Below, piece after piece: positions 1-64,000 of a stretch of 64,000 nucleotides of DNA. The DNA comes from Treponema sp. (GTDB taxonomy: Bacteria > Spirochaetota > Spirochaetia > Treponematales > Treponemataceae). The DNA lies in NCBI GenBank assembly GCA_017464425.1, contig JAFUDX010000002.1:62001-126000 (forward strand). The letters run 5' to 3'. The first letter of the stretch is position 1. The number at the start of each line of letters is the position of its first letter. The notes under the pieces are model-generated. The model saw only the letters and a program-made list of their open reading frames with translations. It had not been told where the DNA came from and searched no databases. The position numbers were made by a program, and so were the translations under genes.

Positions 1-1063
1 CGGGATTTTCGGTGATGATTTTCGCTTCTTTGAGCAAACTTTCGTGGCTTCGCGCTTGGATTCGCCGACCCTGATGAAAAGTAATCGCACAGAACGAACA
101 CGCGCCAAAACACCCTCGGCTGCTCACAAGCGAAAACTGAACCTCACTCAGCGCAGGGATTCCCGTTTTTCCGTTTTCGGCGGGAGTGTCGTACATCGGA
201 TGCCACTTTCGCGTAAAGGGAAGCTCGTAAATCGCGTCAAATTCTTCGGTGGTGAGCGGAAATGCCGCCGGCTCTTGCACGATAAATCGTGCGTCAACCG
301 GTTCGACGAGCGGGCGACCATTCACCGCGTCAGTGTTCTGCTCCTGCACGAGATAGCTTTCGGCGAACAATTTTTTGCTTTCGGGAGTGTTCTTTGAGAT
401 TTCGGCATAGGAAGGAAGCATAATGGCGTTTTCGGGAAATTCTTCCGCCTTGCTCGTGTACCAGACCGTTCCGCGCACTCCGCGAATGGCTTTTGCAGGG
501 ATTCCCTCGCGCAATTTCGCTGCGATTTCAAGAATCGAATGCTCGCCCATGCCGTACATGAGCAAATCCGCCTTTGAATCAAGAAGAATCGAACGGCGCA
601 CCGTGTTTGACCAGTAATCGTAGTGGCTCGTTCGCCGCAAACTCGCCTCAATTCCGCCAATCAGCACATTCACACCCTTGTACGCCTCGCGGATTTTTGA
701 AACATAAGTGATTAACGCCCTGTCTGGTCGATGCCCCGCCACACCGCCGTGCGCATACACATCTTCCGAGCGGGGCTTGTTGTTTGCCGTGTAATTTGAG
801 ACCATCGAATCCATCGCCCCCGCGCTCACCAAAAATCCGAGCTTCGGGCGACCAAATTTGCGGAATTCCTCGACATTCTTCCAGTCGGGCTGAGGCAAAA
901 TCGCGACCGTGTAGCCGTTCGCCTCCAAAAGCCGACCAAGCAACGCCGAAGCAAACGAAGCGTGATCAACATACGCGTCGCCAGAAACAAAAACGAAATC
1001 AACTTCGCTGATTCCTCGGTCGAGAAGGTCTTGTTGTGAAACAGGAAGGAAGCAATTTTTCAA
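1..1063 (-). CDS. YgiQ-family radical SAM protein (3' end outside window)
   Basis: The minus strand reads an uninterrupted frame from a TTG start at 1063 off the left edge. The N-terminus (KNCFLPVSQQDLLDRG, then VSGDAYVDH and AILPQPDW) is the signature opening of the YgiQ family. Further along come the B12-binding-like part (ADLLMYGMGEHSI) and then RGCFGACSFCA near position 60, the C-x3-C-x2-C cluster that binds the SAM-cleaving 4Fe-4S centre. The family is a large uncharacterised radical SAM group, and the substrate is unknown. TTG was chosen because an in-frame stop lies four codons upstream and the resulting start matches the family. It begins 25 nt after the Lrp-type gene on the same strand, so the two are probably co-transcribed. 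The C-terminal part lies beyond the window. Confidence 0.88.
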   Translation of the reverse strand, partial: MKNCFLPVSQQDLLDRGISEVDFVFVSGDAYVDHASFASALLGRLLEANGYTVAILPQPDWKNVEEFRKFGRPKLGFLVSAGAMDSMVSNYTANNKPRSEDVYAHGGVAGHRPDRALITYVSKIREAYKGVNVLIGGIEASLRRTSHYDYWSNTVRRSILLDSKADLLMYGMGEHSILEIAAKLREGIPAKAIRGVRGTVWYTSKAEEFPENAIMLPSYAEISKNTPESKKLFAESYLVQEQNTDAVNGRPLVEPVDARFIVQEPAAFPLTTEEFDAIYELPFTRKWHPMYDTPAENGKTGIPALSEVQFSLVSSRGCFGACSFCAITFHQGRRIQARSHESLLKEAKIITENP

Positions 1064-1088
1064 GATGATTGATTATCGTGGCAAACTC

Positions 1089-1583
1089 TTATGCCATTAC
1101 ACCTTCGCGGCGGTCGCTTTCGTCTTCTACATACAGAACATCGTTTTCTTTGTAGGTTTTGAGTAAAAAGTGTGTTTTGGTTGAGCGGACGCCTTCCAGA
1201 GTTGAAAGTTTTTGTGCGACAAAGAGTGCAACTTCTTTTAGATCATCGCCTTCGATTACGACTTTAAGATCGTAGCCGCCGCTCATCAGATAAAGCGATT
1301 TTACCTGCGGGAAGCGGTAGATTCGTTCGGCAAGCGCGTCAAAACCATGCTCTCGCTCTGGCTGGCACTGGATTTCGATTTCTGCGCGCACTTTGTCTTT
1401 TGTGTTCGTATCTTTTTCTGGATTTACAATGGCGGCATATTTTAAAATAATTCCTTCGTCTTCAAGGCTTTTTATGATAGCCTTTACTTCATCGGTAGAT
1501 TTTTTTGTCATTGCCGAAATATCTTCGACAGCAAGCCGTGCATTTTCACGCAACAAATCAAGAATTTCTTCTTTTCCGTCCAT
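1089..1583 (-). CDS. Lrp/AsnC-family transcriptional regulator
   Basis: This 164-residue protein has an N-terminal winged helix-turn-helix (about residues 1-50, EEILDLLRENARLAVEDISAMT) and a C-terminal RAM/AsnC effector domain (about 70-145, with the VKSLYLMSGGYDLKVVIEGDD strand-turn). The family are amino-acid-sensing dimeric DNA-binding regulators. Its length is normal. A GAGGAG Shine-Dalgarno lies 7-8 nt before the ATG, and a TATAAT-like box is at about 1613-1618 on the minus strand. The only co-directional partner is the YgiQ-type gene downstream, so its target and ligand cannot be read from context. Confidence 0.88.
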   Translation of the reverse strand: MDGKEEILDLLRENARLAVEDISAMTKKSTDEVKAIIKSLEDEGIILKYAAIVNPEKDTNTKDKVRAEIEIQCQPEREHGFDALAERIYRFPQVKSLYLMSGGYDLKVVIEGDDLKEVALFVAQKLSTLEGVRSTKTHFLLKTYKENDVLYVEDESDRREGVMA

Positions 1584-1640
1584 AGTATGCTCCTCTGAAT
1601 ATTCTAGAATATTATAGAAAATTTGAAAAGCGTATTTACT

Positions 1641-1668
1641 TTGTTACAATCAAATTTTGTGATATAAT
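1641..1668 (+). promoter_or_regulatory. Promoter of the M15 peptidase, extended -10, near-leaderless
   Basis: TTGTTA (1641-1646), a 16-nt spacer and TGaTATAAT (-10 at 1663-1668). Only 9 nt separate the -10 from the ATG at 1678, so the predicted transcript has 0-3 nt before the start codon and no room for a Shine-Dalgarno. Confidence 0.6.
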
Positions 1669-1677
1669 TTCGTGCTG

Positions 1678-2607
1678 ATGAAAAAATTTCTATCATTGCT
1701 TGTAGTATCCTGCATTTCGGTTTTTATTTTTCCTCAACCGATTCCTTCTAAAGTTCTTTCCTCTCATGCATTTTGTCCTGCTGAAATCAAAAAATTTATG
1801 TCGTTTTATCCAGATTTGGAGTATTCGGCCTTATTTGACATCGAAATGAATGACTGGAAAATCGAAGTGAGCGGAGACTTGTTTTTTGAACGCACTGCAA
1901 AACCGAAGTCTAAAAAATCCGCTGTTTTTTATTGGGCTGACGGGAAAATGCTGCCAAAATCAGAACTTGCGAATAAAGACAAGTATTGGATTCTTCAATA
2001 TACATACAATAATGTTCTAAAAGACCCCAAAACGCTTACATCGGACGAAATTGAACGGATAAAAGAATTCGGTTCGCCATCAAATCGGAAGAATACGGGC
2101 GGTACACCTATGTTTTTCTTTGATTTTTTATATTCCGCGCAATCCCGCGCAATCATCGAAGAACACATAATCAAAACGACTTTTTTGGGAAAACCGACGA
2201 AAATTCATGAACGAATTTACACGCCGCTCAAAAATGTGGAAAAAAAAATCCTTGCAAAAACGGGAATTCCTGAAGTCAAAGAATTCATCGATACTTTAAA
2301 ATCGGCTGATGCGTATTATTGGCGTGAAATAGCGGGCACTTCAAGAAAATCATTTCATTCGTATGGAATTGCAATTGATGTGCTTCCCAAAAAACTAGGT
2401 GGAAAGGCGATTTACTGGGGATGGGAAAAAGAGCGGTCGGGTGACAAATGGATGCTGGTGCCGCTTGAAAAAAGATGGACTCCAAGCGACACCGTAATAA
2501 AAATTTTTGAAAGCGAAGGCTTTATCTGGGGAGGGTACTGGATAATATTCGACAATATGCATTTTGAATATCATCCAGAACTTGTTAAAAACACTCCCGA
2601 TTCTTAA
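1678..2607 (+). CDS. M15-family D-alanyl-D-alanine carboxypeptidase-like secreted protein
   Basis: A 309-residue protein with an N-terminal hydrophobic signal sequence (MKKFLSLLVVSCISVFIF). The C-terminal third carries the zinc-peptidase motifs of the M15/VanY group: SFHSYGIAID (H-x6-D) near residue 225 and MHFEYH near the end. The family cleaves peptidoglycan stem peptides in the periplasm. About 180 residues before the catalytic domain have no motif I recognise. ATG 1678 is preferred over GTG 1672 because the signal peptide starts there; both lie within a few nt of the predicted transcription start. It is a single gene, convergent with the gene at 2610. Confidence 0.8.
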   Translation: MKKFLSLLVVSCISVFIFPQPIPSKVLSSHAFCPAEIKKFMSFYPDLEYSALFDIEMNDWKIEVSGDLFFERTAKPKSKKSAVFYWADGKMLPKSELANKDKYWILQYTYNNVLKDPKTLTSDEIERIKEFGSPSNRKNTGGTPMFFFDFLYSAQSRAIIEEHIIKTTFLGKPTKIHERIYTPLKNVEKKILAKTGIPEVKEFIDTLKSADAYYWREIAGTSRKSFHSYGIAIDVLPKKLGGKAIYWGWEKERSGDKWMLVPLEKRWTPSDTVIKIFESEGFIWGGYWIIFDNMHFEYHPELVKNTPDS

Positions 2608-2609
2608 TA

Positions 2610-3341
2610 CTACTGAATATTGTTTACGGTGATTACCAAATCACTCTTTTCAATGTTTGCAGTGTATTTGAAGTCTTTTTCTTCGCGAGAAATGATTTTG
2701 ATGTATTTGAAAAGGTTGTATTTCTGACCTTTTGCAGTTGTTGTGAAGCTCTGGGTAGATTTTGGTCCTTTAAGGATTGCGATTGTGCCAGATTTGTTCT
2801 CTTCGGCTTCGTCATTGTAAACGAGAACTCGGAAAGAAGCTGCAGAGCGCAAACTTTCGCCACCCTTGATTTTGAGGCTTCCTGTGAAGTTCGGCAAGTC
2901 TTCAAGAGAGAAAACTTTGTTGTGTGACTCATCGATTTCTTTGTCATCATAGAACCAGATGTGCAAGTCATTCTTGTCTTTTGCAACGCTGTATCGGAAC
3001 GGATTGTCAGCAGTTGGTTTGACTGCGACATATTTGAAGTTTTCCAGTTTGATGAGCTTTTTGTTGATAGATTTTACGCTTGTTTCATCTCCCAAATCTT
3101 TGAGATGACCTTTACCGAACATTGTCCATGTCTTCATTTCGCCGTCATAAACGAAAATGGTGACATCAAAATTTGCAGCCACGCCAGAAACATTTGTAAG
3201 CACAACATCGTTTTTCATGGTTCCTGAAAGAGTGGTTGTGTCGATGACATATGCAGATTCGTCAGTAAATGCTGGGACTTCTGCAAAGAGACTACCTGCA
3301 AGTGCGAGACCTGCGACCAAAAGTGAAATAATTTTTTTCAT
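2610..3341 (-). CDS. Secreted hypothetical protein
   Basis: 243 residues with a clean signal peptide (MKKIISLLVAGLALAGSLFAE, cleavage after SLFA) and a good Shine-Dalgarno (aaggag, 8 nt before the ATG). The mature part is beta-rich and polar with no motif that I recognise. The repeated pattern of short strands (VLTNVSGVAANFDVTIFVYDG and later ASFRVLVYNDEAEE) suggests two similar beta-sandwich halves; this is an impression only. Probably a periplasmic or surface protein typical of treponemes. It lies between the M15 peptidase and the ketoacyl synthase without an obvious functional link. Confidence 0.7.
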   Translation of the reverse strand: MKKIISLLVAGLALAGSLFAEVPAFTDESAYVIDTTTLSGTMKNDVVLTNVSGVAANFDVTIFVYDGEMKTWTMFGKGHLKDLGDETSVKSINKKLIKLENFKYVAVKPTADNPFRYSVAKDKNDLHIWFYDDKEIDESHNKVFSLEDLPNFTGSLKIKGGESLRSAASFRVLVYNDEAEENKSGTIAILKGPKSTQSFTTTAKGQKYNLFKYIKIISREEKDFKYTANIEKSDLVITVNNIQ

Positions 3342-3367
3342 GTTTTACTCCTTATATGAAAAAAATG

Positions 3368-3396
3368 TGTCATTCCGAATTTACTTCGGAATCTTA
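3368..3396. repeat. Short intergenic palindrome (ATTCCGAA / TTCGGAAT)
   Basis: Arms 3372-3379 and 3385-3392 around TTTAC, preceded by GTC. It resembles the widely scattered GTCATTCCGAA-type palindromes seen between genes in many bacterial phyla. It overlaps the stop region of the ketoacyl synthase. Confidence 0.5.
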
Positions 3397-4626
3397 TATT
3401 TTCTTGAAAATCAAGCTTGTATTGACTCCGCCAAAGGCAAAGTTGTTATTCATGACATATTCTGTCTGAATTTCGCGGCCATCACCAGTGATGTAGTCGA
3501 GCGGGGCACATTCAGGGTCGAGATTCACGAGGTTTAAATTTGGCAAAAACCAGCCTTCGTTCATCATGTTGATGGTAAGCCAAGATTCGATTGCGCCGCA
3601 AGCCCCTAATGTGTGGCCGATGTAATTTTTGACCGTTGAAACGGGAACGGCTCGCTTAAAGACATCGTAGGTTGCCGCTGTCTCGGTAATGTCGCCTGCT
3701 GTGGTACCCGTGCCATGCGTGTTGATGTAGCCGATTTTGTCTGGCGAAAGTTCCGCATCGTCAAGCGCGAGCTGCAAGGCATGTGCGATAGTGGGGCGGT
3801 TGGGCGATGTGATATGCGTGCCGTCAGTGGTTGTGCCGAAGCCGATGATTTCTGCGTAGATTTTAGCTCCGCGTGCTTTTGCGTGCTCGTATTCTTCGAG
3901 AATCAATGTGCCGGCTCCTTCTCCCAAAACCAAGCCGTCGCGGGCGCGGTCATATGCGCTTGGCGTGAGTTCAGGCGTGCTGTTTTTGGTAGAAGTTGAA
4001 AAGAGCGTGTCGAATGTGGCCGTGTCCATCGTGCAGAATTCTTCGGCACCACCGGCAATCATAATGTCCTGCTTACCAGCCTGAATGGTTTCGTATGCGT
4101 AGCCGATTGACTGGCTTCCTGATGTGCATGCCGTGTTTGTGGTGATGATTCTGCCCGTAAGGTGATAGTAGACTTCGAGATTGCACGCGCAGGTCTGAGG
4201 CATTGCTTTGATGTATGTGGTTGTGCTGACTTTGCTTGTGTCATTCGTAACGAGCATGGCATACATTTCCATGAGCGGATCGACGCTTCCGATTGAAGAG
4301 CCGTACGCAATGCCACAGCGTCCCTGAGTGATTTCTTCGCTGCCAAGCAAGCCTGCATCTTCGAGTGCGGCATCAGTGGCGACGAGAGCCATTTGAGACA
4401 CTCTGCCCATGCCACGCAATACCTTTCGAGAATATTTGTTTTTGTCGATTTCAAAATCAACGGGGCAGCAAAGACGAGTGTTCATGAGCGGATACTTTTG
4501 ATCCCACTCGTGCATATATTTTACGAAATTCTTTTTTGCTTTGAGATTTTTGAGAACTGTTGGCCAATCACTTCCAAGTGCACTGACGATACCGCCGCCA
4601 GTGATTACAACTCTTCTTTTTTGCAT
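3394..4626 (-). CDS. Beta-ketoacyl-ACP synthase (KAS I/II, FabF-like)
   Basis: 410 residues, the normal length for a condensing enzyme that extends acyl-ACP with malonyl-ACP. The Cys-His-His triad is visible: NTACTSG (Cys167), NTHGTGT, and KNYIGHTLGACG, plus GGVNTSLIF at the C-terminus. The active-site context ACTSGSQSIGYAYE is closer to the subgroup found in aryl-polyene clusters than to housekeeping FabF, but this is recalled similarity only. No other fatty-acid gene is adjacent, so it is a stand-alone synthase. A Shine-Dalgarno AGGAAA precedes the ATG. Confidence 0.85.
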   Translation of the reverse strand: MQKRRVVITGGGIVSALGSDWPTVLKNLKAKKNFVKYMHEWDQKYPLMNTRLCCPVDFEIDKNKYSRKVLRGMGRVSQMALVATDAALEDAGLLGSEEITQGRCGIAYGSSIGSVDPLMEMYAMLVTNDTSKVSTTTYIKAMPQTCACNLEVYYHLTGRIITTNTACTSGSQSIGYAYETIQAGKQDIMIAGGAEEFCTMDTATFDTLFSTSTKNSTPELTPSAYDRARDGLVLGEGAGTLILEEYEHAKARGAKIYAEIIGFGTTTDGTHITSPNRPTIAHALQLALDDAELSPDKIGYINTHGTGTTAGDITETAATYDVFKRAVPVSTVKNYIGHTLGACGAIESWLTINMMNEGWFLPNLNLVNLDPECAPLDYITGDGREIQTEYVMNNNFAFGGVNTSLIFKKI

Positions 4627-4763
4627 TGCATTTTCCTAAAACAATGTATCAATAAGTATAAGACTATTTTAGACTTTTTTGCGTATCTCTTCAATATAAT
4701 CCATAAAACTTATTTTTCAAGGTGTTTATCGAAAGAAAATATCTTGCTAAAATAATCTCGTCT

Positions 4764-5402
4764 ATGCAAAATCTTCTTTCAAAATCAGAAATTATAGAGG
4801 TTTTTTTACGATTCCGTGCGCAGAATGAAAATCCCAAGTCTGAGTTGCACTGGTCGTCTCCGTTTACGCTTTTGGTGGCGGTGGTACTGAGTGCGCAGGC
4901 AACCGATAAAAGCGTGAATCTTGCGACAAATGAATTATACAAAGTGGCGGATACACCAGAAAAGATTCTTGCGCTTGGTGAAGAAGGGCTCATTCCGTAT
5001 ATCAAATCAATTGGATTGTACAAATCAAAGGCAAAGCATGTCATCGGCTTGTGCGAAAAGCTGATTTCAGATTTTTGTGGCGAAGTTCCGCGTACCCGCG
5101 AAGAATTGATGAGCCTTCCTGGAGTGGGACGAAAAACAGCAAATGTGGTGCTGAATGTAGTATGGGGCGATCATACCATGCCGGTGGACACGCATTTGCT
5201 CAGAATTTGCCCGAAAATCGGCTTGGCAGAAGGCAGCACGCCCGAAACGGTAGAACAGTCGCTTTTAGAACGCGTGCCCGATGAATTTATGGAGCATGCG
5301 CATCACTGGCTCATTCTGCACGGTCGGTATGTGTGCACGGCGCGAAATCCAAATTGCGAAAAATGTCTCATAAATGATTTGTGCAAGCATAATAAAATGT
5401 GA
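4764..5402 (+). CDS. nth: Endonuclease III (DNA glycosylase/AP lyase)
   Basis: 212 residues, matching E. coli Nth in length. It excises oxidised pyrimidines and nicks the abasic site. The helix-hairpin-helix LPGVGRKTA carries catalytic Lys124, VDTH carries Asp142, and the C-terminal 4Fe-4S cluster has Cys191-x6-Cys198-x2-Cys201-x5-Cys207. ATG 4764 was chosen because the protein then begins like family members (MQNLLSKSEIIEVF); a GTG 42 nt upstream would add an atypical tail. An extended -10 (TGcTAAAAT, 4745-4753) ends only 10 nt before the ATG and no Shine-Dalgarno is visible, so the mRNA may be leaderless. Confidence 0.93.
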   Translation: MQNLLSKSEIIEVFLRFRAQNENPKSELHWSSPFTLLVAVVLSAQATDKSVNLATNELYKVADTPEKILALGEEGLIPYIKSIGLYKSKAKHVIGLCEKLISDFCGEVPRTREELMSLPGVGRKTANVVLNVVWGDHTMPVDTHLLRICPKIGLAEGSTPETVEQSLLERVPDEFMEHAHHWLILHGRYVCTARNPNCEKCLINDLCKHNKM

Positions 5403-5429
5403 TAAAATAGAATAATAAGGAGTATTTTT

Positions 5430-6344
5430 ATGCCAACTACAAATATTACCGAAGGGGCAATGAATGTCGCCAACGAAACTGTCAATCAAATGCAGAACTT
5501 TTTCCATGTGAACGAAATCGTCAACTATGTGAAAGAGCCTGAGCATGTCGTCAAATTCGCTACAGGGCTTATCGCGATTTTAATTTTCTGGCTCGTGTAC
5601 CGCTTAATCCGCATGATTATCAAAAAGGGCGCGTCTAAAAAACTGGAGCCGCAGGCAGTCAAATCTGTCACAAAAGTGGTCGCCTATATTTTCTATGTGC
5701 TGATTGTCATGTATGTTTTAGGCTTGTTCGGAATCAATTTGAGCGCAATTTGGGGTGCTATGGGTATCGCCGGAGTTGCAATCGGCTTCGCTGCTCAGAC
5801 AACGATAAGCAACCTTATTTCAGGCGTGTTCATCGTTACCGAAAAAACAATGAAAATCGGTGATTTTATCGAAGTTGACGGCGTTTCTGGTACCGTTGAT
5901 AAGGTCGGACTTCTTTCTATTAAAATCCACACTGTTGACAACCAGCTTATCCGAATCCCAAGCTCTGCAATCATCAACACCAAGCTCAAAAACTATTCAA
6001 CATTCGATTACCGTCGTTATGCATTTGAAGTGAGCGTTGATTATGCCACAGATTTGGACAAGGCTGTCGAAGTGCTCAACTCTGTTCCTGCACGGTGCAA
6101 ACTTGCCATTACAGACAATCCCGACTATGCTTCAAAAGTGCTTGTCACAGGCTGCGAAGATTCTGGAATCGGCATGATGCTTATCGTATGGACTGAGCGA
6201 CCGAATTTCTTTGACTTAAAGACCGAAGTGTGCATTCAGACGGTAAAAGCATTCAACGAGGCGGGAATCAACATTCCGTACAACCGCGTGGATGTGTCAG
6301 TTCTTACCGACAAAACAATTCCGTCACTTTCTTTTAAAAGCTAA
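5430..6344 (+). CDS. mscS: Small-conductance mechanosensitive channel, MscS family
   Basis: 304 residues. After a polar N-terminal segment come transmembrane helices (about residues 45-65 and 85-110), then the pore-lining TM3 with small-residue packing (GAMGIAGVAIGFAAQTTISNL), followed by the beta domain (KIGDFIEVDGVSGTVDKVGL) and the C-terminal alpha/beta vestibule. The family opens under membrane tension to release solutes on hypo-osmotic shock. AAGGAG lies 8-9 nt before the ATG. It follows nth by 27 nt on the same strand and could be read from it. Confidence 0.92.
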   Translation: MPTTNITEGAMNVANETVNQMQNFFHVNEIVNYVKEPEHVVKFATGLIAILIFWLVYRLIRMIIKKGASKKLEPQAVKSVTKVVAYIFYVLIVMYVLGLFGINLSAIWGAMGIAGVAIGFAAQTTISNLISGVFIVTEKTMKIGDFIEVDGVSGTVDKVGLLSIKIHTVDNQLIRIPSSAIINTKLKNYSTFDYRRYAFEVSVDYATDLDKAVEVLNSVPARCKLAITDNPDYASKVLVTGCEDSGIGMMLIVWTERPNFFDLKTEVCIQTVKAFNEAGINIPYNRVDVSVLTDKTIPSLSFKS

Positions 6345-6420
6345 CGATTAAACAAAAATAACTGGCAGGGGTGATTTTTCTCCCGTGCCAGTACGAAACA
6401 CAAAGGAATAAAGCAATAGC

Positions 6421-7320
6421 ATGAAATTATCTGCCCCCGTTTTTTTTGCTGTCAGTGCGCTCTGTCTTTTCTCTGTCTCGTGTTCAAAAAATAATGCGGA
6501 ACTTACAGAAATCGAAGAAGTGCAGCCTGTGGAGACTTTCATTGACGGAAAAATTCTGAGCAAGACGGCTTCGCTGTGTCTTTTAGGCCGCGATTCTGCC
6601 ATGCATTCCCTCATAAAACTTTCTGCTGGCGACAATATTTCTGTGCTTGAAGTTGATGGCGTGATTGATACACTGTTTATTCCTGATGAAGTTGAATTAA
6701 CTAACGATAGTAAGTCAGATGATTTACCAGACGCTTCTGAGCAAGAAGTAACAGGCACCGAATATGTTCATGTCGTTCATGATAATCTTGATTTTTGGCT
6801 TGAAAAATCAGTGTTTGCCTTGAACTGTGAAGATGCGGTTGCTATTGAACGAACTTTTTTGTATTCAGACGCAAGTTTGTCCCAAAAACTCACTTCTCCG
6901 CAAAATCCGTTGAAATTTGCTGCTCGTATTGCAAAATCAAAGGAAGAAATTGCTTCGGATGCTTCTGATTCAGAATCATCAAAATCAGTAAAAATTTTCT
7001 ATTATGATACCGCTGCAAAATCTGTTCAGGAAGCGTTTGTTTCTTCTGATTCGATAAGCACTCGGATTGATGACATCGTAGTGAGCCAGGTTGCGGAAGC
7101 ACTCAAAACAACGACACGGGCCGTTCCCCGAAACGAACTTTTTGCCAAAGCCGCAAAATACAAACCGTGCGCAAAAGTGCTCGCTGTTTTGAACGCGCAA
7201 AAAGAAGAAAAGAAAACCTACAATTATCAAGAAGTCCTAAAATCGATGCAGCGCATGTCTTTCGGGGTGAATGTAGACGAGCTTATGACCGTCGACCAAT
7301 CAAAAGATCCGTTTAAATGA
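6421..7320 (+). CDS. Lipoprotein of unknown function
   Basis: 299 residues beginning with a lipoprotein signal (MKLSAPVFFAVSALCLFSVSC; lipobox FSVSC, Cys21). The mature protein is acidic and polar, with a section reading KILSKTASLCLLGRDSAMHSLIKLSAGDNISVLEVDG that resembles a small beta-barrel (SH3-like) domain; this is an impression. A Ser/Asp-rich linker (about residues 180-190) separates it from a helical C-terminus. AAGGAATAAAG serves as a weak Shine-Dalgarno. It is 76 nt downstream of mscS. Function unknown. Confidence 0.7.
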   Translation: MKLSAPVFFAVSALCLFSVSCSKNNAELTEIEEVQPVETFIDGKILSKTASLCLLGRDSAMHSLIKLSAGDNISVLEVDGVIDTLFIPDEVELTNDSKSDDLPDASEQEVTGTEYVHVVHDNLDFWLEKSVFALNCEDAVAIERTFLYSDASLSQKLTSPQNPLKFAARIAKSKEEIASDASDSESSKSVKIFYYDTAAKSVQEAFVSSDSISTRIDDIVVSQVAEALKTTTRAVPRNELFAKAAKYKPCAKVLAVLNAQKEEKKTYNYQEVLKSMQRMSFGVNVDELMTVDQSKDPFK

Positions 7321-7324
7321 AAAG

Positions 7325-7373
7325 ATGCGGAAGTGGCAGAAGATAGGATACCGAGCCGCCACCGCCCGCATCG
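7325..7373. other. Hairpin between convergent genes
   Basis: GATGCGG (7325-7331) pairs with CCGCATC (7367-7373), and the inner GTGGC pairs with GCCAC. There is no T-run on either side, so it is not a canonical intrinsic terminator. It sits between the lipoprotein gene and DAHP synthase, which converge. Confidence 0.4.
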
Positions 7374-7384
7374 CACAGTCAGAA

Positions 7385-8419
7385 TTACACCGTTCTTCCT
7401 TCTACCGCCGCGTATTTTGAAAGCACTTTCATTAAATCATCAAACTGCGTGGGTGTCAAAGACTGTTCGCCGTCACAGAGGGCTTTTTCGGGATTGTTGT
7501 GAACCTCGATGATGAGTCCGTCCGCGCCAACGGCGACCGCCGCTTTTGCCAAAGTGGGAACCATCCAGCGGATTCCGCATGCGTGGCTTGGGTCGATGAT
7601 GATGGGAAGGTGCGTTTCTTTCTTCAAGTACGGCACGATACTTAAATCCAAGCAATTTCTCGTGTAATTGTCGAATGTGCGGATTCCGCGCTCGCAGAGA
7701 ATCACATTTTCGTTTCCGCTCGCCATGATGTATTCCGCGCTCATTAAGAATTCCTTGACGGTCGCGCTAAGCCCGCGCTTTAAAAGAATCGGATTTTTGA
7801 GCTTTCCGACTTCTTTGAGCAAATCGAAGTTCTGCATGTTTCTAGCTCCAATCTGAATGATGTCCACATCCTCAAAAAGCGGAATCTGGTTGATTGCCAT
7901 AAGCTCGGTGACAATCGGAAGTCCCGTTTCTTTTCGGGCGATTTTGAGCAATTCCAAACCTTCCGCGCCCAAACCCTGGAACGAGTAGGGAGAAGTGCGT
8001 GGCTTGAACGCTCCGCCACGCAAAAATCTCGCCCCGCTCGCTTTGACCGCTTTTGCCACTTCTACGACTTGCTCTTCGGTCTCCACGGAACAAGGCCCTG
8101 CCATAATCGCGCAGGTTTTCCCGTCACCTATGTCAGCACCCAACTTGGAATCAGCCTTTGAAACGACCGAAACCACTGTGTCCTCTGGGTGGAAGCTTCG
8201 GCTCGCCTGTTTGTATGGGGCTTTTACGCGCTGTGCACTCTCAACGATTTCATTCGCCAACAGCTCTTCGGGTGTGATTCGGCTCGTGTCGCCAATAAGA
8301 CCAAGAATCGTGACATCCGCGCCTTTTGACTCGTGAATGTCCAAGCCCCGTGCTTTCAACCCTGATTTGAGTTCCGCAACTTTTTGTGCGTCCGCACCAT
8401 TTTTCAATACAACAATCAT
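7385..8419 (-). CDS. aroF: 3-deoxy-7-phosphoheptulonate (DAHP) synthase, class I-beta
   Basis: 344 residues. It condenses phosphoenolpyruvate and erythrose 4-phosphate, the first step of the shikimate pathway. An N-terminal ferredoxin-like regulatory domain (about 1-70) precedes the TIM barrel, as in Thermotoga-type enzymes. Diagnostic strings are MAGPCSVE (metal Cys), RGGAFKPRTSPYSFQG (phosphate binding), IIDPSHACG and EVHNNPEKALCDGEQSL. ATG 8419 has GAGGAG at ideal distance; a GTG 36 nt upstream is in frame but lies in a repeat element. Upstream lie an intrinsic terminator and a Tyr/Phe-rich leader peptide, so attenuation is likely. This is the key finding of the first 10 kb. Confidence 0.93.
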   Translation of the reverse strand: MIVVLKNGADAQKVAELKSGLKARGLDIHESKGADVTILGLIGDTSRITPEELLANEIVESAQRVKAPYKQASRSFHPEDTVVSVVSKADSKLGADIGDGKTCAIMAGPCSVETEEQVVEVAKAVKASGARFLRGGAFKPRTSPYSFQGLGAEGLELLKIARKETGLPIVTELMAINQIPLFEDVDIIQIGARNMQNFDLLKEVGKLKNPILLKRGLSATVKEFLMSAEYIMASGNENVILCERGIRTFDNYTRNCLDLSIVPYLKKETHLPIIIDPSHACGIRWMVPTLAKAAVAVGADGLIIEVHNNPEKALCDGEQSLTPTQFDDLMKVLSKYAAVEGRTV

Positions 8420-8431
8420 TTTTTTCTCCTC

Positions 8432-8474
8432 GGTGGTAGAGCTTGTCGAAACCACGCGTCATTTCGACTCACTT
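8432..8474. repeat. Intergenic palindromic repeat, copy A (GGTGGT...AAACCAC)
   Basis: GGTGGTAGAGCTTGTCGAA followed by ACCAC, then TCAATGACCA 25 nt later. The same order of blocks recurs inside pepF at 15738-15826. It lies between the aroF start and the leader terminator. Confidence 0.6.
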
Positions 8475-8494
8475 CAATGACCACATTTCAGGCA

Positions 8495-8526
8495 TAAAAA
8501 AAAGGACTTCCGATTTGGAAGTCCTT
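8495..8526 (-). terminator. Intrinsic terminator in the aroF leader (attenuator, segments 3:4)
   Basis: On the minus strand AAGGACTTCC (8517-8526) pairs perfectly with GGAAGTCCTT (8502-8511) around a 5-nt loop and is followed by eight T. It lies 76 nt upstream of the aroF ATG, downstream of the leader peptide, and in the aroF direction. It would therefore stop transcription before aroF unless disrupted. Confidence 0.88.
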
Positions 8527-8552
8527 GCTAAATGCCAATTGATTTCGCAACT

Positions 8553-8693
8553 TTACGCATTATAGGTGAGCGTTTGACTTCCAGAGCGGACACGAGAAAA
8601 ATAAAAATAGCCATAATAAGAGTAAGCCTTCGTAAAACCGAAACTCTGGCTAGAGAAGCATTTTTCTGTCGCATAAGAAGTGTTGCGATTCAT
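8553..8693 (-). CDS. Putative Tyr/Phe leader peptide controlling aroF
   Basis: A 46-codon frame from ATG 8693 to TAA 8553 contains the run YSYYGYFYF (codons 24-32, positions 8598-8624): five Tyr and two Phe in nine residues. The run lies between CCAGAG (8644-8649) and CTCTGG (8581-8586), which can pair. The second arm continues as TGGAAGTC (8576-8583), which can instead pair with GACTTCCA (8516-8523), the 5' arm of the terminator. This is the geometry of a ribosome-mediated attenuator. The ATG falls at the predicted transcription start of a TTGACA promoter. A 48-codon frame in another register (8674-8528) with a hydrophobic centre is the main alternative. Confidence 0.65.
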   Translation of the reverse strand: MNRNTSYATEKCFSSQSFGFTKAYSYYGYFYFSRVRSGSQTLTYNA

Positions 8694-8700
8694 GAGAATA

Positions 8701-8729
8701 TTTTTATTCTTTTTGCATGAACTTGTCAA
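8701..8729 (-). promoter_or_regulatory. Promoter of the aroF leader
   Basis: On the minus strand a perfect TTGACA (plus coordinates 8724-8729), a 17-nt spacer and TAAAAA (8701-8706). Seven nt separate the -10 from the leader-peptide ATG, so that ORF would be translated from the very 5' end. Confidence 0.65.
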
Positions 8730-8844
8730 GTTCTGCGCGAATATTTTGCAAAAAATTATTGCCAGCACTATTTTATTTCTTCACACTGTTCAATTTTTGT
8801 GAAATTTGGTAAACTATTCCCACTTTTTTTAACGAGGCAATTTC

Positions 8845-11385
8845 ATGTACCCATTTCAGAACATCGAACCAAAATGGCAGAAATATTGGAGCGAGCACAA
8901 GACTTTCCGTGCTACCGAAGACGAATCAATTCCAAAAGAAAAACGACGCTATATCCTTGACATGTTCCCTTATCCGAGCGGGGCGGGCTTGCATGTGGGG
9001 CATCCAGAAGGCTACACGGCGACGGACATTTATTCGCGCTATTTGCGCATGAACGGCTACAATGTCTTGCACCCGATGGGCTACGACGCATTCGGCTTGC
9101 CGGCAGAAAACTACGCGATTAAAACAGGAACGCACCCAGCCACCACCACTTACGAGAACATCGCCCACTTCACCGAGCAGATTAAGGCACTCGGCTTCTC
9201 TTACGATTGGGATCGTCAGGTCATCACTTGCGGTCCTGACTACTACAAGTGGACTCAGTGGATTTTTCTCCAGCTTTTCAAAAAGGGCTTGGCGTATGAG
9301 GCACAAACGCCGATTAACTGGTGTCCGAATTGTCTCACGGGCCTGGCAAACGAAGAAGTCAAAGAAGGTCACTGCGACCGATGCGGTGCAACCGTTACGC
9401 ACAAAGTCATCCGTCAGTGGATTTTAAAAATCACCGCATATGCAGACCGCTTGCTTTCCGATTTGGAAGGCTTGGACTGGCCTGAGAGCGTCAAAGCAAT
9501 GCAGCGAAACTGGATTGGTCGCTCTGAGGGCGCGGAAGTGAACTTCACCGTTGCCGACAAGGATGGAAAACCGACTGAACAGAAACTCACCGTGTACACC
9601 ACGAGATGCGACACGCTCTTTGGCGCGACTTACATGGTCATCTCGCCTGAGCACAAATTGGTAAAAACGCTCACCACACCTGAGCAAAAAGAAGCCGTCG
9701 AAACATATGTCGAAGAAGCTGCAAAAAAATCTGACCTTGAACGCACCGACCTTGCAAAAGACAAAACGGGCGTATTCAGCGGAAGCTACGCAATCAATCC
9801 CGTGAACGGAAAACTGATTCCAATATGGATTGCGGATTATGTTCTCATTTCATACGGCACGGGCGCGATTATGGCAGTTCCGGCTCACGACACGCGCGAC
9901 TGGGATTTTGCGAAAAAATTCAATCTCCCGATTATCGAAGTCTTGAAGAGCGAAGTCGATGTGCAAAAACAGGCATGGACAGAAGACGGAATTCATGTCA
10001 ATTCAGAATTCTTGGACGGACTCAACAAAAAAGACGCAATCGCAAAAATGCTCGAATTTTTGGGCGAAAAAGGAATCGGCAAAAAAGCCGTGAACTACAA
10101 GCTCCGCGACTGGGTTTTCAGCCGCCAGCGATACTGGGGCGAGCCAATTCCGCTCGTTCACTGCCCCGACTGTGGCATCGTTCCCATTCCAGAAGAAGAG
10201 CTTCCGCTTGAACTCCCTGCGGTCAAAACCTATCAGCCGACGGGAACAGGAGAAAGTCCATTGGCAGGAATCGACTCATGGGTGAACTGCAAGTGCCCCA
10301 AGTGCGGAAAACCTGCCCGCCGCGAAACGAACACCATGCCTCAGTGGGCGGGAAGCTGCTGGTACTATCTTCGCTACATCGACCCGCAGAACACCCTCGC
10401 ATTCGCCGACAAAGCAAAGGAAAGCTACTGGATGCCGGTCGATTTGTATGTGGGCGGCGCGGAACATGCGGTTCTTCATCTTCTTTACGCGCGATTCTGG
10501 CACAAAGTCCTTTATGATTTGGGCGTAGTCTCAACAAAAGAGCCGTTCCAGCGGCTCATCAATCAGGGCATGATTACAAGCTTTGCCTTCCAGCGCAAAA
10601 ACAAGTCGCTCGTGGCGGTTGATGCGGTCGAAGAAAAAGACGGCAAATTCTACTCAAAAGAAGACGGCGAAGAATTGGAGCGTGTCATCGCGAAGATGTC
10701 AAAATCGCTCAAAAATGTCGTGAATCCCGACGAAATGATTAAAAGCTACGGCGCGGACAGCGTGCGCATGTACGAAATGTTCATGGGACCGCTCACCGTT
10801 TCAAAACCGTGGAACACGCAGGGCTTAATCGGCGTAAACCGCTTCCTCGACAAAATCTGGAATTTGAGCGAAAAGCCGCTCACCGACATTGACATCAGAG
10901 GAAAACTCGAAAAAAACTTGGCTTCACTCCGAAAAACCTACGCAAAGACGGTCAAAAAAGTAAGCGAAGACACGGCAAACCTCGACTTCAATGTCGCAAT
11001 CAGCCAGATGATGATTTTCGTGAACGAAGCAAGCAAATTCGATTCTCTTCCGCGCGAAATGTGGGAAGGATTCGTGCTTTTGCTCGCTCCCTACGCTCCG
11101 CACTTGGGCGAAGAATTGTGGGAAAAACTCGGTCACAAAGAAAGCTGCGCCTACGCAAAATGGCCTGAATTCAGCGAAGAGTTCTGCAAGGACGACACCA
11201 AAGAATTCCCTGTCATGATTAACGGAAAGCTCCGCGCCAAATTTGAAGCCGCTGCCGACAGCGACAACGCAACGCTCGAAGCAATGGCAAAAGAAACCGA
11301 AGGCTTCAAAAAATTCACCGAAGGAAAGACGGTCGCAAAAATAATTGTCGTTCCGGGTAAACTCGTCAATGTTGTTGTCAAATAA
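8845..11385 (+). CDS. leuS: Leucyl-tRNA synthetase
   Basis: 846 residues, a normal bacterial LeuRS length. It charges tRNA-Leu. The Rossmann fold carries the HIGH-type motif in [16 protein letters not shown] (about residues 44-59) and the KMSKS loop ([10 protein letters not shown], about 617). The CP1 editing domain lies between (about 225-420) with its T-rich [18 protein letters not shown]. The anticodon-binding helices and a short C-terminal domain follow. A GAGG Shine-Dalgarno precedes ATG 8845 and TAAACT at 8811-8816 is a plausible -10. It is divergent from the aroF leader. Confidence 0.97.
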
Positions 11386-11388
11386 ATA

Positions 11389-11433
11389 GACGCGGATAAA
11401 CGCAGATTCACGCGGATAGATTTTCACAGATTA
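11389..11433. repeat. Intergenic repeat of the CGCGGATAAACGC type
   Basis: ACGCGGATAAACGCAGATTC then ACGCGGATAGATTTTCACAG directly after leuS. Tandem CGCGGATnAACGC blocks like this occur between genes in many unrelated bacteria. Confidence 0.5.
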
Positions 11434-11434
11434 T

Positions 11435-11486
11435 AAAAAAACACCCCAGTCAAATTGCATGAGCAATACGGCTGGGGTGTTTTTAT
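11435..11486. terminator. Bidirectional intrinsic terminator
   Basis: ACACCCCAG (11441-11449) pairs with CTGGGGTGT (11472-11480), with an inner ATTGC/GCAAT stem. It is flanked by A6 upstream and T4AT4 downstream, so it can end both leuS (+) and the SDR gene (-). Confidence 0.85.
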
Positions 11487-11507
11487 TTTGCATGAAAACG
11501 CAATTTT

Positions 11508-12320
11508 TTATGAAGGCTGTTTTCCGATGTAAGCGAGAATACCGCCGTCAACATACAAGATGTGACCGTTTACGGCATTTGAAGCGTCTGAAGCCAAGAA
11601 TACTGCAGGGCCTGCAAGTTCCTCTGGGTCGAGCCAGCGTCCAGCCGGAGTTTTTGCGCAGATGAACTGATCGAACGGATGGCGTGAGCCGTCAGCCTGC
11701 TTTTCGCGGAGCGGAGCGGTCTGCGGGGTAGCAATGTAGCCAGGTCCGATACCGTTACACTGAATGTTCTGTCCGCCGTATTCTGAACAGATGTTGCGAG
11801 TGAGCATTTTGAGACCGCCCTTTGCAGCTGCATAAGCAGAAACTGTTTCGCGACCAAGCTCAGACATCATTGAACAAATGTTGATGATTTTTCCGTGACC
11901 TTTCTTAATCATTGAAGGAAGAACTGCCTTTGAAACGATGAACGGAGCGTTCAAGTCGACATCGATAACCTGGCGGAATTCTTCTGCTTTCATTTCAATC
12001 ATCGGGATTCGTTTGATGATACCAGCGTTGTTTACGAGAATGTCAACAACACCAACATCTTTTTCGATTTTTTTGACTGTTTCCTGAACAGCAGCTTCGT
12101 CTGTAACATCGCAGATGTATCCATGAACATCTTTGATACCAGCTTCTGCATAATTCTTTAAACCGTTATCAAGTTGTTCCTGACCGCGGTCATTGAAAAC
12201 GATTTTTGCACCAGCCGCAGCGAATGCTTTTGCAATTGCGAAACCAATGCCGTAAGAAGCACCTGTTACCCAAGCAACTTTTCCTGTAAGGTCAAAATCC
12301 TTCATTTTGAATTCTGCCAT
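11508..12320 (-). CDS. Gluconate 5-dehydrogenase-like short-chain dehydrogenase
   Basis: 270 residues of classical SDR fold: TGASYGIG cofactor loop, NNAG, catalytic Ser (INICSMMSELG), and Y-x3-K in SAYAAAKGG. The string INICSMMSELGRETVSAYAAAKGGLK and the ending VNGHILYVDGG match gluconate 5-dehydrogenase (IdnO/Gno type) better than KduD. That enzyme interconverts gluconate and 5-ketogluconate; a role with 5-keto sugar acids derived from pectin is an inference from the pectinases nearby. GGAGG lies 8 nt before the ATG. A perfect inverted repeat overlaps its promoter. It terminates at the shared terminator with leuS. Confidence 0.82.
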   Translation of the reverse strand: MAEFKMKDFDLTGKVAWVTGASYGIGFAIAKAFAAAGAKIVFNDRGQEQLDNGLKNYAEAGIKDVHGYICDVTDEAAVQETVKKIEKDVGVVDILVNNAGIIKRIPMIEMKAEEFRQVIDVDLNAPFIVSKAVLPSMIKKGHGKIINICSMMSELGRETVSAYAAAKGGLKMLTRNICSEYGGQNIQCNGIGPGYIATPQTAPLREKQADGSRHPFDQFICAKTPAGRWLDPEELAGPAVFLASDASNAVNGHILYVDGGILAYIGKQPS

Positions 12321-12344
12321 TTTGTTCCTCCAAAAATATATTTT

Positions 12345-12368
12345 ATTGTTTAAAGGATATTAAACAAT
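12345..12368 (-). promoter_or_regulatory. Inverted-repeat operator overlapping the SDR promoter
   Basis: ATTGTTTAA (12345-12353) and TTAAACAAT (12360-12368) form a perfect 9-bp inverted repeat around 6 nt. On the minus strand the arms overlap a TTGTTT / 16 nt / TAAAAT promoter for the gene at 11508. The repressor is unknown. Confidence 0.55.
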
Positions 12369-12385
12369 TGCTTTAAGGTCAATAA

Positions 12386-13843
12386 CTAGTTTTCAATCTC
12401 GTTCTGCAACATGCTGATTTCTGAATTAAGCCGCATGAATTCCTGCAAATTCTGCTGAACCAAAACGCATTTGTTCTGGAAGCCTTCTGGGAACACGGTA
12501 AAACTTTGGGATGCGCTTGCCATTGCTCCCTGACCGTTCTGAAGGTCGCTCAAGCAGACATCTTTTTCGTTTCTGAGTGAGGTCATGATTTCGTTGTCGT
12601 TTTGAATTGAGACAACAAAATTTGAAAGCATCGTGCTCGTATCGTGAATAAAACTTTCGAGGACGGCTTCCATTTGATCGAGCGAAGCATTTGCCGCATT
12701 GATAAGATTGTCCATATCGGTAACAGAATCTTGAACCGATTTGATTGCGTCGTTTTTTGAGACTTCGATTTGCTGCAAAATTCGTACATGATGCAGACGG
12801 CTCATTACGGGGCGAAGGTTTTCAAAGACGGAATAGATTGACTTTGCTTTTGTCGTAATGCTTTGGCAGGTCGCCTGCAAGTCTTTTTGAACCATGTGAT
12901 ATTTGTTAAATTCGCCAGAAATAATCTGGAATTTCTGAATGATAGAATTGAGCTGCTTTTCGATGTTGTCATTGCCGAACGCATGATTATTGAGGAATCG
13001 TGACTCAAAATCCATGCGCGTGCCATCGGATTTGTCGAGAATTTCAATGACTTCGCTCCAGTTTGAGGCAAATGTCTGGCAAATTCGTGAAACTGATGAA
13101 GAAACATCTGCAACTTTTGAATGGAGCTGAGTGCTTACGCTAGGCTCAGTAAGGAGCATTGCAATTTCTCGCAATGTGGAAGTGACTTTGCTCAAATTCT
13201 GAATTGAATCGCGAGTGCGTTCAATAGGCACATAAATGCTCGTACATTCGCGTTCCAAATCTGACATGCTTGGTGAGATACTTGAAACAAGGCGATTCAT
13301 TTCGGCGGTGCATTCGTTATCCTTTGCCGCGATTGATTTTTGTGCATCAAGAATGCCAGAGAAGATTGATTTGAGCGTGTTGATGTCGTCAAGAAGTTCT
13401 GTTTCTTCGGCAGAAAGTTTGTCAGAATAAAGGAACATGTCTTTTGAAAGCCGCTGAAGATTCTCAGTGATTTTGCTGAATGCCAATCCCTTTTCGCCTG
13501 ATTTGACCGAAATGACCATTGCATTGAGCGCGATAAGCTCCATTTGCTCAGAATCTTCTTTTATTTCGGCAATCATTTTATCGAGCGAATTTAAATCACG
13601 AATTTTTTCGTTGAGTTTTTCAAAGACTGGATTGTATTTTTCGCCGAAAGTGGCAAGGTTTGCGCTGCTTTTTGAAGAAGAAATTGATGTTGAGAGCGTG
13701 GAGATGGTAGACTGAAGCTCATAGAAAGCCGTGTGTGTGTTTCGCGTTAAAAGATCTGGAAAGAGAGAGGAAAGCTGATTTGAAATAGATTCAGATTTTT
13801 GGATAATAGAATTGATTTGAGAAAGAGCCGTAGAAACACTCAT
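12386..13843 (-). CDS. Soluble methyl-accepting-protein-like coiled-coil protein
   Basis: 485 residues, almost entirely helical with heptad patterns, and no membrane segment or signal peptide. A segment near residues 105-135 (LIALNAMVISVKSGEKGLAFSKITENLQRLS) is clearly related to the hairpin tip of chemoreceptors (IALNAAIEAARAGE...GFAVVADEVRKLAE), but the Glu/Arg positions that contact CheA/CheW are altered. I infer a cytoplasmic, degenerate MCP-like protein; whether it takes part in chemotaxis is unknown. GGGGA precedes the ATG. It lies 65 nt upstream of the SDR gene's promoter. Confidence 0.65.
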   Translation of the reverse strand: MSVSTALSQINSIIQKSESISNQLSSLFPDLLTRNTHTAFYELQSTISTLSTSISSSKSSANLATFGEKYNPVFEKLNEKIRDLNSLDKMIAEIKEDSEQMELIALNAMVISVKSGEKGLAFSKITENLQRLSKDMFLYSDKLSAEETELLDDINTLKSIFSGILDAQKSIAAKDNECTAEMNRLVSSISPSMSDLERECTSIYVPIERTRDSIQNLSKVTSTLREIAMLLTEPSVSTQLHSKVADVSSSVSRICQTFASNWSEVIEILDKSDGTRMDFESRFLNNHAFGNDNIEKQLNSIIQKFQIISGEFNKYHMVQKDLQATCQSITTKAKSIYSVFENLRPVMSRLHHVRILQQIEVSKNDAIKSVQDSVTDMDNLINAANASLDQMEAVLESFIHDTSTMLSNFVVSIQNDNEIMTSLRNEKDVCLSDLQNGQGAMASASQSFTVFPEGFQNKCVLVQQNLQEFMRLNSEISMLQNEIEN

Positions 13844-13983
13844 TTTTATCCCCGAAAATAAAATAATATTGCGAAATAAAAGTATAACCTAAAATCCGAA
13901 ATTTTACAAGTTATCTGCCGCATTGAAAAATTGCAAAAAGTCGTTTTTTCGGATAAAATAGAGATAAAATCTAGGAAACCTAC

Positions 13984-14784
13984 ATGCTCACACTTTCAAA
14001 TATATCAATTGTTTTTAATGCAAACACTCCTGACGAAAATCGCGCGCTTAAAAATATAAATCTCGAAATCAACAAAGGCGATTTTATCACGGTAATCGGG
14101 TCAAATGGGGCAGGGAAGTCAACGCTTTACAACATAATTGCAGGCACTTTAAAGCCCACGACGGGCACTATTCTGCTTAAAGAAGACGAAAATTCTCTTG
14201 CAAAAAATATTATGAATGATGCTGAATACAAACGAGCACGCTATATCGGCAGAATTTTCCAGAATCCGCTTTTGGGAACGGCAGGTAAAATGAGCCTTGA
14301 AGACAACATGATGATTTGCTACAAAAAAGGCTTTAAAGGCTTAAAAATTTCCCTCAACAATAAAATGCGGCAGTTTTTCCGTGAGCAGCTGGAAGTGCTG
14401 AATATGGGGCTTGAAAATCGACTCGGCGACAATGTTGAGCAGTTTTCTGGCGGGCAGCGGCAAGCACTTACGCTTCTGATGGCGGTAATGAGCAAGCCAA
14501 GCCTTCTTCTGCTGGATGAACATACGGCGGCTTTGGATCCCACAAATGCAGAAATCGTCATGAATCTTACCAAAAAATTTGCGCAGGATTACAACCTTAC
14601 GGTAATGATGGTCACCCATAACATGCAGCATGCGCTTGATTTTGGAAACCGCTTGATTATGATGAACAAAGGCGAAATAATCAGCGACATTCAAAACGAA
14701 GACAAGCAAAATCTTACGATGGATTCAATCGTTGACCTCTTCAAAAAAATCAAAGTAAACAACGACAATGTTTTGTTGAATTAG
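13984..14784 (+). CDS. ABC transporter ATP-binding protein (amino-acid/TrpXYZ-type), orphan
   Basis: 266 residues with all ABC motifs: Walker A GSNGAGKST (about 40-48), Q-loop FQNP, signature FSGGQRQ, Walker B LLLLDEHTAALD and switch MMVTHN. The overall sequence resembles the ATPase that normally sits with an ABC_sub_bind binding protein and a permease (putative Trp/Tyr or similar uptake). Neither partner is next to it, so they must be elsewhere or lost. AGGAAA and TAAAAT boxes precede it. The next gene starts 9 nt downstream, so it is probably co-transcribed with pepF. Confidence 0.82.
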   Translation: MLTLSNISIVFNANTPDENRALKNINLEINKGDFITVIGSNGAGKSTLYNIIAGTLKPTTGTILLKEDENSLAKNIMNDAEYKRARYIGRIFQNPLLGTAGKMSLEDNMMICYKKGFKGLKISLNNKMRQFFREQLEVLNMGLENRLGDNVEQFSGGQRQALTLLMAVMSKPSLLLLDEHTAALDPTNAEIVMNLTKKFAQDYNLTVMMVTHNMQHALDFGNRLIMMNKGEIISDIQNEDKQNLTMDSIVDLFKKIKVNNDNVLLN

Positions 14785-14793
14785 GAGACTTGT

Positions 14794-16683
14794 ATGGCTG
14801 ATACACCTCGTTGGAATTTAGATTCATTTTTTTCGTCAATCGATTCACCCGAATACAAGAACGTGCTTGCGGAATTTACGGCGGGCATGGAAAATTTGGA
14901 GTCGCTTTTGGAATCGGCTCGCACATTTATAAAATCTGCGGGGGAAAATTTTGATTTTCCCGTGTGGCTCAAAGGATTTTTGGAAGCGGACGAGGCGGTT
15001 TCTTCGCTCGGAGGAACGCTCAACGCCTACGCATACATCATTTATTCCGTTGACACCACGAACACCGCGTTTTTGAACAACATCACCGAAGTTGACAATC
15101 TCATGCTCCGCTATAAGCAGATTGATTTGGGATTCAAGTCGGTTCTGCTTGCGAATAGCGGTCGGCTCGAAGATTTTTACACACGATTTCCCGAATTTAC
15201 GGAATATCGTTATATTTTAAACGAAACATTGGAAGAAACAAAGCATCAGATGTCGGCAGCTGAAGAAAATCTCGCGGGCGAATTGCAGCAGACGGGCGGT
15301 GACGCGTGGGACAGATTGCACGAGCAGCTGATTTCAAATCTCAAAGACGAAGAGACGGGAAAGACTTTCAACGAATTACGCAATGATGCGTATTCAGCGG
15401 ATGCAAAAACACGCAAATTTGCGTATCAAAAAGAAATCGCGCTTTTAAAGCAGAATGAAATTGCGTTCGCGGCGTGTCTCGCCAATCTCAAAGGCGAAAC
15501 CCTCGCGCTCAACCGCCGCCGAAAATGGCAGAAGCCACTTGACCGCTCGCTTGCCTCTGCCCGATTAACGCAAAAAACACTCGATGCTTTAATCAATGCG
15601 ATTGAAGAAAGCCTTCCGATGTGGCGAGAGTATTTCAAGTTGAAGGCGGATTTTCTCCACAAAAACGGCTTGACGGAAAGCACGGACAAAAGCGCGCTCG
15701 CGTTCTATGATTTATTTGCGCCGATGAATGCAAAGACGGTGGTTGAGCCTGTCGAAACCACCACAAATGGTCATTTGCTAGTTGCTACGCAACCGCATAA
15801 ACTCAATGACCATTCTCTTCTCTCCCGCACATGGACATTCGACGAGGCCCGCGATTATATCATCGAGCGGTACAATTCATTTTCGCCCGACATGGGCGCG
15901 TTTGCCAAAAAAGCCTTTGCCGAAAACTGGATTGACGCGGAAGTCCGCGCGGGAAAGGTGGGTGGCGCGTACGACGAGGATTTTCCGCTCGGTCATCAGA
16001 GCCGCATCATGACGAATTTCACGGGCGCGTTCAGCGACATCATCACGCTCGCGCACGAACTCGGTCACGCGTATCATTTTTCGTGCATGAAAGAAAAGCC
16101 TGCCGCGTTCTTCGCGTACCCGATGACGCTTGCCGAAACCGCCTCGACTTTCGCCGAAACCATCGTCAAGCAGGACATGATTGCAAAATGCACGGAAACC
16201 GAGAAAATTCAGATTCTTGACTTGGATTTGCAGGATGTGAGCCAAGTGTTGGTCGATATTTTGTGCCGATTCTACTTTGAAAAGAGCGTGTTTGAGGAGC
16301 GCGAAAAAGGCGAACTGAACGCAAGCGATTTCTGCCGCCTCATGCGTGACGCGCAAGAAAAATCCTACGGAAGCGGCTTGAACAGCGAGCGGCACGAATA
16401 CATGTGGGCAGTGAAGTCGCACTATTATTCCACGGGCTTGGATTTCTACAATTTCCCCTACGCGTTCGGTCAGCTTTTTGCCGCAGGATTGTATGCCCGC
16501 TACCAAAAAGAAGGCGCGTCTTTCGCCAAAACCTACGCCGAATTGCTTTCAAACACAGGCAGCATGAGTTGTGAAGATTTGTGCAAAAAAGCAGGATTCG
16601 ACATCACGAAGAAAGATTTCTGGCAGAGCGGGATTGAGATGTATGCGAAAGAAATTGCGGAGTTGAAAACGATTTGCGGATAA
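14794..16683 (+). CDS. pepF: Oligoendopeptidase F, M3B family, with an in-frame repeat insertion
   Basis: 629 residues. Zinc metallopeptidase that degrades short peptides in the cytoplasm. The zinc motif is HELGHAYHF (about residue 421), with a downstream Glu in PMTLAETASTFAE. The N-terminal helical domain and C-terminal YARY-type lid are present. Residues about 315-342 (VVEPVETTTNGHLLVATQPH and on) are foreign to the family: they interrupt the usual FYDLFAP...TWTFDEA transition and are encoded by a palindromic repeat also found upstream of aroF. The frame stays open, so the protein is probably still made. GGAG Shine-Dalgarno. Confidence 0.92.
   Translation: MADTPRWNLDSFFSSIDSPEYKNVLAEFTAGMENLESLLESARTFIKSAGENFDFPVWLKGFLEADEAVSSLGGTLNAYAYIIYSVDTTNTAFLNNITEVDNLMLRYKQIDLGFKSVLLANSGRLEDFYTRFPEFTEYRYILNETLEETKHQMSAAEENLAGELQQTGGDAWDRLHEQLISNLKDEETGKTFNELRNDAYSADAKTRKFAYQKEIALLKQNEIAFAACLANLKGETLALNRRRKWQKPLDRSLASARLTQKTLDALINAIEESLPMWREYFKLKADFLHKNGLTESTDKSALAFYDLFAPMNAKTVVEPVETTTNGHLLVATQPHKLNDHSLLSRTWTFDEARDYIIERYNSFSPDMGAFAKKAFAENWIDAEVRAGKVGGAYDEDFPLGHQSRIMTNFTGAFSDIITLAHELGHAYHFSCMKEKPAAFFAYPMTLAETASTFAETIVKQDMIAKCTETEKIQILDLDLQDVSQVLVDILCRFYFEKSVFEEREKGELNASDFCRLMRDAQEKSYGSGLNSERHEYMWAVKSHYYSTGLDFYNFPYAFGQLFAAGLYARYQKEGASFAKTYAELLSNTGSMSCEDLCKKAGFDITKKDFWQSGIEMYAKEIAELKTICG
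15738..15826. repeat. Palindromic repeat inserted within pepF, copy B
   Basis: GGTGGTTGAGCCTGTCGAAA then CCACC, followed by AATGGTCATT (15766-15775) and its inverted partner AATGACCATT near the end. It shares GGTGGT-GAGC-TGTCGAAACCAC and TCAATGACCA with 8432-8474. The length is a multiple of three in effect, since the reading frame continues. Confidence 0.65.
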
Positions 16684-16690
16684 ACGGATT

Positions 16691-17860
16691 TTATTCTTTT
16701 TTGATTGTATATTCAAAGCGAGCCGTTCCGTCGTAAGAAGCGGATTGAAATCGCCAGCGGGAAATTTGTTCGCGGATTTCTAGTGTGACGAGCGGGGGCA
16801 GAATATCGGGCGAGATTTTTACGCTCGTGACGGGAACATTGCCGCTTGCAAGCACCGTAAATGAAACCGTGAGCCGTTTTGTGCTGTCAATCAATGCCGA
16901 TGCTTCTTTTGAAAGGATGATTTTTGGCTCGGCTGGCTCCAAAAGGACTCGCGGCGTGCCGTCAGACATTTCAAGCGACACTTTGCCGTCAGAAGATTTT
17001 CCCGTATTTGCCGTAACCGAAGAAGAAACGCCGTTGGAAGATGAAGAATATGCCTTTGCCGAGACCGCGCCTTGCAATGCCGCCGTTGTTGCGGAACTTG
17101 CAGAACTGTTTGAAGAAGATTTTGATGTAGTTGATTTTGATGATGTTGCCGTTGAAGCCGAATTTGAAGAAGAAGCCGCGCTCCCCGAAAACGCATTCTG
17201 ATTCGTGTTTGGTGACGGTGTGTTTTTTGCGACTTGGCTTGAACTGCTAGAAGAAGATGAATTTCCTTCCATTTCGTCAAATTGTGACCAATCGAATTCT
17301 TGTTTTTTTGGCTTTTTCGCCTGCTGTTGTTCAGCCAAAAGTTCGTCCATGCTCTTTTGAAGCACTTGCTCAGCGGGCTTGGGCTGTTCGACAGGCTTTG
17401 TTTCTGCCTTTTTTGTCGCGGCAGGCGTTGTTTTTGCCGTTTCCGCTTTTTTGGGTTCGGACTTCGCCTTTGCTTCGTTTTTTTTCGGCTCGGCTGGGGA
17501 TTTTAAGGGGCTTTGCCCCTTAGGAGAAGGGGTAGCGGAAGACGCCGTAGGCGGCTGGAGTGAGGGGGAGACTTCCCCCTTTTGAGTATTATCTTTCACA
17601 TTTTGAACATCTTTCGCCTGTGAAGTTGCACTTTCCTGCTCAGAATTTTTTAGCTGCTCACTGCTCTCTGCTAACTGCTCACTTTGTTTCCTCTGCTCGC
17701 TTTCCATTTTCTGCGGTGCATCGAGGCGAATTTTTATCGTCTTATACTGCTTGGGCGCAAACAGAATCGCTGAAAAATAAAAAAAGAGAAAAATCAAAAT
17801 CCAGACGGCAATCGTGCCAAAAAATCCTGCGATTGCGGGCTTTTGCTGAACTTCGGTCAT
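16691..17860 (-). CDS. tonB: TonB-like energy transducer
   Basis: 389 residues: one N-terminal transmembrane anchor (about 10-32, GTIAVWILIFLFFYFSAILF), a long Pro/Lys/Ser/Gln-rich periplasm-spanning linker, and a C-terminal TonB domain (about 300-389, ending RWRFQSASYDGTARFEYTIKK). It would carry proton-motive energy from ExbBD to outer-membrane transporters. The ATG overlaps the exbD stop by 4 nt (ATGA), so the three genes form one operon. The linker contains two repeat elements (17524-17583 and 17653-17684) that recur in carB, so it may have grown by insertion. Confidence 0.8.
   Translation of the reverse strand: MTEVQQKPAIAGFFGTIAVWILIFLFFYFSAILFAPKQYKTIKIRLDAPQKMESEQRKQSEQLAESSEQLKNSEQESATSQAKDVQNVKDNTQKGEVSPSLQPPTASSATPSPKGQSPLKSPAEPKKNEAKAKSEPKKAETAKTTPAATKKAETKPVEQPKPAEQVLQKSMDELLAEQQQAKKPKKQEFDWSQFDEMEGNSSSSSSSSQVAKNTPSPNTNQNAFSGSAASSSNSASTATSSKSTTSKSSSNSSASSATTAALQGAVSAKAYSSSSNGVSSSVTANTGKSSDGKVSLEMSDGTPRVLLEPAEPKIILSKEASALIDSTKRLTVSFTVLASGNVPVTSVKISPDILPPLVTLEIREQISRWRFQSASYDGTARFEYTIKKE
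17524..17583. repeat. GC-rich repeat inside tonB, shared with carB
   Basis: On the minus strand it reads GGGGGAAGTCTCCCCCTC, then a CCGC-rich hairpin and TTCCGCTACCCC. The copy at 59184-59240 keeps the same blocks with small changes. It encodes GEVSPSLQPPTASSATPSP in TonB. Confidence 0.65.
17653..17684. repeat. GCAGTGAGCAG-type repeat inside tonB
   Basis: Minus strand AGTGAGCAGTTAGCAGAGAG then CAGTGAGCAG. The same repeat family is at 59147-59175 in carB, again next to the GC-rich element and in the same order and orientation relative to it. Confidence 0.6.
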
Positions 17861-18264
17861 TTATCGCTCGTCCTCAAATTGATGCTCACAAAGCCTTCGC
17901 CGCGGAGCACATCGAACACTTTGACGATTGAGCCGTTCGTGACATTTTCATCGGCTTCGAGCGTGACGGGGTATTCTTCTTTTGCCGTGCCTTCCGTGTC
18001 AAATGCCGCCAATTTTTGAGCCAGCGTTGAAAACGAAACTTGCTCGTCGTTGAACCACATTTTTCCGTTTGATTGCATGGTGATTGTGATTCCTGCGATG
18101 TCCGCGCCCTGTGCGGTGGAACTTTCGGGCAGATTCACATTGATTGCAGGCAGAACCGCGAATGTGGTGGAAACGAGAAAGAACAAAATCAGCTGAAACA
18201 CAACATCAATCATCGGCGTGAGGTCAACTGCCACGCCACGCTTTTTTCGATTGGAAACTTTCAT
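17857..18264 (-). CDS. exbD: ExbD/TolR-family biopolymer transport protein
   Basis: 135 residues: a short cytoplasmic N-terminus (MKVSNRKKRG), one transmembrane helix holding the essential proton-path Asp (VDLTPMIDVVFQLILFFLVS), and a periplasmic domain. It works with ExbB as the motor for TonB. The length is typical. It begins 7 nt after exbB and its stop overlaps tonB. Confidence 0.9.
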   Translation of the reverse strand: MKVSNRKKRGVAVDLTPMIDVVFQLILFFLVSTTFAVLPAINVNLPESSTAQGADIAGITITMQSNGKMWFNDEQVSFSTLAQKLAAFDTEGTAKEEYPVTLEADENVTNGSIVKVFDVLRGEGFVSINLRTSDK

Positions 18265-18271
18265 GAAACCT

Positions 18272-18883
18272 CTACAAAACTCGACCTGTGAGTCGCAAAA
18301 TCAACTTTGTGACCGTGCCTTCCATTTCTGTGACCATTTTGTCTGCTCGGCGCGAAAGGTAATTGCTGAAAATGAGCGACGGAATTGCCACAAAAAGACC
18401 TGCCGCCGTGGTCATCAACGCTTCGGAAATGGAACTTGCGAGTACGGCGGGATTTCCCATAGTGCCACCAGAGCCAAGCACGCCAAACGCCTTGATGTTG
18501 CCCGTGACCGTGCCAAAAAGTCCGAGCAATGTGGAAATATTTGCAATCGTGCTGAGCAATGTGAGCCAGTGGTCGAATTGCGGAGCCACCGAGTCGATTT
18601 CGCACTGAACGATTTCGCGCATGTCGTCTTCAGAAAGTTTTCGGCAATCCAACGCTTTGCGCACGACTTTTGCAAGCGGCGTACCTGTCTGAATGCAGAA
18701 CGCGTCGGCAGCCTGAAATTCGCCGTTCGTAAGCGATTCTTCCAGATTTTTGCGTAATTCTTTGTCGCGTTTTTGCACTGAAGAAAAATACACAAGCCGT
18801 TCGATGATGATGTAGGTCGCAAAAAGCCCACAAATCAAAATCGGAATCATCAAGACTCCGCCACTTTTTAGTAAATCTAACAT
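18272..18883 (-). CDS. exbB: ExbB/TolQ/MotA-family proton channel
   Basis: 203 residues with three transmembrane helices: LMIPILICGLFATYIIIERLV near the start, and a pair in the second half (WLTLLSTIANISTLLGLFGTVTGNI and SEALMTTAAGLFVAIPSLIFSNYLS), the conserved ExbB core. ATG 18883 was chosen because GGAGAC lies just upstream; an in-frame ATG at 18922 would add residues encoded by an intergenic repeat. First gene of the exbB-exbD-tonB operon. Confidence 0.9.
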   Translation of the reverse strand: MLDLLKSGGVLMIPILICGLFATYIIIERLVYFSSVQKRDKELRKNLEESLTNGEFQAADAFCIQTGTPLAKVVRKALDCRKLSEDDMREIVQCEIDSVAPQFDHWLTLLSTIANISTLLGLFGTVTGNIKAFGVLGSGGTMGNPAVLASSISEALMTTAAGLFVAIPSLIFSNYLSRRADKMVTEMEGTVTKLILRLTGRVL

Positions 18884-18897
18884 ATATGTCTCCAAAA

Positions 18898-18932
18898 TAG
18901 ATTGCTTTGCTATTGCTCGCAATGACGGCAGT
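18898..18932. repeat. Intergenic repeat of the ATTGCTTCGC...GCAATGACG type
   Basis: AGATTGCTTTGCTATTGCTC then GCAATGACGGC. Elements of this form (a site where GAGCAA pairs with TTGCTC) occur between genes in many phyla. It lies just upstream of exbB and produces a false N-terminal extension of that frame. Confidence 0.5.
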
Positions 18933-19047
18933 TTTTCATCAAGTATATCATATTTAGCTGATTTTGCATAACCTCTTTTACCGCTTCTTTCTTCTCATTC
19001 CTATTTTCTTTTTTATAAATTTTCTTTAAAAATCGCAAAACTTGTTG

Positions 19048-19053
19048 TATAAT
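19048..19053 (+). promoter_or_regulatory. -10 box (TATAAT) of the GGDEF gene, 9 nt before the ATG
   Basis: TATAAT at 19048-19053, with TTTAAA 17 nt upstream as a weak -35. There is no Shine-Dalgarno in the 9 nt before ATG 19063. Confidence 0.5.
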
Positions 19054-19062
19054 GTAAAAATT

Positions 19063-20118
19063 ATGGATACTTTCTTTAAGGAACATACGGTCGAAACGGA
19101 CCCAATCACAGGCGTTTACGCGCAAACAACAATCTCCGCATACGCATCACATTTAATTCAGCAAAAAATTCCTTTTACATTCATTCTTCTTGATGTTGAT
19201 AATTTTACTTACATAAATGATGCGTTTGGTCGCGAAGGTGGAGATAAAGTTCTCTACGATGTGGCAAATACTATTTCAAAAATCATTGGCGAAAAGGGCG
19301 TTCTTGCACGCAATAAAGGCGATGAATTTTCAGTCGTTCTCAGAGAAATCACCACATACGATGAAATTTGGAACATCTGCCACAATATTCTTGTAAAAAT
19401 CAACGAAATCGCGCTTCCCGAAATTGGCAATCAAACGCTCACGGTTACGATTGGTCTTGACCGCTATCCAGAAAATGCAGAAACATACGAAGATGTCATT
19501 TCTTGCGCAGAAAAGGCTTTGTATCGCGGAAAGTCAAAGGGCCGCAACTGCTTTATCATTTATCTTCCAGAAAAACACGCGAATATCGTTCCCAAAAGCG
19601 AAAAGCAAAAGGCAGTCGGTACGCTCAACCTTCACTCAAATGTATTCAAATTCCTTATCACACCGGAAGATCTCAAAACAGGAATTCAGAATTTGTTCAA
19701 TTTCATCAGCTCATATTTTGAAATCGACCATATCTGTATCCAAACCGAAAACCAGCTTTTCTTCCAAAAAATTCATCAGCTTTCAAAAAACAGCGACTTT
19801 ACGCCGATTCCGTACGCACTTATCGAAAAAAGCATCAATAAGCTCACGGGCGTCCTCTATATGAGCGAAACGAAAAACCTGCTCCGTGCAAAGCAAGATG
19901 AACTGTATGCCATCTGCGAAAGCCAGCACATTACGGCAAGTTGTATTGCAGAAATTTCTTATCGAAGCGAGCATTTTGGCTATCTCCGTGTCGATATGAC
20001 GGGCACAGAAAATGAAAGCCGATTGCTCCAATATTCTGACATGGATTTGTTGCTCACGGCTGCAAAGACAATCGCACTGATTTTGCACTATTCTGGCAAA
20101 AAAATTGAAGACTTATAG
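19063..20118 (+). CDS. GGDEF-domain protein with variant KGDEF motif and C-terminal GAF-like region
   Basis: 351 residues. The GGDEF fold spans about residues 10-175 (ILLDVDNFTYINDAFGREGGD, then RNKGDEFSVVL), but the signature is K-G-D-E-F (85-89) instead of GGDEF, and no RxxD inhibitory site precedes it. The metal-binding DVDNF and the catalytic D-E-F are kept, so cyclic-di-GMP synthesis is possible but not certain. The second half (about 195-350) looks like a GAF-type sensor. ATG 19063 follows TATAAT by 9 nt. It is followed 8 nt later by a PilZ-like gene, suggesting a c-di-GMP module. Confidence 0.8.
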   Translation: MDTFFKEHTVETDPITGVYAQTTISAYASHLIQQKIPFTFILLDVDNFTYINDAFGREGGDKVLYDVANTISKIIGEKGVLARNKGDEFSVVLREITTYDEIWNICHNILVKINEIALPEIGNQTLTVTIGLDRYPENAETYEDVISCAEKALYRGKSKGRNCFIIYLPEKHANIVPKSEKQKAVGTLNLHSNVFKFLITPEDLKTGIQNLFNFISSYFEIDHICIQTENQLFFQKIHQLSKNSDFTPIPYALIEKSINKLTGVLYMSETKNLLRAKQDELYAICESQHITASCIAEISYRSEHFGYLRVDMTGTENESRLLQYSDMDLLLTAAKTIALILHYSGKKIEDL

Positions 20119-20126
20119 GAGCGCAC

Positions 20127-21047
20127 ATGGGAACTATCGATAAAGAAGAACAGAATGAGCACATAATCGAAGGACGAAAGACATTTTTTATCGTTCCTGA
20201 TGTCACTCTTCTGCCCGAAACCTATCTCGAAGATTTTATGGCTCGTGGATACGAAACATATATCATTGGTGATGACCGCTATTGCCCGCTCAAAGCAAAA
20301 ATCGAAGTCATTATCGAAACATTTACCGACTCAATTCTTTTCTTCTATATAGATTCCCAAGTAAAAGGCATCAAATGGGAAAAATACATCAAAGCGTTGC
20401 AAGAAAAATATGCCGGGCGGATTCTCATCGGCGTGCTGTATGCAAAGCGTCAGAGCGAAGAAGAAAAGGCCAAACTTGAAAAATATTATCTTTTTGATGT
20501 GGGAATTCAGTGCGGCTGTATTTCGCTTGAATATCAAAAAACAAAAAATTTCGCGCTGATTGACAAAGTTATGTACGCGAATCAGGCATGTGGCCGCCGC
20601 AAAAATATCCGTGCAATTTGTGATACAAAAAGCCGCGTAAGTTTTATATCAAAGCATGGCCAGATGAAAGGCAGTGTTCTCGACATCAGCATGAGCCACT
20701 TTTCTGCGATTTTTGACAGGACGCTTGATATTCAGATGTACGAAAAAGTGCCCAAAATGCTTATAAATATCAACGGACTTCATTTTGCGAGCGATGCGAT
20801 TCTTGTTATGCAGCGTAAAAAAAACGGAGTCATGCTCAATGTATTCGTCTTTTCAAATTCGCTCGGCCAGCAAGGGGTCGAAAGCGATATAGAGCCGCGC
20901 CTGCTCGAACGAATCTATCAAATGACGAGCGACAAGGCCAAATCGCTGATGCGCTATAAATTTGATGAAGCCCGCAAGGATTTAAAGCGGTATATGAGCG
21001 ATGATGATTTGTGGGAAGCTGGGTATACGAGTTATTACGATTTATAA
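20127..21047 (+). CDS. PilZ-like domain protein
   Basis: 306 residues. The N-terminal ~140 residues form an alpha/beta domain with no family I can name (FFIVPDVTLLPETYLEDFMARGYETYIIGDD has a receiver-like look). Around 155-200 is a PilZ-like beta barrel: GRRKNIRA (the R-x3-R c-di-GMP loop) followed by VLDISMSHFS, where the usual D-x-S-x-x-G ends in His instead of Gly. The C-terminal ~60 residues are helical. GGAGC precedes the ATG. Its position right behind the GGDEF gene supports a c-di-GMP effector role. Confidence 0.72.
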   Translation: MGTIDKEEQNEHIIEGRKTFFIVPDVTLLPETYLEDFMARGYETYIIGDDRYCPLKAKIEVIIETFTDSILFFYIDSQVKGIKWEKYIKALQEKYAGRILIGVLYAKRQSEEEKAKLEKYYLFDVGIQCGCISLEYQKTKNFALIDKVMYANQACGRRKNIRAICDTKSRVSFISKHGQMKGSVLDISMSHFSAIFDRTLDIQMYEKVPKMLININGLHFASDAILVMQRKKNGVMLNVFVFSNSLGQQGVESDIEPRLLERIYQMTSDKAKSLMRYKFDEARKDLKRYMSDDDLWEAGYTSYYDL

Positions 21048-21146
21048 CTTTTTTTATGATTTTTGCTCAATTCTACATAAAAAAGATGATATTTTAGATA
21101 TTTTTTTACAAAATATACTTTAATATGTAGGCATGGAGGAAAAACC

Positions 21147-22325
21147 GTGAAAAAATTATTCAAAAAATCACTTTTACTTGCTGTTTCTGCTTTGCTCTCA
21201 TTTTCACTTTTTGCAGAAGGGAGTAAAGAATACGTGAAACAGGAAATCAACGCAAAAGACCGCTGCTTGCCCACATTCTACGAGTCAATCCTTAAAAAAT
21301 GGGAATTCTCAATGGGCTGGAAAGACGGCGCAAATCCCAAAAAATGGAAGCAGGCTGGCTTGGCAAAAGCAAAGGAACTCATCATTCAGAACGAGGACAA
21401 AACGCCGTTTGATATGGTCGTTCTTGAAGAAGAGCAGCGCGAAGGCTACAAAGCTCAAAAAGTCGTGTTCAACATCAGCGCGGAAAGCCGTGTGCTCGCA
21501 TATCTTTTGGTTCCTGACACAGGCAAAAAGCACCCTGCAGCCCTCATGCTCCATGACCACGGCTCAAAATTCACCATCGGTAAAGAAAAAATGGTAAAAC
21601 CGTTCGGCACCACCGAAGAAGACGAGAAAAAACTTGCCGAAGCAGAAAACTGGTCTGCACGCTACTTTGGCGAACAGTTCCCTGGCGACGAGCTTGCAAA
21701 ACGCGGCTATGTCGTTCTTTCATTTGACGCGCTCGGTTGGGGCGACCGCTCAGTGCAGGGCTTCAAAACAGACAGCCAGCAGTCACTCGGCTCAAACCTC
21801 TTTAACATGGGCACGAGTTTCGCAGGAATCATCGCGCAGGAAGATGTACGCGCTGCAAAATTCCTCGCTTCGCTCCCACAGGTCGACAAAAAGGAGGTCG
21901 CGTGTATCGGATTCAGTATGGGTGGTTTCCGCTCTTGGCAGCTTGCAGCCCTTTCTGACGACATTACGGCGGGCGTTGCGGTCTGCTGGTTCGGCACAAT
22001 GAAAGGTCACATCAAAATCGGTGACGGACAGCTCAAAGGAAACTCTGCGTTCAGTATGCTCCACCCAACGATTGCAAAATTCTTGGACTACCCAGATGTC
22101 GCAGGTCTTGCCGCTCCAAAACCGATGTATTTTATCGGCGGTGACGATGACGCGGTAAACCCGACCGAAGGCACAAAAGAAGCGTACGAAAAAGTCCATC
22201 AGATTTGGAAAGCGAACAAAGCCGAAGACAAACTCAAAACGGAGCTTATCGCAGGCGGCGAGCACGCGTATTTGCCAGAACAGCAGCTTTCAAGCTTTGA
22301 ATGGCTTGACGCTCAGTTCAAATAA
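21147..22325 (+). CDS. Secreted alpha/beta-hydrolase (carbohydrate esterase-like)
   Basis: 392 residues with a signal peptide (MKKLFKKSLLLAVSALLSFSLFAE). The catalytic triad is readable: nucleophile Ser in GFSMGG, Asp in GGDDDAV, His in GGEHAY. It resembles the dienelactone-hydrolase/acetylxylan-esterase branch, with DALGWGDRS and an N-terminal helical cap. Next to a pectate lyase and a small secreted protein, it probably removes ester groups from plant polysaccharide, but the substrate is inferred. GGAGG precedes GTG/ATG: the coding start used is GTG 21147. Own promoter upstream. Confidence 0.75.
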   Translation: MKKLFKKSLLLAVSALLSFSLFAEGSKEYVKQEINAKDRCLPTFYESILKKWEFSMGWKDGANPKKWKQAGLAKAKELIIQNEDKTPFDMVVLEEEQREGYKAQKVVFNISAESRVLAYLLVPDTGKKHPAALMLHDHGSKFTIGKEKMVKPFGTTEEDEKKLAEAENWSARYFGEQFPGDELAKRGYVVLSFDALGWGDRSVQGFKTDSQQSLGSNLFNMGTSFAGIIAQEDVRAAKFLASLPQVDKKEVACIGFSMGGFRSWQLAALSDDITAGVAVCWFGTMKGHIKIGDGQLKGNSAFSMLHPTIAKFLDYPDVAGLAAPKPMYFIGGDDDAVNPTEGTKEAYEKVHQIWKANKAEDKLKTELIAGGEHAYLPEQQLSSFEWLDAQFK

Positions 22326-22486
22326 AAGGAATTTACAAAATTACATCGGAAAATTTAAAATATTTGTATGTTTTTTATTTAACCGAAGAATTATAATAAT
22401 ACAAAAGAAATTCTTTTGAATTTTTTGTAACACATGTATTAAAAAAATGTTCTACTATTTAAGAACAGTAAACGGAGGTAATTCCT

Positions 22487-22990
22487 ATGAAAAAAATTCT
22501 TGCTGTGTTGGCAGCTACATTTATGTTCGGAGCTTTCTCTTTTGCAGAAGGCTACATCAACGGTAACGATCTTGAAAAGGGTCAGATTACAACTGAAAAA
22601 CAGGAAGAAGACGGATTCGTTCTTATTGGTTCTGTAGACAAAGCTATGGAAGTCAAAAAATGCGATACCCGTACTGTTGGCGATGATACATTCACTCAGT
22701 GTATTTCTACAAAGGGTTCTGGTTCTGCAAAGAAAATGGAGCGAATCATTACATTCCCAGTAAAAGCTGGCGAAACAGTAAAGATTCTCTGCAACAACTC
22801 TGGCTCAGGCTCTCGCCCGCTTCACTTGGTCAATGTTGATACAGGTGATGAAGTAAAAGTTATCGCAGCAGGTTCTTACAAAGAAGGCGATGTTCATATC
22901 GATTCAACAAAAATCGATGCTGCTGGTACTTACGGTGTTTACAGCACTGCTGGCGGCATGTACATCTACAAAATCGAAATCAGCAAATAA
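22487..22990 (+). CDS. Small secreted protein, possible pectin-binding domain
   Basis: 167 residues with a signal peptide ending SFAEG. The mature ~145 residues form a single beta-sandwich-like domain: it starts with a short FVLIGS strand, has IITFPVKAGETVKILCNNSGSGSRPLHLVN, and ends YGVYSTAGGMYIYKIEIS. This looks like the ancillary domain often attached to spirochaetal and clostridial pectate lyases (a TFPV...AGTYxxxS..G.YIYxIE pattern). It stands alone just before the PL9 lyase. A binding role is inferred. Excellent Shine-Dalgarno (ACGGAGGT). Confidence 0.65.
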   Translation: MKKILAVLAATFMFGAFSFAEGYINGNDLEKGQITTEKQEEDGFVLIGSVDKAMEVKKCDTRTVGDDTFTQCISTKGSGSAKKMERIITFPVKAGETVKILCNNSGSGSRPLHLVNVDTGDEVKVIAAGSYKEGDVHIDSTKIDAAGTYGVYSTAGGMYIYKIEISK

Positions 22991-23024
22991 TTAAAATTCT
23001 GTTATATTTTAACATAATTTGGGA

Positions 23025-23052
23025 GGCAGACTAAAATAAGTCTGCCTTTTTT
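23025..23052 (+). terminator. Intrinsic terminator after the small secreted protein
   Basis: GGCAGAC (23025-23031) pairs with GTCTGCC (23040-23046), then six T. It separates the 22487 gene from the pectate lyase, which has its own extended -10 (TGaTATAAT) at about 23067. Confidence 0.85.
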
Positions 23053-23093
23053 GTGGATATTGTGATATAATAAAAAAAAAGGAGAATTTAAGA

Positions 23094-26000
23094 ATGAAAA
23101 AATCACTCTTGAAACTTTTGTGTGCTTCTGCAATCGCACTTTTTGCTGCAAGCGGTGCTTTTGCACAAAAAAAAGCATGGGCGGAAGTTGCAGCCCCAGC
23201 AATCACAAAGGTTGAACAGTCTGGACCAAACGAAATCAAAGTTTCGTTCAACAGCCTTACATCAAATGACGGTGCAGACAAAGGCACGGTCTCTTTCAAA
23301 TCAGATACAGGTGCTTCTGGAAGCGAGGCATATGGTCGCACTCGAAAAGAAGCAAAAACCGTAACATTCACGGTGTCAAAATCAGGAACATACACTTTTA
23401 CAGTTTATGCAGAGCGCAATGGCGAAAAGGAAAAACACGAGTCTGCTTCTGCCACATTTAAATATGTACTTCCATTGGTAAAAAGTGCCGTTATGGTGCG
23501 AAATCTTGGAAGTGGCAAAATGGAAGTCAAATGGTCTTCAGTTCCAGAGGCAGAAGGCTATGTGCTTTCATACACTGATGCGGCAAACAAAAATGTTGCC
23601 TTGCCACAGACAAAAGATTTAAAGGCGGAAGTTTCACTTCCTGTCGGAACGGTTTCAAATTTTGTCGTAACTGCAATTCGTGGCAGTGACAAAACACCTT
23701 CTGACACCATCAAAAAGACTTCACGCGCAGATCCAGAACGAGTCTGGAACTTCACTGAATTCGGTACATCAACAAACCCAAAGCGCAACAACTTTAAGCT
23801 TCTTGATTCTGACAATCTTAAAGTTCAAGTCAATTCTTGTACCTACGATCCAAAAACAGGCAACATCATCGATAAAGGTGGTAAATTTGAAACATTCTTC
23901 GATGGTATTTCTTTCTACTACACCGAAATTGACCCATACAAAGAGAATTTTGAACTCACTGCAACCGTAACTGTTGATTATCACAACCCGATGGCTGACG
24001 GTCAGGAAGGTTTTGGTCTTTTGGCAATTGACCGCTTGGGAATCGATGGCGAGCCAATGATTATCGCATACAACAACTCGGCTGGCGTTATCACACGAAA
24101 ATACACAACGCATGTAAACGGTGTCAAAAAAGAAATCAAAGACGGTATCGGTTCACGATTCGTCTCTGGAATCACGGACGCAATCATCGCGGAAGGTGAT
24201 GCCGCAATTTCTCAGAAATGTTTGAGCGTGAGCAAGGCATTCAGCTACGATCAGGCTTCGGACGCAATCAAAACAGGCGATGTGTACCGCGTTACGCTCA
24301 AAAAAGACAACACGGGCTACCATGCAATCTACAAGCGTGCAATCGCTTCGGAAGACACGGTTGAAGAATTCATCATGTACGACAACGAGAATGAAAAGCT
24401 CGTTCAGCTCGATAAAGACCACATTTATGTTGGTTTTGCCGCAGCTCGCGGTTGTAACGCTACATTCAGCGATGTCGTTCTTAACATCACGGATCCCAAA
24501 AAAGACCCGCCGGCAATTCCTGAGCCGCCAACATTGGTTCCGCTCACCACTTCAATCGATTGTCCTTCAACCTGGTATGATGCAAAATATCCATTTGTCT
24601 TTACGGCAAATGCAAAGGGTACTATTCATATCGAAGACAATGACGGAAAAGTTCTCGTAAAAGCTGACAAAGTTGAAGCAAATGTTGATTACAAGAAAGT
24701 TCTCAAACTCAAGCTTGACAAAGGTCGTGGCATTACTGACCTTCATGTAACATTTGATCCAGAAGATGGCTGGCGACCTTCTAAAAAAGAAGTCATTGCT
24801 CAGTTCAATTCAGATCCAAAAGTCAATGATTATGAAGAAAATTACAAGGCCGTTACCTACATGCATTCTGTTGCGGTAATTACTTACAAAGGTAATGAGC
24901 TTTATGTATCACAAAACGGAAATATCTTTGGCACAGGCGCAAAAGATTCTCCAATCGACTTGGATTCAGCAATTAAATACGCAAAACCAGGCCAGACATT
25001 GCTTCTTGCAGGCGGACGATACTATCCAACAAAGAGCATTTGGATTGAACGCGGAAACGATGGTACAAAGAAAGCTCGCAAAGTGCTCAAATCAGAAAAT
25101 CCGAACGACCGCGCAATTCTCGACTTCGGTGGCTCAAAAGCAACGGTTACGGCTTTCAACTTGTACGGAAACTACTGGACAATCGAAAATATTGACATCA
25201 CGCGCACGCCAGACGATTGTAAGGCTTTGCAGATTGCAGGCGCATACAACGAAATCCGCATGGTAGACACCTACTTGAACGGCGACACGGGTATTCAGAT
25301 TGCGGGTCGCTCTGCTGAACCTCCAGCAAAATGGCCGCATCATAACCTTATTTATGGTTGTGAATCATTCGGAAACTGTGACCCGGCTCAGAACAATGCT
25401 GACGGCTTCGCTTCAAAACTTACTTCGGGCGAAGGCAATGTGTTCCGAAACTGCGTGGCTCACCACAATGTTGACGACGGCTGGGATTTGTACGCAAAAA
25501 TCGAAACAGGTCCAATCGGTGCGGTATTGCTCGAAAACTGTATCGCGTACAACAACGGTCGAAAGATTGACAATACTGGTAAGGGCGACGGAAACGGATT
25601 CAAACTCGGTGGTGACGGTATTGCGGTCAAACACCTTATCAAGAATTCTATTTCATTCAACAACGACTTGAACGGTATCACAACCAACTCAAATCCTGCG
25701 CTTCTTGTTGAAAATTGTACGCTTTACGGCAACAAAGAAACGAACCTCAACCTCTATGGTAAGGGAGATGCAAAACAGTATCCACGAACCGCAAGTGCAA
25801 AGGGCGTGCTTTCTGCTGCTGGAAACGGTCGCGACAAGTTTGATGATGACAAAGACCCAGATATGCGCAAACGCTTGGCTGATGACTCTAACTTCTTCTA
25901 TGACGGAGCACAGCCAATCAACAAGAGTGGCGTAAAACTCGGTAAAGATGCATTTGTGAGCGTTGACTTTGAGAACATCGCAAACGGTCTCAAAGAAGAC

Positions 26001-26138
26001 GGCAAGACATTCAACCGACTTCCACGAAGCGCGAACGGCGTATTCGATTTGGGAGATTTGTTCAAACTTACAGACAAAGTTCCTGCAAATGTTGGTGCTG
26101 ATTACAACTATGTAGTCCGCAATTCAAACGCAAAATAA
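23094..26138 (+). CDS. Secreted pectate lyase, polysaccharide lyase family 9
   Basis: 1014 residues. Signal peptide (to about 25), two fibronectin-III-like domains (about 30-205), a lectin-like domain (about 215-475), then a right-handed beta-helix (about 600-880). The helix holds the PL9 hallmarks: NADGFASK (catalytic Lys), GEGNVFRNC, HHNVDDGWDLY (calcium Asp residues), and GDGNGFKLGG. It cleaves polygalacturonate by beta-elimination outside the cell. AAGGAG lies upstream of ATG 23094. It is the core of a pectin locus with the esterase at 21147 and the small protein at 22487. Confidence 0.92.
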   Translation: MKKSLLKLLCASAIALFAASGAFAQKKAWAEVAAPAITKVEQSGPNEIKVSFNSLTSNDGADKGTVSFKSDTGASGSEAYGRTRKEAKTVTFTVSKSGTYTFTVYAERNGEKEKHESASATFKYVLPLVKSAVMVRNLGSGKMEVKWSSVPEAEGYVLSYTDAANKNVALPQTKDLKAEVSLPVGTVSNFVVTAIRGSDKTPSDTIKKTSRADPERVWNFTEFGTSTNPKRNNFKLLDSDNLKVQVNSCTYDPKTGNIIDKGGKFETFFDGISFYYTEIDPYKENFELTATVTVDYHNPMADGQEGFGLLAIDRLGIDGEPMIIAYNNSAGVITRKYTTHVNGVKKEIKDGIGSRFVSGITDAIIAEGDAAISQKCLSVSKAFSYDQASDAIKTGDVYRVTLKKDNTGYHAIYKRAIASEDTVEEFIMYDNENEKLVQLDKDHIYVGFAAARGCNATFSDVVLNITDPKKDPPAIPEPPTLVPLTTSIDCPSTWYDAKYPFVFTANAKGTIHIEDNDGKVLVKADKVEANVDYKKVLKLKLDKGRGITDLHVTFDPEDGWRPSKKEVIAQFNSDPKVNDYEENYKAVTYMHSVAVITYKGNELYVSQNGNIFGTGAKDSPIDLDSAIKYAKPGQTLLLAGGRYYPTKSIWIERGNDGTKKARKVLKSENPNDRAILDFGGSKATVTAFNLYGNYWTIENIDITRTPDDCKALQIAGAYNEIRMVDTYLNGDTGIQIAGRSAEPPAKWPHHNLIYGCESFGNCDPAQNNADGFASKLTSGEGNVFRNCVAHHNVDDGWDLYAKIETGPIGAVLLENCIAYNNGRKIDNTGKGDGNGFKLGGDGIAVKHLIKNSISFNNDLNGITTNSNPALLVENCTLYGNKETNLNLYGKGDAKQYPRTASAKGVLSAAGNGRDKFDDDKDPDMRKRLADDSNFFYDGAQPINKSGVKLGKDAFVSVDFENIANGLKEDGKTFNRLPRSANGVFDLGDLFKLTDKVPANVGADYNYVVRNSNAK

Positions 26139-26157
26139 CTCGAACAGGAAATATTTT

Positions 26158-26179
26158 CCCCGCTTCGGCGGGGATTTTT
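26158..26179 (+). terminator. Intrinsic terminator of the pectate lyase
   Basis: CCCCGC (26158-26163), TTCG tetraloop, GCGGGG (26168-26173), then ATTTTT. It ends 6 nt before the next start codon. Confidence 0.9.
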
Positions 26180-26184
26180 CTTCT

Positions 26185-26865
26185 ATGCGCACAATCTGTT
26201 ATAAATGTCTTCGTCCTTTAGAAACCTGTCTCTGTCGATTTGTTCCGCCGTTTGATCCGGGAATAAAATTTGTTTTTCTCATGCATCCAAAAGAAGCAAA
26301 GCGAAATCGGACGGGCACGGGGCGGATTGCCCATGCGGGGCTGATTGACTCAGAAATTTTAGTCGGAATTGACTTCACTAAAAATCAGCGGTTGTGCGAG
26401 CTTCTTTCTGATAGTCGCTATTATCCCGTTCTTCTGTATCCTGATGAAAACGCATGGTCTTCAAAAAAGGAAGGCTTTAAGGCTCAAATCGGAAACAAAA
26501 AATTGCTTGCAATCATAATCGACTCTACATGGTTCTGCTCAAAAAAAATGATTCGTGAAAGCAAGAATATCATGGCACTGCCAAAACTGAGTTTTTCGGG
26601 AAGCTACCGCTCAATCTACACATTCAAAAAAGAGCCGAGCGAAGAATGTGTCTCCACGATTGAAACCTGCTATTACTTAATTAAGGAAATGCAAGAGGCA
26701 GCAATCACCGAAAAAAGCGTAAATCCTGAGTGCCTGATGACGGCGTTCAAAGAATTGGTCAAACTTCAGATTCAAAAAGAAAACGACCGAATCGATGGCA
26801 AACTCCCGAATTCTCACGCAACGGACTACAAATACACCAAAAAGAAAGAAATGCCTTCATTCTAA
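26185..26865 (+). CDS. DTW-domain protein (tRNA-uridine aminocarboxypropyltransferase-like)
   Basis: 226 residues. The N-terminal zinc cluster CYKCLRPLETCLC (C-x2-C...C-x-C) and the diagnostic DSTW motif near residue 114, with STIET further along, place it in the DTW/TapT family, which adds an acp group to uridine in tRNA. The start must be at or near 26185 because the Cys cluster begins at residue 5. No Shine-Dalgarno or promoter is visible; the start lies 6 nt after the terminator of the pectate lyase, so it may depend on read-through. Convergent with the GH3 gene. Confidence 0.82.
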   Translation: MRTICYKCLRPLETCLCRFVPPFDPGIKFVFLMHPKEAKRNRTGTGRIAHAGLIDSEILVGIDFTKNQRLCELLSDSRYYPVLLYPDENAWSSKKEGFKAQIGNKKLLAIIIDSTWFCSKKMIRESKNIMALPKLSFSGSYRSIYTFKKEPSEECVSTIETCYYLIKEMQEAAITEKSVNPECLMTAFKELVKLQIQKENDRIDGKLPNSHATDYKYTKKKEMPSF

Positions 26866-26891
26866 ACAGAAAATGTGCCGTGCAGAGGCCG

Positions 26892-28610
26892 CTAATTCAA
26901 CGGCAACACACCTTCTGGCACAAATTCTCCTGCCAATGCGCCAAAAAGTGCTTTGAATGTGTATACAGAATCGCTGTAGCCAATAAGAATCGTATCGGCA
27001 AAATCAAAACCGCTCAAAATGGGTACGGGGGAGTGCGAGGAAAGAATAATCACGCGCTTTCCGCTGTTCGCGAGTCGTTTTGCAATTTGTGCGCCTTCTT
27101 TATCTGGAACATAAAAAATAATCGTATCATAGCCCGTTGCCATTGCTTCGAGCTGATTTCCGTTCCAGTCGATTCCGATGGGGCCTAAGCTAGGAAAATC
27201 AATTTTAAAAAATCCGACTTCGCCATAGCGTTTTTTTGCCTCAGTGAAAAAAGGTGATTCTTCACGGATAACTTCTGGCGTTTCCTGCAAAATTTTGTCC
27301 GCAGGACCTACGACAAGCAATCGCTCGTTTGTGCCTTTTTTGTATGGGAATGTGCCTTTTTTGTACGCAGTGATTGAACGACATGCCTGAGACAAAAAGA
27401 ATTTCTGCCCGTCTTTGTCAGGAATCAGCTCTTTGAGGCGGGCGATTTCTGGATAGAGCGGGGCTGCGTTTCCGCTTTTGAAATAATTGAGTTTTGAAAG
27501 AACGACGCGATGTGCCGCCGTTGTAACAATTGTTCGGAAATTGGGGTCACTTCGGATAAGCGAAAGATTTAGTGTCCATAAGCGTTCGTCAAGCGAAGCG
27601 GTTTGTGAATCCAGAATTATGTCGTTTCCGGCGATAATTGCCCGTTTAAATGCTTCTGATGTGCTTCCTGCGTAGCCCCATGCACCTGCCATATGCATGT
27701 CATCGGTGATGATTAAGCCTTTGAAGCCAAGTTTTTCGCGCAAAATTTCTGTGAGCCAGGGGCGGGAAAGCGAAACTGGCTCGGACTCAATTCGTGGGTA
27801 CAGAAGATGACCGCTCATAATTGCCGGCAAATTCTGTGAAATCAAGTATTTGTAAGGAACAAGCTCACGCTTTTCGGCTTCTTCCCAGTTTATGTATACG
27901 CCAGGTAATTTTATGTGGGAGTCTGAACTGGTGTCGCCGTGGCCAGGAAAGTGTTTTGCCGTTGGAATAACGCCCGCCGCGATTGAGCCTGCCACAAACG
28001 CCGAAGCAAGCTGCCCGGCAAGTTCAGCATCTTCGCCGAAAGAACGCTCCCCGATTACCGAAGAATCGAGATTTGTGTACAAATCGACGGTAGGAGCAAA
28101 ATTCATGTTGATGCCAAGTGCTTTGATTTCGCGGGAAATGTAATATGCACTGTAGTATGCGTCCACAGGATATTTTGACGCACCGATTGCCATGTTTCCT
28201 GGCGTGATGGTGGTGTCGCCTTTGACATGGCGAATGGGGCCGCCTTCTTGGTCTGTTGCAACAAAGAGCGGGATTTTTAAAGGACGACGCTGGGCAAATT
28301 CCTGTACCGAAGCTACAGAACGCGCAACTTTTTCTGTATTATTTGTGTTCCAACCAAAAACTTTTACGCTTCCCAAGCCTCGTTCTGAAATCCATTGGGT
28401 TAAAAGCGTACTCGGTTCTTCTCCTGCCCAACCGAACATAAAAATCTGGGCGAGAAGTTCTTCATCACTCATCTTTGAAATCAAAAAATCGGCGAGCTGA
28501 TCATTTGGATAATCACTCCAAAAATCAGCAGTAGACGGAATGGTTGAATTCTGCGGGAAAATGGTACACAATGCGAAAAAGCTAAAAAAAGCAAAAAAAA
28601 TCTTCTTCAT
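26892..28610 (-). CDS. Glycoside hydrolase family 3, beta-N-acetylhexosaminidase-like
   Basis: 572 residues with a signal peptide. The GH3 barrel shows KHFPGHGDTSSDSH (the NagZ-type Asp-His acid/base loop, about residue 222) and the nucleophile Asp in IITDDMHMAGA (about 302). An extra C-terminal alpha/beta domain (about 430-572) follows, as in two-domain NagZ relatives. It would release N-acetylglucosamine from peptidoglycan or chitin-type chains in the periplasm. An extended -10 (TGcTAGAAT) lies 13 nt before the ATG and no Shine-Dalgarno is seen. Confidence 0.87.
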   Translation of the reverse strand: MKKIFFAFFSFFALCTIFPQNSTIPSTADFWSDYPNDQLADFLISKMSDEELLAQIFMFGWAGEEPSTLLTQWISERGLGSVKVFGWNTNNTEKVARSVASVQEFAQRRPLKIPLFVATDQEGGPIRHVKGDTTITPGNMAIGASKYPVDAYYSAYYISREIKALGINMNFAPTVDLYTNLDSSVIGERSFGEDAELAGQLASAFVAGSIAAGVIPTAKHFPGHGDTSSDSHIKLPGVYINWEEAEKRELVPYKYLISQNLPAIMSGHLLYPRIESEPVSLSRPWLTEILREKLGFKGLIITDDMHMAGAWGYAGSTSEAFKRAIIAGNDIILDSQTASLDERLWTLNLSLIRSDPNFRTIVTTAAHRVVLSKLNYFKSGNAAPLYPEIARLKELIPDKDGQKFFLSQACRSITAYKKGTFPYKKGTNERLLVVGPADKILQETPEVIREESPFFTEAKKRYGEVGFFKIDFPSLGPIGIDWNGNQLEAMATGYDTIIFYVPDKEGAQIAKRLANSGKRVIILSSHSPVPILSGFDFADTILIGYSDSVYTFKALFGALAGEFVPEGVLPLN

Positions 28611-28658
28611 ACAAGCGGGAAATATTCTAGCAAATTTTGCAAAATCTTTCTATTGTAC

Positions 28659-28687
28659 TAGACAAATCTTTTGATTTTCGTTATATT
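28659..28687 (+). promoter_or_regulatory. Promoter of tRNA-Cys
   Basis: TAGACA (28659-28664), 17-nt spacer, TATATT (28682-28687), 11 nt before the mature tRNA 5' end. Confidence 0.65.
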
Positions 28688-28698
28688 ATCTTTACTTT

Positions 28699-28770
28699 GG
28701 CGTCTTACCCAAGTGGTAAGGGACTGGTCTGCAAAACCATCATTGAGCGGTTCGATTCCGCTAGACGCCT
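28699..28770 (+). tRNA. tRNA-Cys (GCA)
   Basis: Acceptor stem GGCGTCT (28699-28705) pairs with AGACGCC (28763-28769). The D-arm contains AAGTGGTAAG, the anticodon loop CTGCAAA gives GCA, and the T-arm is GCGGTTCGATTCCGC. Discriminator base T at 28770, the cysteine identity element. CCA is not encoded. The outermost anticodon-stem pair is C-T (mismatched). A terminator follows at once. Confidence 0.95.
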
Positions 28771-28778
28771 TGCAAAGT

Positions 28779-28807
28779 ATGAGTCGCTTTTCGCGGCTCA
28801 TTTTTTT
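28779..28807 (+). terminator. Terminator of tRNA-Cys
   Basis: ATGAGTCGC and GCGGCTCAT form a 9-bp stem with one G-T pair around TTTTC, followed by seven T. Confidence 0.85.
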
Positions 28808-28853
28808 GCCTTCCGAGCCTTTCTAGCAAAGCTGGGGCTCGTTTATTATATTT

Positions 28854-28875
28854 GGGGCGTAATGCCCCTTTTTTT
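28854..28875 (+). terminator. Second terminator-like hairpin downstream of tRNA-Cys
   Basis: GGGGC (28854-28858), GTAAT loop, GCCCC (28864-28868), then seven T. No plus-strand gene lies between this and the tRNA terminator. Confidence 0.6.
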
Positions 28876-28876
28876 G

Positions 28877-28975
28877 CTATATCTTGATTCCTCCAAAATC
28901 ATTTTCTGTGTGGGCAAATTCTATATCACGGAAATTTTTTGCATCTGAAGTCATTATAATGCCATCCGAATTTAC
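28877..28975 (-). pseudogene. Possible C-terminal remnant of a PIN-domain toxin
   Basis: Directly after the GNAT gene the minus strand reads DGIIMTSDAKNFRDIEFAHT and 12 further residues to TAG at 28877. IIMTSDAKNFRDI is like the last conserved block of VapC-type PIN nucleases (..IIxTxDxxDF). No start with a Shine-Dalgarno is present and nothing upstream continues it. Weak call. Confidence 0.25.
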
Positions 28976-29547
28976 TTTTTTTGGATAGTCGGAAAGAATT
29001 CGGTGAGCGTAGCGATTTTTTGGAATTGCAGTTTTTCATAGATTTTTATGGCACTTTGCCATTCAGAATTCACAAGCACGACGACTTTTTTGATATGAGG
29101 CATGGCACAGCACAAGGCAGCCACCGAATTCTTAAAGAAATTTTCTCCGTATTTTTTACCGCGATAGTCTTTTAAAAGCGCAAAGGAAGAAATATATAAA
29201 AAAGGCCCTGTTGTTTTGTGCGTAGAAAGCGGATTATGGCCAAGTTCAAAGCGTTTTTCTATTTTTTTTAGCGCAGATTTTTGTTCTTTTTCATTTTTTG
29301 ACTGCAAAATTTCAAAATCAGGAAGAGAATCCCACAATTCGCTGCACAAATACCCAGTGACAAGCGCAGTTTTGTTTTTTAAGACGACTTCATCACTGGA
29401 ATCCGCAAGCACGAGAAATCCTTCTGGAAAAATTTTGAGCCGTTTTTCAAAAACGCGTTTTTTTTCTTGAATTTGAGGAATAAATGACTGCCGTTCAATA
29501 TTCATAATCTGAAAAATATCGAACGGCTGTGCTGGGCAAATAATCAT
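28972..29547 (-). CDS. GNAT-family N-acetyltransferase
   Basis: 191 residues. The acetyl-CoA-binding motif A reads FLYISSFALLKDYRGKKYGENFFKNSV (about 115-142; R-G-x-x-Y-G version of the Q/RxxGxG/A loop), followed by a C-terminal QSAIKIYEKLQFQ typical of RimI-like acetyltransferases. The substrate cannot be predicted. An extended -10 (TGcTATACT) ends exactly 6 nt before the ATG, with no Shine-Dalgarno: the clearest leaderless candidate on the minus strand. Confidence 0.8.
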   Translation of the reverse strand: MIICPAQPFDIFQIMNIERQSFIPQIQEKKRVFEKRLKIFPEGFLVLADSSDEVVLKNKTALVTGYLCSELWDSLPDFEILQSKNEKEQKSALKKIEKRFELGHNPLSTHKTTGPFLYISSFALLKDYRGKKYGENFFKNSVAALCCAMPHIKKVVVLVNSEWQSAIKIYEKLQFQKIATLTEFFPTIQKK

Positions 29548-29553
29548 GCAGAT

Positions 29554-29562
29554 AGTATAGCA
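29554..29562 (-). promoter_or_regulatory. Extended -10 of the GNAT gene, leaderless geometry
   Basis: Minus strand TGCTATACT, then 6 nt (ATCTGC), then the ATG at 29547. The usual 7-nt distance from the -10 to +1 puts transcription start on the A of the ATG. Confidence 0.6.
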
Positions 29563-29593
29563 AAGAATGACCGCAGAAAAAAGCCTGAATTTT

Positions 29594-30520
29594 TTATTTT
29601 CCCGCTTTTTTGAGATTTCGGATATAGTCCACCGCGCTCAATCCTGCAACACCGCCTTCGTACACGGCTTTGCACACCTGCAAAAGTCCGCCGTTCGCAT
29701 TTCCGCACGAGAAGATTCCTGGCGCGTTGGTCGCCATTTTTTCGTTCGCCGCAATTGAGTCACCGTTTAAGGCAAGACCGAGTTTTTTTGCGAAGTCCGC
29801 CGCGCCTGCGCTTCCGAGAGCCACGAACACGCCGTCAAGTGCGAGCGATTCACCGTCCGCGAATTCTACGCCGCCGACTTTTGTGTTCTCAGCGTTCGGA
29901 ATGATTTTTGCGACTTTCCGCACATCAACTTTGATTTTTTCGGCGATTGAACTGTCAGCCGCGATTGCTGCCTTTACTTCAGAATCGTCTTTTCCGTCGG
30001 TGAGAATCGTGACGCTCTCGGCGATGTGCGCGAGATGGCTTGCCTCAGCCACGGCGAAAGTGCCGTTCCCGATGACCGCCACATTCTTTTTGCGGTAGAA
30101 AAATCCGTCGCAGATTGCACAGTACGAAACGCCTTTTCCCTCAAAGTCGAGGATGCCTTCAATCGGCGGGCGGAGTTTTTTGTTCCCCGTGGCGAGGATG
30201 ATTGCCTGAGCCGTAAGTTCCGTGTCGCCCGCTTTGACCGAGTATTGCGTTTGTGGCGGGGGAGCGAGCATCTCAATGTGCGTGACTTCCGCTTCAATCA
30301 CTTCGATTCCAAGATTTTTCGCCTGCTGAATGCCGTTTTTGTAAAGGTCAGTCCCCGTGATTCCGTCGGGAAAGCCGTAGTAATTGTCAATTTTGTGCGC
30401 TTTTTCGAGCTGGCTTTCACCAGAATAAATAACAGCGACCGAAAGATTCGCGCGTTTTGCATACAAGGCGGCAGAAACACCCGCAGGTCCCGCCCCGATG
30501 ATGATGATGTCGTATGTCAT
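29594..30520 (-). CDS. trxB: Thioredoxin-disulfide reductase family
   Basis: 308 residues. FAD-binding GAGPAG (10-14), redox pair CAIC (134-137), NADPH-binding GNGTFAVAEA (about 150), and a C-terminal FSCGNANGGLLQVCKAVYEG. In this last block the usual FAD Asp of AAGDV is replaced by Asn. It would pass electrons from NADPH to thioredoxin or a similar partner. GAGG Shine-Dalgarno. Its promoter is covered by a 26-bp palindrome identical to the one between gpx and ohrR, which places it in a peroxide-response regulon. It runs downstream to the GNAT gene with a 46-nt gap. Confidence 0.88.
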   Translation of the reverse strand: MTYDIIIIGAGPAGVSAALYAKRANLSVAVIYSGESQLEKAHKIDNYYGFPDGITGTDLYKNGIQQAKNLGIEVIEAEVTHIEMLAPPPQTQYSVKAGDTELTAQAIILATGNKKLRPPIEGILDFEGKGVSYCAICDGFFYRKKNVAVIGNGTFAVAEASHLAHIAESVTILTDGKDDSEVKAAIAADSSIAEKIKVDVRKVAKIIPNAENTKVGGVEFADGESLALDGVFVALGSAGAADFAKKLGLALNGDSIAANEKMATNAPGIFSCGNANGGLLQVCKAVYEGGVAGLSAVDYIRNLKKAGK

Positions 30521-30537
30521 AATTCACCTCTCAATTG

Positions 30538-30563
30538 AAATTATATTGTATCAAATATAATTT
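30538..30563 (-). promoter_or_regulatory. OhrR-type operator over the trxB promoter
   Basis: Perfect 10-bp inverted repeat AAATTATATT / AATATAATTT around a 6-nt spacer (TGATAC on the minus strand). It fills the space between TTGACA (plus coordinates 30564-30569 region) and overlaps the TATAAT -10 box of trxB. All 26 bases are identical to 38237-38262. Confidence 0.78.
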
Positions 30564-30597
30564 TGTCAAGATGATGTGTGGAAGAGTTTCGTCCAGC

Positions 30598-31884
30598 TTA
30601 GTTTTTTAGGTTTGTTGCGATTGCCCGCATTTTCGCAAAATCGCGCGTGGGATTGTCGCATACTTCAAGAATTCCGATTTCATTGAGCCGCGTTTTTAGC
30701 CCGAATTTGCGATAGGTCGAAAAAAGTTCCGTTCCGCGGTAGATTTGCAGGGGAAACGCGCTGATTTTTGAAAATCCGAGTGATGTGAGCGTGGCAATGT
30801 CGCTTGCGAAGGATTTCGCCGTCTGCAAGGGCAAGCCGTAAATGAGCGTGATTTCGCTGGTGATTTTTCGGCGGGCGACTTCGGCGAGTTTTTCAAGCAC
30901 TTTCTTCCGTGTGTCTTTTCCGCCTCGGTTGATTTTTGCGATAACGGCATCATCGAGAGACTGGATTCCGATTTCAAAAATGAGGTTCGGCATGGTCTGG
31001 GCGATGTTCAAATATTCGTCATCAAGCATTTCGGGGCGGATTTGAAGCGAAATCTTCGTGTCAATCTGCAAGTCGCGTACATTCTGCAAAAAGGCACGGC
31101 TTATTTCTTTGAATTCGGGTCGCACATCGTTAAAATACGGGTCGAGCACATTGATTTTTCCGACTTGTTTTTCTTTGAACAGCATGAGTTCCCGCTGATG
31201 ATTTTGAGCGCAGTCCACGCAGAACACTTTCTTTTCGGGATTGCGGTGACGGCAGAACGCGCAGTTGAAGAGGCAGCCGCGGCGAAGTTCCATGCGGACT
31301 GACATTCCCTTTTCGATTTTGATGAGATTTGAAAAATACGGCGAAACAAGTTCCTCAAAAACGGGCAAATCTTTTATCAGCCGACTTCCGCCCTCATGAG
31401 CCTGCAAAAGATATTCCCGAAGATTCGCAAAGACCTTCTCGCCGTACGACTCGATGAAAAAATCCGCATGAGGATACAAGCCCTGCAATTCCGCAAGCGA
31501 ACCTATGACCATCGGTCCGCCAAGCACGATGAGCGGATGATTTTTCCGCCATGCAAGAATCGCCATCGTTTTTGTGAAAATCAAGTCGCTCCAAGCGAAT
31601 GTGCTGAACGCCACAACATTGCACCCGCTTTTGACGATTTTTCGCGCAAGGAAGCGGGCAATTTTCTTGAAGTTGATTTTGAATTTTCCCGTTTCGCTGT
31701 CAAAATGTCGGTTCAAATCGTAAGTAAACGACCGTATTCTGCCTGATTTTGCGCTTTCGCCCCTGCGGAACGCATTCACAAGGCACGAAACGCCGTAGGG
31801 CGTGCGCTCCTCGTCCGCACGGCAGAAATTCGTCGTGATGATGAGCAGGTCGAGTTTTTGGGGAATCGGTTTTTTCATGGGCAT
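30598..31884 (-). CDS. B12-binding-type radical SAM protein of unknown substrate
   Basis: 428 residues. An N-terminal alpha/beta domain (about 10-150) resembles the cobalamin-binding fold but lacks a clear DxHxxG. The radical SAM cluster is RRGCLFNCAFC (C-x3-C-x2-C, about 208-216), followed by extra cysteines (VFCVDC). The barrel continues with EIGIQSLDDAVIAKINRGG. It belongs to the loosely defined YgiQ/B12-rSAM superfamily. AGGAA overlaps the end of the 31889 gene. The substrate is unknown. Confidence 0.8.
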   Translation of the reverse strand: MPMKKPIPQKLDLLIITTNFCRADEERTPYGVSCLVNAFRRGESAKSGRIRSFTYDLNRHFDSETGKFKINFKKIARFLARKIVKSGCNVVAFSTFAWSDLIFTKTMAILAWRKNHPLIVLGGPMVIGSLAELQGLYPHADFFIESYGEKVFANLREYLLQAHEGGSRLIKDLPVFEELVSPYFSNLIKIEKGMSVRMELRRGCLFNCAFCRHRNPEKKVFCVDCAQNHQRELMLFKEKQVGKINVLDPYFNDVRPEFKEISRAFLQNVRDLQIDTKISLQIRPEMLDDEYLNIAQTMPNLIFEIGIQSLDDAVIAKINRGGKDTRKKVLEKLAEVARRKITSEITLIYGLPLQTAKSFASDIATLTSLGFSKISAFPLQIYRGTELFSTYRKFGLKTRLNEIGILEVCDNPTRDFAKMRAIATNLKN

Positions 31885-31888
31885 ATTC

Positions 31889-32113
31889 CTACAGGCAACT
31901 CATTATGTGTGCGACAATCTTCTTTCCGACTAGTCGGTCACTCACCGTACAGCCAATCGGAACAGAATGTCCTTGCACATCCAGAACAATATGATTTTTT
32001 TGACGGGTAGTCGTGATTCCCAATGCAGAAAGCTCCCGTTTGATGTACGGTGTCATGTGCCTGTAAGAACGAAACAAGATTTTTAATTTTTCTTTTAATT
32101 CTTTTGTTTCCAT
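31889..32113 (-). CDS. Small protein, HicA-like fold possible
   Basis: 74 residues starting METKELKEKLK, with AGGAG 6 nt upstream of ATG 32113. The second half (GITTTRQKNHIVLDVQGHSV, then CTVSDRLVGKKIVAHI) has the alternating pattern of HicA-type double-stranded RNA-binding toxins, but the key His context is not convincing. It ends 4 nt before the radical SAM start and shares an upstream 21-bp motif with the 32167-32738 gene. Confidence 0.55.
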   Translation of the reverse strand: METKELKEKLKILFRSYRHMTPYIKRELSALGITTTRQKNHIVLDVQGHSVPIGCTVSDRLVGKKIVAHIMSCL

Positions 32114-32133
32114 AGATTCTCCTTTTGCTTGTG

Positions 32134-32154
32134 AAATTGATAAACTCTGCTCGG
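32134..32154. repeat. Upstream motif shared by two small accessory genes, copy 1
   Basis: AAATTGATAAACTCTGCTCG and one further G. Copy 2 (32799-32819) differs at two positions. Both lie upstream of minus-strand genes (starts 32113 and 32738). Confidence 0.45.
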
Positions 32155-32166
32155 AAAGAATTATCA

Positions 32167-32738
32167 TCAAAAACCTTCCAACTCCAAAATCATTTGAATT
32201 TCATTGATGCTTAGCGTTTTAAAACTGCGGGCAATTTCTTCCACCGTCCAGCCCTTTTTCTCAATTCACTAACACTTTGTCGCTGTTTGAGAAAATCTTC
32301 AGATGATTCAATCGTTTTTTCGTCAATATCCAGCATCTTTGCGATTTCGGCGTTAGTCCAGCCAAGTTGTTTCAAGGCAATGATGGAATTCTGCTCTTTT
32401 TGAGAGAGTTTTCGCGTTTTTATTGCCTGTTGCTTTTGGACTTCCTCGATTTTTACCATAAAATTGGTTTGCAATGCATTCATCGCCGTTGCAACTTCTT
32501 TTGTGTATTCTGCAGATTGTTCACGAATATTTGCCAATTGTGCGTTGAAAGACTCTACGATTTCTTTCATTTCTATTGCCTGTTGCTTTTGGAGTTCCTC
32601 GATTTTTACCATAAAATTGGTTTGCAATGCATTCATCTCTTTTGTGTATTCTGCAGATTGTTCACGAATCTTTGCCAATTGTGCGTTGAAAGACTCTACG
32701 ATTTCTTTCATTTCTGGTGTCATATTTTCTGTGTCCAT
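32167..32738 (-). pseudogene. Coiled-coil/HTH protein with internal duplication and a -1 frameshift
   Basis: From ATG 32738 (Shine-Dalgarno AGGAG) the frame encodes two near-identical ~50-residue coiled-coil units (KEIVESFNAQLAKIREQSAE ... NALQTNFMVKIEELQKQQAI), then a helix-turn-helix (NAEIAKMLDIDEKTIE). It stops at 32211 with a basic tail. Skipping back one base at the A5 run (32255-32259) continues as KGWTVEEIARSFKTLSINEI to a TGA at 32167, which looks like the native C-terminal HTH. This is either a point deletion, a phase-variable tract or programmed slippage. The uninterrupted version is 175 residues. Function unknown. Confidence 0.6.
32421..32720. repeat. Tandem duplication (about 153 bp) within the coiled-coil gene
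   Basis: Copies begin at 32421 and 32574 and are almost identical apart from a 12-nt indel (GCCGTTGCAACT) and a few substitutions, which points to a recent duplication. Confidence 0.8.
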
Positions 32739-32763
32739 TTTTTACTCCTATTTATAACTAGTG

Positions 32764-32802
32764 ATTTTATTTCGAAGAGTTGACAGTTTTCCGAAATAAA
32801 AT
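32764..32802. promoter_or_regulatory. Perfect 11-bp inverted repeat upstream of the coiled-coil gene
   Basis: ATTTTATTTCG (32764-32774) and CGAAATAAAAT (32792-32802) with 17 nt between, containing TTGACA on the plus strand. It partly overlaps the shared motif copy at 32799-32819. Possible operator. Confidence 0.45.
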
Positions 32803-32832
32803 TGATAAACTCTACTCCGATAAGTGCACGAC

Positions 32833-32976
32833 TTATTTGCTTTTTCGATTGGGATTAAGTTGTGCTCCGCGATTTCCGTGAACCTGAGCATACTGTTTGT
32901 TTACGCCCGGTGTTCCCTTATTCGCGTTCTGCATGTTAGCCTGATTGTTTGCAGGCGTGATTGGTTTGTTTGGCAT
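32833..32976 (-). CDS. 47-residue conserved small protein
   Basis: ATG 32976 is preceded by an excellent Shine-Dalgarno (AAGGAGG, 6 nt). The peptide begins MPNKPITPANNQANMQNANK and contains GTPGVNKQYAQVHGNRG then LNPNRK, rich in Asn/Gln and lacking hydrophobic segments. I recall similar short Asn-rich proteins ending GNRGxQMNPN in gut bacteria, usually without a defined function and sometimes mislabelled as amylase. It is unlikely to be chance because of the strong ribosome site and compositional bias. Confidence 0.7.
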   Translation of the reverse strand: MPNKPITPANNQANMQNANKGTPGVNKQYAQVHGNRGAQLNPNRKSK

Positions 32977-33179
32977 TTTGTCGCCTCCTTAAAAAATCTT
33001 GACAGAAAGAATGTAGTCCAATACATTATTCTTGGTTGCAGTTCAATTCCCCAATCAAATCTGCGTTCCGAATAAAGTCATTGCTTCACTTTCTCTCTGA
33101 CAGATTTTATAATAATGCCAACAGGCATAGAAAACGAGGTGAATTCTCAGACACCTTTTTTTTCGGGAGAATTTTAGGT

Positions 33180-36100
33180 ATGGAAATTAATCAAATTCAG
33201 CATGGATTACCTACATTGGGTCAAATCTCATTATTTGAGAGGAAAGTTATTGGTGATGATGCTTTATATACTATTGCTCAGAAAAAAATGAAAATGGGTG
33301 AAATTCCAAATGTCGAATTTGCGAGCCTTAGAAAGAGTTGGGACAGGTATTGTGCCGAAGAAACAAAAAATCATGAGAAAATCAAGGATTATGAAGATTA
33401 CGCAATTATAAAATCAAATAATAATATCGCAATTCTTGCGGAAGAATTCTTTTCGGATTTGAGCAAGGAATACGACATCCCTTACAAAGTTCTTCTTGAA
33501 TCGCTTGGATTATCGGCTTCTCTAACTGACTTATATAAAAATTTCAATCCATTTGCGATGATGAACAGACTGAATCAACAAAAGGGGCAAAGTGACCATG
33601 AGTTTGAGGGTGGCAAAGTTCCCCTTGTAGCGGAAAATGAAACAAGACTGTTTATGTTATTTGTTTTGAAAGAGCAGGTTTCTATTGCAATTTTTGAACA
33701 CGCGCAACATAATTTTGAGCAAGTAAAAAATTTCCTCACCTTTTATCTTTCTTCGGATTTTTCTTATAAATCATTATGTGACAGACTTCGCAAAGAAAGA
33801 AACTGCAAGTCATTTGCCGCTTTGTACGAGACATTGGACGACAGCATATCAACAGTAAACCCCTTTAAGCGCATTATCGAAAAAGCAATGAAATCAGATA
33901 AAAATCCATCCTGGTCTGATTTTGATTTATTGCTCACAAAATGTTCGCCAGAACTGCAAAAGCAATTCATTGCAAAATATCTGCTTTCGGGGGTGGAAAA
34001 CGCATTGCAGGAAGTATTTCAGATAACTTCAGAACATATAACGGGCATAAAAGAAGTTTTATTGCGATTTTCTGAAGAAAAAGAATTTTCACACGATGTT
34101 TTTGAAATATTCTTTGCTAATATGTTGCAAGTTGGCTATACAAGCGAAGAAGAAAAAAAAACATTTTGCGGAAAAACGAACGGAGTTCCAAGTTTTATAA
34201 TTCAAAGACTATATTCATTGGTTATACATCGCTATCAATTGAAAGCAGAACATCAACTTCCTTTTGAAAAATTGCATGAGCTTATTGTACATCTTAGCGA
34301 TAAAGAAATTGCCCCTCACGCTTCCCAGTTCTTCATTCCATATTTTAAGGCTTATATTGCCGTTACTTGTCGAGAATTTGACAAAGCAATGGAACTTTTC
34401 AATACCGCTTTTGAATACAAGCAGTTTGCGGGTGACTATCTTGTGGAATTCCTTGAGATGGCATTCTGCTTTGCGAATTATTACAAGGCAAATTGGATTG
34501 CCGCAAGAAAGTCAATCAGAAAAGAAGACGGCGTTCAAAATCCCGTAAGCTGCGATGCAAAGATGTTCAAGAATTTCGGATATGCGATTGGCGCATTTCC
34601 CGAATCTGCGGAAGATTCCTATTCAGAAACTTTCAACAATCTTGATTATTTCTACTCATTCTTTCCGCCTGAATGTTTTGCTGATGTGGAACTGGCAAAG
34701 AAAATTCAGAAACAGGAATATAAAAATCAGCACAAGATTACCATTGAAACCGATGGGCGCAGAAAGCAAAAATTTGTCAAAAATCACCCATATGAGGTGC
34801 TTTTTAAACTCAAAGGAAAAGACAGAAACAAACTACTCCCCGAAAAATCCTTGTTCACGCTGAACAAAGACCATAATCCGAAGCAGAAAGATTTGTGTCC
34901 GCCGTTTGTCTTGTGCATCCGCTATAGTCTACAGGACGAGCGGTTGCTCGGCCTTGCCGAAAACTGGCTTTCCGATTCAGAGAATGAAATCGATACGACA
35001 GCTGTTTCTTTTGACGGAAAAACGGCGTTGTGCGAGGCATTGCGGATTTACGCTCAGTTGAAGTCTCACATCTATAGTGCTACACATGAAAGAATTAGAA
35101 ACTTGCAGTTAGACGCCTACAAGCGCATGAAAGAAAACGGATACGATTCTTCTAGCAAAAAATACTCTGCTGAGATTAAAAACTGTACAAAGCAGTTTTC
35201 TCGTATCCTAGATACCTACCGCGCAAAGTACAATCGCTACAAGCGACTTGTAAAAATCCTCATTGAGCGAACGGGTTGGGAACATGAATTGAAATTCGGT
35301 GTGAAAATTCCCGTGCTTGCATGGGCAATCGAAGCGTACGATTTCGAATTGGTTAGGCAAATCACAGAAAAGATACCTATTTCTGAATTTGACAATTACA
35401 AAATTTCATATAAAGAGACATCTCCGCTCATCTATGCAGTCGAGCGGAAAGAAGCTGCCTCATTCGGCTTGCGGGAATATATCCGCAAACAAAAAGATAT
35501 TCACATTCCGCATGTCATAAACGAAAATTCATTCGGACTGACGCGCGAAGAAAAACAGCGCAACTTCATGTATGAAAATCCACAGCCTGAAGCAATGGAT
35601 TTTACCATGTACCATATGGAACATTGGGATGAACGCATTTCCGAAAAGGAAGTCGAGGATTTTATCAGTCGCTTTGGCGATGAAGAAACATTTTCAGAGC
35701 AGGTTGAGGAATACGACAAAATCATTGACTACTTTCTTGAACGCACACAAGGTGTAGATGCTATCATTCGGACAACAAGAACCATGTCGTCCCCGTTCCG
35801 CCGTTCAGAAACGGACAAACGAATTCCTGCAATGGCAGAACTTCAAACCCATTTTACAGCCCTTTTTCTTGTGGGAATGGCAAACGATGCCGATACTTGC
35901 CAAAAACTTTTGAAGCGAGGCGCGAAGCCCGATTTTCCTGTTGAAGTCGTTGGCTTTTTTCGGGAGCAGTTCGGAGAAGTAGAGTACTTTGAGAAAAACA
36001 ATTTCATCTACAATCTTATAGACCATAAGTCATGGGAAACATTGATTATGTTCTTGACGGAATTTAAAGATGAAGTAAGCCATTTAATGCACAATAACGA

Positions 36101-36302
36101 GTTTGAGATGAATCCGCTTATGTCGTTCGCCGCAAAAGTGCAGGATTATTTCATTTGGACAGGTCGCGACAAGCGTGCATGGAGGCCTGTCGTGCAGTAT
36201 ATGGCGGATTTGTTTATCGATTGCGGTGCAAATCCAGATGAAAAAACGAAAATAGGAACGGCACGGGGATATTTGGAAAAGCATAAAATTTTTGTAAGAT
36301 AA
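33180..36302 (+). CDS. Large protein of unknown function with ankyrin-like C-terminus
   Basis: 1040 residues from ATG 33180 (GGGAGA upstream, TATAAT at about 33111). No signal peptide or membrane segment. The N-terminal two thirds are helical and charged, with TPR-like stretches (FKAYIAVTCREFDKAMELFNTAFEYKQF). A middle region has KKYSAEIKNCTKQFSRILDTY. The C-terminal ~300 residues have ankyrin-like helical pairs (VLAWAIEAYDFELVRQITEK, TPLIYAVERK-like, VGMANDADTCQKLLKRGAKP, FIDCGANPDEKTKIGTARGY). No catalytic motif seen. It sits in an accessory stretch with small genes and an orphan antitoxin. Function unknown; a scaffold or defence role would be speculation. Confidence 0.6.
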   Translation: MEINQIQHGLPTLGQISLFERKVIGDDALYTIAQKKMKMGEIPNVEFASLRKSWDRYCAEETKNHEKIKDYEDYAIIKSNNNIAILAEEFFSDLSKEYDIPYKVLLESLGLSASLTDLYKNFNPFAMMNRLNQQKGQSDHEFEGGKVPLVAENETRLFMLFVLKEQVSIAIFEHAQHNFEQVKNFLTFYLSSDFSYKSLCDRLRKERNCKSFAALYETLDDSISTVNPFKRIIEKAMKSDKNPSWSDFDLLLTKCSPELQKQFIAKYLLSGVENALQEVFQITSEHITGIKEVLLRFSEEKEFSHDVFEIFFANMLQVGYTSEEEKKTFCGKTNGVPSFIIQRLYSLVIHRYQLKAEHQLPFEKLHELIVHLSDKEIAPHASQFFIPYFKAYIAVTCREFDKAMELFNTAFEYKQFAGDYLVEFLEMAFCFANYYKANWIAARKSIRKEDGVQNPVSCDAKMFKNFGYAIGAFPESAEDSYSETFNNLDYFYSFFPPECFADVELAKKIQKQEYKNQHKITIETDGRRKQKFVKNHPYEVLFKLKGKDRNKLLPEKSLFTLNKDHNPKQKDLCPPFVLCIRYSLQDERLLGLAENWLSDSENEIDTTAVSFDGKTALCEALRIYAQLKSHIYSATHERIRNLQLDAYKRMKENGYDSSSKKYSAEIKNCTKQFSRILDTYRAKYNRYKRLVKILIERTGWEHELKFGVKIPVLAWAIEAYDFELVRQITEKIPISEFDNYKISYKETSPLIYAVERKEAASFGLREYIRKQKDIHIPHVINENSFGLTREEKQRNFMYENPQPEAMDFTMYHMEHWDERISEKEVEDFISRFGDEETFSEQVEEYDKIIDYFLERTQGVDAIIRTTRTMSSPFRRSETDKRIPAMAELQTHFTALFLVGMANDADTCQKLLKRGAKPDFPVEVVGFFREQFGEVEYFEKNNFIYNLIDHKSWETLIMFLTEFKDEVSHLMHNNEFEMNPLMSFAAKVQDYFIWTGRDKRAWRPVVQYMADLFIDCGANPDEKTKIGTARGYLEKHKIFVR

Positions 36303-36324
36303 ATTTACCCCCCATTCATTGTGC

Positions 36325-36393
36325 CTACTTCCTCACATACCTCTGCCACTTTTCGAGCATGGTCGCGGTGAGTGCATTATGCAGAATATTCAT
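36325..36393 (-). pseudogene. Short ORF overlapping the AbiEi stop, possible toxin-gene remnant
   Basis: ATG 36393 overlaps the AbiEi TGA (ATGA) exactly where a co-translated AbiEii toxin gene would begin, but the frame closes after 22 codons (MNILHNALTATMLEKWQRYV and two more). No nucleotidyltransferase motif follows. Confidence 0.4.
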
Positions 36394-37028
36394 AGCAACA
36401 CCTCTAGATACGCTCTGATTCTTGCTTCAACATGAAACAATTTTGAAAGTTCCATAAGTTTGGGAAGTTTTTTTTCTTTTTTAGTGGCGTAGGCTTTTAT
36501 CGCATAGGTGATGACCTGAATATCCGTGTTTGCCTTTTTGGTCATAATTTCGCAAAGCGTTCGTTCCGCTGAGTAGGCACGGACTTTATTTCCCGCTTTT
36601 GTGAAAGTTTCGGTTATATCAATCGGATAGAGTTTTTCGGAGGAATGTTTTATGCAGATACCTTTTGATTCAAGTGAAGGCGAATGATACGAACCTTTGA
36701 AGGTCATCGTCCAAATGAACGGAACTCTTTCCAAAAGTCCTTGCAAGAAAAGCGATGTTTCATAAGAAAAAATCCCGGACGGATACTGCGCTTGCAAATT
36801 GAAAAGTTCGTCTTCAAACGATGCCGAATCTTGGTAGATACCCCGTGAAACTTGCACGATTTTTCCTTCATCGACAAGTTTTTTAAGATACATACGATGA
36901 ATGCCAGCAGAATCTGCTTCTTTTGAAGTTATTCTCCCGCCATTTTGAGACAGCATCGTTTCTAAAACTGAAATAGGATTTTTGACAATCACACGAATAA
37001 TATTATGATTTGTTCGTATCATTGTCAA
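36390..37028 (-). CDS. AbiEi-type antitoxin / transcriptional regulator (orphan)
   Basis: Up to 212 residues. The winged-helix N-terminus (QNGGRITSKEADSAGIHRMYLKKLVDEGKIVQVSRGIY) and the C-terminal domain (RAYSAERTLCEIM) match the AbiEi antitoxin of type IV abortive-infection pairs. Such proteins bind inverted repeats and repress their operon. The cognate nucleotidyltransferase toxin AbiEii, normally overlapping downstream, is missing. The exact start is uncertain: ATG 37028 or 37022 overlaps the acetyltransferase end by about 20 nt, and an internal GTG would also give a family-like start. Confidence 0.78.
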   Translation of the reverse strand: MTMIRTNHNIIRVIVKNPISVLETMLSQNGGRITSKEADSAGIHRMYLKKLVDEGKIVQVSRGIYQDSASFEDELFNLQAQYPSGIFSYETSLFLQGLLERVPFIWTMTFKGSYHSPSLESKGICIKHSSEKLYPIDITETFTKAGNKVRAYSAERTLCEIMTKKANTDIQVITYAIKAYATKKEKKLPKLMELSKLFHVEARIRAYLEVLL

Positions 37029-37599
37029 TCTGCTTTATCGCTCGGCACGGGTTTCCCACGGCGAGCACATTGCTTGGAATGTCGCGCGTGACTACGCTTC
37101 CCGCACCGATGACGCTTCCTTCGCCAATTGTAACACCGCCGCAGATTGTCACATCGCCCGCTATCCAGCAGTTGTCGCCGATTGTGATGGGCTTTGCGTA
37201 TTCTGAATCTGTGAGCACGCCGTCGCCTCGCACAAACGGGTTTCGTTCCTGCCACCTGAGCGGATGAATCGGCGTGAGAATTGACACATTCGGACCGAAA
37301 AAGACATTGTTGCCAATCGTGACGGGCGCACAGTCGATGCAGGTGAAGTTGAAATTCGCGTAGCAATTTTCGCCAAAACTGGTGAACGCGCCGTAGTCAA
37401 ACTGAATCGGTCCTTGCAGAGTGAGTCCGCTCTTTTTGTTCGGAATCAGCTCTGCAAGAATCTTTTCGCGATATTCGTCAGTCTCGTCGAGCAGATTGTA
37501 TTCCCGACACAATTTGTGTGCTTTTCGCCTGAGCAAAAGCAGCTCTTCTTCGTTCGGGTCATACAATTCCCCCGCAAGCATTTTTTCTTTTTCTGTCAT
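37003..37599 (-). CDS. Maltose/galactoside O-acetyltransferase-like sugar acetyltransferase
   Basis: 198 residues: the maltose-acetyltransferase N-terminal helix (EKEKMLAGELYDPNEEELLLLRRKAHKLCREYN) followed by a left-handed beta-helix of hexapeptide repeats (ITIGDNCWIAGDVTICGGVTIGEGSVIGAGSVVTRDI). Catalytic His in ILTPIHPL. It transfers acetyl from acetyl-CoA to a sugar hydroxyl. GGAG lies between it and gpx, 9 nt upstream, so it is the second gene of the gpx operon. Confidence 0.88.
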   Translation of the reverse strand: MTEKEKMLAGELYDPNEEELLLLRRKAHKLCREYNLLDETDEYREKILAELIPNKKSGLTLQGPIQFDYGAFTSFGENCYANFNFTCIDCAPVTIGNNVFFGPNVSILTPIHPLRWQERNPFVRGDGVLTDSEYAKPITIGDNCWIAGDVTICGGVTIGEGSVIGAGSVVTRDIPSNVLAVGNPCRAIKQIDNDTNKS

Positions 37600-37608
37600 T
37601 GCTCCATT

Positions 37609-38148
37609 TTACAGCAAAGCCGCGATTTTGTCGTCGATTTTCTTTGGTTCAACCGTAGATTCGAATCGTTCAACGACATTTCCTTCGCGGTCAACTAAGA
37701 ACTTCGTGAAATTCCACTTGATGTTCGCGTTGTTCTTGAAGTCCGGATCGATTTTGCCAACAACCGTGTTCATGAGCGCGCCTTTAACGCCTGTGAAGCC
37801 TGCGAAACCTTTTTGGCTCTTCAAGAATGTGTAGAGAGGAATTTCGTTCTCGCCGTTGACTTCGATTTTCTTGAAATTGTCAAAGCTGGTCTTGTATTTC
37901 ATCTGGCAGAACTCGTGGATTTCATCATCGTCGCCCGGTGCCTGATGACCAAACTGGTCGCACGGGAAGTCGAGGATTTCCAATCCTTTGTCGTGGTATT
38001 TCTGCCACAGCTCTTCCAAGCCCTTGTACTGCGGAGTAAAGCCGCAGCCCGTTGCCGTGTTGACGATGAGCAAAACCTTGCCCTTGAATGAATCCATTGA
38101 AACTTCGTTTCCCTTTCTGTCCAAAACTTTGTAATCGTAAATTGCCAT
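37609..38148 (-). CDS. Glutathione peroxidase-family thiol peroxidase
   Basis: 179 residues. The active-site TATGCGFT holds Cys35 (Cys, not selenocysteine), with FPCDQFGHQ and WNFTKFLVD completing the catalytic Gln/Trp/Asn set. It reduces peroxides, in bacteria usually with thioredoxin, which fits trxB sharing its operator. AGGAGG lies 6-7 nt before ATG 38148; a longer in-frame start would read through an intergenic repeat. Promoter TTGACA/17/TATAAT on the minus strand is overlapped by the OhrR-type box. Operon: gpx, acetyltransferase, possibly AbiEi. Confidence 0.92.
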   Translation of the reverse strand: MAIYDYKVLDRKGNEVSMDSFKGKVLLIVNTATGCGFTPQYKGLEELWQKYHDKGLEILDFPCDQFGHQAPGDDDEIHEFCQMKYKTSFDNFKKIEVNGENEIPLYTFLKSQKGFAGFTGVKGALMNTVVGKIDPDFKNNANIKWNFTKFLVDREGNVVERFESTVEPKKIDDKIAALL

Positions 38149-38166
38149 AATGTGCCTCCTATGGGT

Positions 38167-38194
38167 AGATTGTCGGGTCAAGCCCGACAATGAC
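38167..38194. repeat. Intergenic palindrome (TTGTCGGG / CCCGACAA)
   Basis: Arms 38170-38177 and 38183-38190 around TCAAG, followed by TGACA. It belongs to the widespread GTCATTGTCGGGCTTGACCC-type element. It lies in the gpx leader. Confidence 0.55.
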
Positions 38195-38236
38195 ATATGA
38201 ATCAGTCAGACATAACCACATATCTTTTATTTAATG

Positions 38237-38262
38237 AAATTATATTTGATACAATATAATTT
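38237..38262 (-). promoter_or_regulatory. OhrR-type operator over the gpx promoter
   Basis: The same 26-bp palindrome as upstream of trxB: arms AAATTATATT and AATATAATTT around TGATAC. On the minus strand it lies between TTGACA and TATAAT (17-nt spacing), so a bound dimer would block RNA polymerase. Confidence 0.8.
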
Positions 38263-38304
38263 GTCAACAGAATTTTTCAAAAAAATTCTTGCTTTTTTTG
38301 TGTG

Positions 38305-38330
38305 CAATCATATAGAATACAATAGAAATT
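38305..38330 (+). promoter_or_regulatory. Second, degenerate OhrR-type box at the ohrR promoter
   Basis: 19 of 26 bases match the box at 38237 (core ATAC-AATA kept). It overlaps a plausible ohrR promoter (TTGCTT, 18 nt, TAGAAT), suggesting autoregulation. Confidence 0.55.
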
Positions 38331-38353
38331 GATGTGATTATATTGGAGAACCT

Positions 38354-38785
38354 ATGCCACAAAAAAAGAACTACGAATCTCTCAAATTAAAAAATCAGCT
38401 TTGTTTTCCGCTTTATGCGGCGAGTCGGGAAATTTTACGAAAATATACACCCTTGCTCAAAAATCTGAATCTCACCTATACCCAGTACATTGTGATGATG
38501 GTTTTGTGGGAGCAAAAAACGCTTACCGTTGGTGATTTAGGAAAGCAATTGTACCTTGATACAGGCACGCTTTCTCCGCTTTTAAAAGCAATGGAAGAAA
38601 AAAATTTACTCACTCGCACTCGTCAGGCAACGGATGAACGGGTCGTAACTATTTCCATCACACCGCAGGGTGAGGCACTTCGTGAGCAGGCTCTTTCTGT
38701 TCCAGAAGAAATGGGAAAGTGCATTAGTTTGACTTCAGAAGAAGCCACTGCATTGTATAAACTGCTCTATAAAATTTTGGGATAA
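38354..38785 (+). CDS. ohrR: OhrR-type MarR-family peroxide-sensing repressor
   Basis: 143 residues. KLKNQLCFPLYAASRE carries the redox-sensing Cys17 in the same context as OhrR of Bacillus (ENQLCFxLYAxSRE). The winged helix follows (TVGDLGKQLYLDTGTLSPLLKAMEEKNLLTRTR...DERVV). In the family, oxidation of that Cys by organic hydroperoxide releases DNA. It is divergent from gpx, and the palindromes in the shared intergenic region fit its operator type. GGAGAA precedes the ATG. First gene of a run with the Gfo/Idh, PFL and SDR genes. Confidence 0.88.
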   Translation: MPQKKNYESLKLKNQLCFPLYAASREILRKYTPLLKNLNLTYTQYIVMMVLWEQKTLTVGDLGKQLYLDTGTLSPLLKAMEEKNLLTRTRQATDERVVTISITPQGEALREQALSVPEEMGKCISLTSEEATALYKLLYKILG

Positions 38786-38795
38786 TGGGGAATAT

Positions 38796-39845
38796 ATGAA
38801 AAAAAATCGATATTTTGCCGCCATTATCGGTACCGGGCGAATCGGGTTTTCACTTGGATTTGACAAAAAACGCGAGCAGCCAGCAAGTCATACAATGGCA
38901 CTTTTAAAAAACAAGCGAATCAGTTTGATTGCCGCCGCAGATACAAACGAGGAAAATCTTGAAAACTGGCGAAACTATGTAAAAAAACACAATTCCAAAA
39001 ATGAATTTACGCTTTCTTTTTCAACGAGTGAAGAATTGTATAAAAATGTGACGTGTTTGGATATTATAACGGTTGCGGTAAATGAAGAGTATCATCTTGA
39101 AGAATGTATCAAAGCAATCGAATATAAGCCCAAATTGGTGATTCTTGAAAAGCCAGTTGCTTTAAACTCAAAAGAAGCCAACGAAATAAAAGCAAAGGCG
39201 GAAGAATGTGGCGTAAAAGTGATGGTGAATCATGAGCGTCGTTTTTCAAAAGATTACCTATCGATAGTTAGTTTAATCAAAGAAATTGGAGACATCCAAT
39301 CGGTCGTTGGAGAATTAGATTCTGGCCTGCGGATTTATGGCAAAGAATTTGAAAATGACGGAACCTATTCGCTCTTGCATGACGGAACGCATTTAGTTGA
39401 TATTATTCAATATCTTTTTGGGTGCAAATTAGAACTACCGATAGTTAGTGGAATTCATAAAGATGAAAAGGAAGTTGTCAGAAATTTCTCAGCACACTAT
39501 CAATCGGTAGTTAGTACATTTGGTACTATTCCAGAAATTACGGTAAAAATGAGCGGACGAAGCAAATTCTTTGAATTCAGGGTAGAAATTCTTGGCACGC
39601 TTGGAAAAATTATCATTGGAAACGGAATTGCCCAATTCTACAAGCGGGAAGAGTCAAAACTGTACACGGGATTTTATTCTCTCTCAGCACAAAAAATCAA
39701 ACTGCCTAAAAAAACGGGCTATTTTAGCGGAATGGTTCAAAATGCCGTTGATTTCTTAGATGGTGAAAGCGAGCTTGTTTCTCCGCTCGATGATGCAATT
39801 GCTGATTTAAAAGTTCTTGAGGAAATTAAAGAAAAATTAGCATAG
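38796..39845 (+). CDS. Gfo/Idh/MocA-family oxidoreductase
   Basis: 349 residues. N-terminal Rossmann fold (AAIIGTGRIG), a conserved EKP motif (VILEKPVALN, about residue 120), VNHERRFSKDY, and a C-terminal alpha/beta dimer domain with HDGTHLVDI (catalytic His region). It probably oxidises or reduces a sugar or inositol derivative with NAD(P). It starts 10 nt after ohrR, with GGGGAA. Oddity: the 11-mer CGRTAGTTAGT occurs three times in frame (39265, 39441, 39507). Confidence 0.8.
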   Translation: MKKNRYFAAIIGTGRIGFSLGFDKKREQPASHTMALLKNKRISLIAAADTNEENLENWRNYVKKHNSKNEFTLSFSTSEELYKNVTCLDIITVAVNEEYHLEECIKAIEYKPKLVILEKPVALNSKEANEIKAKAEECGVKVMVNHERRFSKDYLSIVSLIKEIGDIQSVVGELDSGLRIYGKEFENDGTYSLLHDGTHLVDIIQYLFGCKLELPIVSGIHKDEKEVVRNFSAHYQSVVSTFGTIPEITVKMSGRSKFFEFRVEILGTLGKIIIGNGIAQFYKREESKLYTGFYSLSAQKIKLPKKTGYFSGMVQNAVDFLDGESELVSPLDDAIADLKVLEEIKEKLA

Positions 39846-39887
39846 TATTTTTTGAACAAAAACTATATGATAGGAAGTGGAGGAATT

Positions 39888-41249
39888 ATGTTATTCACCC
39901 CTGTTGAAATTCAAGAAACGGTCAATATGTTTTTGCGCCACAAACTCGATGTGCGCTGTATCACGATGGGAATTTCTCTTTTGGACTGCGCCGATTCGGA
40001 CTCAAAAAAAGCGAATCAGCGGATGTACGATAAAATCATGAAAAAGGCGGGGAATCTCGTCAAAGTCGGGCAGGATATTGAAAAGGAACTGGGTGTTCCG
40101 ATTATCAACAAACGCGTTTCCGTCACGCCGATTGCGCTCGTGGCGGGGGCGAGCAATGCCAAGTCGTATGTAGAATATTGCAAAACGCTCGACAAATGCG
40201 CGCGCGAACTCGGAATCAACTTTATCGGCGGATTTTCAGCTCTCGTGCAAAAGGGAATCACCCCCGCAGATAAGATTTTGATTGACTCAATCCCAGAAGC
40301 ACTGGCGACGACGGATTTTGTCTGCTCCAGCGTAAATGTGGGTTCAACAAAAAGCGGAATCAACATGGACGCGGTAAAGCTCATGGGCGAAACGATAAAA
40401 GCGACCGCCGAGGCAAGCAAGGACTGCGCGATTAACGGCTGCTCAAAGCTCGTCGTGTTCTGCAACGCGCCAGAGGATAATCCGTTTATGGCGGGCGCGT
40501 TCCACGGACCGAGTGAGGCTGATTCTGTCATCAATGTGGGTGTTTCGGGACCAGGCGTAATCCTTGCCGCCGCCCGTGATTACAAAGGAAAGCCGATAAA
40601 TGAGCTTGCAGAAGGCATTAAAAAAATGGCGTTTAAAATCACGCGCTTAGGTCAGCTCGTTGGAACTGAGGCGGCTTCTCGGCTTGGCGTGAATTTCGGT
40701 ATTTTGGATTTGTCTCTTGCCCCGACCCCTGCTGTGGGTGATAGCGTTGCGCGGATTCTTGAAGAAATCGGTTTGGAAGGCGCGGGCTGCCCGGGAACGA
40801 CGGCGGCACTTGCAATGCTTACCGACATGGTAAAAAAAGGCGGCGTTATGGCGAGCACAAGCGTAGGTGGGCTTTCGGGCGCGTTCATTCCTGTTTCGGA
40901 AGACGAGGGCATGATTAACGCGGTCAAACAAGGCTCAATCTGTTTGGAAAAACTCGAAGCAATGACAACCGTGTGCTCAGTCGGTTTGGACATGATTGCG
41001 ATTCCGGGCGACACTCCCGCCACCACGATTTCTGGCATTATGGCGGACGAATTCGCTATCGGCATGGTGAACAACAAAACGACCGCCGTGCGCCTGATTC
41101 CAGCCCCCGGCAAAAAAGCGGGCGACTGGATTGAGTTCGGCGGATTGCTCGGTGGCTGCCCTGTCATGCCTGTGAGTAAGTTCAGTTGCGCGGATTTCAT
41201 CAACCGTGGGGGAAGAATACCCGCTCCAATTCATTCTTTTAGAAACTAA
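39888..41249 (+). CDS. PFL-family (DUF711/UPF0210) protein
   Basis: 453 residues. The start [34 protein letters not shown] and later blocks ([50 protein letters not shown]) are characteristic of the UPF0210 family, structurally related to pyruvate formate-lyase-like folds but of unknown activity. It is normally next to a small ACT-domain protein (UPF0237), which is absent here. GGAGG sits 7 nt before ATG 39888; an upstream in-frame ATG at 39852 lacks this. Its stop overlaps the next ATG (TAATG). Confidence 0.88.
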
Positions 41250-42055
41250 TGAATAACGAAAATACAAAATCAATGCAAAAAAAGACCGTTCTCATTACAG
41301 GCGCATCAGGCGGAATCGGCGCGGAATTTGCCCGACTTTTTGCCGCTGATGGCTCAGATTTGCTTTTGGTTGCTCGGCGCGAAGAAAAACTTGCTGCGCT
41401 CAAAGCAGAATTAGAAGCGGCATACCACATCAAAGTTGCTATACATGCGCAAGATTTGACTCAAACGGGTGCCGCAGAAGCCTTGTTTGAATATAGTACC
41501 GCTCACGGGATTGAAGTTGATGTTCTTGTGAATAATGCGGGCTTTGGTGACTGGGGATTTTTTGCCGAAAGTGATGTGCGCAAACAGCAGGCGATGATTC
41601 AACTCAATGTTGCCACGCTTACAACGCTTACCCATTTGTTCCTTCCCCAGATGATTGCGCGTGGAAACGGGCATATTCTGAATGTCGCTTCGATTGCGTC
41701 CTTTATGCCAGGCGCAAAAATGGCAGTCTATTACGCAAGCAAGGCATTTGTCCGCTCTTTTTCCGAAGCTCTTTCTGTGGAACTTAAAAAAACGAATTCA
41801 GGCGTAACGGTAACGGCTCTTTGTCCAGGACCTGTTAAAACGGATTTTTGGGATACCGCCGAAGCAGGAAAATCAAGCCTGTTCAAGCACTTTTTCTTTG
41901 CGGACGCAAAATCTGTTGCTCGGTGCGGCTATAAGGCGATAAAAAAAGGCAAAGTCCTTGCGCTTCCGGGCTTTGCCATATGGATTTCTGCTGTAATCAC
42001 AAAAGTCTTTTCGCGCTCGTTTGTTCGGAACGCAGTTTATTGGATACAGAAGTAA
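41249..42055 (+). CDS. Short-chain dehydrogenase/reductase
   Basis: 268 residues: TGASGGIG cofactor motif near residue 16, NNAG (about 92), catalytic Ser in NVASIASF and Y-x3-K in YYASKAF. The C-terminus (LPGFAIWISAVITKVFSRSFVRN) is hydrophobic, as in the DltE/YqjQ-like group. Substrate unknown. The ATG overlaps the stop of the PFL gene, so it is translationally coupled; an alternative start at ATG 41273 also fits. Last gene of the ohrR run. Confidence 0.85.
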   Translation: MNNENTKSMQKKTVLITGASGGIGAEFARLFAADGSDLLLVARREEKLAALKAELEAAYHIKVAIHAQDLTQTGAAEALFEYSTAHGIEVDVLVNNAGFGDWGFFAESDVRKQQAMIQLNVATLTTLTHLFLPQMIARGNGHILNVASIASFMPGAKMAVYYASKAFVRSFSEALSVELKKTNSGVTVTALCPGPVKTDFWDTAEAGKSSLFKHFFFADAKSVARCGYKAIKKGKVLALPGFAIWISAVITKVFSRSFVRNAVYWIQK

Positions 42056-42082
42056 AACGTCGTATAATTGTGAACTGCCATT

Positions 42083-44788
42083 TTAAATTCCGTCGATACT
42101 GATTTCTCCCTCATAGAATTTTATATAAATCGTGCAACTGCCAAGCAATATGTTGTTGCTGTCATATGCCGTGATAACAAGTTGGTATGAGCCGTCCTGA
42201 GAGTAGAGGGTTACGATGTTGTCATTCCAGCCAATTCCCAGATTATCGCCTAACGAATAATATTGAAAGTTCCATGTAATCTGCTCTGTGACTTCACTTC
42301 CATTTGAATCATATGCCCGCGCAATAATTGCATCGCTTTCATCTGCATGCTCATTGCCCTCTGAATCAGTCCAAGTACTGGGAACTTTTGTAAATTCTGC
42401 GGTAATCGAAAGATTCTGAACCGAGAAGTTTAGAATTTGCCCGCTCGTTGAAGATTCCTTTCCGTCTCCGTATGTTTCGGACGGATTTGAAGAGCTGTTG
42501 CCGCTGGAATTGCGTGAAATCTCGTCATAGTATCGCTTGAATGATTCGCCGCTTTCTGAAACTAAAACGATTTCTTTATTAAACATAATGGTGAATACAA
42601 GCGTTTCATCATTGAGCGAAGCAATCACTTGATTTCCAGAAATTGTGTAAGAAGCATGCGTTTTTGATGAATCATCTTCGCCTTCTCTGCCAAAATACAG
42701 TTGAGAACTGTCTTTAAACCCGATGTATTGGATGCCAGATTCAGATTCGTATGCAAAAACCGATTCTGACAAATCCAGATTTCCCAGAGATTTTGATTGT
42801 GGCGCGTCAATTCCCATGAGGCGCAATGAGCCTCCACCACCGCCATTTCTGCTGAATGCAACGATTACATATGTTATTGATTCACTGACAGGCGTAGAAA
42901 TAGCGAATCCTTTTTGTGAGGTAGTGAGCGTAAGGCCTTCATTTTTTGCGAGCATGTTTCCGTTCTGATCCAAAAGTGCGATAACGCCAGAATCTTGTGT
43001 TGCCGAAGAGCCGCGTGAAATTCCGTAGCGGACGGTGACCTGCCCGTTGACTCGGTATGTTGGAATTGCGACATATCGGCTGAGTTTTGAAATCTGAATT
43101 TGCGTGGTGTCGGAAGCAATTTCTGTGATAGAATCACCGTTGAATCTGAGTTCAGAAGCGTCTGTCGAAGTGTTGTAGAATTTGAACGCGAGGTTTTTCT
43201 TTGAGACAAGCATGGGACCGCCAAAATTCCATATGCCGCTGACGATGCCCGTTGAGAATTTTTCATCGATGGTGCTGTTATCGGTGACTATGACTTCGTT
43301 TCCGCTATCATCTTTATTCACAAAGAAACCATTTGGCATGTCGGTAGCGCGTATGTGCGTGTAATCATATGTCATTGACGGCGCAAACAGGCTTCCGTGA
43401 TAGAAATATGCGCGGTAAAGGAATCCCGTTTCATCGCAGATATTTTGAGCGGTTAAGTCATCGGCAGAAACAGGTGTAAGATTGTCGGAAGTCGGTTCAA
43501 GTGAGCCGTCACGAATTCCGTTCCAGATACCGTTTTTATTATTTGTGTAATACCAGTCTGAAGAATCAGCAAAAGTAATGGAAGAAAGATTTTTGCAGTC
43601 ACGGAACACACGCCCCATTGTGATGATGCTTCTGCCAACGGTGACGGATTCTATTCCCGAATCTCTGAAAACATAATCTTGCAATCTGTACACTGTATCA
43701 GGAATGGCGATTGATTTTAAATTCGCAGTGTTTCTGAACGCACAGAATCGGTATTCATTTATGGTGGCAGGAATCGTTATCGACTCAAGATGCGTGGCTC
43801 CATAAAACGCTGAATTTCCGATTTTTTTGACGCTGGCAGGAACGGTGAAAGATGTTTCTGTTCGTCCGACGGGATATGCCGCAAGAACCGTGCCGTCCAG
43901 AGAATACAAAATTCCGCTTTGAGAGGTAAAACTTCCGCTTCCGCTTGCAACATAAATATTTTTTAAAGATGAACATTCTGCAAACGGAGCGTTTCCTAAT
44001 TCGGTGAGGCTTGACGGAAGAACAATTGCTTCGATTGAGGGGCAGCCATATAAAACCGCGCCCGTGTAGTAGGTGTCTGTGGCATCGACCGTGCCTTTTA
44101 AAGCCTTTAAGCCCGTCGTAAGCGCAAAGTCAACGGCGTACGATTTTTTGAGTGAGGCATCAGAAAGTGCTTCCCGAATTGCCGTAATTTCCGCGTTTGT
44201 GCTGTCAGTTCCGTCAGATGAGAATTTTCCAGTAAAACGAATGTAAATATTTTCGTAGGTAGAAGAACTTGATTCAAGCTCGCTGATTTTGTCTGCAAAT
44301 TTTGCAATGTCAGAAAGCGGAAATCGAATGTATGTGGTATTTGTCCATGACAAAAGAATCGAGACTTTTGTGGATTTTCCTGCAGAAACCGATACAGAAA
44401 GCTCGCTCCCTTGTGCAAGCACATTGTTTGATGAATCGAGGGCGAATAAAAAGAGTGAATAGGTGCCTTCTTCCAAATCCTTGATTTTAATTGACCCGCC
44501 GGGAGTTCCCCGTTCGCTGATAAGGTTTGGATCGAGCTGTTTCAATGTGCCGAGATATGAATGAAAAATGGTGGTTGAGATTGCAGAAAAATCTGCTTCA
44601 ATCTGAGAATTGGTGACGATTGCATAGAATTGCATGACATCGTTTTCCATTTGCACACTTCGAGAGCTAGATGACGGAAGAGGAATAATTATAGAAGATT
44701 TTTTTGAATCTGAATCGAAAGCCGCGCATGAAACAAAAGCGAAAAGGAACAGCAGCACGCCACTTTTGAAAAACTTGTGAAAAGTCAT
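42083..44788 (-). CDS. Surface lipoprotein with BspA-like leucine-rich repeats
   Basis: 901 residues. Lipoprotein signal with FAFVSC (Cys21). The N-terminal beta-domain is followed at about 200-440 by BspA/LRR_5 repeats (LPSSLTELGNAPFAECSSLKNIYVAS, VPASVKKIGNSAFYGATHLESITIP, IPDTVYRLQDYVFRDSGIESVTV). A second half has beta-rich domains and a C-terminal Ig-like module (ADESDAIIARAYDSNGSEVTEQITWNF). Such proteins usually mediate adhesion at the cell surface in treponemes. GGGAGG precedes the ATG. Single gene. Confidence 0.82.
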   Translation of the reverse strand: MTFHKFFKSGVLLFLFAFVSCAAFDSDSKKSSIIIPLPSSSSRSVQMENDVMQFYAIVTNSQIEADFSAISTTIFHSYLGTLKQLDPNLISERGTPGGSIKIKDLEEGTYSLFLFALDSSNNVLAQGSELSVSVSAGKSTKVSILLSWTNTTYIRFPLSDIAKFADKISELESSSSTYENIYIRFTGKFSSDGTDSTNAEITAIREALSDASLKKSYAVDFALTTGLKALKGTVDATDTYYTGAVLYGCPSIEAIVLPSSLTELGNAPFAECSSLKNIYVASGSGSFTSQSGILYSLDGTVLAAYPVGRTETSFTVPASVKKIGNSAFYGATHLESITIPATINEYRFCAFRNTANLKSIAIPDTVYRLQDYVFRDSGIESVTVGRSIITMGRVFRDCKNLSSITFADSSDWYYTNNKNGIWNGIRDGSLEPTSDNLTPVSADDLTAQNICDETGFLYRAYFYHGSLFAPSMTYDYTHIRATDMPNGFFVNKDDSGNEVIVTDNSTIDEKFSTGIVSGIWNFGGPMLVSKKNLAFKFYNTSTDASELRFNGDSITEIASDTTQIQISKLSRYVAIPTYRVNGQVTVRYGISRGSSATQDSGVIALLDQNGNMLAKNEGLTLTTSQKGFAISTPVSESITYVIVAFSRNGGGGGSLRLMGIDAPQSKSLGNLDLSESVFAYESESGIQYIGFKDSSQLYFGREGEDDSSKTHASYTISGNQVIASLNDETLVFTIMFNKEIVLVSESGESFKRYYDEISRNSSGNSSSNPSETYGDGKESSTSGQILNFSVQNLSITAEFTKVPSTWTDSEGNEHADESDAIIARAYDSNGSEVTEQITWNFQYYSLGDNLGIGWNDNIVTLYSQDGSYQLVITAYDSNNILLGSCTIYIKFYEGEISIDGI

Positions 44789-44890
44789 GGAAGCCTCCCA
44801 AGTTTAAAGGTTTATTCAATTATAACGCATGATTTTTCAAAAATGAAGAAAAATTCGTGATTAGTTGCATAAAATTCTATAAATCGGTAG

Positions 44891-44969
44891 TATATTTCGT
44901 GAAATACGACAAAGGAGCCGTAGATTTTCGCAGATGCTGTCTGTGCAAAGTCTACGGCTTTTGCTTTTT
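44891..44969 (+). promoter_or_regulatory. pyrG leader with intrinsic terminator (attenuator candidate)
   Basis: TATATT (44891-44896) is a -10. AGCCGTAGA (44916-44924) pairs perfectly with TCTACGGCT (44951-44959), followed by TTTGCTTTTT and at once the pyrG Shine-Dalgarno. A terminator between promoter and start codon implies regulated read-through. The leader lacks the GGGC start known from the Gram-positive CTP-sensing mechanism, as far as can be judged. Confidence 0.65.
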
Positions 44970-44978
44970 GGAGAACTT

Positions 44979-46613
44979 ATGTCTAAATTTATCTTTGTTA
45001 CTGGTGGTGTTGTTTCGGGGCTTGGAAAGGGAATTACGGCGGCTTCGTTGGGGCGGCTTTTGAAGTGCAGGGGGCTTAAAATCGCTTCGCAAAAGCTTGA
45101 CCCGTACATGAATGTTGACCCAGGCACGATGAGCCCGTTTCAGCATGGCGAAGTGTTTGTGACCGATGACGGCGCGGAAACGGACTTGGATTTGGGGCAC
45201 TACGAGCGATTCATTGACGAAAATCTTACCAAATATTCAAACCTGACGAGCGGGCGCGTATATTGGAATGTGCTGAACAAGGAGCGAAAAGGCGAGTATC
45301 TTGGGCAAACGGTGCAGATTATTCCGCATGTCACGAACGAAATCAAAGACTTTATTTTGAAGAATGCCGAAGTTACGGGCTGTGATGTGAGCATCGTTGA
45401 AATCGGTGGCACAATCGGCGACATTGAAAGCCAGCCGTTTTTGGAGGCGATTCGCCAGCTTACGCTTGAAGTGGGGCGGCGGAACTGCCTTTTTATTCAT
45501 GTGTGCTTGGTTCCCTACATTTCTGGAAGCGATGAATTCAAATCGAAGCCAACGCAACATTCAGTCAAGGAATTGATGGCTGTGGGAATCCACCCTGACA
45601 TCATCGTGGCGCGGTGTGACAAAGAAATTCCGAACGATATTCACAAAAAAATTTCGCTGTTCTGCAATGTCGCGCCTGATTGCGTTATCAACAACACGAC
45701 CTGCAAAAGCCTGTACGAAGTGCCGCTCATGCTTCACGCGCAGAATATGGACGATGTGGTGTGCCGTGACTTGGGACTTGAAAATCCGACTGATTATAAA
45801 GCCCTTGCCGATTGGTCGCGCATGGTTGAAACGATTCATGCACGGAAGGGGGAAGTCAAAATCGCGCTCGTGGGAAAATATGTGAAGTTGCATGATTCGT
45901 ATCTGAGTATCGTTGAAAGCCTGAATCACGCGTCGTTTGTGATTGGAAAATCAGTTGAAATCAAGTGGGTTGATTCTGATTCGGTCACTGATGAAACTGC
46001 CGATTCGATTTTTGCCGATTGCTCTGGAATCATTTTGCCCGGCGGATTTGGTCAGCGCGGAATTGAAGGAATGATTGCTTCGTGTCGGTATGCACGCACG
46101 CACAATGTCCCGTATTTTGGCATTTGCTTGGGCATGCAGATTTGTGTGATTGAATTTGCCCGCGATGTTTTGGGATTGACGCATGCAAATTCCCGTGAAT
46201 TTGACGAACTCTGCGAACACCCCGTGATTGATTTGATGAAAGACCAAGAAGGCGTCATCATGGGCGGCACAATGCGGCTCGGAAGCTATCCCTGCAAAGT
46301 CAAAGACGGCACGATTATGGTAAAGGCGTATGGGGCGGAGAACATTGAAGAGCGACATCGGCATCGCTACGAATTCAACAACGACTACCGAGCGCAAATG
46401 GAAGAAGCAGGGCTTGTCATCAGCGGCACAAGCCCAGACAATAAAATCGTGGAGACGGTGGAATTACCGCAAAATGATGGCGGAAAGGCGGGCACGCACC
46501 CATTCTTTATCGGAGTGCAATTCCACCCTGAATTTAAGAGCCGCCCGAACAACGCAGGAAAATTGTTTGTGGAATTTTTGCAGGCAAGTGATTTACAAGC
46601 ACGCAATCCGTAG
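44979..46613 (+). CDS. pyrG: CTP synthase
   Basis: 544 residues, normal length. It aminates UTP to CTP using glutamine. The N-terminal synthase domain starts SKFIFVTGGVVSGLGKG (P-loop). The C-terminal glutaminase domain has GICLGMQ with the nucleophile Cys (about 382) and a HPEF motif near residue 525. GGAGAA precedes ATG 44979; a longer frame from 44934 is excluded by the family start. Preceded by a leader terminator; followed by the bidirectional hairpin at 46636. Confidence 0.97.
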   Translation: MSKFIFVTGGVVSGLGKGITAASLGRLLKCRGLKIASQKLDPYMNVDPGTMSPFQHGEVFVTDDGAETDLDLGHYERFIDENLTKYSNLTSGRVYWNVLNKERKGEYLGQTVQIIPHVTNEIKDFILKNAEVTGCDVSIVEIGGTIGDIESQPFLEAIRQLTLEVGRRNCLFIHVCLVPYISGSDEFKSKPTQHSVKELMAVGIHPDIIVARCDKEIPNDIHKKISLFCNVAPDCVINNTTCKSLYEVPLMLHAQNMDDVVCRDLGLENPTDYKALADWSRMVETIHARKGEVKIALVGKYVKLHDSYLSIVESLNHASFVIGKSVEIKWVDSDSVTDETADSIFADCSGIILPGGFGQRGIEGMIASCRYARTHNVPYFGICLGMQICVIEFARDVLGLTHANSREFDELCEHPVIDLMKDQEGVIMGGTMRLGSYPCKVKDGTIMVKAYGAENIEERHRHRYEFNNDYRAQMEEAGLVISGTSPDNKIVETVELPQNDGGKAGTHPFFIGVQFHPEFKSRPNNAGKLFVEFLQASDLQARNP

Positions 46614-46635
46614 ACGAACGATTGGACAGTGGCAT

Positions 46636-46674
46636 AAAAAACAAAGGCACTCGAACATGAGTGCCTTGCGTTTT
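46636..46674. terminator. Bidirectional terminator between pyrG and the glycogen-binding gene
   Basis: AAGGCACTC (46644-46652) pairs with GAGTGCCTT (46659-46667). On the minus strand it is followed by TTGTTTTTT, on the plus strand by GCGTTTT, so it is stronger for the gene at 46697. Confidence 0.75.
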
Positions 46675-46696
46675 AAATATGAATAAAGTAAAAAAC

Positions 46697-47005
46697 TTAG
46701 CAGATTACGACAGAGTTGTCTGTTGAGCTGAAAGGTGCAGGAATGTATTTGTCAGCAGCCCAGTCGTTTTCCCAGCGGCTTCCATCAAGAAGGTAGCGGA
46801 ACTGATATTCTTTGCCAGCTTCAAGAGCGAGTTTGACAGAGAATGAGCCGTCCTTACCCTTTTTGAGAGCAGTTTCCGTTGAGCTCCAGCTGTTAAAATC
46901 TCCAGCGATTGTTATGGTTTTTGCTCCCTGAGCAGCTTCTGGAGACACAGTGAATGTTACATTGCAAGTCTTTTTGTCTTTTGAATACGATTTTTTTAAA
47001 GCCAT
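46697..47005 (-). CDS. Single-domain glycogen-binding (CBM48/isoamylase-N-like) protein
   Basis: 102 residues consisting of one early-Ig-like carbohydrate-binding domain: VTFTVSPEAAQGAKTITIAGDFNSWS...ALKKGKDGSFSVKLALEAGKEYQFRYLLDGSRWENDW. The GDFNSW and YQFRYLLDG strings are the hallmark of the AMPK/isoamylase N-domain that binds alpha-glucans. No enzyme is attached. AAAGGAG precedes the ATG. A glycogen-related role is inferred. Confidence 0.82.
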   Translation of the reverse strand: MALKKSYSKDKKTCNVTFTVSPEAAQGAKTITIAGDFNSWSSTETALKKGKDGSFSVKLALEAGKEYQFRYLLDGSRWENDWAADKYIPAPFSSTDNSVVIC

Positions 47006-47091
47006 GATAAAGCTCCTTTTTAGTAATGATATTATAGATTATCACAAAAAAAATTTATATGCAATATTTTAAGTCATTTTTAAAGTGGGAA

Positions 47092-48147
47092 TTACTCAAA
47101 AGACTTTAAAATCGCGTCAAAATACTTTTTGTTTGCGGTGTATACGCCTGCAAATATCGTGAGCGTGTACAATCCGGCGGTTTTTGAATCGATTTCACGC
47201 AAGAATTTAAAATCGTAGGTGTATGAATTTGATTCGGAGTGGTAAGAAATCTGTGTTATGAGCGTTCCTTTGGAATTCTTTTCGATTTTCTGACTTTGCC
47301 AGTTGGGGTACACAGAATCTCCGCCTAACAGGAGCCGTCGTTTTAAAACATCAAATTGATTTTCCAGAGGCGAAGTAACTTCATTTACGGTAAAAATCGC
47401 GACATTGGTGAGCGTGTAAAAATTTTCGGCGGCGGCGTTCCAAGAAGAATCAAGTTTTGCCTTTAGCTCGGTGGAATTTTCATTCGCTTTAAAAGAAATG
47501 GGAAGCGGCTGTGCTTTTTTGTCTTTTGTGAATTTGTGATTCGTGTCTTTGAATTTTTCGGAAATTCCTTTGAAATTAGCAAATGTTGTGTCGTCAGAAG
47601 AAACTAACTGACCTGCGGTGACAATCTGAAGAACTGTTTTTTTATCGACGGAGACAATTTTTTCGAGATTGAAGATTGGAATGAGCGGATTGAAATACAG
47701 CGTGACTTTTCCGCCAAATTGAATGTAATCCTGGTATTCGGTTTTTGAAGAATCAACCTCGCCAGCATTTTGCCGGCGTTTCGTCATCTCGTAGAAAAAA
47801 TCATGGATATAGTTGACTAAATCAGTGTCTTCTGGGGTGATGGCACTTAAAATTCGTTCGCCCGTGAGTTCAAGATTTTTTTGCTCTGGATCAATCGTAA
47901 AGAGAATATGAATGTTTTTTTCGATTTTGGGATTTTTTTTGTCTTCGACAGCAGGCGCGTAATAGCGGAGCGCATATGTTGAATCATTATAATAGAGGAT
48001 TCCGATATAAGATTCGCGTTCAAAACTGGAATCGCGGTAATACACGAACTGACCAGAAAAATCAGGCACATGTGGTGTAACGGCAGGCAGTGCGAAAAGA
48101 GAAAAAGACGCGATAAACAGCAAAAATGAAAGCAAAAATTTTTTCAT
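47092..48147 (-). CDS. Secreted hypothetical protein
   Basis: 351 residues with a signal peptide (MKKFLLSFLLFIASFSLFAL). The mature sequence is mostly beta with no known motif; it contains YRDSSFERESYIGILYYNDSTYALRYYAP and a C-terminal stretch KGTLITQISYHSESNSYTYDF. Its best guess is a periplasmic treponemal family of unknown role. ATG 48147 was chosen at the signal peptide; a -10 TATACT lies only 7 nt upstream without a Shine-Dalgarno, suggesting a leaderless message. Confidence 0.65.
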   Translation of the reverse strand: MKKFLLSFLLFIASFSLFALPAVTPHVPDFSGQFVYYRDSSFERESYIGILYYNDSTYALRYYAPAVEDKKNPKIEKNIHILFTIDPEQKNLELTGERILSAITPEDTDLVNYIHDFFYEMTKRRQNAGEVDSSKTEYQDYIQFGGKVTLYFNPLIPIFNLEKIVSVDKKTVLQIVTAGQLVSSDDTTFANFKGISEKFKDTNHKFTKDKKAQPLPISFKANENSTELKAKLDSSWNAAAENFYTLTNVAIFTVNEVTSPLENQFDVLKRRLLLGGDSVYPNWQSQKIEKNSKGTLITQISYHSESNSYTYDFKFLREIDSKTAGLYTLTIFAGVYTANKKYFDAILKSFE

Positions 48148-48154
48148 AAGATGT

Positions 48155-48160
48155 AGTATA
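48155..48160 (-). promoter_or_regulatory. -10 box (TATACT), 7 nt before the ATG at 48147
   Basis: Minus strand TATACT then ACATCTT then ATG. No ribosome-binding site. Confidence 0.5.
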
Positions 48161-48198
48161 CTGTTTTTTGCACAGAAATGCCACACTCGGCATGCAGA

Positions 48199-48552
48199 TT
48201 AGTCGTGTTCGATTCTGAATTGCGTTTCTTTTAAATCGCGGAATGTTGTGTTCAAGGCGTTGTTTACGGCACTGTGCACGGCATCGCTTAAGATTTCAAA
48301 TTGCCCGCTCGTAATATAATCATCCTGATAGTGAGCGTCTATTTCAGTCTTGAAGAATTCCGCTGGTGATATTTTTAGAATGTCTGCGATTTTTATAATC
48401 AAGTCAAAAGACGGCTTGGTGATTCCACATTCAATATTTCCGATGGTACCATTCGAGACATTGCAGTATTCGGCGAGTTGTGCCTGCGTCATCCCTGCTC
48501 TTTTTCTGTAAAACCTCATCTTGTGCATAAAATTCTCGTGGTAGTCGGTCAT
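48199..48552 (-). CDS. XRE-family helix-turn-helix regulator
   Basis: 117 residues. The N-terminal HTH_3 domain (about 8-65) reads MRFYRKRAGMTQAQLAEYCNVSNGTIGNIECGITKPSFDLIIKIADIL; the C-terminal ~50 residues are helical, possibly dimerising. A -10 (CATAAT) ends 6 nt before the ATG with no Shine-Dalgarno. It is divergent from the pectin esterase gene, with 227 nt between, so it may control that gene; this is inference from position only. Confidence 0.85.
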   Translation of the reverse strand: MTDYHENFMHKMRFYRKRAGMTQAQLAEYCNVSNGTIGNIECGITKPSFDLIIKIADILKISPAEFFKTEIDAHYQDDYITSGQFEILSDAVHSAVNNALNTTFRDLKETQFRIEHD

Positions 48553-48779
48553 ATACTCATTATGGCTGAGATTTTTTCGATTTTATACAGAAAATCTGTG
48601 AGTAAAAAATGCAATAAAACTTCATTTAAAATGAGTAAAATTAAGAAAAGAAGAGAATTTGGAGATGTTAAGAATTTCTGAAATCATTTTCTCATACAAA
48701 TTCCATGTTTTTTAAGGATTTTTTTTATTTTTCGTGGTAAAATCTCAATATACATAACTTCCAAAAAATGAGGTTTTAT

Positions 48780-51700
48780 ATGAAAAAGTTGCTGCGTAAT
48801 TTGATTGCGGGGCTGCTCGCGTTTGGGGCGGTTTCTGCGCTTTCTTCTCAGGCTCGCAAAGTCGATGTCTGGGATTTTGGTGGTATCGAAGAAAATGGTG
48901 CCAACAATCACATTTCTGTTTCTGACATTGATAATCTTGCGCTCGTTGGTGCTGACGGTAAGATTGCTGAGCCGCAGGTCGTTGAATTTGGTGACTTGTC
49001 GGTCAGTTTTGTGAAGAATGACCGCATGTACTACAGCGGCAAAAAAAATTACGGAAATCAGGGCTATGTTCATGCCGAATTTGAGGACGGTTATTTTGCG
49101 AACGGTATTTGGTACTGTAACGGCAAGGGTGGCGAAAAGCAGCGGTATCTTCTTCTTAAAAATGTAAAAGCGGGTGATGTGGTCACATTCTATGCGCGCA
49201 CAAGCAACGCAGGTGACGAAAAAATTCACTTCGCTTCGGTTGATTCTGAAGGTCTTAAAGACGACAAACAGGACGAGGTTGCACCAATCTCAAATGAGGC
49301 GGTTGCTTATTCATACATCGCGCTCTATTCTGGCTCATACAAAGTGTATTGCGAAGCCACCGTTGGTAAGCCGGTGTACTATCGAATCGCACGCGTTCCG
49401 GGCGTTGAAGTTTCGGGAAGCCTTGCTTCTCTTCCGGCAGGCACGGGCGAGTTAAAATTTGTAGAAAAAGAAAGCGGCAAAGAACTTGCTGCAACCGTTT
49501 CTGGAAAATCATACAAGGCAAATCTTCCAACAGGCTACACATACACGGCAGTTTTCACGGGAATCAAAGGCTACGGCGTAAGTCCGCTTTCAAAGCAGCT
49601 CGTTCTTGATTCAAAAACCACAAAGGCAGGAAGTTCGCTCAAAAAAGACATTACGATTGCTGAGCAAAAAACATTCTTGATTAACGGCAAAGTCACGGGA
49701 TTTTTGGCAAGCTTTAAGCCAGAAACTCCCGTCAAAATCATCATGACTCCGCCCAAAAATTCTGTGTATATGCCGGTCGAAATTGAACTCAAAGGCGAAA
49801 ATGGCGAATATTCATATGAAGACTTGATTGAACCTTCTGTTTCGTACACGGCTGTTCTTTCTGGTGCAAATGATTACGAAATCACAAGCGATGCTGTTTT
49901 TGAAGGTTCTGCCGCATTCACCAAAGACATTATCGTCGCTCAGCGCAAAACATATGATGTTTCTGGAAAATTCTTCGGCGAAATCCAAGAATTCCCCAAA
50001 TCAATTCAGTTTAAAAATCTTGACGACGGCTACATTTACAATGGTAGAATCTCAACGCTCAACTATTCTGTAGAACTTCGTACAGGTACTTATGAAGTCA
50101 TTTGTGAGACAAGCCGTGCTCATTCGGTAAACCATATCATCGTAAAAGATAATTCTGTCGTCAAAGACATCAAAATGTCGCTCAAAGAAAAGACAATCCG
50201 ACCGATTCCTCCAAAGCGAGAAATCTGGGTCGGACCAAAGCGCGGTCAGTGCGCAAGCGTGGCAGAGGCAATCGCCACCGCAAAGGCAATGAATCCGCTG
50301 CAGGAGCGTGACCGAATCACGATTATGATTACTCCGGGTGTGTATCGAAATCAGGTTATTATTGATGTTCCATATATTACGCTCAAAAATGCCGACCCCA
50401 CAAAAGAAGTCAAACTCACTTGGTACTACGGAATCGGCTACAAATACTATTCTGCTGATAAAAACGGCTGGTATGATGAAGATTTGGCTTATGACAAATT
50501 TGGAAAAGCAACGGTCGCCAAGTGGGGAGCCGCAACATACATCAAGTTAGACGCAAAGGCATTCCGAGCCGAAGGAATCACTTTTGAAACTTCTTTCAAT
50601 AAATATGTCACCGATGAAGAAATTGCCGACGGCGTTGAGTGCGAGGGATTCAACTTTGTCCGAAAACTCAATTCTGATGTCCGCTCAAAAGCAGCTACAG
50701 AACGCTCCAGCGCAATTCTTATCGAAGCAACCGAAACCGAATTCAAAAACTGCCGTTTCTTGGGAAGCCAGGACACATTCTACACGGGAGCAGGAATCAA
50801 AGGCTATCTCCGCAACTGTTTTATTGAAGGAAATACGGACTTCATCTTTGGTGACGGCGACTTCGTGTTTGAAAACTGTGAGATTCACTGGGCTGGCTAT
50901 TCTGAAACCGCTTCAAGCGGATACATTACGGCTGCCCGCACAAGCCCAGAAAGCAAGGGCTACCTTTTCTACAATTGTCTCATTTCTTCTGAAGTAAACG
51001 CACAGACCACGCCGGGCTATTTTGGCAGACCGTGGGGCAAGGACGCGGCGGTTGCATGGGTCAACACGGTGCTTGGGTCTGACGAGGCGATTGGATTCAA
51101 CGGTTGGACAGAAATGAGCGGCAACAAACCCGAAAACGCGCGATTCCGCGAAGTAAACACCACATGGAACGGAAATCCTGTCGATACCTCTGAGCGTACG
51201 GAAGGCACTATCCCGCAGATTATCAAAGACTACACGGTTAAAAATTACATCGGTCAGTGGAAGCCAGAATTCTACGCCGAGCCAAAAAAGGCAAAGCTTA
51301 AGGTCAAAAAGCCAAGTTTTACCACTGATGATGACATCAACACACCGTACCCCGGACACACGATTACGGTTCATTATACGCTTGATAAACTTGCCGAAGA
51401 AGATAATTCGCTCATCAAATGGTACCGCGACAAAAACGGCAAGTCGGAGCTGGTCAAGCAGAGCACTGGCTATGGCGACAAAACATATCTCATTCAGGCA
51501 GATGACGCGGGAAGCACAATCCGCTGTTTGATTATTCCGCAAATCCGAAGCGGTGACAAAGCCTCTCCAATCGAAGCGAAACTTGACAAAAAAGTAAACG
51601 AAGGCTATGCGATTCCTGCAAATGCCGCCGCGGACAGACCTCGCGTAAACGGCGCGGTCAATATCTTCCTTGCTTCAGACTCAACCTGTAAAGACTACAG

Positions 51701-52613
51701 CGCGCTTGGCATGTGGAACGGCGGTCAGATTCGCAACGAAGGCGCGTGGGGTGAATTCTTGCAGTGCTACTTTAACGGTACGGTCGCAATCCAGAACTAT
51801 GCGAACGGCGGCCGCTCAAGCCGAAACTTCATCAACGAAGGCAATTTGGACAAAATCGAGGCGAACATCGCAAAAGGCGACTATCTCTTCATTCAGTTCG
51901 GACACAACGACTGCTCAAATGCGTCTGGCTACCTTGAAGACCGCTATGTTCCGCTCGGTCGCCCTGACAAAAAAGGTATTTATCCAACAAATCCTGGAAA
52001 AAAGGTAGAAACGCCGGCAAGCTATGCTTCAAAATATGGCGCGACTTTCTATTCTTACGATGGCGGTGGCACATACAAGTGGTTCTTAAAGCAGTACATC
52101 GATGTGGCGCGAAAAGTGGGCGCAACTCCAGTTTTGGTAACTCCTGTTGCCCGCCAGTATTTTACTTCTGACGGCAAAATCCGCCCGCACCACGACTCAA
52201 CCGATACATCAACGGGCACGCAGACAACCGAAAACAACGCGTATGTCGAGGCCGTCCGCCAGCTTGCGCGAGAAGAAAAAGTGCTCTTGATTGACGGATT
52301 TGAACTCACCAAAAAGCTTTATGAAACGGCATACGCTGACCGCAAGGACAATTCCGAAGCCAAAAAACTCATGTTCGAGGGCGATAGCACGCACAATAAC
52401 AAACTCGGTGGCTTTATCATCGCAGGCGAATTTGCCCGTGCAATCAAATTGCAGATTCCAGCCCTTTCAAAGAGCATCGTGCATCCCACAAAGGCAATCG
52501 GCGAAAACATGAACGGCAGCCTTATGTTCACCGTAGACAGCACAGGAAAATTCAAGTGCGACAGCGAATATTGGACCGCCTACACGCAGAAATTGCTTGA
52601 TGGAATAAAGTAA
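48780..52613 (+). CDS. Bifunctional pectin methylesterase (CE8) and rhamnogalacturonan acetylesterase (CE12)
   Basis: 1277 residues with a signal peptide. Domain order: a lyase-associated beta domain (about 25-205), two or three small Ig/CarboxypepD-regulatory-like repeats (about 205-460), CE8 beta-helix (about 480-830; LGSQDTFY, GNTDFIFGDG with catalytic Asp, GYFGRPWG), a linker with an Ig-like domain (about 845-940), then an SGNH hydrolase (about 955-1250; ASDSTCKDYS nucleophile Ser, GGRSSRNF, QFGHND, GDSTHNN). It would remove methyl esters from homogalacturonan and acetyl groups from rhamnogalacturonan in one secreted protein, preparing substrate for the PL9 lyase. Confidence 0.92.
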   Translation: MKKLLRNLIAGLLAFGAVSALSSQARKVDVWDFGGIEENGANNHISVSDIDNLALVGADGKIAEPQVVEFGDLSVSFVKNDRMYYSGKKNYGNQGYVHAEFEDGYFANGIWYCNGKGGEKQRYLLLKNVKAGDVVTFYARTSNAGDEKIHFASVDSEGLKDDKQDEVAPISNEAVAYSYIALYSGSYKVYCEATVGKPVYYRIARVPGVEVSGSLASLPAGTGELKFVEKESGKELAATVSGKSYKANLPTGYTYTAVFTGIKGYGVSPLSKQLVLDSKTTKAGSSLKKDITIAEQKTFLINGKVTGFLASFKPETPVKIIMTPPKNSVYMPVEIELKGENGEYSYEDLIEPSVSYTAVLSGANDYEITSDAVFEGSAAFTKDIIVAQRKTYDVSGKFFGEIQEFPKSIQFKNLDDGYIYNGRISTLNYSVELRTGTYEVICETSRAHSVNHIIVKDNSVVKDIKMSLKEKTIRPIPPKREIWVGPKRGQCASVAEAIATAKAMNPLQERDRITIMITPGVYRNQVIIDVPYITLKNADPTKEVKLTWYYGIGYKYYSADKNGWYDEDLAYDKFGKATVAKWGAATYIKLDAKAFRAEGITFETSFNKYVTDEEIADGVECEGFNFVRKLNSDVRSKAATERSSAILIEATETEFKNCRFLGSQDTFYTGAGIKGYLRNCFIEGNTDFIFGDGDFVFENCEIHWAGYSETASSGYITAARTSPESKGYLFYNCLISSEVNAQTTPGYFGRPWGKDAAVAWVNTVLGSDEAIGFNGWTEMSGNKPENARFREVNTTWNGNPVDTSERTEGTIPQIIKDYTVKNYIGQWKPEFYAEPKKAKLKVKKPSFTTDDDINTPYPGHTITVHYTLDKLAEEDNSLIKWYRDKNGKSELVKQSTGYGDKTYLIQADDAGSTIRCLIIPQIRSGDKASPIEAKLDKKVNEGYAIPANAAADRPRVNGAVNIFLASDSTCKDYSALGMWNGGQIRNEGAWGEFLQCYFNGTVAIQNYANGGRSSRNFINEGNLDKIEANIAKGDYLFIQFGHNDCSNASGYLEDRYVPLGRPDKKGIYPTNPGKKVETPASYASKYGATFYSYDGGGTYKWFLKQYIDVARKVGATPVLVTPVARQYFTSDGKIRPHHDSTDTSTGTQTTENNAYVEAVRQLAREEKVLLIDGFELTKKLYETAYADRKDNSEAKKLMFEGDSTHNNKLGGFIIAGEFARAIKLQIPALSKSIVHPTKAIGENMNGSLMFTVDSTGKFKCDSEYWTAYTQKLLDGIK

Positions 52614-52640
52614 AGTGAGAAGATAGAAATTAGTAAGTAA

Positions 52641-52684
52641 AATCGCCATCCTTTGAAAATACGGCAAGGGATGGCGATTTTTTT
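52641..52684. terminator. Terminator between the pectin esterase and the CAP protein
   Basis: AATCGCCATCC (52641-52651) pairs perfectly with GGATGGCGATT (52669-52679), followed by TTTTT and preceded by A-rich sequence on the other side; usable by both convergent genes. Confidence 0.85.
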
Positions 52685-52705
52685 CTGGGGGAGAGAGGAG
52701 AGAAA

Positions 52706-53443
52706 TTATTTTTCCGCATATCCGCCCGCGTAGGTGATTACGCAGACGGAACCGTATAATTTGTGCTTTTTGGTATAACCTATGCCCGTTGAAGAAAAAT
52801 CTTTGTGCATGATGTTTTTGCGGTGTCCTCGACTTGAAACACCGTCGTCTATCAAAAGCTGTACGACAATATCACGCCTAGAAGTTGAGCCATACGAAAT
52901 ATTTTCGCCAGCTGTTTTGTATGTTCCGTATTTCTCGATTCGGGTGAACGGCGTGCTTCCGTCAACGCCCGTGTGTCCTGTCTGGTCGGTTTCGCCCTGT
53001 GTTGAAGAGTGCGTTTGGGCGGCGAGCGACAAGCCTTTTTCTGGATTCAAAACGGGGAGAGCCTTCGCTTTTTTCATGAAAGAGATACATTCATTTACAA
53101 CCTTTACGCCTTCGTTCGTCATAAGATTTCCGTTGTAGACATTTCCGCTGAATTTTTTGATTCGAGGTTCAAGGTAGAGTTCGGCATACAAAGCGGGATT
53201 CGTGCGGGCTTTATTCATTTCAAGAACGACATCCTTTTCAACGGTTGAAAGATAATCGACATTTCGTGCCGTGTCGAGTTTTGCGATGTCCCATTTGTCT
53301 GCATCAAGATTCTTGTTCGAGGTCGATTCTTCAGATTTTTTGTTCATGTTCGCGGAGAATTCGTTGAGTTTGTCCAATGTCGCGCAAGAGAAGAAAAACG
53401 CAGTAACAGCAAGTGAAAATGTGATTATGAGAGATTTTTTCAT
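52706..53443 (-). CDS. CAP/SCP-domain lipoprotein
   Basis: 245 residues. Lipobox FFFSC (Cys20), a polar linker, then a CAP domain (about 90-243): VLEMNKARTNPALYAELYLEP, LSLAAQTHSSTQGETDQTGHTG, GENISYG, VVQLLIDDGVSSRGHRKNIMHKDFSSTGIGY. The His/Glu/His pocket residues are present. Function of bacterial CAP proteins is mostly unknown. AAGGAG precedes the ATG. Confidence 0.85.
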   Translation of the reverse strand: MKKSLIITFSLAVTAFFFSCATLDKLNEFSANMNKKSEESTSNKNLDADKWDIAKLDTARNVDYLSTVEKDVVLEMNKARTNPALYAELYLEPRIKKFSGNVYNGNLMTNEGVKVVNECISFMKKAKALPVLNPEKGLSLAAQTHSSTQGETDQTGHTGVDGSTPFTRIEKYGTYKTAGENISYGSTSRRDIVVQLLIDDGVSSRGHRKNIMHKDFSSTGIGYTKKHKLYGSVCVITYAGGYAEK

Positions 53444-53522
53444 GAGGAAGCTCCTTTAGATAATAGACTTTTATACCTTATTAGTAATAATTCTAACATA
53501 ATTGGAAGAAAAATCAATGAAT

Positions 53523-54488
53523 TTATGAATCAAACCATTTAATCCTTTTGCTATTTCGAATAAAGGCCAATTTCTTATTTACCTTTAATTGCTCAAGAAC
53601 GGAATTTTTATATTGGTTGATATTTGAAGCAATAAGGTAAGATTGGATTTTTCGCCATTTTTCAAGCGATTTTACAAAGTTGAAAAGTGTTTTTTCTCGC
53701 TTTGGGCGTTTTTCAGTTTTTATTCCAATGATTTTATTGCAAATAAGACAGACAATATCTTTAGAGCCAATAGGTGCATTTTCATTATTTACTGTACTTT
53801 TAGAAAATTGTTTGTTTGAATTCTTGAAATTTTTGTCATAAATTTCATTTACGGCTTCTATAAAAATATTGATTGATGGATGAGAGTTTTCATCGCCGTA
53901 CTCAGAATGATAATTTTTCTTATCAAGATACGAGTTCCTTAATTCATTCCAAGAAAAAGCTTTTTTTCGTAGTTTTTCCGCCTTGACTTCTATATCTTTT
54001 GAATTTCGAATCATTTCCCAATTGTAATTGTTATTCTTATGGGCTAACCGTTGTAAATTTCCATCCTTGTTTTTTGAAATTATAGCAAGGTCAAATGAGA
54101 ATTCTGTTTTATCGTTATTTATTAAACGGAATATAATTACAGAAGTAGTATTTTTTCCATCTTTAAAATTTGTTTTGTGTTCTTTTAGAATTTTGTTTAA
54201 TTCACTTCGGACTTTCTCTTTTAATTTGGCTAAATCTTTTTTGAATTTTTCTGGAAAAGAATCTAAATCTACTTCAAGATTAAAATCCAAATCAAAAGGC
54301 TGTTCTACACCATTGATGCTCAAGCGAGTAACAAGATGGCTTTTTCCACTTCCAACAATGTAGTAATTAGCTTTAATGCCCTCCTTCTTCAGTTTTTTAC
54401 AAAGGTTGTCTAAAATGCTTTTACAAGTTTGTAAATACTTATGAACATTTCGTTTTGGAACAAATTGATAGAATTTTTCTTTTTTCAT
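53523..54488 (-). CDS. Nucleotidyltransferase-fold protein, function unknown
   Basis: 321 residues, AT-rich. Residues about 45-80 read YYIVGSGKSHLVTRL then PFDLDFNLEVD: a GS motif followed by a D-x-D pair, with a third Asp in TEFSFDLAII (about residue 128). This is the layout of polymerase-beta-type nucleotidyltransferases (CD-NTase/OAS-like fold). The C-terminal half is basic and helical with WEMIRNSKDIEVKAEKLRKK. It has AAGGAG before the ATG. The gene upstream is a HEPN-like/DUF5677-type protein on the same strand, a pairing reminiscent of MNT-HEPN modules, but the family of this NTase is not one I can name. Confidence 0.6.
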   Translation of the reverse strand: MKKEKFYQFVPKRNVHKYLQTCKSILDNLCKKLKKEGIKANYYIVGSGKSHLVTRLSINGVEQPFDLDFNLEVDLDSFPEKFKKDLAKLKEKVRSELNKILKEHKTNFKDGKNTTSVIIFRLINNDKTEFSFDLAIISKNKDGNLQRLAHKNNNYNWEMIRNSKDIEVKAEKLRKKAFSWNELRNSYLDKKNYHSEYGDENSHPSINIFIEAVNEIYDKNFKNSNKQFSKSTVNNENAPIGSKDIVCLICNKIIGIKTEKRPKREKTLFNFVKSLEKWRKIQSYLIASNINQYKNSVLEQLKVNKKLAFIRNSKRIKWFDS

Positions 54489-54663
54489 AAGAAACTCCTT
54501 ACTGTAATATTTGTCCCAAGCCGCCCCTTTAGAAAATCCAAAGCATTTCAGTATAGCGATTGTGTAGAAAAAATCAATAGGGGTATAAAAATGTAGGAGT
54601 ACATTGCACCTTCATTACTTCCACGCAGATTCTGAATACCTACAAGCGTAACAAATATAGACT

Positions 54664-55482
54664 TTACATCCAATCAACTATAATTTTTATAAAGAGTTTA
54701 TATATTTCTTTTTCCTCTGAGTCGATAAAACAGTCTAGGACAAAAAGTAAAAAATCTACTAGAATTCTCTCATTAAGTCGAATCATATGAGATAAATCAA
54801 TGGGGAAATAGCCTTTTTGTTTATGATTCATTTCCCAAACTTTTTCTAATGAGTATGGTGTTGCATGAATGTAATTATTGCTGATTTTCAATAGTTCATC
54901 ATAATCAGCATTGCCCATTTTTCTTACAAGCTTTGAAAATGAATTAAACTCTTTGTCAGAAATCCATCCATAAATTTTGAAAAATGCTTCATCATGCTCA
55001 TCTTCCATTTTTGGTGGAGTTCCTTCAAAATCAGATTTTTGAAATTCCATATAGTCCTGAAATCTTTTAGCTCCTTCTTCGCCTTTCTCCCACAGATATT
55101 TTGAAAGTGCCAATGATTCAAGCATTAAACGCAAATTTGACATTGCAGACAATCCATATCCATTTGCGAATAATGTGATATTTTCGTCACTGGCAATTTC
55201 GCATCTTAATAACGCAGTTTCGATTACATTAATTCTCCGACCATAAATCTCGTTGCGAAGCTCTCCATGTATAATTAAATCCCAAAGTTCAAAGGCAAAA
55301 CAACGCAGAATAATTAATCTTTCGACATTTTCATCTTTGAGAAATTGTAATTTATGACTATTCTTGTATTGCTTTACCGTTGGCTTTACGGCATTTTGAA
55401 GCAGTTTGTGAATTTGGAAATCTGAATAATTTTCAGAGTCTTTTGAGCTAAAAAGATTTAATATCTGATTGATTATTGACAT
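54664..55482 (-). CDS. DUF5677/HEPN-like helical protein
   Basis: 272 residues, all helical, no membrane segment. The motif SNLRLMLESLALSKYLWEKGEEG (about 115-137) and DELLKISNNYIHATPYS (about 195-211) match the R-x4-E plus Y/N-x2-xH-x-T pattern that I associate with DUF5677-type proteins, which are predicted HEPN relatives. No canonical R-x4-6-H is present, so RNase activity is not supported. GAGGT precedes the ATG. It lies 175 nt upstream of the NTase gene on the same strand, in a low-GC, decaying island. Confidence 0.55.
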   Translation of the reverse strand: MSIINQILNLFSSKDSENYSDFQIHKLLQNAVKPTVKQYKNSHKLQFLKDENVERLIILRCFAFELWDLIIHGELRNEIYGRRINVIETALLRCEIASDENITLFANGYGLSAMSNLRLMLESLALSKYLWEKGEEGAKRFQDYMEFQKSDFEGTPPKMEDEHDEAFFKIYGWISDKEFNSFSKLVRKMGNADYDELLKISNNYIHATPYSLEKVWEMNHKQKGYFPIDLSHMIRLNERILVDFLLFVLDCFIDSEEKEIYKLFIKIIVDWM

Positions 55483-55519
55483 ATCACTTTACCTCGTATT
55501 TCGCTAGACTTTCGTAACA

Positions 55520-56071
55520 TCAAATCCCCGACAAGTCAATCCGCGCTCTCTGGGGAATCGGCGTTGCCTTTTCGTCAATGTAGGTTTGCACGGCTCTCGG
55601 CATTCCGCCCACGACAAGGTAAGTGTAGAAAGCATCGATGATTTTTTCATGGATAAATGAATCGACTTCTTTTTTTTGTTCGTAACAGTCACGGAGATAG
55701 TCCAAAGTTGACTGCTTGATTTTAAGGGCGATTAAGAATTCCTTAAAATTCATCGGGAACATTTTGAGTATGGAAAGATAGCCGACCGGTGCGGAGCGCA
55801 AATCCCGAAGTTCGACACCGAGCAATGACCCGCTCATCACATATTTAAAAGAGCCGTCCTCAACGAGAAACTTCACCGCCGTCACGATGTCCTTGAATTC
55901 CTGCACTTCGTCAAAGAAGATAATCGTCTTGCCTTTCACAAGTTCATGGTCGGTCGCAACAGAAAGTCGTGCCCCGTTTTCCAACATGTTTTTGACAGTT
56001 TTTGCCCCGTTTTCCAACATGTTTTTGGCACTTTTTGCCCCGTTTTCCAATTTTTTACCACCTGTACGCAA
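55520..56071 (-). pseudogene. Fragment of an AAA/DUF4143-type ATPase
   Basis: The open frame of 183 residues lacks the P-loop. It starts with an 11-residue repeat (LENGAKSAKNM and variants) and then shows Walker B FFDEVQEF, GSLLGVELRD, FPMNFKEFL and YYLVVGGMPRAVQTYID-like blocks of the ATP-binding/DUF4143 family. After VQTYIDEKA it runs into unrelated sequence. Both ends are missing compared with the intact ~430-residue relative at 60982, so this is a remnant fused to a tandem repeat. Confidence 0.75.
55971..56058. repeat. 33-nt tandem repeat, about 2.5 copies
   Basis: GCCCCGTTTTCCAACATGTT and 13 more nt begin at 55971, 56004 and 56037, exactly 33 nt apart. It sits at the junction of the porin fragment and the ATPase fragment. 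Confidence 0.85.
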
Positions 56072-56565
56072 TTCCCAGTCGTGGTGTTATATGTAGTTGC
56101 CATGAACTTGTTCCGCCACCGCCAAGCATACCGCCTTGATAGTTGGTTACAGACTTGCCGCCGACTTTGTATGTTGTAGTGTTTGAAAAGAGGCGTGAAG
56201 ACAAATCACATTCGGCAAAAATAGTGCATTTTTCAGAGGCATGCCATTTGTTGCCTACAAAAAGCCCTAGTTCACCTGTTGTATAGTTTGCTTCGGTGCT
56301 TGCAGCGGTCGTTGTTACTCATATTGCTGGCATAAGTCACTGAAAAAGAAAAAGTAAAGAATGGCTTGATTCCAAAGTTTTCTCCTGAAAAATCAAGACT
56401 TGCCGTAAAAGAATGTGCATTGTACGGGCTTCCGTTTTCTGACCAGTGCAGTTTTTCACCTAAATCAAAGCCAATGGCTTTTTCAAGGGCGAATGTGGCA
56501 CGTGCGCACAGAAAAACTACAAGCGTGCAGATTCCAATTTTCCATGTTCTGTTTTCAGTTTTCAT
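56055..56565 (-). pseudogene. Frameshifted small outer-membrane beta-barrel protein
   Basis: From ATG 56565 (GAGGAG upstream) a signal peptide (GICTLVVFLCARATFAL) and strands such as SFTASLDFSGENFGIKPFFTFSFSVTYAS are read. Near 56318 the frame is lost; a different register then continues TEANYTTGELGLFVGNKWHA, CTIFAECDLSSRLFSNTTTY and ends WQLHITPRLGIAYRW, with the aromatic C-terminus usual for outer-membrane barrels. A 1-nt shift therefore separates the two halves. Inactivated or sequencing error. Confidence 0.65.
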
Positions 56566-56721
56566 CTTTTTATTCTCCTCTTTAGAAGTAAAATTTTCCT
56601 TTGATGAAGTAATATTATAATTCTGAATCTTGCTGAATGCAATCTTTTATATGGCTAAATAGGTATATTTATTACTTTAGCATGAGTTTTATAAATTTTG
56701 ACCTCATTCATACTTTTATTT

Positions 56722-57126
56722 ATGGAAGAAAACAAAAAAGAATCAATTCCCCAGCTGTTTGGGCGGAATGTGCGGAAATATCGTAAGGAACGCGGGCTCA
56801 CGCAGGAGCAGCTTTCTGAAAAACTGGAGATTTCTCAGAAGCATCTTTCGATTATCGAAACGGGAACTCAGTTTGCTTCGGCTTCGCTCATCGGGCGGAT
56901 TTCGGAAGTGCTGAAAGTTTCGCCGGGTGATTTGTTTGGCGGTTCACGCGATGATGTTTTAAAAGAAATTCGTGCAGCACGGGATGAAATCGTCAATCTG
57001 TTTTTGAATGAAATCAACCGTAATGCCGCGGTGTTGGATTCTGACTTGGAAGAGATAAAACGGCTGTTCCTAACGGGTAAAAATTCAAATCCGAATGACC
57101 CATTTGGCGTAAATGCAGGGTGGTAG
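56722..57126 (+). CDS. XRE-family helix-turn-helix regulator
   Basis: 134 residues. HTH_3 domain at about 12-70 (FGRNVRKYRKERGLTQEQLSEKLEISQKHLSIIETGTQFASASLIGRISEVL), followed by a helical acidic tail. ATG 56722 is preferred; CATACT lies 7 nt upstream and there is no Shine-Dalgarno. It precedes the FliL-like gene by 30 nt and may head this run of genes. Confidence 0.82.
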   Translation: MEENKKESIPQLFGRNVRKYRKERGLTQEQLSEKLEISQKHLSIIETGTQFASASLIGRISEVLKVSPGDLFGGSRDDVLKEIRAARDEIVNLFLNEINRNAAVLDSDLEEIKRLFLTGKNSNPNDPFGVNAGW

Positions 57127-57143
57127 CAATTTTATCTTTATTA

Positions 57144-57149
57144 TATACT
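57144..57149 (+). promoter_or_regulatory. -10 box (TATACT), 7 nt before the FliL-like start
   Basis: TATACT at 57144-57149, then ATTTAAA, then ATG 57157. No Shine-Dalgarno. Confidence 0.5.
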
Positions 57150-57156
57150 ATTTAAA

Positions 57157-57624
57157 ATGACAAAACTGAATAACATTTTGCTTGCTGTTATTGCGGGTAT
57201 TCTCATCTTTATAATTGCGGTTTCGGCAATTGCGCTCTGTACCAAAAATGCTCAGCCAGGCGTGGGATTACGGCACGAAGATCCGGCTCCCCAGTCGGTC
57301 GGGAATTCAAAATCGGCTTTCAATGAAATCGGGCAAATCCGTGTCTTTACAAAAGAAGACGAAAACGAGCAAAAGAGTGTGGTCGTCTTGGTTCCCTGGT
57401 TCGAATATGATGGCTCGGACACCGCTTTTTTTGAGGAACTTGACCGCAAGCACTTGAGCATCAAAAATCTGTTCACCGCATATTTTCAGAGTCATACCCG
57501 TGAAGAACTTTTAAAATTGGGCGAAGACAAAATCAAAAACGAGTTAAAATCACAAGTAAACGAAACGCTTGTTTTGGGCAACATCACGGCAATTTATTTC
57601 AACGATTATCTTTTTTTAGATTAA
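57157..57624 (+). CDS. FliL-like single-pass membrane protein
   Basis: 155 residues: one N-terminal transmembrane helix (ILLAVIAGILIFIIAVSAIALC) and a periplasmic domain with the FliL-type ending (EELLKLGEDKIKNELKSQVNETLVLGNITAIYFNDYLFLD). FliL proteins sit at the flagellar basal body and stabilise the stator. A flagellar role is likely for a spirochaete but no flagellar gene is adjacent; treponemes carry more than one such paralogue. Leaderless-type start (see -10 at 57144). Confidence 0.7.
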   Translation: MTKLNNILLAVIAGILIFIIAVSAIALCTKNAQPGVGLRHEDPAPQSVGNSKSAFNEIGQIRVFTKEDENEQKSVVVLVPWFEYDGSDTAFFEELDRKHLSIKNLFTAYFQSHTREELLKLGEDKIKNELKSQVNETLVLGNITAIYFNDYLFLD

Positions 57625-57700
57625 TGCAACCTGAACTCAAAACCTGTGTCTATTTATATAGAAGAAATCAAGAACGGGAAGTCAAAAATCAGGAGTTTCT

Positions 57701-58057
57701 ATGGAACAAATCACTTCACCTGCGGCACAAGTTATTTTTGCACTCATACCAATTGTCGGAATTACGATTGGCGGCGTCGTTATTTTTTTCGCGCTTCTTT
57801 GGGCTCACCACGAGCGCAAGCAAAGAATCGCTTCGGGTGAAAAACCAAAGCTGAATTATAATTTCAAGGCTGCCACGCTTCTTATCGGGCTTTTGCTCAC
57901 TGGAATCGGGGCAATGCTCTCGCTCTTTTTTGCGCTTTTTGCTGGAATTTCCCCAACGCTCTTGGGCGGACTCATACCTTTTACAATCGGAATCTGCTTG
58001 CTTCTTTTCTACAGATTGTACGACTGGAAAAATGAATCTCGAACAGCTGATAATTAA
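57701..58057 (+). CDS. Small integral membrane protein
   Basis: 118 residues with about three hydrophobic helices: VIFALIPIVGITIGGVVIFFALLW, AATLLIGLLLTGIGAMLSLFFALFA and LLGGLIPFTIGICLLLFYRLY. The loop HHERKQRIASGEKP resembles the DUF6249-type small membrane proteins often found beside an ECF sigma factor. CAGGAG lies 7 nt before the ATG. It overlaps the sigma-factor gene by 26 nt, so it belongs to the same operon. Confidence 0.7.
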   Translation: MEQITSPAAQVIFALIPIVGITIGGVVIFFALLWAHHERKQRIASGEKPKLNYNFKAATLLIGLLLTGIGAMLSLFFALFAGISPTLLGGLIPFTIGICLLLFYRLYDWKNESRTADN

Positions 58058-58595
58058 AAAACGCGATTCTTCGCTCATAAAATCAACATTATCGGGTAAT
58101 AATTCATCTTTCTCAAAATTGATTAGCTACTACAAAAAAAAAGTAAAATCGCTTGGAATGAGTTTTTTTAAAAATGAAGCCGATGCTGATGACTTTACTC
58201 AAGAAGTTTTTATCAAAGCGTACACGAATCTTTCAAAATTTCGAGGCGATTCTTCATTTTCGACCTGGCTCACTTCAATCGCCTACAACACTGCAATAAA
58301 TGCAAAAAATCGTCGCAAAGAATATCTTCCGATTTCAGACGAGGACGCGCTTGAAGATTCTGGGGTAACGCCAGAAAAAAATCATATTCGGAAAATCACG
58401 GCACTTGCTGTTCGGGAAGCGGTCAAAGATTTGCCAGAAAACTATGCCGTCTGTATTGAGCTTTATTTTTTTTATGACAATTCACATGCCGAAATCAGTG
58501 AAATTACCGGCTTGCCAATAAATACTATCAAATCACATATTTTCCGCGCTAAGAAAATTCTGCGTGAAAAACTGAGGAGCTACTATGAACAATGA
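58032..58595 (+). CDS. ECF-type RNA polymerase sigma factor
   Basis: 187 residues. Sigma region 2 (about 30-95, SKLISYYKKKVKSLGMSFFKNEADADDFTQEVFIKAYTNLSKFRGDSSFSTWLTSIAYN) and region 4 (about 130-185, REAVKDLPENYAVCIELYFFYDNSHAEISEITGLPINTIKSHIFRAKKILREKL). ATG 58032 lies inside the preceding membrane-protein gene. The stop overlaps the anti-sigma start by 11 nt, so the two are translationally coupled. Expected to respond to an envelope signal. Confidence 0.92.
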   Translation: MNLEQLIIKKRDSSLIKSTLSGNNSSFSKLISYYKKKVKSLGMSFFKNEADADDFTQEVFIKAYTNLSKFRGDSSFSTWLTSIAYNTAINAKNRRKEYLPISDEDALEDSGVTPEKNHIRKITALAVREAVKDLPENYAVCIELYFFYDNSHAEISEITGLPINTIKSHIFRAKKILREKLRSYYEQ

Positions 58596-59004
58596 AATTT
58601 GTGAAAAAATGATGGAAAATTTTCTTTCTCTCGACAAAAATGAAAGAATTCCGCTCAAAGTTACGCTTCATCTTCTCGCCTGCAAAAAATGCCGAAGCGA
58701 AGTGCACGCGCTTACTCTTGCCGAAAAATATGCCGCCGAGCCGTTGCGGGCAAAATCTTTCCGAGAAACGCTTGAAAATATGAGCGTAAAGCCCGTTTCC
58801 ATGACAAAATGGATTATTTGGGGCGTGGTGATGATTTTCTTGATGGTCACCTTTGGTTTGATTCTGAATCGCCTTGATCGGGCAAGTTTTGCGATAATTT
58901 TTAATGTTATCTTTGGCGTGCTGATTACCGTTTATTGTGCGCTTTTTGTAGCCACAAACATGGATTTTTTCGTCAAAAAAATCGATAAAATGCAGCTTGT
59001 GTAG
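58585..59004 (+). CDS. Zinc-finger anti-sigma factor, membrane-bound
   Basis: 139 residues. The N-terminal zf-HC2 motif reads LHLLACKKCRSEV (H-x3-C-x2-C) with a preceding MMENFLSLDKNE helix. Two transmembrane helices follow (MTKWIIWGVVMIFLMVTFGLIL and SFAIIFNVIFGVLITVYCALFV). This is the usual partner that holds an ECF sigma factor at the membrane. It overlaps the sigma gene and converges on carB. Confidence 0.85.
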   Translation: MNNEICEKMMENFLSLDKNERIPLKVTLHLLACKKCRSEVHALTLAEKYAAEPLRAKSFRETLENMSVKPVSMTKWIIWGVVMIFLMVTFGLILNRLDRASFAIIFNVIFGVLITVYCALFVATNMDFFVKKIDKMQLV

Positions 59005-59014
59005 GGGATTCCGC

Positions 59015-60688
59015 TTATCTCCGTTCCGCCAAAAACACTTCCGCTTCGTTTTCGCCGCTTGTTGTGGAATAAAAATACGGCGTTTCCGCGTCAAACTCGC
59101 CCGCGCAGGTATCGACCATTTTGAAACTTCGGGGGGGATAGAGTAAGTTAGCAGTGAGCAGTGAGCAGTGAGCAGTTTTTGCAGTGGGGGAAGTCTCCCC
59201 CTCGCTACAACCCGCTTCGCGGTTTTCCGCTACCCCCTCTGCGGTGGTTGCCACCCCCGCAACGCCCCCACTTCGTTCCATCTCACAGATCTTTTCCAGC
59301 TTCCACAAAAACCACTCGTCTATCTTGGTGATTTCGTGAATCTCTTCCACGCTGAGCAGTTTGCGCTTTAGTGCCTGATAAATCGCGAAAATGCGCTGGT
59401 CGGTGCATTGGGTGACGCGCTCGCGGATTTTTTCGTCGCCCTCTTTGACGAACGCGGGAAGGTTCAAATCTTTTACGCCCACTTCAAGCCCGCGAGCCGC
59501 TTTTAAAATCGCTTCCTCAAAGTTCTGCCCGATTGCCATGACTTCGCCGGTCGCTTTCATCTGCGTGCCGAGCTTTCGGGCGGCGTACACGAATTTGTCA
59601 AACGGGAACTTCGGCATTTTCACTACGACATAATCCAAGACCGGCTCAAAGCAGGCTTTCGTTTTTTTGGTCACGAAGTTCGGGATTTCATCTAAGGTGT
59701 AGCCAACGGCGATGAGCGCGGCGACTTTTGCAATTGGGTAGCCGGTCGCCTTGCTTGCGAGAGCCGAAGAGCGGGAAACACGCGGGTTCACTTCAATCAC
59801 GGCGTATTCAAAGCTGTCGGGATTGAGCGCGAACTGGCAGTTACAGCCGCCTTCAATTTCAAGCGCGGAGATGATGTTGAGTGCCGCCGAGCGCAACATC
59901 TGATATTCCTTGTCGGCAAGCGTAACGGTTGGCGCAATGACAATGCTGTCTCCCGTATGAACGCCCACTGGGTCAAAGTTTTCCATTGAACAGACGGTAA
60001 TCACATTGCCCTTCGAGTCGCGCATGACCTCAAATTCAACTTCCTTCCAGCCCGAAATACATTTTTCTACGAGAATCTGATGAATCGGACTTCGGTGTAA
60101 GCCGTTGTGCGCAATTTCGTCTAGCTCGCGGTCGTTCGCCACAATGCCGCCGCCTGTGCCACCGAGCGTGAATGCGGGGCGGATAATCGCGGGGAAGCCG
60201 ATTTCGTTATGCACAAAGTCCGCCGCATCCTCGTAGGTTGTCATCACTTTTGAGGGAATGCACGGCTCGCCGATTGACTCCATCGTGTCCTTAAAAAGCT
60301 GTCGGTCTTCCGCCTTGTCAATCGTGAGCGGGCGCGCACCCAAAAGCTGCACGCCGTGGCTTTCCAAAAATCCCGACTTCGCAAGCTCCATGCTCAAAGT
60401 AAGCCCTGTCTGCCCGCCCAAAGTCGAAAGGAGCGAATCGGGCTTTTCTTTTTCGATAATGCGCTTGAGCGTGGGAAGCGTGAGCGGCTCCAAGTAAATT
60501 TCGTCCGCCATAACATGGTCGGTCATAAGCGTGGCAGGGTTTGAGTTCACCAAACACACTTCCAAGCCCTGCTGCTTCAACGCCTTGCACGCCTGGTTTC
60601 CCGCGTAGTCAAATTCCGCCGCCTGCCCAATCACAATCGGACCCGAACCAATTATCATTACTTTGTGAATGTCTTTGTTAAGTGGCAT
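59015..60688 (-). CDS. carB: Carbamoyl-phosphate synthase large chain, N-terminal half only
   Basis: 557 residues, about half of the usual 1070. The first ATP-grasp unit is complete (MIIGSGPIVIGQAAEFDYAG, LSTLGGQTGL, IIRPAFTLGGTGGG, EVMRDSKGNVITVCSMENFDPVGVHTGDS, VIEVNPRVSRSSALASKATGYP). Around residues 470-518 the usual linker helices are replaced by repeat-derived sequence (VATTAEGVAENREAGC ... SPTAKTAHCSLLTANLL). The family block FKMVDTCAGEFDAETPYFYST follows, and the frame ends 17 codons later at the point where the second half should start. It is either a split subunit whose partner is elsewhere or a truncated gene. A leader terminator lies upstream. Confidence 0.85.
   Translation of the reverse strand: MPLNKDIHKVMIIGSGPIVIGQAAEFDYAGNQACKALKQQGLEVCLVNSNPATLMTDHVMADEIYLEPLTLPTLKRIIEKEKPDSLLSTLGGQTGLTLSMELAKSGFLESHGVQLLGARPLTIDKAEDRQLFKDTMESIGEPCIPSKVMTTYEDAADFVHNEIGFPAIIRPAFTLGGTGGGIVANDRELDEIAHNGLHRSPIHQILVEKCISGWKEVEFEVMRDSKGNVITVCSMENFDPVGVHTGDSIVIAPTVTLADKEYQMLRSAALNIISALEIEGGCNCQFALNPDSFEYAVIEVNPRVSRSSALASKATGYPIAKVAALIAVGYTLDEIPNFVTKKTKACFEPVLDYVVVKMPKFPFDKFVYAARKLGTQMKATGEVMAIGQNFEEAILKAARGLEVGVKDLNLPAFVKEGDEKIRERVTQCTDQRIFAIYQALKRKLLSVEEIHEITKIDEWFLWKLEKICEMERSGGVAGVATTAEGVAENREAGCSEGETSPTAKTAHCSLLTANLLYPPRSFKMVDTCAGEFDAETPYFYSTTSGENEAEVFLAERR
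59147..59175. repeat. GCAGTGAGCAG tandem repeat in carB
   Basis: GTTAGCAGTGAGCAG followed by two more TGAGCAG units. Same family as 17653-17684 in tonB. Confidence 0.65.
59184..59240. repeat. GC-rich repeat inside carB, shared with tonB
   Basis: GTGGGGGAAGTCTCCCCCTC, then a CCGCTTCGCGG hairpin and TTCCGCTACCCC. Relative to the carB strand it is inverted compared with the tonB copy. It replaces the native linker segment. Confidence 0.65.
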
Positions 60689-60709
60689 AAAACACCTCTA
60701 AATTTCTCA

Positions 60710-60785
60710 TAGAGGGCACAGAGTTCACAGAGAGATTTTTGAATAAAACTTTTGTTTCTCTGTGTACTCTTAAGCTCTGTGAGGA
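60710..60785. repeat. Intergenic CACAGAG/CTCTGTG palindrome
   Basis: CACAGAG occurs twice at 60717-60732 and CTCTGTG twice at 60763-60782, able to fold into a long hairpin. Similar CACAGAG/CTCTGTG elements are scattered in many genomes. It lies in the carB leader. Confidence 0.55.
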
Positions 60786-60798
60786 ATTCATATAACGC

Positions 60799-60840
60799 AA
60801 AAAAATGGCGACACCATCACCGCTTGATAGTGTCGCCATT
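60799..60840 (-). terminator. Intrinsic terminator in the carB leader
   Basis: On the minus strand AATGGCGACAC (60830-60840) pairs perfectly with GTGTCGCCATT (60804-60814), with ATCA/TGAT extending the stem, then at least five T. It starts about 10 nt after a -10 box. Confidence 0.8.
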
Positions 60841-60850
60841 GACATCTCTT

Positions 60851-60879
60851 AATATACCGAAATGAACGTTTTTTGTAAA
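60851..60879 (-). promoter_or_regulatory. Promoter immediately before the carB leader terminator
   Basis: Minus strand TTTACA (plus coordinates 60874-60879), 17-nt spacer, TATATT (60851-60856). The predicted RNA would reach the terminator after about 45 nt, so this is either an attenuated carB promoter or a small-RNA unit. Confidence 0.55.
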
Positions 60880-60887
60880 CTGTATTG

Positions 60888-60985
60888 AGGTCGGAAAAAA
60901 TGTAGAATTTTCTATATTTTAGGTCAGAAAAAATGTAGATTTTGCCTTGTTTTAGCCCCGAAAAAATGTTATTCTTCACTCATGG
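60888..60985. repeat. 33-nt tandem repeat upstream of the ATPase gene, about 3 copies
   Basis: Units begin at 60888, 60921 and 60954 (AGGTCGGAAAAAATGTAGA..., AGGTCAGAAAAAATGTAGA..., AGCCCCGAAAAAATGTT...). The last unit runs into the ATG at 60982 and supplies its -10. Confidence 0.8.
60967..60975 (+). promoter_or_regulatory. Extended -10 of the ATPase gene, leaderless geometry
   Basis: TGTTATTCT (60967-60975), then 6 nt (TCACTC), then ATG 60982. No Shine-Dalgarno. Confidence 0.55.
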
Positions 60986-62271
60986 AACGATTCGCCATTC
61001 AGGAAATGAAAAAATGGAAAGAAAAGCCGAACCGTAAGCCACTCGTGCTCATGGGGGCACGGCAGGTAGGAAAAACGTGGCTCATGCAGGAATTCGGCAG
61101 GCGATTCTATGAAAATGTCGCTTACATTTCTTTCTATAACAATTCGGCGGTAAAAGCTGTTTTTGAATCTGACTATGACATTCATCGCATTCTTTCCGCT
61201 TTGAACATTGAGGCGGGCTTTGCAATTCAGCCTGAAACAACGCTCATTATTTTTGACGAAATTCAAAACGCGCCAAAAGCCTTTGAGTCGCTGAAATATT
61301 TTTGCGAGGAAGCAAGCGAATATCATGTAATGGCGGCTGGTTCTCTGCTTGGGGTCGCGCTTCATCAGGGTGTGTCGTATCCTGTGGGAAAGGTTGACCT
61401 TTTGCATCTCTATCCGCTGAATTTTCGTGAATATCTGTATGCAATGAACGAAAAGCCCCTTGCCGATGCCCTTCTTTCAAACGATTTTTCCCTCATTGAC
61501 GGATTTGCAGAAAAATATATCTATCATCTTAAAAATTACTATTATGTGGGCGGGCTTCCAGAAGTCGTGCAGAATTTTGTCCTTCACACCGATTACAATG
61601 AAGTGCGCGAAATCCAAAAAACAATTCTTGCCCAATATCACGGTGATTTCGGAAAACATGCCTCTTCTTCGGAACTTCCGCGAATCAACATGGTGTGGGA
61701 TTCGATTCCCATGCAACTAGCAAAAGAGAACAAAAAATTCTTTTTCGGAAAAATCAAGCACGGTGCGCGGAGCGGGGATTTTGAGCTTGCAATCCAGTGG
61801 CTTTTGGACAGCGGGCTTGTGCATAAAGTGAGCCGCGTAAACGAACCGCATGTGCCGCTTTCCGCATACAAGGATTTTTCTGCGTATAAGCTGTTTGTCC
61901 TCGATGTGGGGCTTTTGTGCGCAATGAGAGAACTAAACGCAAAGACGATTCTGAACGGAACTGATTTGTTCGTGGAATTTAAGGGCGCGCTTACCGAGCA
62001 ATATGTTCTGCAAGAGCTTGTAAGCGCAACGAGCTACACGCCGTACTATTACGGAACGGAAAAAGCGACCTTTGAGCAGGATTTTTTGATTCAGAAAGAC
62101 AACGATATTGTTCCAATAGAAGTAAAAGCCGAAACGAATGTGCGTTCCCAGAGTCTCAAAGCGTTTTACGACAAATTTGCGCCAAAACACTCCGTGCGAT
62201 TTTCCCTGCTCCCTTACAAGAATCAAGAATGGATGGAAAATATTCCGCTGTATGCCGTGTGCAGTTTGTAA
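60982..62271 (+). CDS. AAA-type ATP-binding protein with DUF4143 domain
   Basis: 429 residues. Walker A GARQVGKTW (about 27-35), Walker B LIIFDEIQNAP (about 92-102), sensor GSLLGVAL, then the C-terminal DUF4143 domain (about 200-400) with a PD-(D/E)xK-like ending (FEQDFLIQKDNDIVPIEVKAE). The family is abundant in gut bacteria and of unknown function; nuclease activity has been proposed for the C-terminus. It is intact, unlike the fragment at 55520. Three 33-nt repeats precede it. Confidence 0.85.
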   Translation: MERFAIQEMKKWKEKPNRKPLVLMGARQVGKTWLMQEFGRRFYENVAYISFYNNSAVKAVFESDYDIHRILSALNIEAGFAIQPETTLIIFDEIQNAPKAFESLKYFCEEASEYHVMAAGSLLGVALHQGVSYPVGKVDLLHLYPLNFREYLYAMNEKPLADALLSNDFSLIDGFAEKYIYHLKNYYYVGGLPEVVQNFVLHTDYNEVREIQKTILAQYHGDFGKHASSSELPRINMVWDSIPMQLAKENKKFFFGKIKHGARSGDFELAIQWLLDSGLVHKVSRVNEPHVPLSAYKDFSAYKLFVLDVGLLCAMRELNAKTILNGTDLFVEFKGALTEQYVLQELVSATSYTPYYYGTEKATFEQDFLIQKDNDIVPIEVKAETNVRSQSLKAFYDKFAPKHSVRFSLLPYKNQEWMENIPLYAVCSL

Positions 62272-62275
62272 CCCC

Positions 62276-62304
62276 CTGTAATTTCCTCCAATCTATGCTA
62301 CACT
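62276..62304 (+). promoter_or_regulatory. Promoter of the ketopantoate-reductase-like gene, leaderless geometry
   Basis: CTGTAA (62276-62281), 17-nt spacer, TGcTACACT (-10 at 62299-62304). Exactly 6 nt (ACTCAT) precede ATG 62311, placing transcription start on the start codon. Confidence 0.6.
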
Positions 62305-62310
62305 ACTCAT

Positions 62311-63225
62311 ATGGAAATCAAAAAAGTCACGGTTATCGGTGTGGGCGCGGTGGGTGCGGTGCTTGCCTCAAAACTCACGAAGTATCTCGGAAAAGAAAAT
62401 GTCGAATGTCTTGCTGACGGCGAGCGAAAACTGCGCTACGAGCGGGACGGAATCTTTTTGAACGGTGAAAAACAAGATTTCAATTTTGTGGAAAGCGCGA
62501 ACGCACAAGAAAGCGACTTGATTCTTATCACGACAAAAAATCTGCACCTTGCAGAGGCGATTTCCATGATGAAAAACGCCTGCGGAACGCACACGCTCAT
62601 TCTTTCTGTGCTCAACGGAATCCAAAGCGAGCGGGAAATTGCGAAATTCTACGGCGAGGAAAATCTTCTGTACGGATTTGTGATTAGCCTGAATTCAATC
62701 CATGTCGGAAGCAAAATCGAGTGTTCTGACTTTGGCACGGTCGTTTTTGGCGAAAAATCAAACGAAAAAACGGAGCGAGTCGCTGCCCTTTCTGCGCTTT
62801 TTGAAAAATCAGGAATCCGCTTTAAAAATCCTGATGACATTCACTTTGAAATGTGGAAAAAATTCCTCATAAACACGGTGTTCAACACGCTTTCGGCAAT
62901 CACGCGCTCACCCTACGGTGGATTCAAGTACGAAGTCATGCAAAATCTTGCGCGAAAAGTCGGAACGGAAGTGGTCGCAGTGGCGAATGCTGAGGGAATT
63001 GCGCTCACCGAAAAAATGACTGACGACGCAATCAATATGATGTGCCACCATGATCCGCACGGAAAAACGAGCATGCTCCAAGATATGGAAGCCGGTCGCA
63101 AAAGCGAAAACGAATTTTTCTTGGGAACGATTGCCCGCCTTGCCAAAAAGCACAAAATCCCCGCCCCGTACTCAGAATTTTTGCGCGACCTTGTTGAAGG
63201 AAGCGAACTCGTGCGGAATGTGTAA
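62311..63225 (+). CDS. Ketopantoate reductase-like (PanE/ApbA) dehydrogenase
   Basis: 304 residues. N-terminal NADP Rossmann motif GVGAVGAVLA (about 9-18), TTKNLHL and SVLNGIQSE (substrate loop), K-x-LINT in MWKKFLINTVFN (catalytic Lys) and a C-terminal helical domain with E-x3-H/D. The family reduces 2-dehydropantoate in coenzyme A synthesis, though close paralogues act on other substrates. No pan genes are adjacent, so panE is not assigned with certainty. Confidence 0.82.
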   Translation: MEIKKVTVIGVGAVGAVLASKLTKYLGKENVECLADGERKLRYERDGIFLNGEKQDFNFVESANAQESDLILITTKNLHLAEAISMMKNACGTHTLILSVLNGIQSEREIAKFYGEENLLYGFVISLNSIHVGSKIECSDFGTVVFGEKSNEKTERVAALSALFEKSGIRFKNPDDIHFEMWKKFLINTVFNTLSAITRSPYGGFKYEVMQNLARKVGTEVVAVANAEGIALTEKMTDDAINMMCHHDPHGKTSMLQDMEAGRKSENEFFLGTIARLAKKHKIPAPYSEFLRDLVEGSELVRNV

Positions 63226-63411
63226 AAAGTCGCACAAAGCATACCGCACATTGGAAAAAAATTAGAGATATTAGAAATTTCTCCCTAAAAAAATCGAATT
63301 TTCTTATAAATTTTTCATGAAAAGTTTAAAATACTCTTGACATGCGGGGGAGGGGCATTAACATGCCTTATCCTTATTTTTAAAGGAAATTCAATCAAAA
63401 TGGAGAAAGAT

Positions 63412-64000
63412 ATGAAAAAGTTGTTTGCCGCTGTCATTGCGAGTGTGGCATTTATGTTTGGACTTGCTTCGTGTCAAAATGAAGAAGTTAGCCTTGCAGA
63501 ATTAGCGTATAATTCTAAGTCTGAGCAAGCAACAGTATACACAGTAACATTTAATGCAAACGGTGGAAGTCTTACAAAAAAAAGACAAAATGTAGAAGAA
63601 AATGTGGCGACAGCCCTTACAAGTGTCAGTGCCCTTGGTGCTACATACTCTGACCACACTTTTCTTTACTGGAATACAGAAAGTGATGGAAGTGGTGACT
63701 CTTATGCTGACGGGGAAACTATTTCGCTTACTCAAAACTTGACACTTTACGCACAGTGGTTCTCGAACAGTAATATTTATTCTTTCCACAGTTCTGTAAC
63801 CAACTTAGCCAGTGGCACTGACGGGCAAATGGGAACAAGCGCAAGCTACTGCTACTTTGGCGACTGGCCACAAACTATAAAAGCAAACAATGTTAGCATA
63901 TATGAAAAAGCAACTGTTATAATGGGTGGCTTTACTTATTATTTGGGAGATGACGGCAACTATTACGCAAAGTGCACTGAAAATGCCTATAATTCAGGCT
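63412..64000 (+). CDS. InlB-repeat lipoprotein (3' end outside window)
   Basis: 196 residues visible. Lipoprotein signal MKKLFAAVIASVAFMFGLASC (lipobox GLASC, Cys21). Residues about 42-102 form one InlB B-repeat (VYTVTFNANGGSLTKKRQNV ... YADGETISLTQNLTLYAQW). After it comes SYCYFGDWPQTIKANN...MGGFTYYLGDDGNYYAKCTENAYNSG, the opening of a DUF6273-like domain common in treponemal surface proteins. GGAGAA precedes the ATG, and TTGACA at about 63337 may be its -35. The frame runs off the right edge. Confidence 0.82.
   Translation, partial: MKKLFAAVIASVAFMFGLASCQNEEVSLAELAYNSKSEQATVYTVTFNANGGSLTKKRQNVEENVATALTSVSALGATYSDHTFLYWNTESDGSGDSYADGETISLTQNLTLYAQWFSNSNIYSFHSSVTNLASGTDGQMGTSASYCYFGDWPQTIKANNVSIYEKATVIMGGFTYYLGDDGNYYAKCTENAYNSG

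What the first reader, a model, noticed from the sequence alone, without database searches (positions are those of the whole stretch)
8495..8693. Tyr/Phe leader-peptide attenuator controlling DAHP synthase in a spirochaete
Between a TTGACA promoter and aroF (minus strand) there is a 46-codon ORF with YSYYGYFYF (8598-8624), then a perfect 10-bp terminator with eight T (8495-8526). Four segments have the classic exclusive pairings: CCAGAG (8644-8649) with CTCTGG (8581-8586); the same region TGGAAGTC (8576-8583) with GACTTCCA (8516-8523); and the latter with the terminator 3' arm (8502-8511). The Tyr run lies between the first two segments, so a ribosome stalled for charged tRNA-Tyr would favour the 2:3 antiterminator. 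Known precedent: trp/phe/his attenuators of Enterobacteria. Treponemal use is, as far as I know, undescribed.
Basis: partly seen in the sequence, partly recalled or inferred. Interest (0 to 1): 0.85.

Follow-up and report, generated by a model that had tools for sequence, protein, structure and literature searches.

The report
Leaderless tyrosine-leader switch for aroF
In Treponema, a mini-gene rich in tyrosine codons and a transcription terminator sit in front of the gene for the first enzyme of aromatic amino acid synthesis; a ribosome that stalls on those codons when charged tyrosine-tRNA runs short is predicted to switch the gene on, and the mini-gene likely starts at the very beginning of the RNA, without the usual ribosome landing site.

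Summary
Of 80 stand-alone aroF loci of the genus with enough upstream sequence, 72 carry an aromatic-rich leader ORF plus a strong terminator, and the 2:3 helix covaries (0 of 100,000 permutations of the arms pair as well on average). Three corrections. (1) The best -10 match ends 6-10 nt before the leader ATG in 64 of 64 leaders measured, and a strict Shine-Dalgarno word is absent in 65 of 65: the leader is predicted to be leaderless. (2) The 1:2 pairing is not generally conserved; 2:3 is the core. (3) It reaches beyond spirochaetes: 52 of 68 aroF loci from other bacteria, by title mostly Bacillota, have an aromatic-rich ORF upstream (1 of 68 on the other strand), 48 of the 52 with a Shine-Dalgarno word. 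An AroF tree fits one switch from SD-led to leaderless initiation within spirochaetes, and one transfer of a gene with its SD-led leader. A Leu-rich, leaderless-looking leader precedes leuA. Regulation itself is untested.

The parts
8724..8729 (-). -35 box TTGACA of the leader promoter
   Evidence: perfect TTGACA in 56 of 64 measured leaders of the genus
8700..8706 (-). -10 region (TAAAAAT; AAAAAT at spacing 18 or TAAAAA at spacing 17), weak in this species
   Evidence: best -10 match ends 6-10 nt before the leader ATG in 64 of 64 measured leaders
8553..8693 (-). leader ORF, 46 codons; ATG at or within a few nt of the predicted transcript start; no Shine-Dalgarno box
   Evidence: 72 of 80 stand-alone aroF loci of the genus have one
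8598..8624 (-). aromatic run YSYYGYFYF, predicted ribosome stall zone
   Evidence: aromatic codons concentrate at codons -4 to -13 before segment 2
8676..8681 (-). ACTTCT, predicted partner of segment 2 when no ribosome is present (segment 1 of this clade)
   Evidence: not general
8644..8649 (-).
8576..8583 (-). segment 2 TGGAAGTC, inside the end of the leader ORF
8555..8573 (-). inner hairpin A of the predicted antiterminator junction (ACGC...GCGT); its last base is the first of the leader stop codon 8553-8555
8525..8550 (-). inner hairpin B of the predicted antiterminator junction (TTGC...GCAA)
8516..8523 (-). segment 3 GACTTCCA, in the terminator 5' arm and first loop base; pairs with segment 2
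8496..8526 (-). intrinsic terminator, 10-pair stem and eight-T tract
8426..8430 (-). AGGAG Shine-Dalgarno box of aroF
   Evidence: strict word set before 68 of 72 aroF starts, wider set 72 of 72
7385..8419 (-). aroF, stand-alone type I-beta DAHP synthase, 344 aa
   Evidence: NF006421 and TIGR01361 above cut-off; the I-beta label is recalled

Best explanation
The 8495-8730 region is most likely a ribosome-mediated transcription attenuator of aroF, whose aromatic-rich (mainly Tyr) leader ORF is predicted to be translated from a leaderless transcript. Shown by sequence: a promoter box next to the ATG, no Shine-Dalgarno box, the aromatic run, segment 2 a median 15 nt after the last aromatic codon of the dense run, the terminator, and 2:3 pairing that is compensated across the genus. 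Inferred: transcription starts at or just before the A of the ATG and a ribosome loads on the 5'-terminal AUG. With charged tRNA-Tyr (and tRNA-Phe, and tRNA-Trp where Trp codons occur) in supply, the ribosome runs over segment 2 to the stop codon and covers segment 2, or sits between 2 and 3, while segments 3 and 4 form the terminator, so transcription ends. When charged aromatic tRNA is short, the ribosome stalls on the run with its front edge just short of segment 2; 2:3 then closes an antiterminator, in many species a predicted three-way junction with two inner hairpins, and aroF is transcribed. Without any translation, this species' segment 2 is predicted to be held by 5' sequence, so the terminator forms; that state differs between clades.
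For: 82 stand-alone aroF loci of the genus were examined; 2 end too close to a contig end; of the other 80, 72 have an aromatic-rich leader and a terminator scoring over 24 on my scale (one, L010, added by hand because its run is short). Eight have neither; in seven of these another frame runs to near aroF. An ORF with 6 or more aromatics in 12 codons lies on the sense strand in 67 of 79 loci, antisense 3 of 79, upstream of leuA 0 of 28. 2:3: in 40 non-redundant leaders the own pair averages -14.5 and swapped pairs -10.7 kcal/mol, 0 of 100,000 permutations as good on average; 47 of 72 loci have at most 5 of 500 shuffles as good (the window 4). At 12 of 17 helix positions four to six pair types occur (pairs canonical by construction). 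With sequence up to 12 nt past the last aromatic codon taken out, 2:3 has P over 0.5 before the 3' arm is made in 61 of 72 loci, 0.98 in the window. Aromatic share 0.82 and 0.92 at codons -6 and -7 before segment 2, 0.06 at -14 (segment 2 was sought only after the run, so the fall at -1 to -3 is partly built in). Leaderless: gap 6-10 nt in 64 of 64 (2-13 was searched); strict Shine-Dalgarno word before 0 of 65 leaders but 68 of 72 aroF starts. Named species carry it: T. saccharophilum, T. bryantii, T. socranskii. All 5 loci fetched from four other genera of the family have it.
Against: No expression, transcript-start or starvation data. The complete leader favours the terminator at equilibrium (mean P 0.87, 2:3 0.06), so antitermination must be kinetic. 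14 of 72 loci have more than 25 of 500 shuffles matching the 2:3 energy, and for a given leader a median of 6 of 39 foreign arms pair as well or better. A structure-blind alignment gave no consensus fold. In 24 of 72 loci, the window among them, the stop codon ends 14-26 nt past segment 2, so a terminating ribosome would not fully cover it. The window's -10 is poor. With a wider word set 3 of 65 leaders show AAGG, upstream of the -10 in each. Four of 11 spirochaete loci of the named collection show no leader (L097-L100).
Confidence: 0.82

Rival explanations
1. A classic four-segment attenuator like E. coli trp, in which a 1:2 pause hairpin synchronises polymerase and ribosome and is essential.
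For: In the window a 1:2-type pairing is predicted without a ribosome (P 0.73); 24 of 72 loci have P over 0.5; a swap test of 33 leaders gives a weak signal (464 of 50,000 permutations).
Against: In only 7 of 72 loci do at most 10 of 200 shuffles match the 1:2 energy; the 23-codon leaders of the T. bryantii type have little room for segment 1; partners differ between clades.
Confidence: 0.12
2. The ORF makes a small functional, perhaps membrane, protein and the terminator is incidental.
For: The aromatic core is conserved; N-terminal parts recur within clades.
Against: Length varies from 21 to 46 codons, sequence outside the aromatic run is loose (19 synonymous against 114 non-synonymous codon differences in pairs of six close leaders), its end overlaps a covarying RNA helix, the other frame is open in 5 of 72 loci, and no NCBIfam family matches.
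Confidence: 0.03
3. A ligand-binding riboswitch or T-box that needs no translation.
For: Structured leader with a terminator before a biosynthesis gene.
Against: No cis-regulatory Rfam match at gathering score; best weak hit is Phe_leader at 23.4 bits against 55. The only T-box among 20 relatives lies on the other strand (L116). The conserved element is a codon run at a near-fixed distance from segment 2.
Confidence: 0.03

Closest known systems
aroR-aroF attenuator of Corynebacterium glutamicum (Neshat et al. 2014, not seen; as described in passages of PMC11802643 and PMC4046766)
   Same: Leader peptide with Phe-Tyr-Phe before a DAHP synthase gene; attenuation by ribosome stalling.
   Different: There Phe limitation acts and Tyr does not; three aromatic codons. 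Here 380 Tyr, 226 Phe and 53 Trp codons in 72 leader ORFs.
uORFC-13-1 motif of Acholeplasma (PMC8632094, passages read)
   Same: uORF, promoter and terminator immediately before aroF; proposed attenuation.
   Different: Has an RBS and a Phe-coding U run; 24 representatives; the word Treponema does not occur in the main text.
Leaderless attenuator leaders: S. meliloti trpL (PMC7298713, passages), C. glutamicum ilvBNC (PMC11857589, passages), mycobacterial Cys-rich ORFs (PMC4633059, passages; Canestrari 2020 seen only as cited in PMC9031893)
   Same: Leader ORF begins at the transcript 5' end.
   Different: Other amino acids, other phyla, not aroF.
E. coli trp, pheA, his attenuators (recalled)
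   Same: Cognate codon run, alternative 2:3 and 3:4 hairpins.
   Different: SD-led leaders and a required 1:2 hairpin; here segment 2 usually lies in or across the end of the ORF.

Membership tests
Ribosome-mediated leader-peptide transcription attenuator | Short ORF with a run of cognate codons before the structural gene | tested here: met
   72 of 80 loci; 1 of 534 short ORFs in the window has 5 or more Tyr in 12 codons
Ribosome-mediated leader-peptide transcription attenuator | Intrinsic terminator between leader and gene | tested here: met
Ribosome-mediated leader-peptide transcription attenuator | Alternative antiterminator helix using the terminator 5' arm | tested here: met
   as a prediction: swap and shuffle tests
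Ribosome-mediated leader-peptide transcription attenuator | Pathway gene matches the codons | tested here: met
   DAHP synthase
Ribosome-mediated leader-peptide transcription attenuator | Read-through rises when the cognate charged tRNA is short | not testable with these tools
   needs an experiment
Classic four-segment (trp-type) attenuator | Conserved 1:2 hairpin | tested here: inconclusive
   7 of 72 by shuffles; weak swap signal and 24 of 72 by ensemble
Leaderless attenuator leader | No Shine-Dalgarno word and -10 abutting the ATG | tested here: met
   strict word before 0 of 65 leaders, gap 6-10 nt in 64 of 64; wider words 3 of 65
Leaderless attenuator leader | Transcript 5' end at the AUG | not testable with these tools
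   no 5' end data held
Rfam Phe_leader RF01859 | Match at gathering score | tested here: not met
   23.4 bits against 55
T-box | Match at gathering score | tested here: not met
   window and 12 relatives

The most novel reading that the evidence does not exclude
Aromatic-leader attenuation of stand-alone DAHP synthase is an old, cross-phylum system (Bacillota, Fusobacteriota, Spirochaetota) that in the Treponema line changed its initiation mode from SD-led to leaderless while keeping the 2:3 switch. A ribosome loading directly on the 5'-terminal AUG takes over the synchronising role of the 1:2 pause hairpin, and one leader reads the pooled charging of tRNA-Tyr, tRNA-Phe and tRNA-Trp. The same bacteria use leaderless leaders as a general device, as at leuA.
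Probability: 0.4. Interest if true: 0.78.

Novelty: new variant of a known kind. Interest (0 to 1): 0.63.

Why it matters
As far as the held library shows, it would be the first leader-peptide attenuator described in spirochaetes (a riboswitch candidate before ilvB in Leptospira is in PMC8632094, passages). It is a natural experiment: the same attenuator with SD-led leaders (Bacillota, two loci of another spirochaete family) and with leaderless ones (Treponema and kin), so how polymerase and ribosome are kept in step without a conserved 1:2 hairpin or an SD box becomes testable. It also gives a simple rule, aromatic ORF plus terminator before aroF, for finding leader peptides in gut and oral bacteria.

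Tried and rejected
The other reading frame (8528-8674) as a protein: open in 5 of 72 loci, rejected. Known RNA families: none at gathering score over the leader or in 12 relatives at E up to 1 (the seven hits there were all below gathering scores). More leaderless attenuators by pattern search of the own genome: 36 hits against 13 for the reversed pattern, but no further attenuator recognised among the 30 of 36 hits that I read. Leaders before the own trpE, hisG, three other HMGL-like and two ilvB-type genes: none seen. Antiterminator pairing in the leuA leaders: not shown, 4 of 25 loci have at most 15 of 300 shuffles as good. RNAalifold on a structure-blind alignment: no structure. NCBIfam on five leader peptides from Treponema and Clostridia: no family.

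Rows dropped: one listed stand-alone aroF hit (G103) was not fetched, being 32 nt from its contig end; L003 and L021 were too short upstream. In the leuA scan 28 of 30 loci were flagged and I discarded two (L241, L250) on inspection, leaving 26. In one search weak aromatic ORFs of L213, L214, L218 and L221 were judged not to be leaders. The tree used 76 AroF proteins chosen by hand to cover clades.

Full report
What is there. On the minus strand a TTGACA box, a weak -10, a 46-codon ORF with AYSYYGYFYF, a ten-pair terminator with eight T, and aroF with its own AGGAG box follow one another as described. aroF is a stand-alone DAHP synthase. The ORF is the only one of 534 short ATG ORFs in the window with five or more Tyr in 12 codons; the region folds far better than shuffles.

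Conservation. 115 of 146 genus genomes have a DAHP synthase match. I read the upstream region of 82 stand-alone aroF loci. Two are cut by contig ends. Of 80, 72 carry an aromatic-rich leader and a strong terminator: 65 with ATG, 6 with TTG and a GGAG upstream (L078-L083), 1 cut at its start (L070). Eight have neither: in L033, L059, L064, L068, L069, L075 and L077 another reading frame runs to near aroF, as in an operon; L063 has no such explanation. The second own DAHP synthase, fused to prephenate dehydratase, and six relatives with similarly long frames have no ORF with six aromatics in 12 codons upstream. The signal is strand-specific: 67 of 79 loci in sense, 3 of 79 in antisense, 0 of 28 upstream of leuA. 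The other frame is not conserved (5 of 72).

Antiterminator. In each of the 72 I took the stretch after the aromatic run that pairs best with the terminator 5' arm and loop (-9.0 to -20.5 kcal/mol). Sequences differ widely (TGGAAGTC, GCGGAAGG, TTGCAGAG, GCAGAGTTC, AAGTAATTTGTG) and the terminators change with them. In 40 non-redundant leaders own pairs average -14.5 against -10.7 for swapped ones, with 0 of 100,000 permutations as good on average; a given leader still pairs as well or better with a median of 6 of 39 foreign arms. 47 of 72 loci have at most 5 of 500 shuffles as good, 58 at most 25, 14 more than 25; the window has 4. Segment 2 begins a median 15 nt after the first base of the last codon of the dense run, and aromatic codons fill positions -4 to -13 before it, which by general knowledge of ribosome footprints puts the front of a stalled ribosome just short of segment 2. 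Because segment 2 was sought only after the run, the lack of aromatics right before it is partly built in. Between 2 and 3 the RNA tends to form inner hairpins: 38 of 72 loci form two, against 21% of shuffles, mean z -1.4; the leader stop codon falls in or next to the first one in 45 of 72. A structure-blind consensus fold failed, so the junction is a prediction. At equilibrium the terminator wins; the switch must be kinetic.

Segment 1. Over all loci 1:2 is weak: in 7 of 72 do at most 10 of 200 shuffles match it, 24 of 72 have P over 0.5, and 464 of 50,000 permutations of 33 leaders do as well. Leaders of 23 codons have hardly any room for it. It looks like an addition of some clades.

Leaderless start. 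Searching gaps of 2-13 nt, the best -10 match ends 6-10 nt before the ATG in 64 of 64 leaders measured, the -35 is perfect in 56, and a strict Shine-Dalgarno word is found before 0 of 65 leaders against 68 of 72 aroF starts. With a wider word set it is 3 of 65 (AAGG, upstream of the -10 in each) against 72 of 72. The predicted transcript therefore starts at or within a few bases of the AUG. I found no measured transcript ends.

Beyond the genus. All 5 loci fetched from four other genera of the family have a leader and a terminator (one terminator scores 23.5, just under my cut; L203 has an AAGG upstream of its -10; L204 lacks a clear -35), and so do the 5 further same-genus loci; of 23 loci from other families of the order 3 have a leader, two of them (L207, L208) with an SD word and a terminator seen by eye. 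In the named collection 7 of 11 spirochaete loci with upstream sequence have it, among them T. saccharophilum, T. bryantii and T. socranskii; L097-L100 do not. That collection search kept the best 80 loci of a capped list; 68 of them are not from spirochaetes, by title mostly Clostridia and other Bacillota, one Fusobacteria. Of the 68, 40 have an aromatic ORF plus strong terminator and 52 an aromatic ORF in sense against 1 in antisense; 48 of these 52 have an SD word before at least one in-frame start (several starts were allowed there, one in Treponema). In an AroF tree of 76 proteins the main spirochaete clade (40 rows, 99/97) splits into a four-row group of family f5, two with SD-led leaders and two without a leader, and a 36-row clade (99/92) with 28 leaderless leaders and 8 rows without a leader, these partly from f5. 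The SD-led TTG leaders of some Treponema belong to AroF proteins that group with a Clostridia protein (98/92). This fits one switch from SD-led to leaderless and one transfer of gene and leader together. The root is by midpoint only, and absence of a leader recurs (the tree needs six changes for the leaderless label, seven for absence).

A second case. Upstream of the own leuA lies TTGACT, a -10, and a leaderless-looking ORF MFTLSLLLLIDSHSN before a terminator. 26 of 30 genus leuA loci have such a Leu-rich leader by my reading. The 2:3 pairing there is not shown (4 of 25). It makes leaderless leaders look like a habit of these bacteria.

Known systems. C. glutamicum aroR-aroF reads Phe, not Tyr (passages of PMC11802643, PMC4046766); Acholeplasma has an RBS-led uORF at aroF (passages of PMC8632094); leaderless attenuator leaders exist in S. 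meliloti and actinobacteria (passages of PMC7298713, PMC11857589, PMC4633059, PMC9031893). No leader-peptide attenuator in spirochaetes was found in the listings, and no report of the clostridial aroF leaders in the listing. The library lacks most subscription journals.

Verdict. A new variant of a known kind: an aromatic, mainly Tyr, predicted leaderless attenuator with a conserved 2:3 core. What it senses, and that it switches, are inferred.

Noticed in passing
L240 (G000 contig C20, upstream of leuA at 128935-130599 minus): A second leaderless-looking attenuator: Leu-run leader MFTLSLLLLIDSHSN, promoter next to the ATG, terminator, then leuA; similar leaders in 26 of 30 genus leuA loci by my reading; 2:3 pairing not shown.
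   Followed up: partly
L078-L083; L272-L276: A Treponema subgroup has an aroF that groups with a Clostridia protein in the tree and an SD-led TTG-start Tyr leader: gene and leader seem to have been transferred together.
   Followed up: partly
L102-L169: Aromatic-rich ORFs before aroF in 52 of 68 non-spirochaete loci (48 of the 52 with an SD word), including Clostridioides difficile CD160 and Oscillibacter; five tried leader peptides match no NCBIfam family.
   Followed up: partly
L031 (G000 contig C20:157133-158758): Second DAHP synthase fused to prephenate dehydratase in one 659-codon frame, without an aromatic leader.
   Followed up: partly
L198, L187, L195 (own genome): Other own genes with a TTGAC/TANNNT promoter next to the ATG, one of which looks like trpB (recognised by eye); 36 pattern hits against 13 for the reversed pattern, so leaderless genes may exist here.
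   Followed up: no
window 8845-11385 (+): Divergent neighbour looks like leucyl-tRNA synthetase (recognised by eye from the translation).
   Followed up: no
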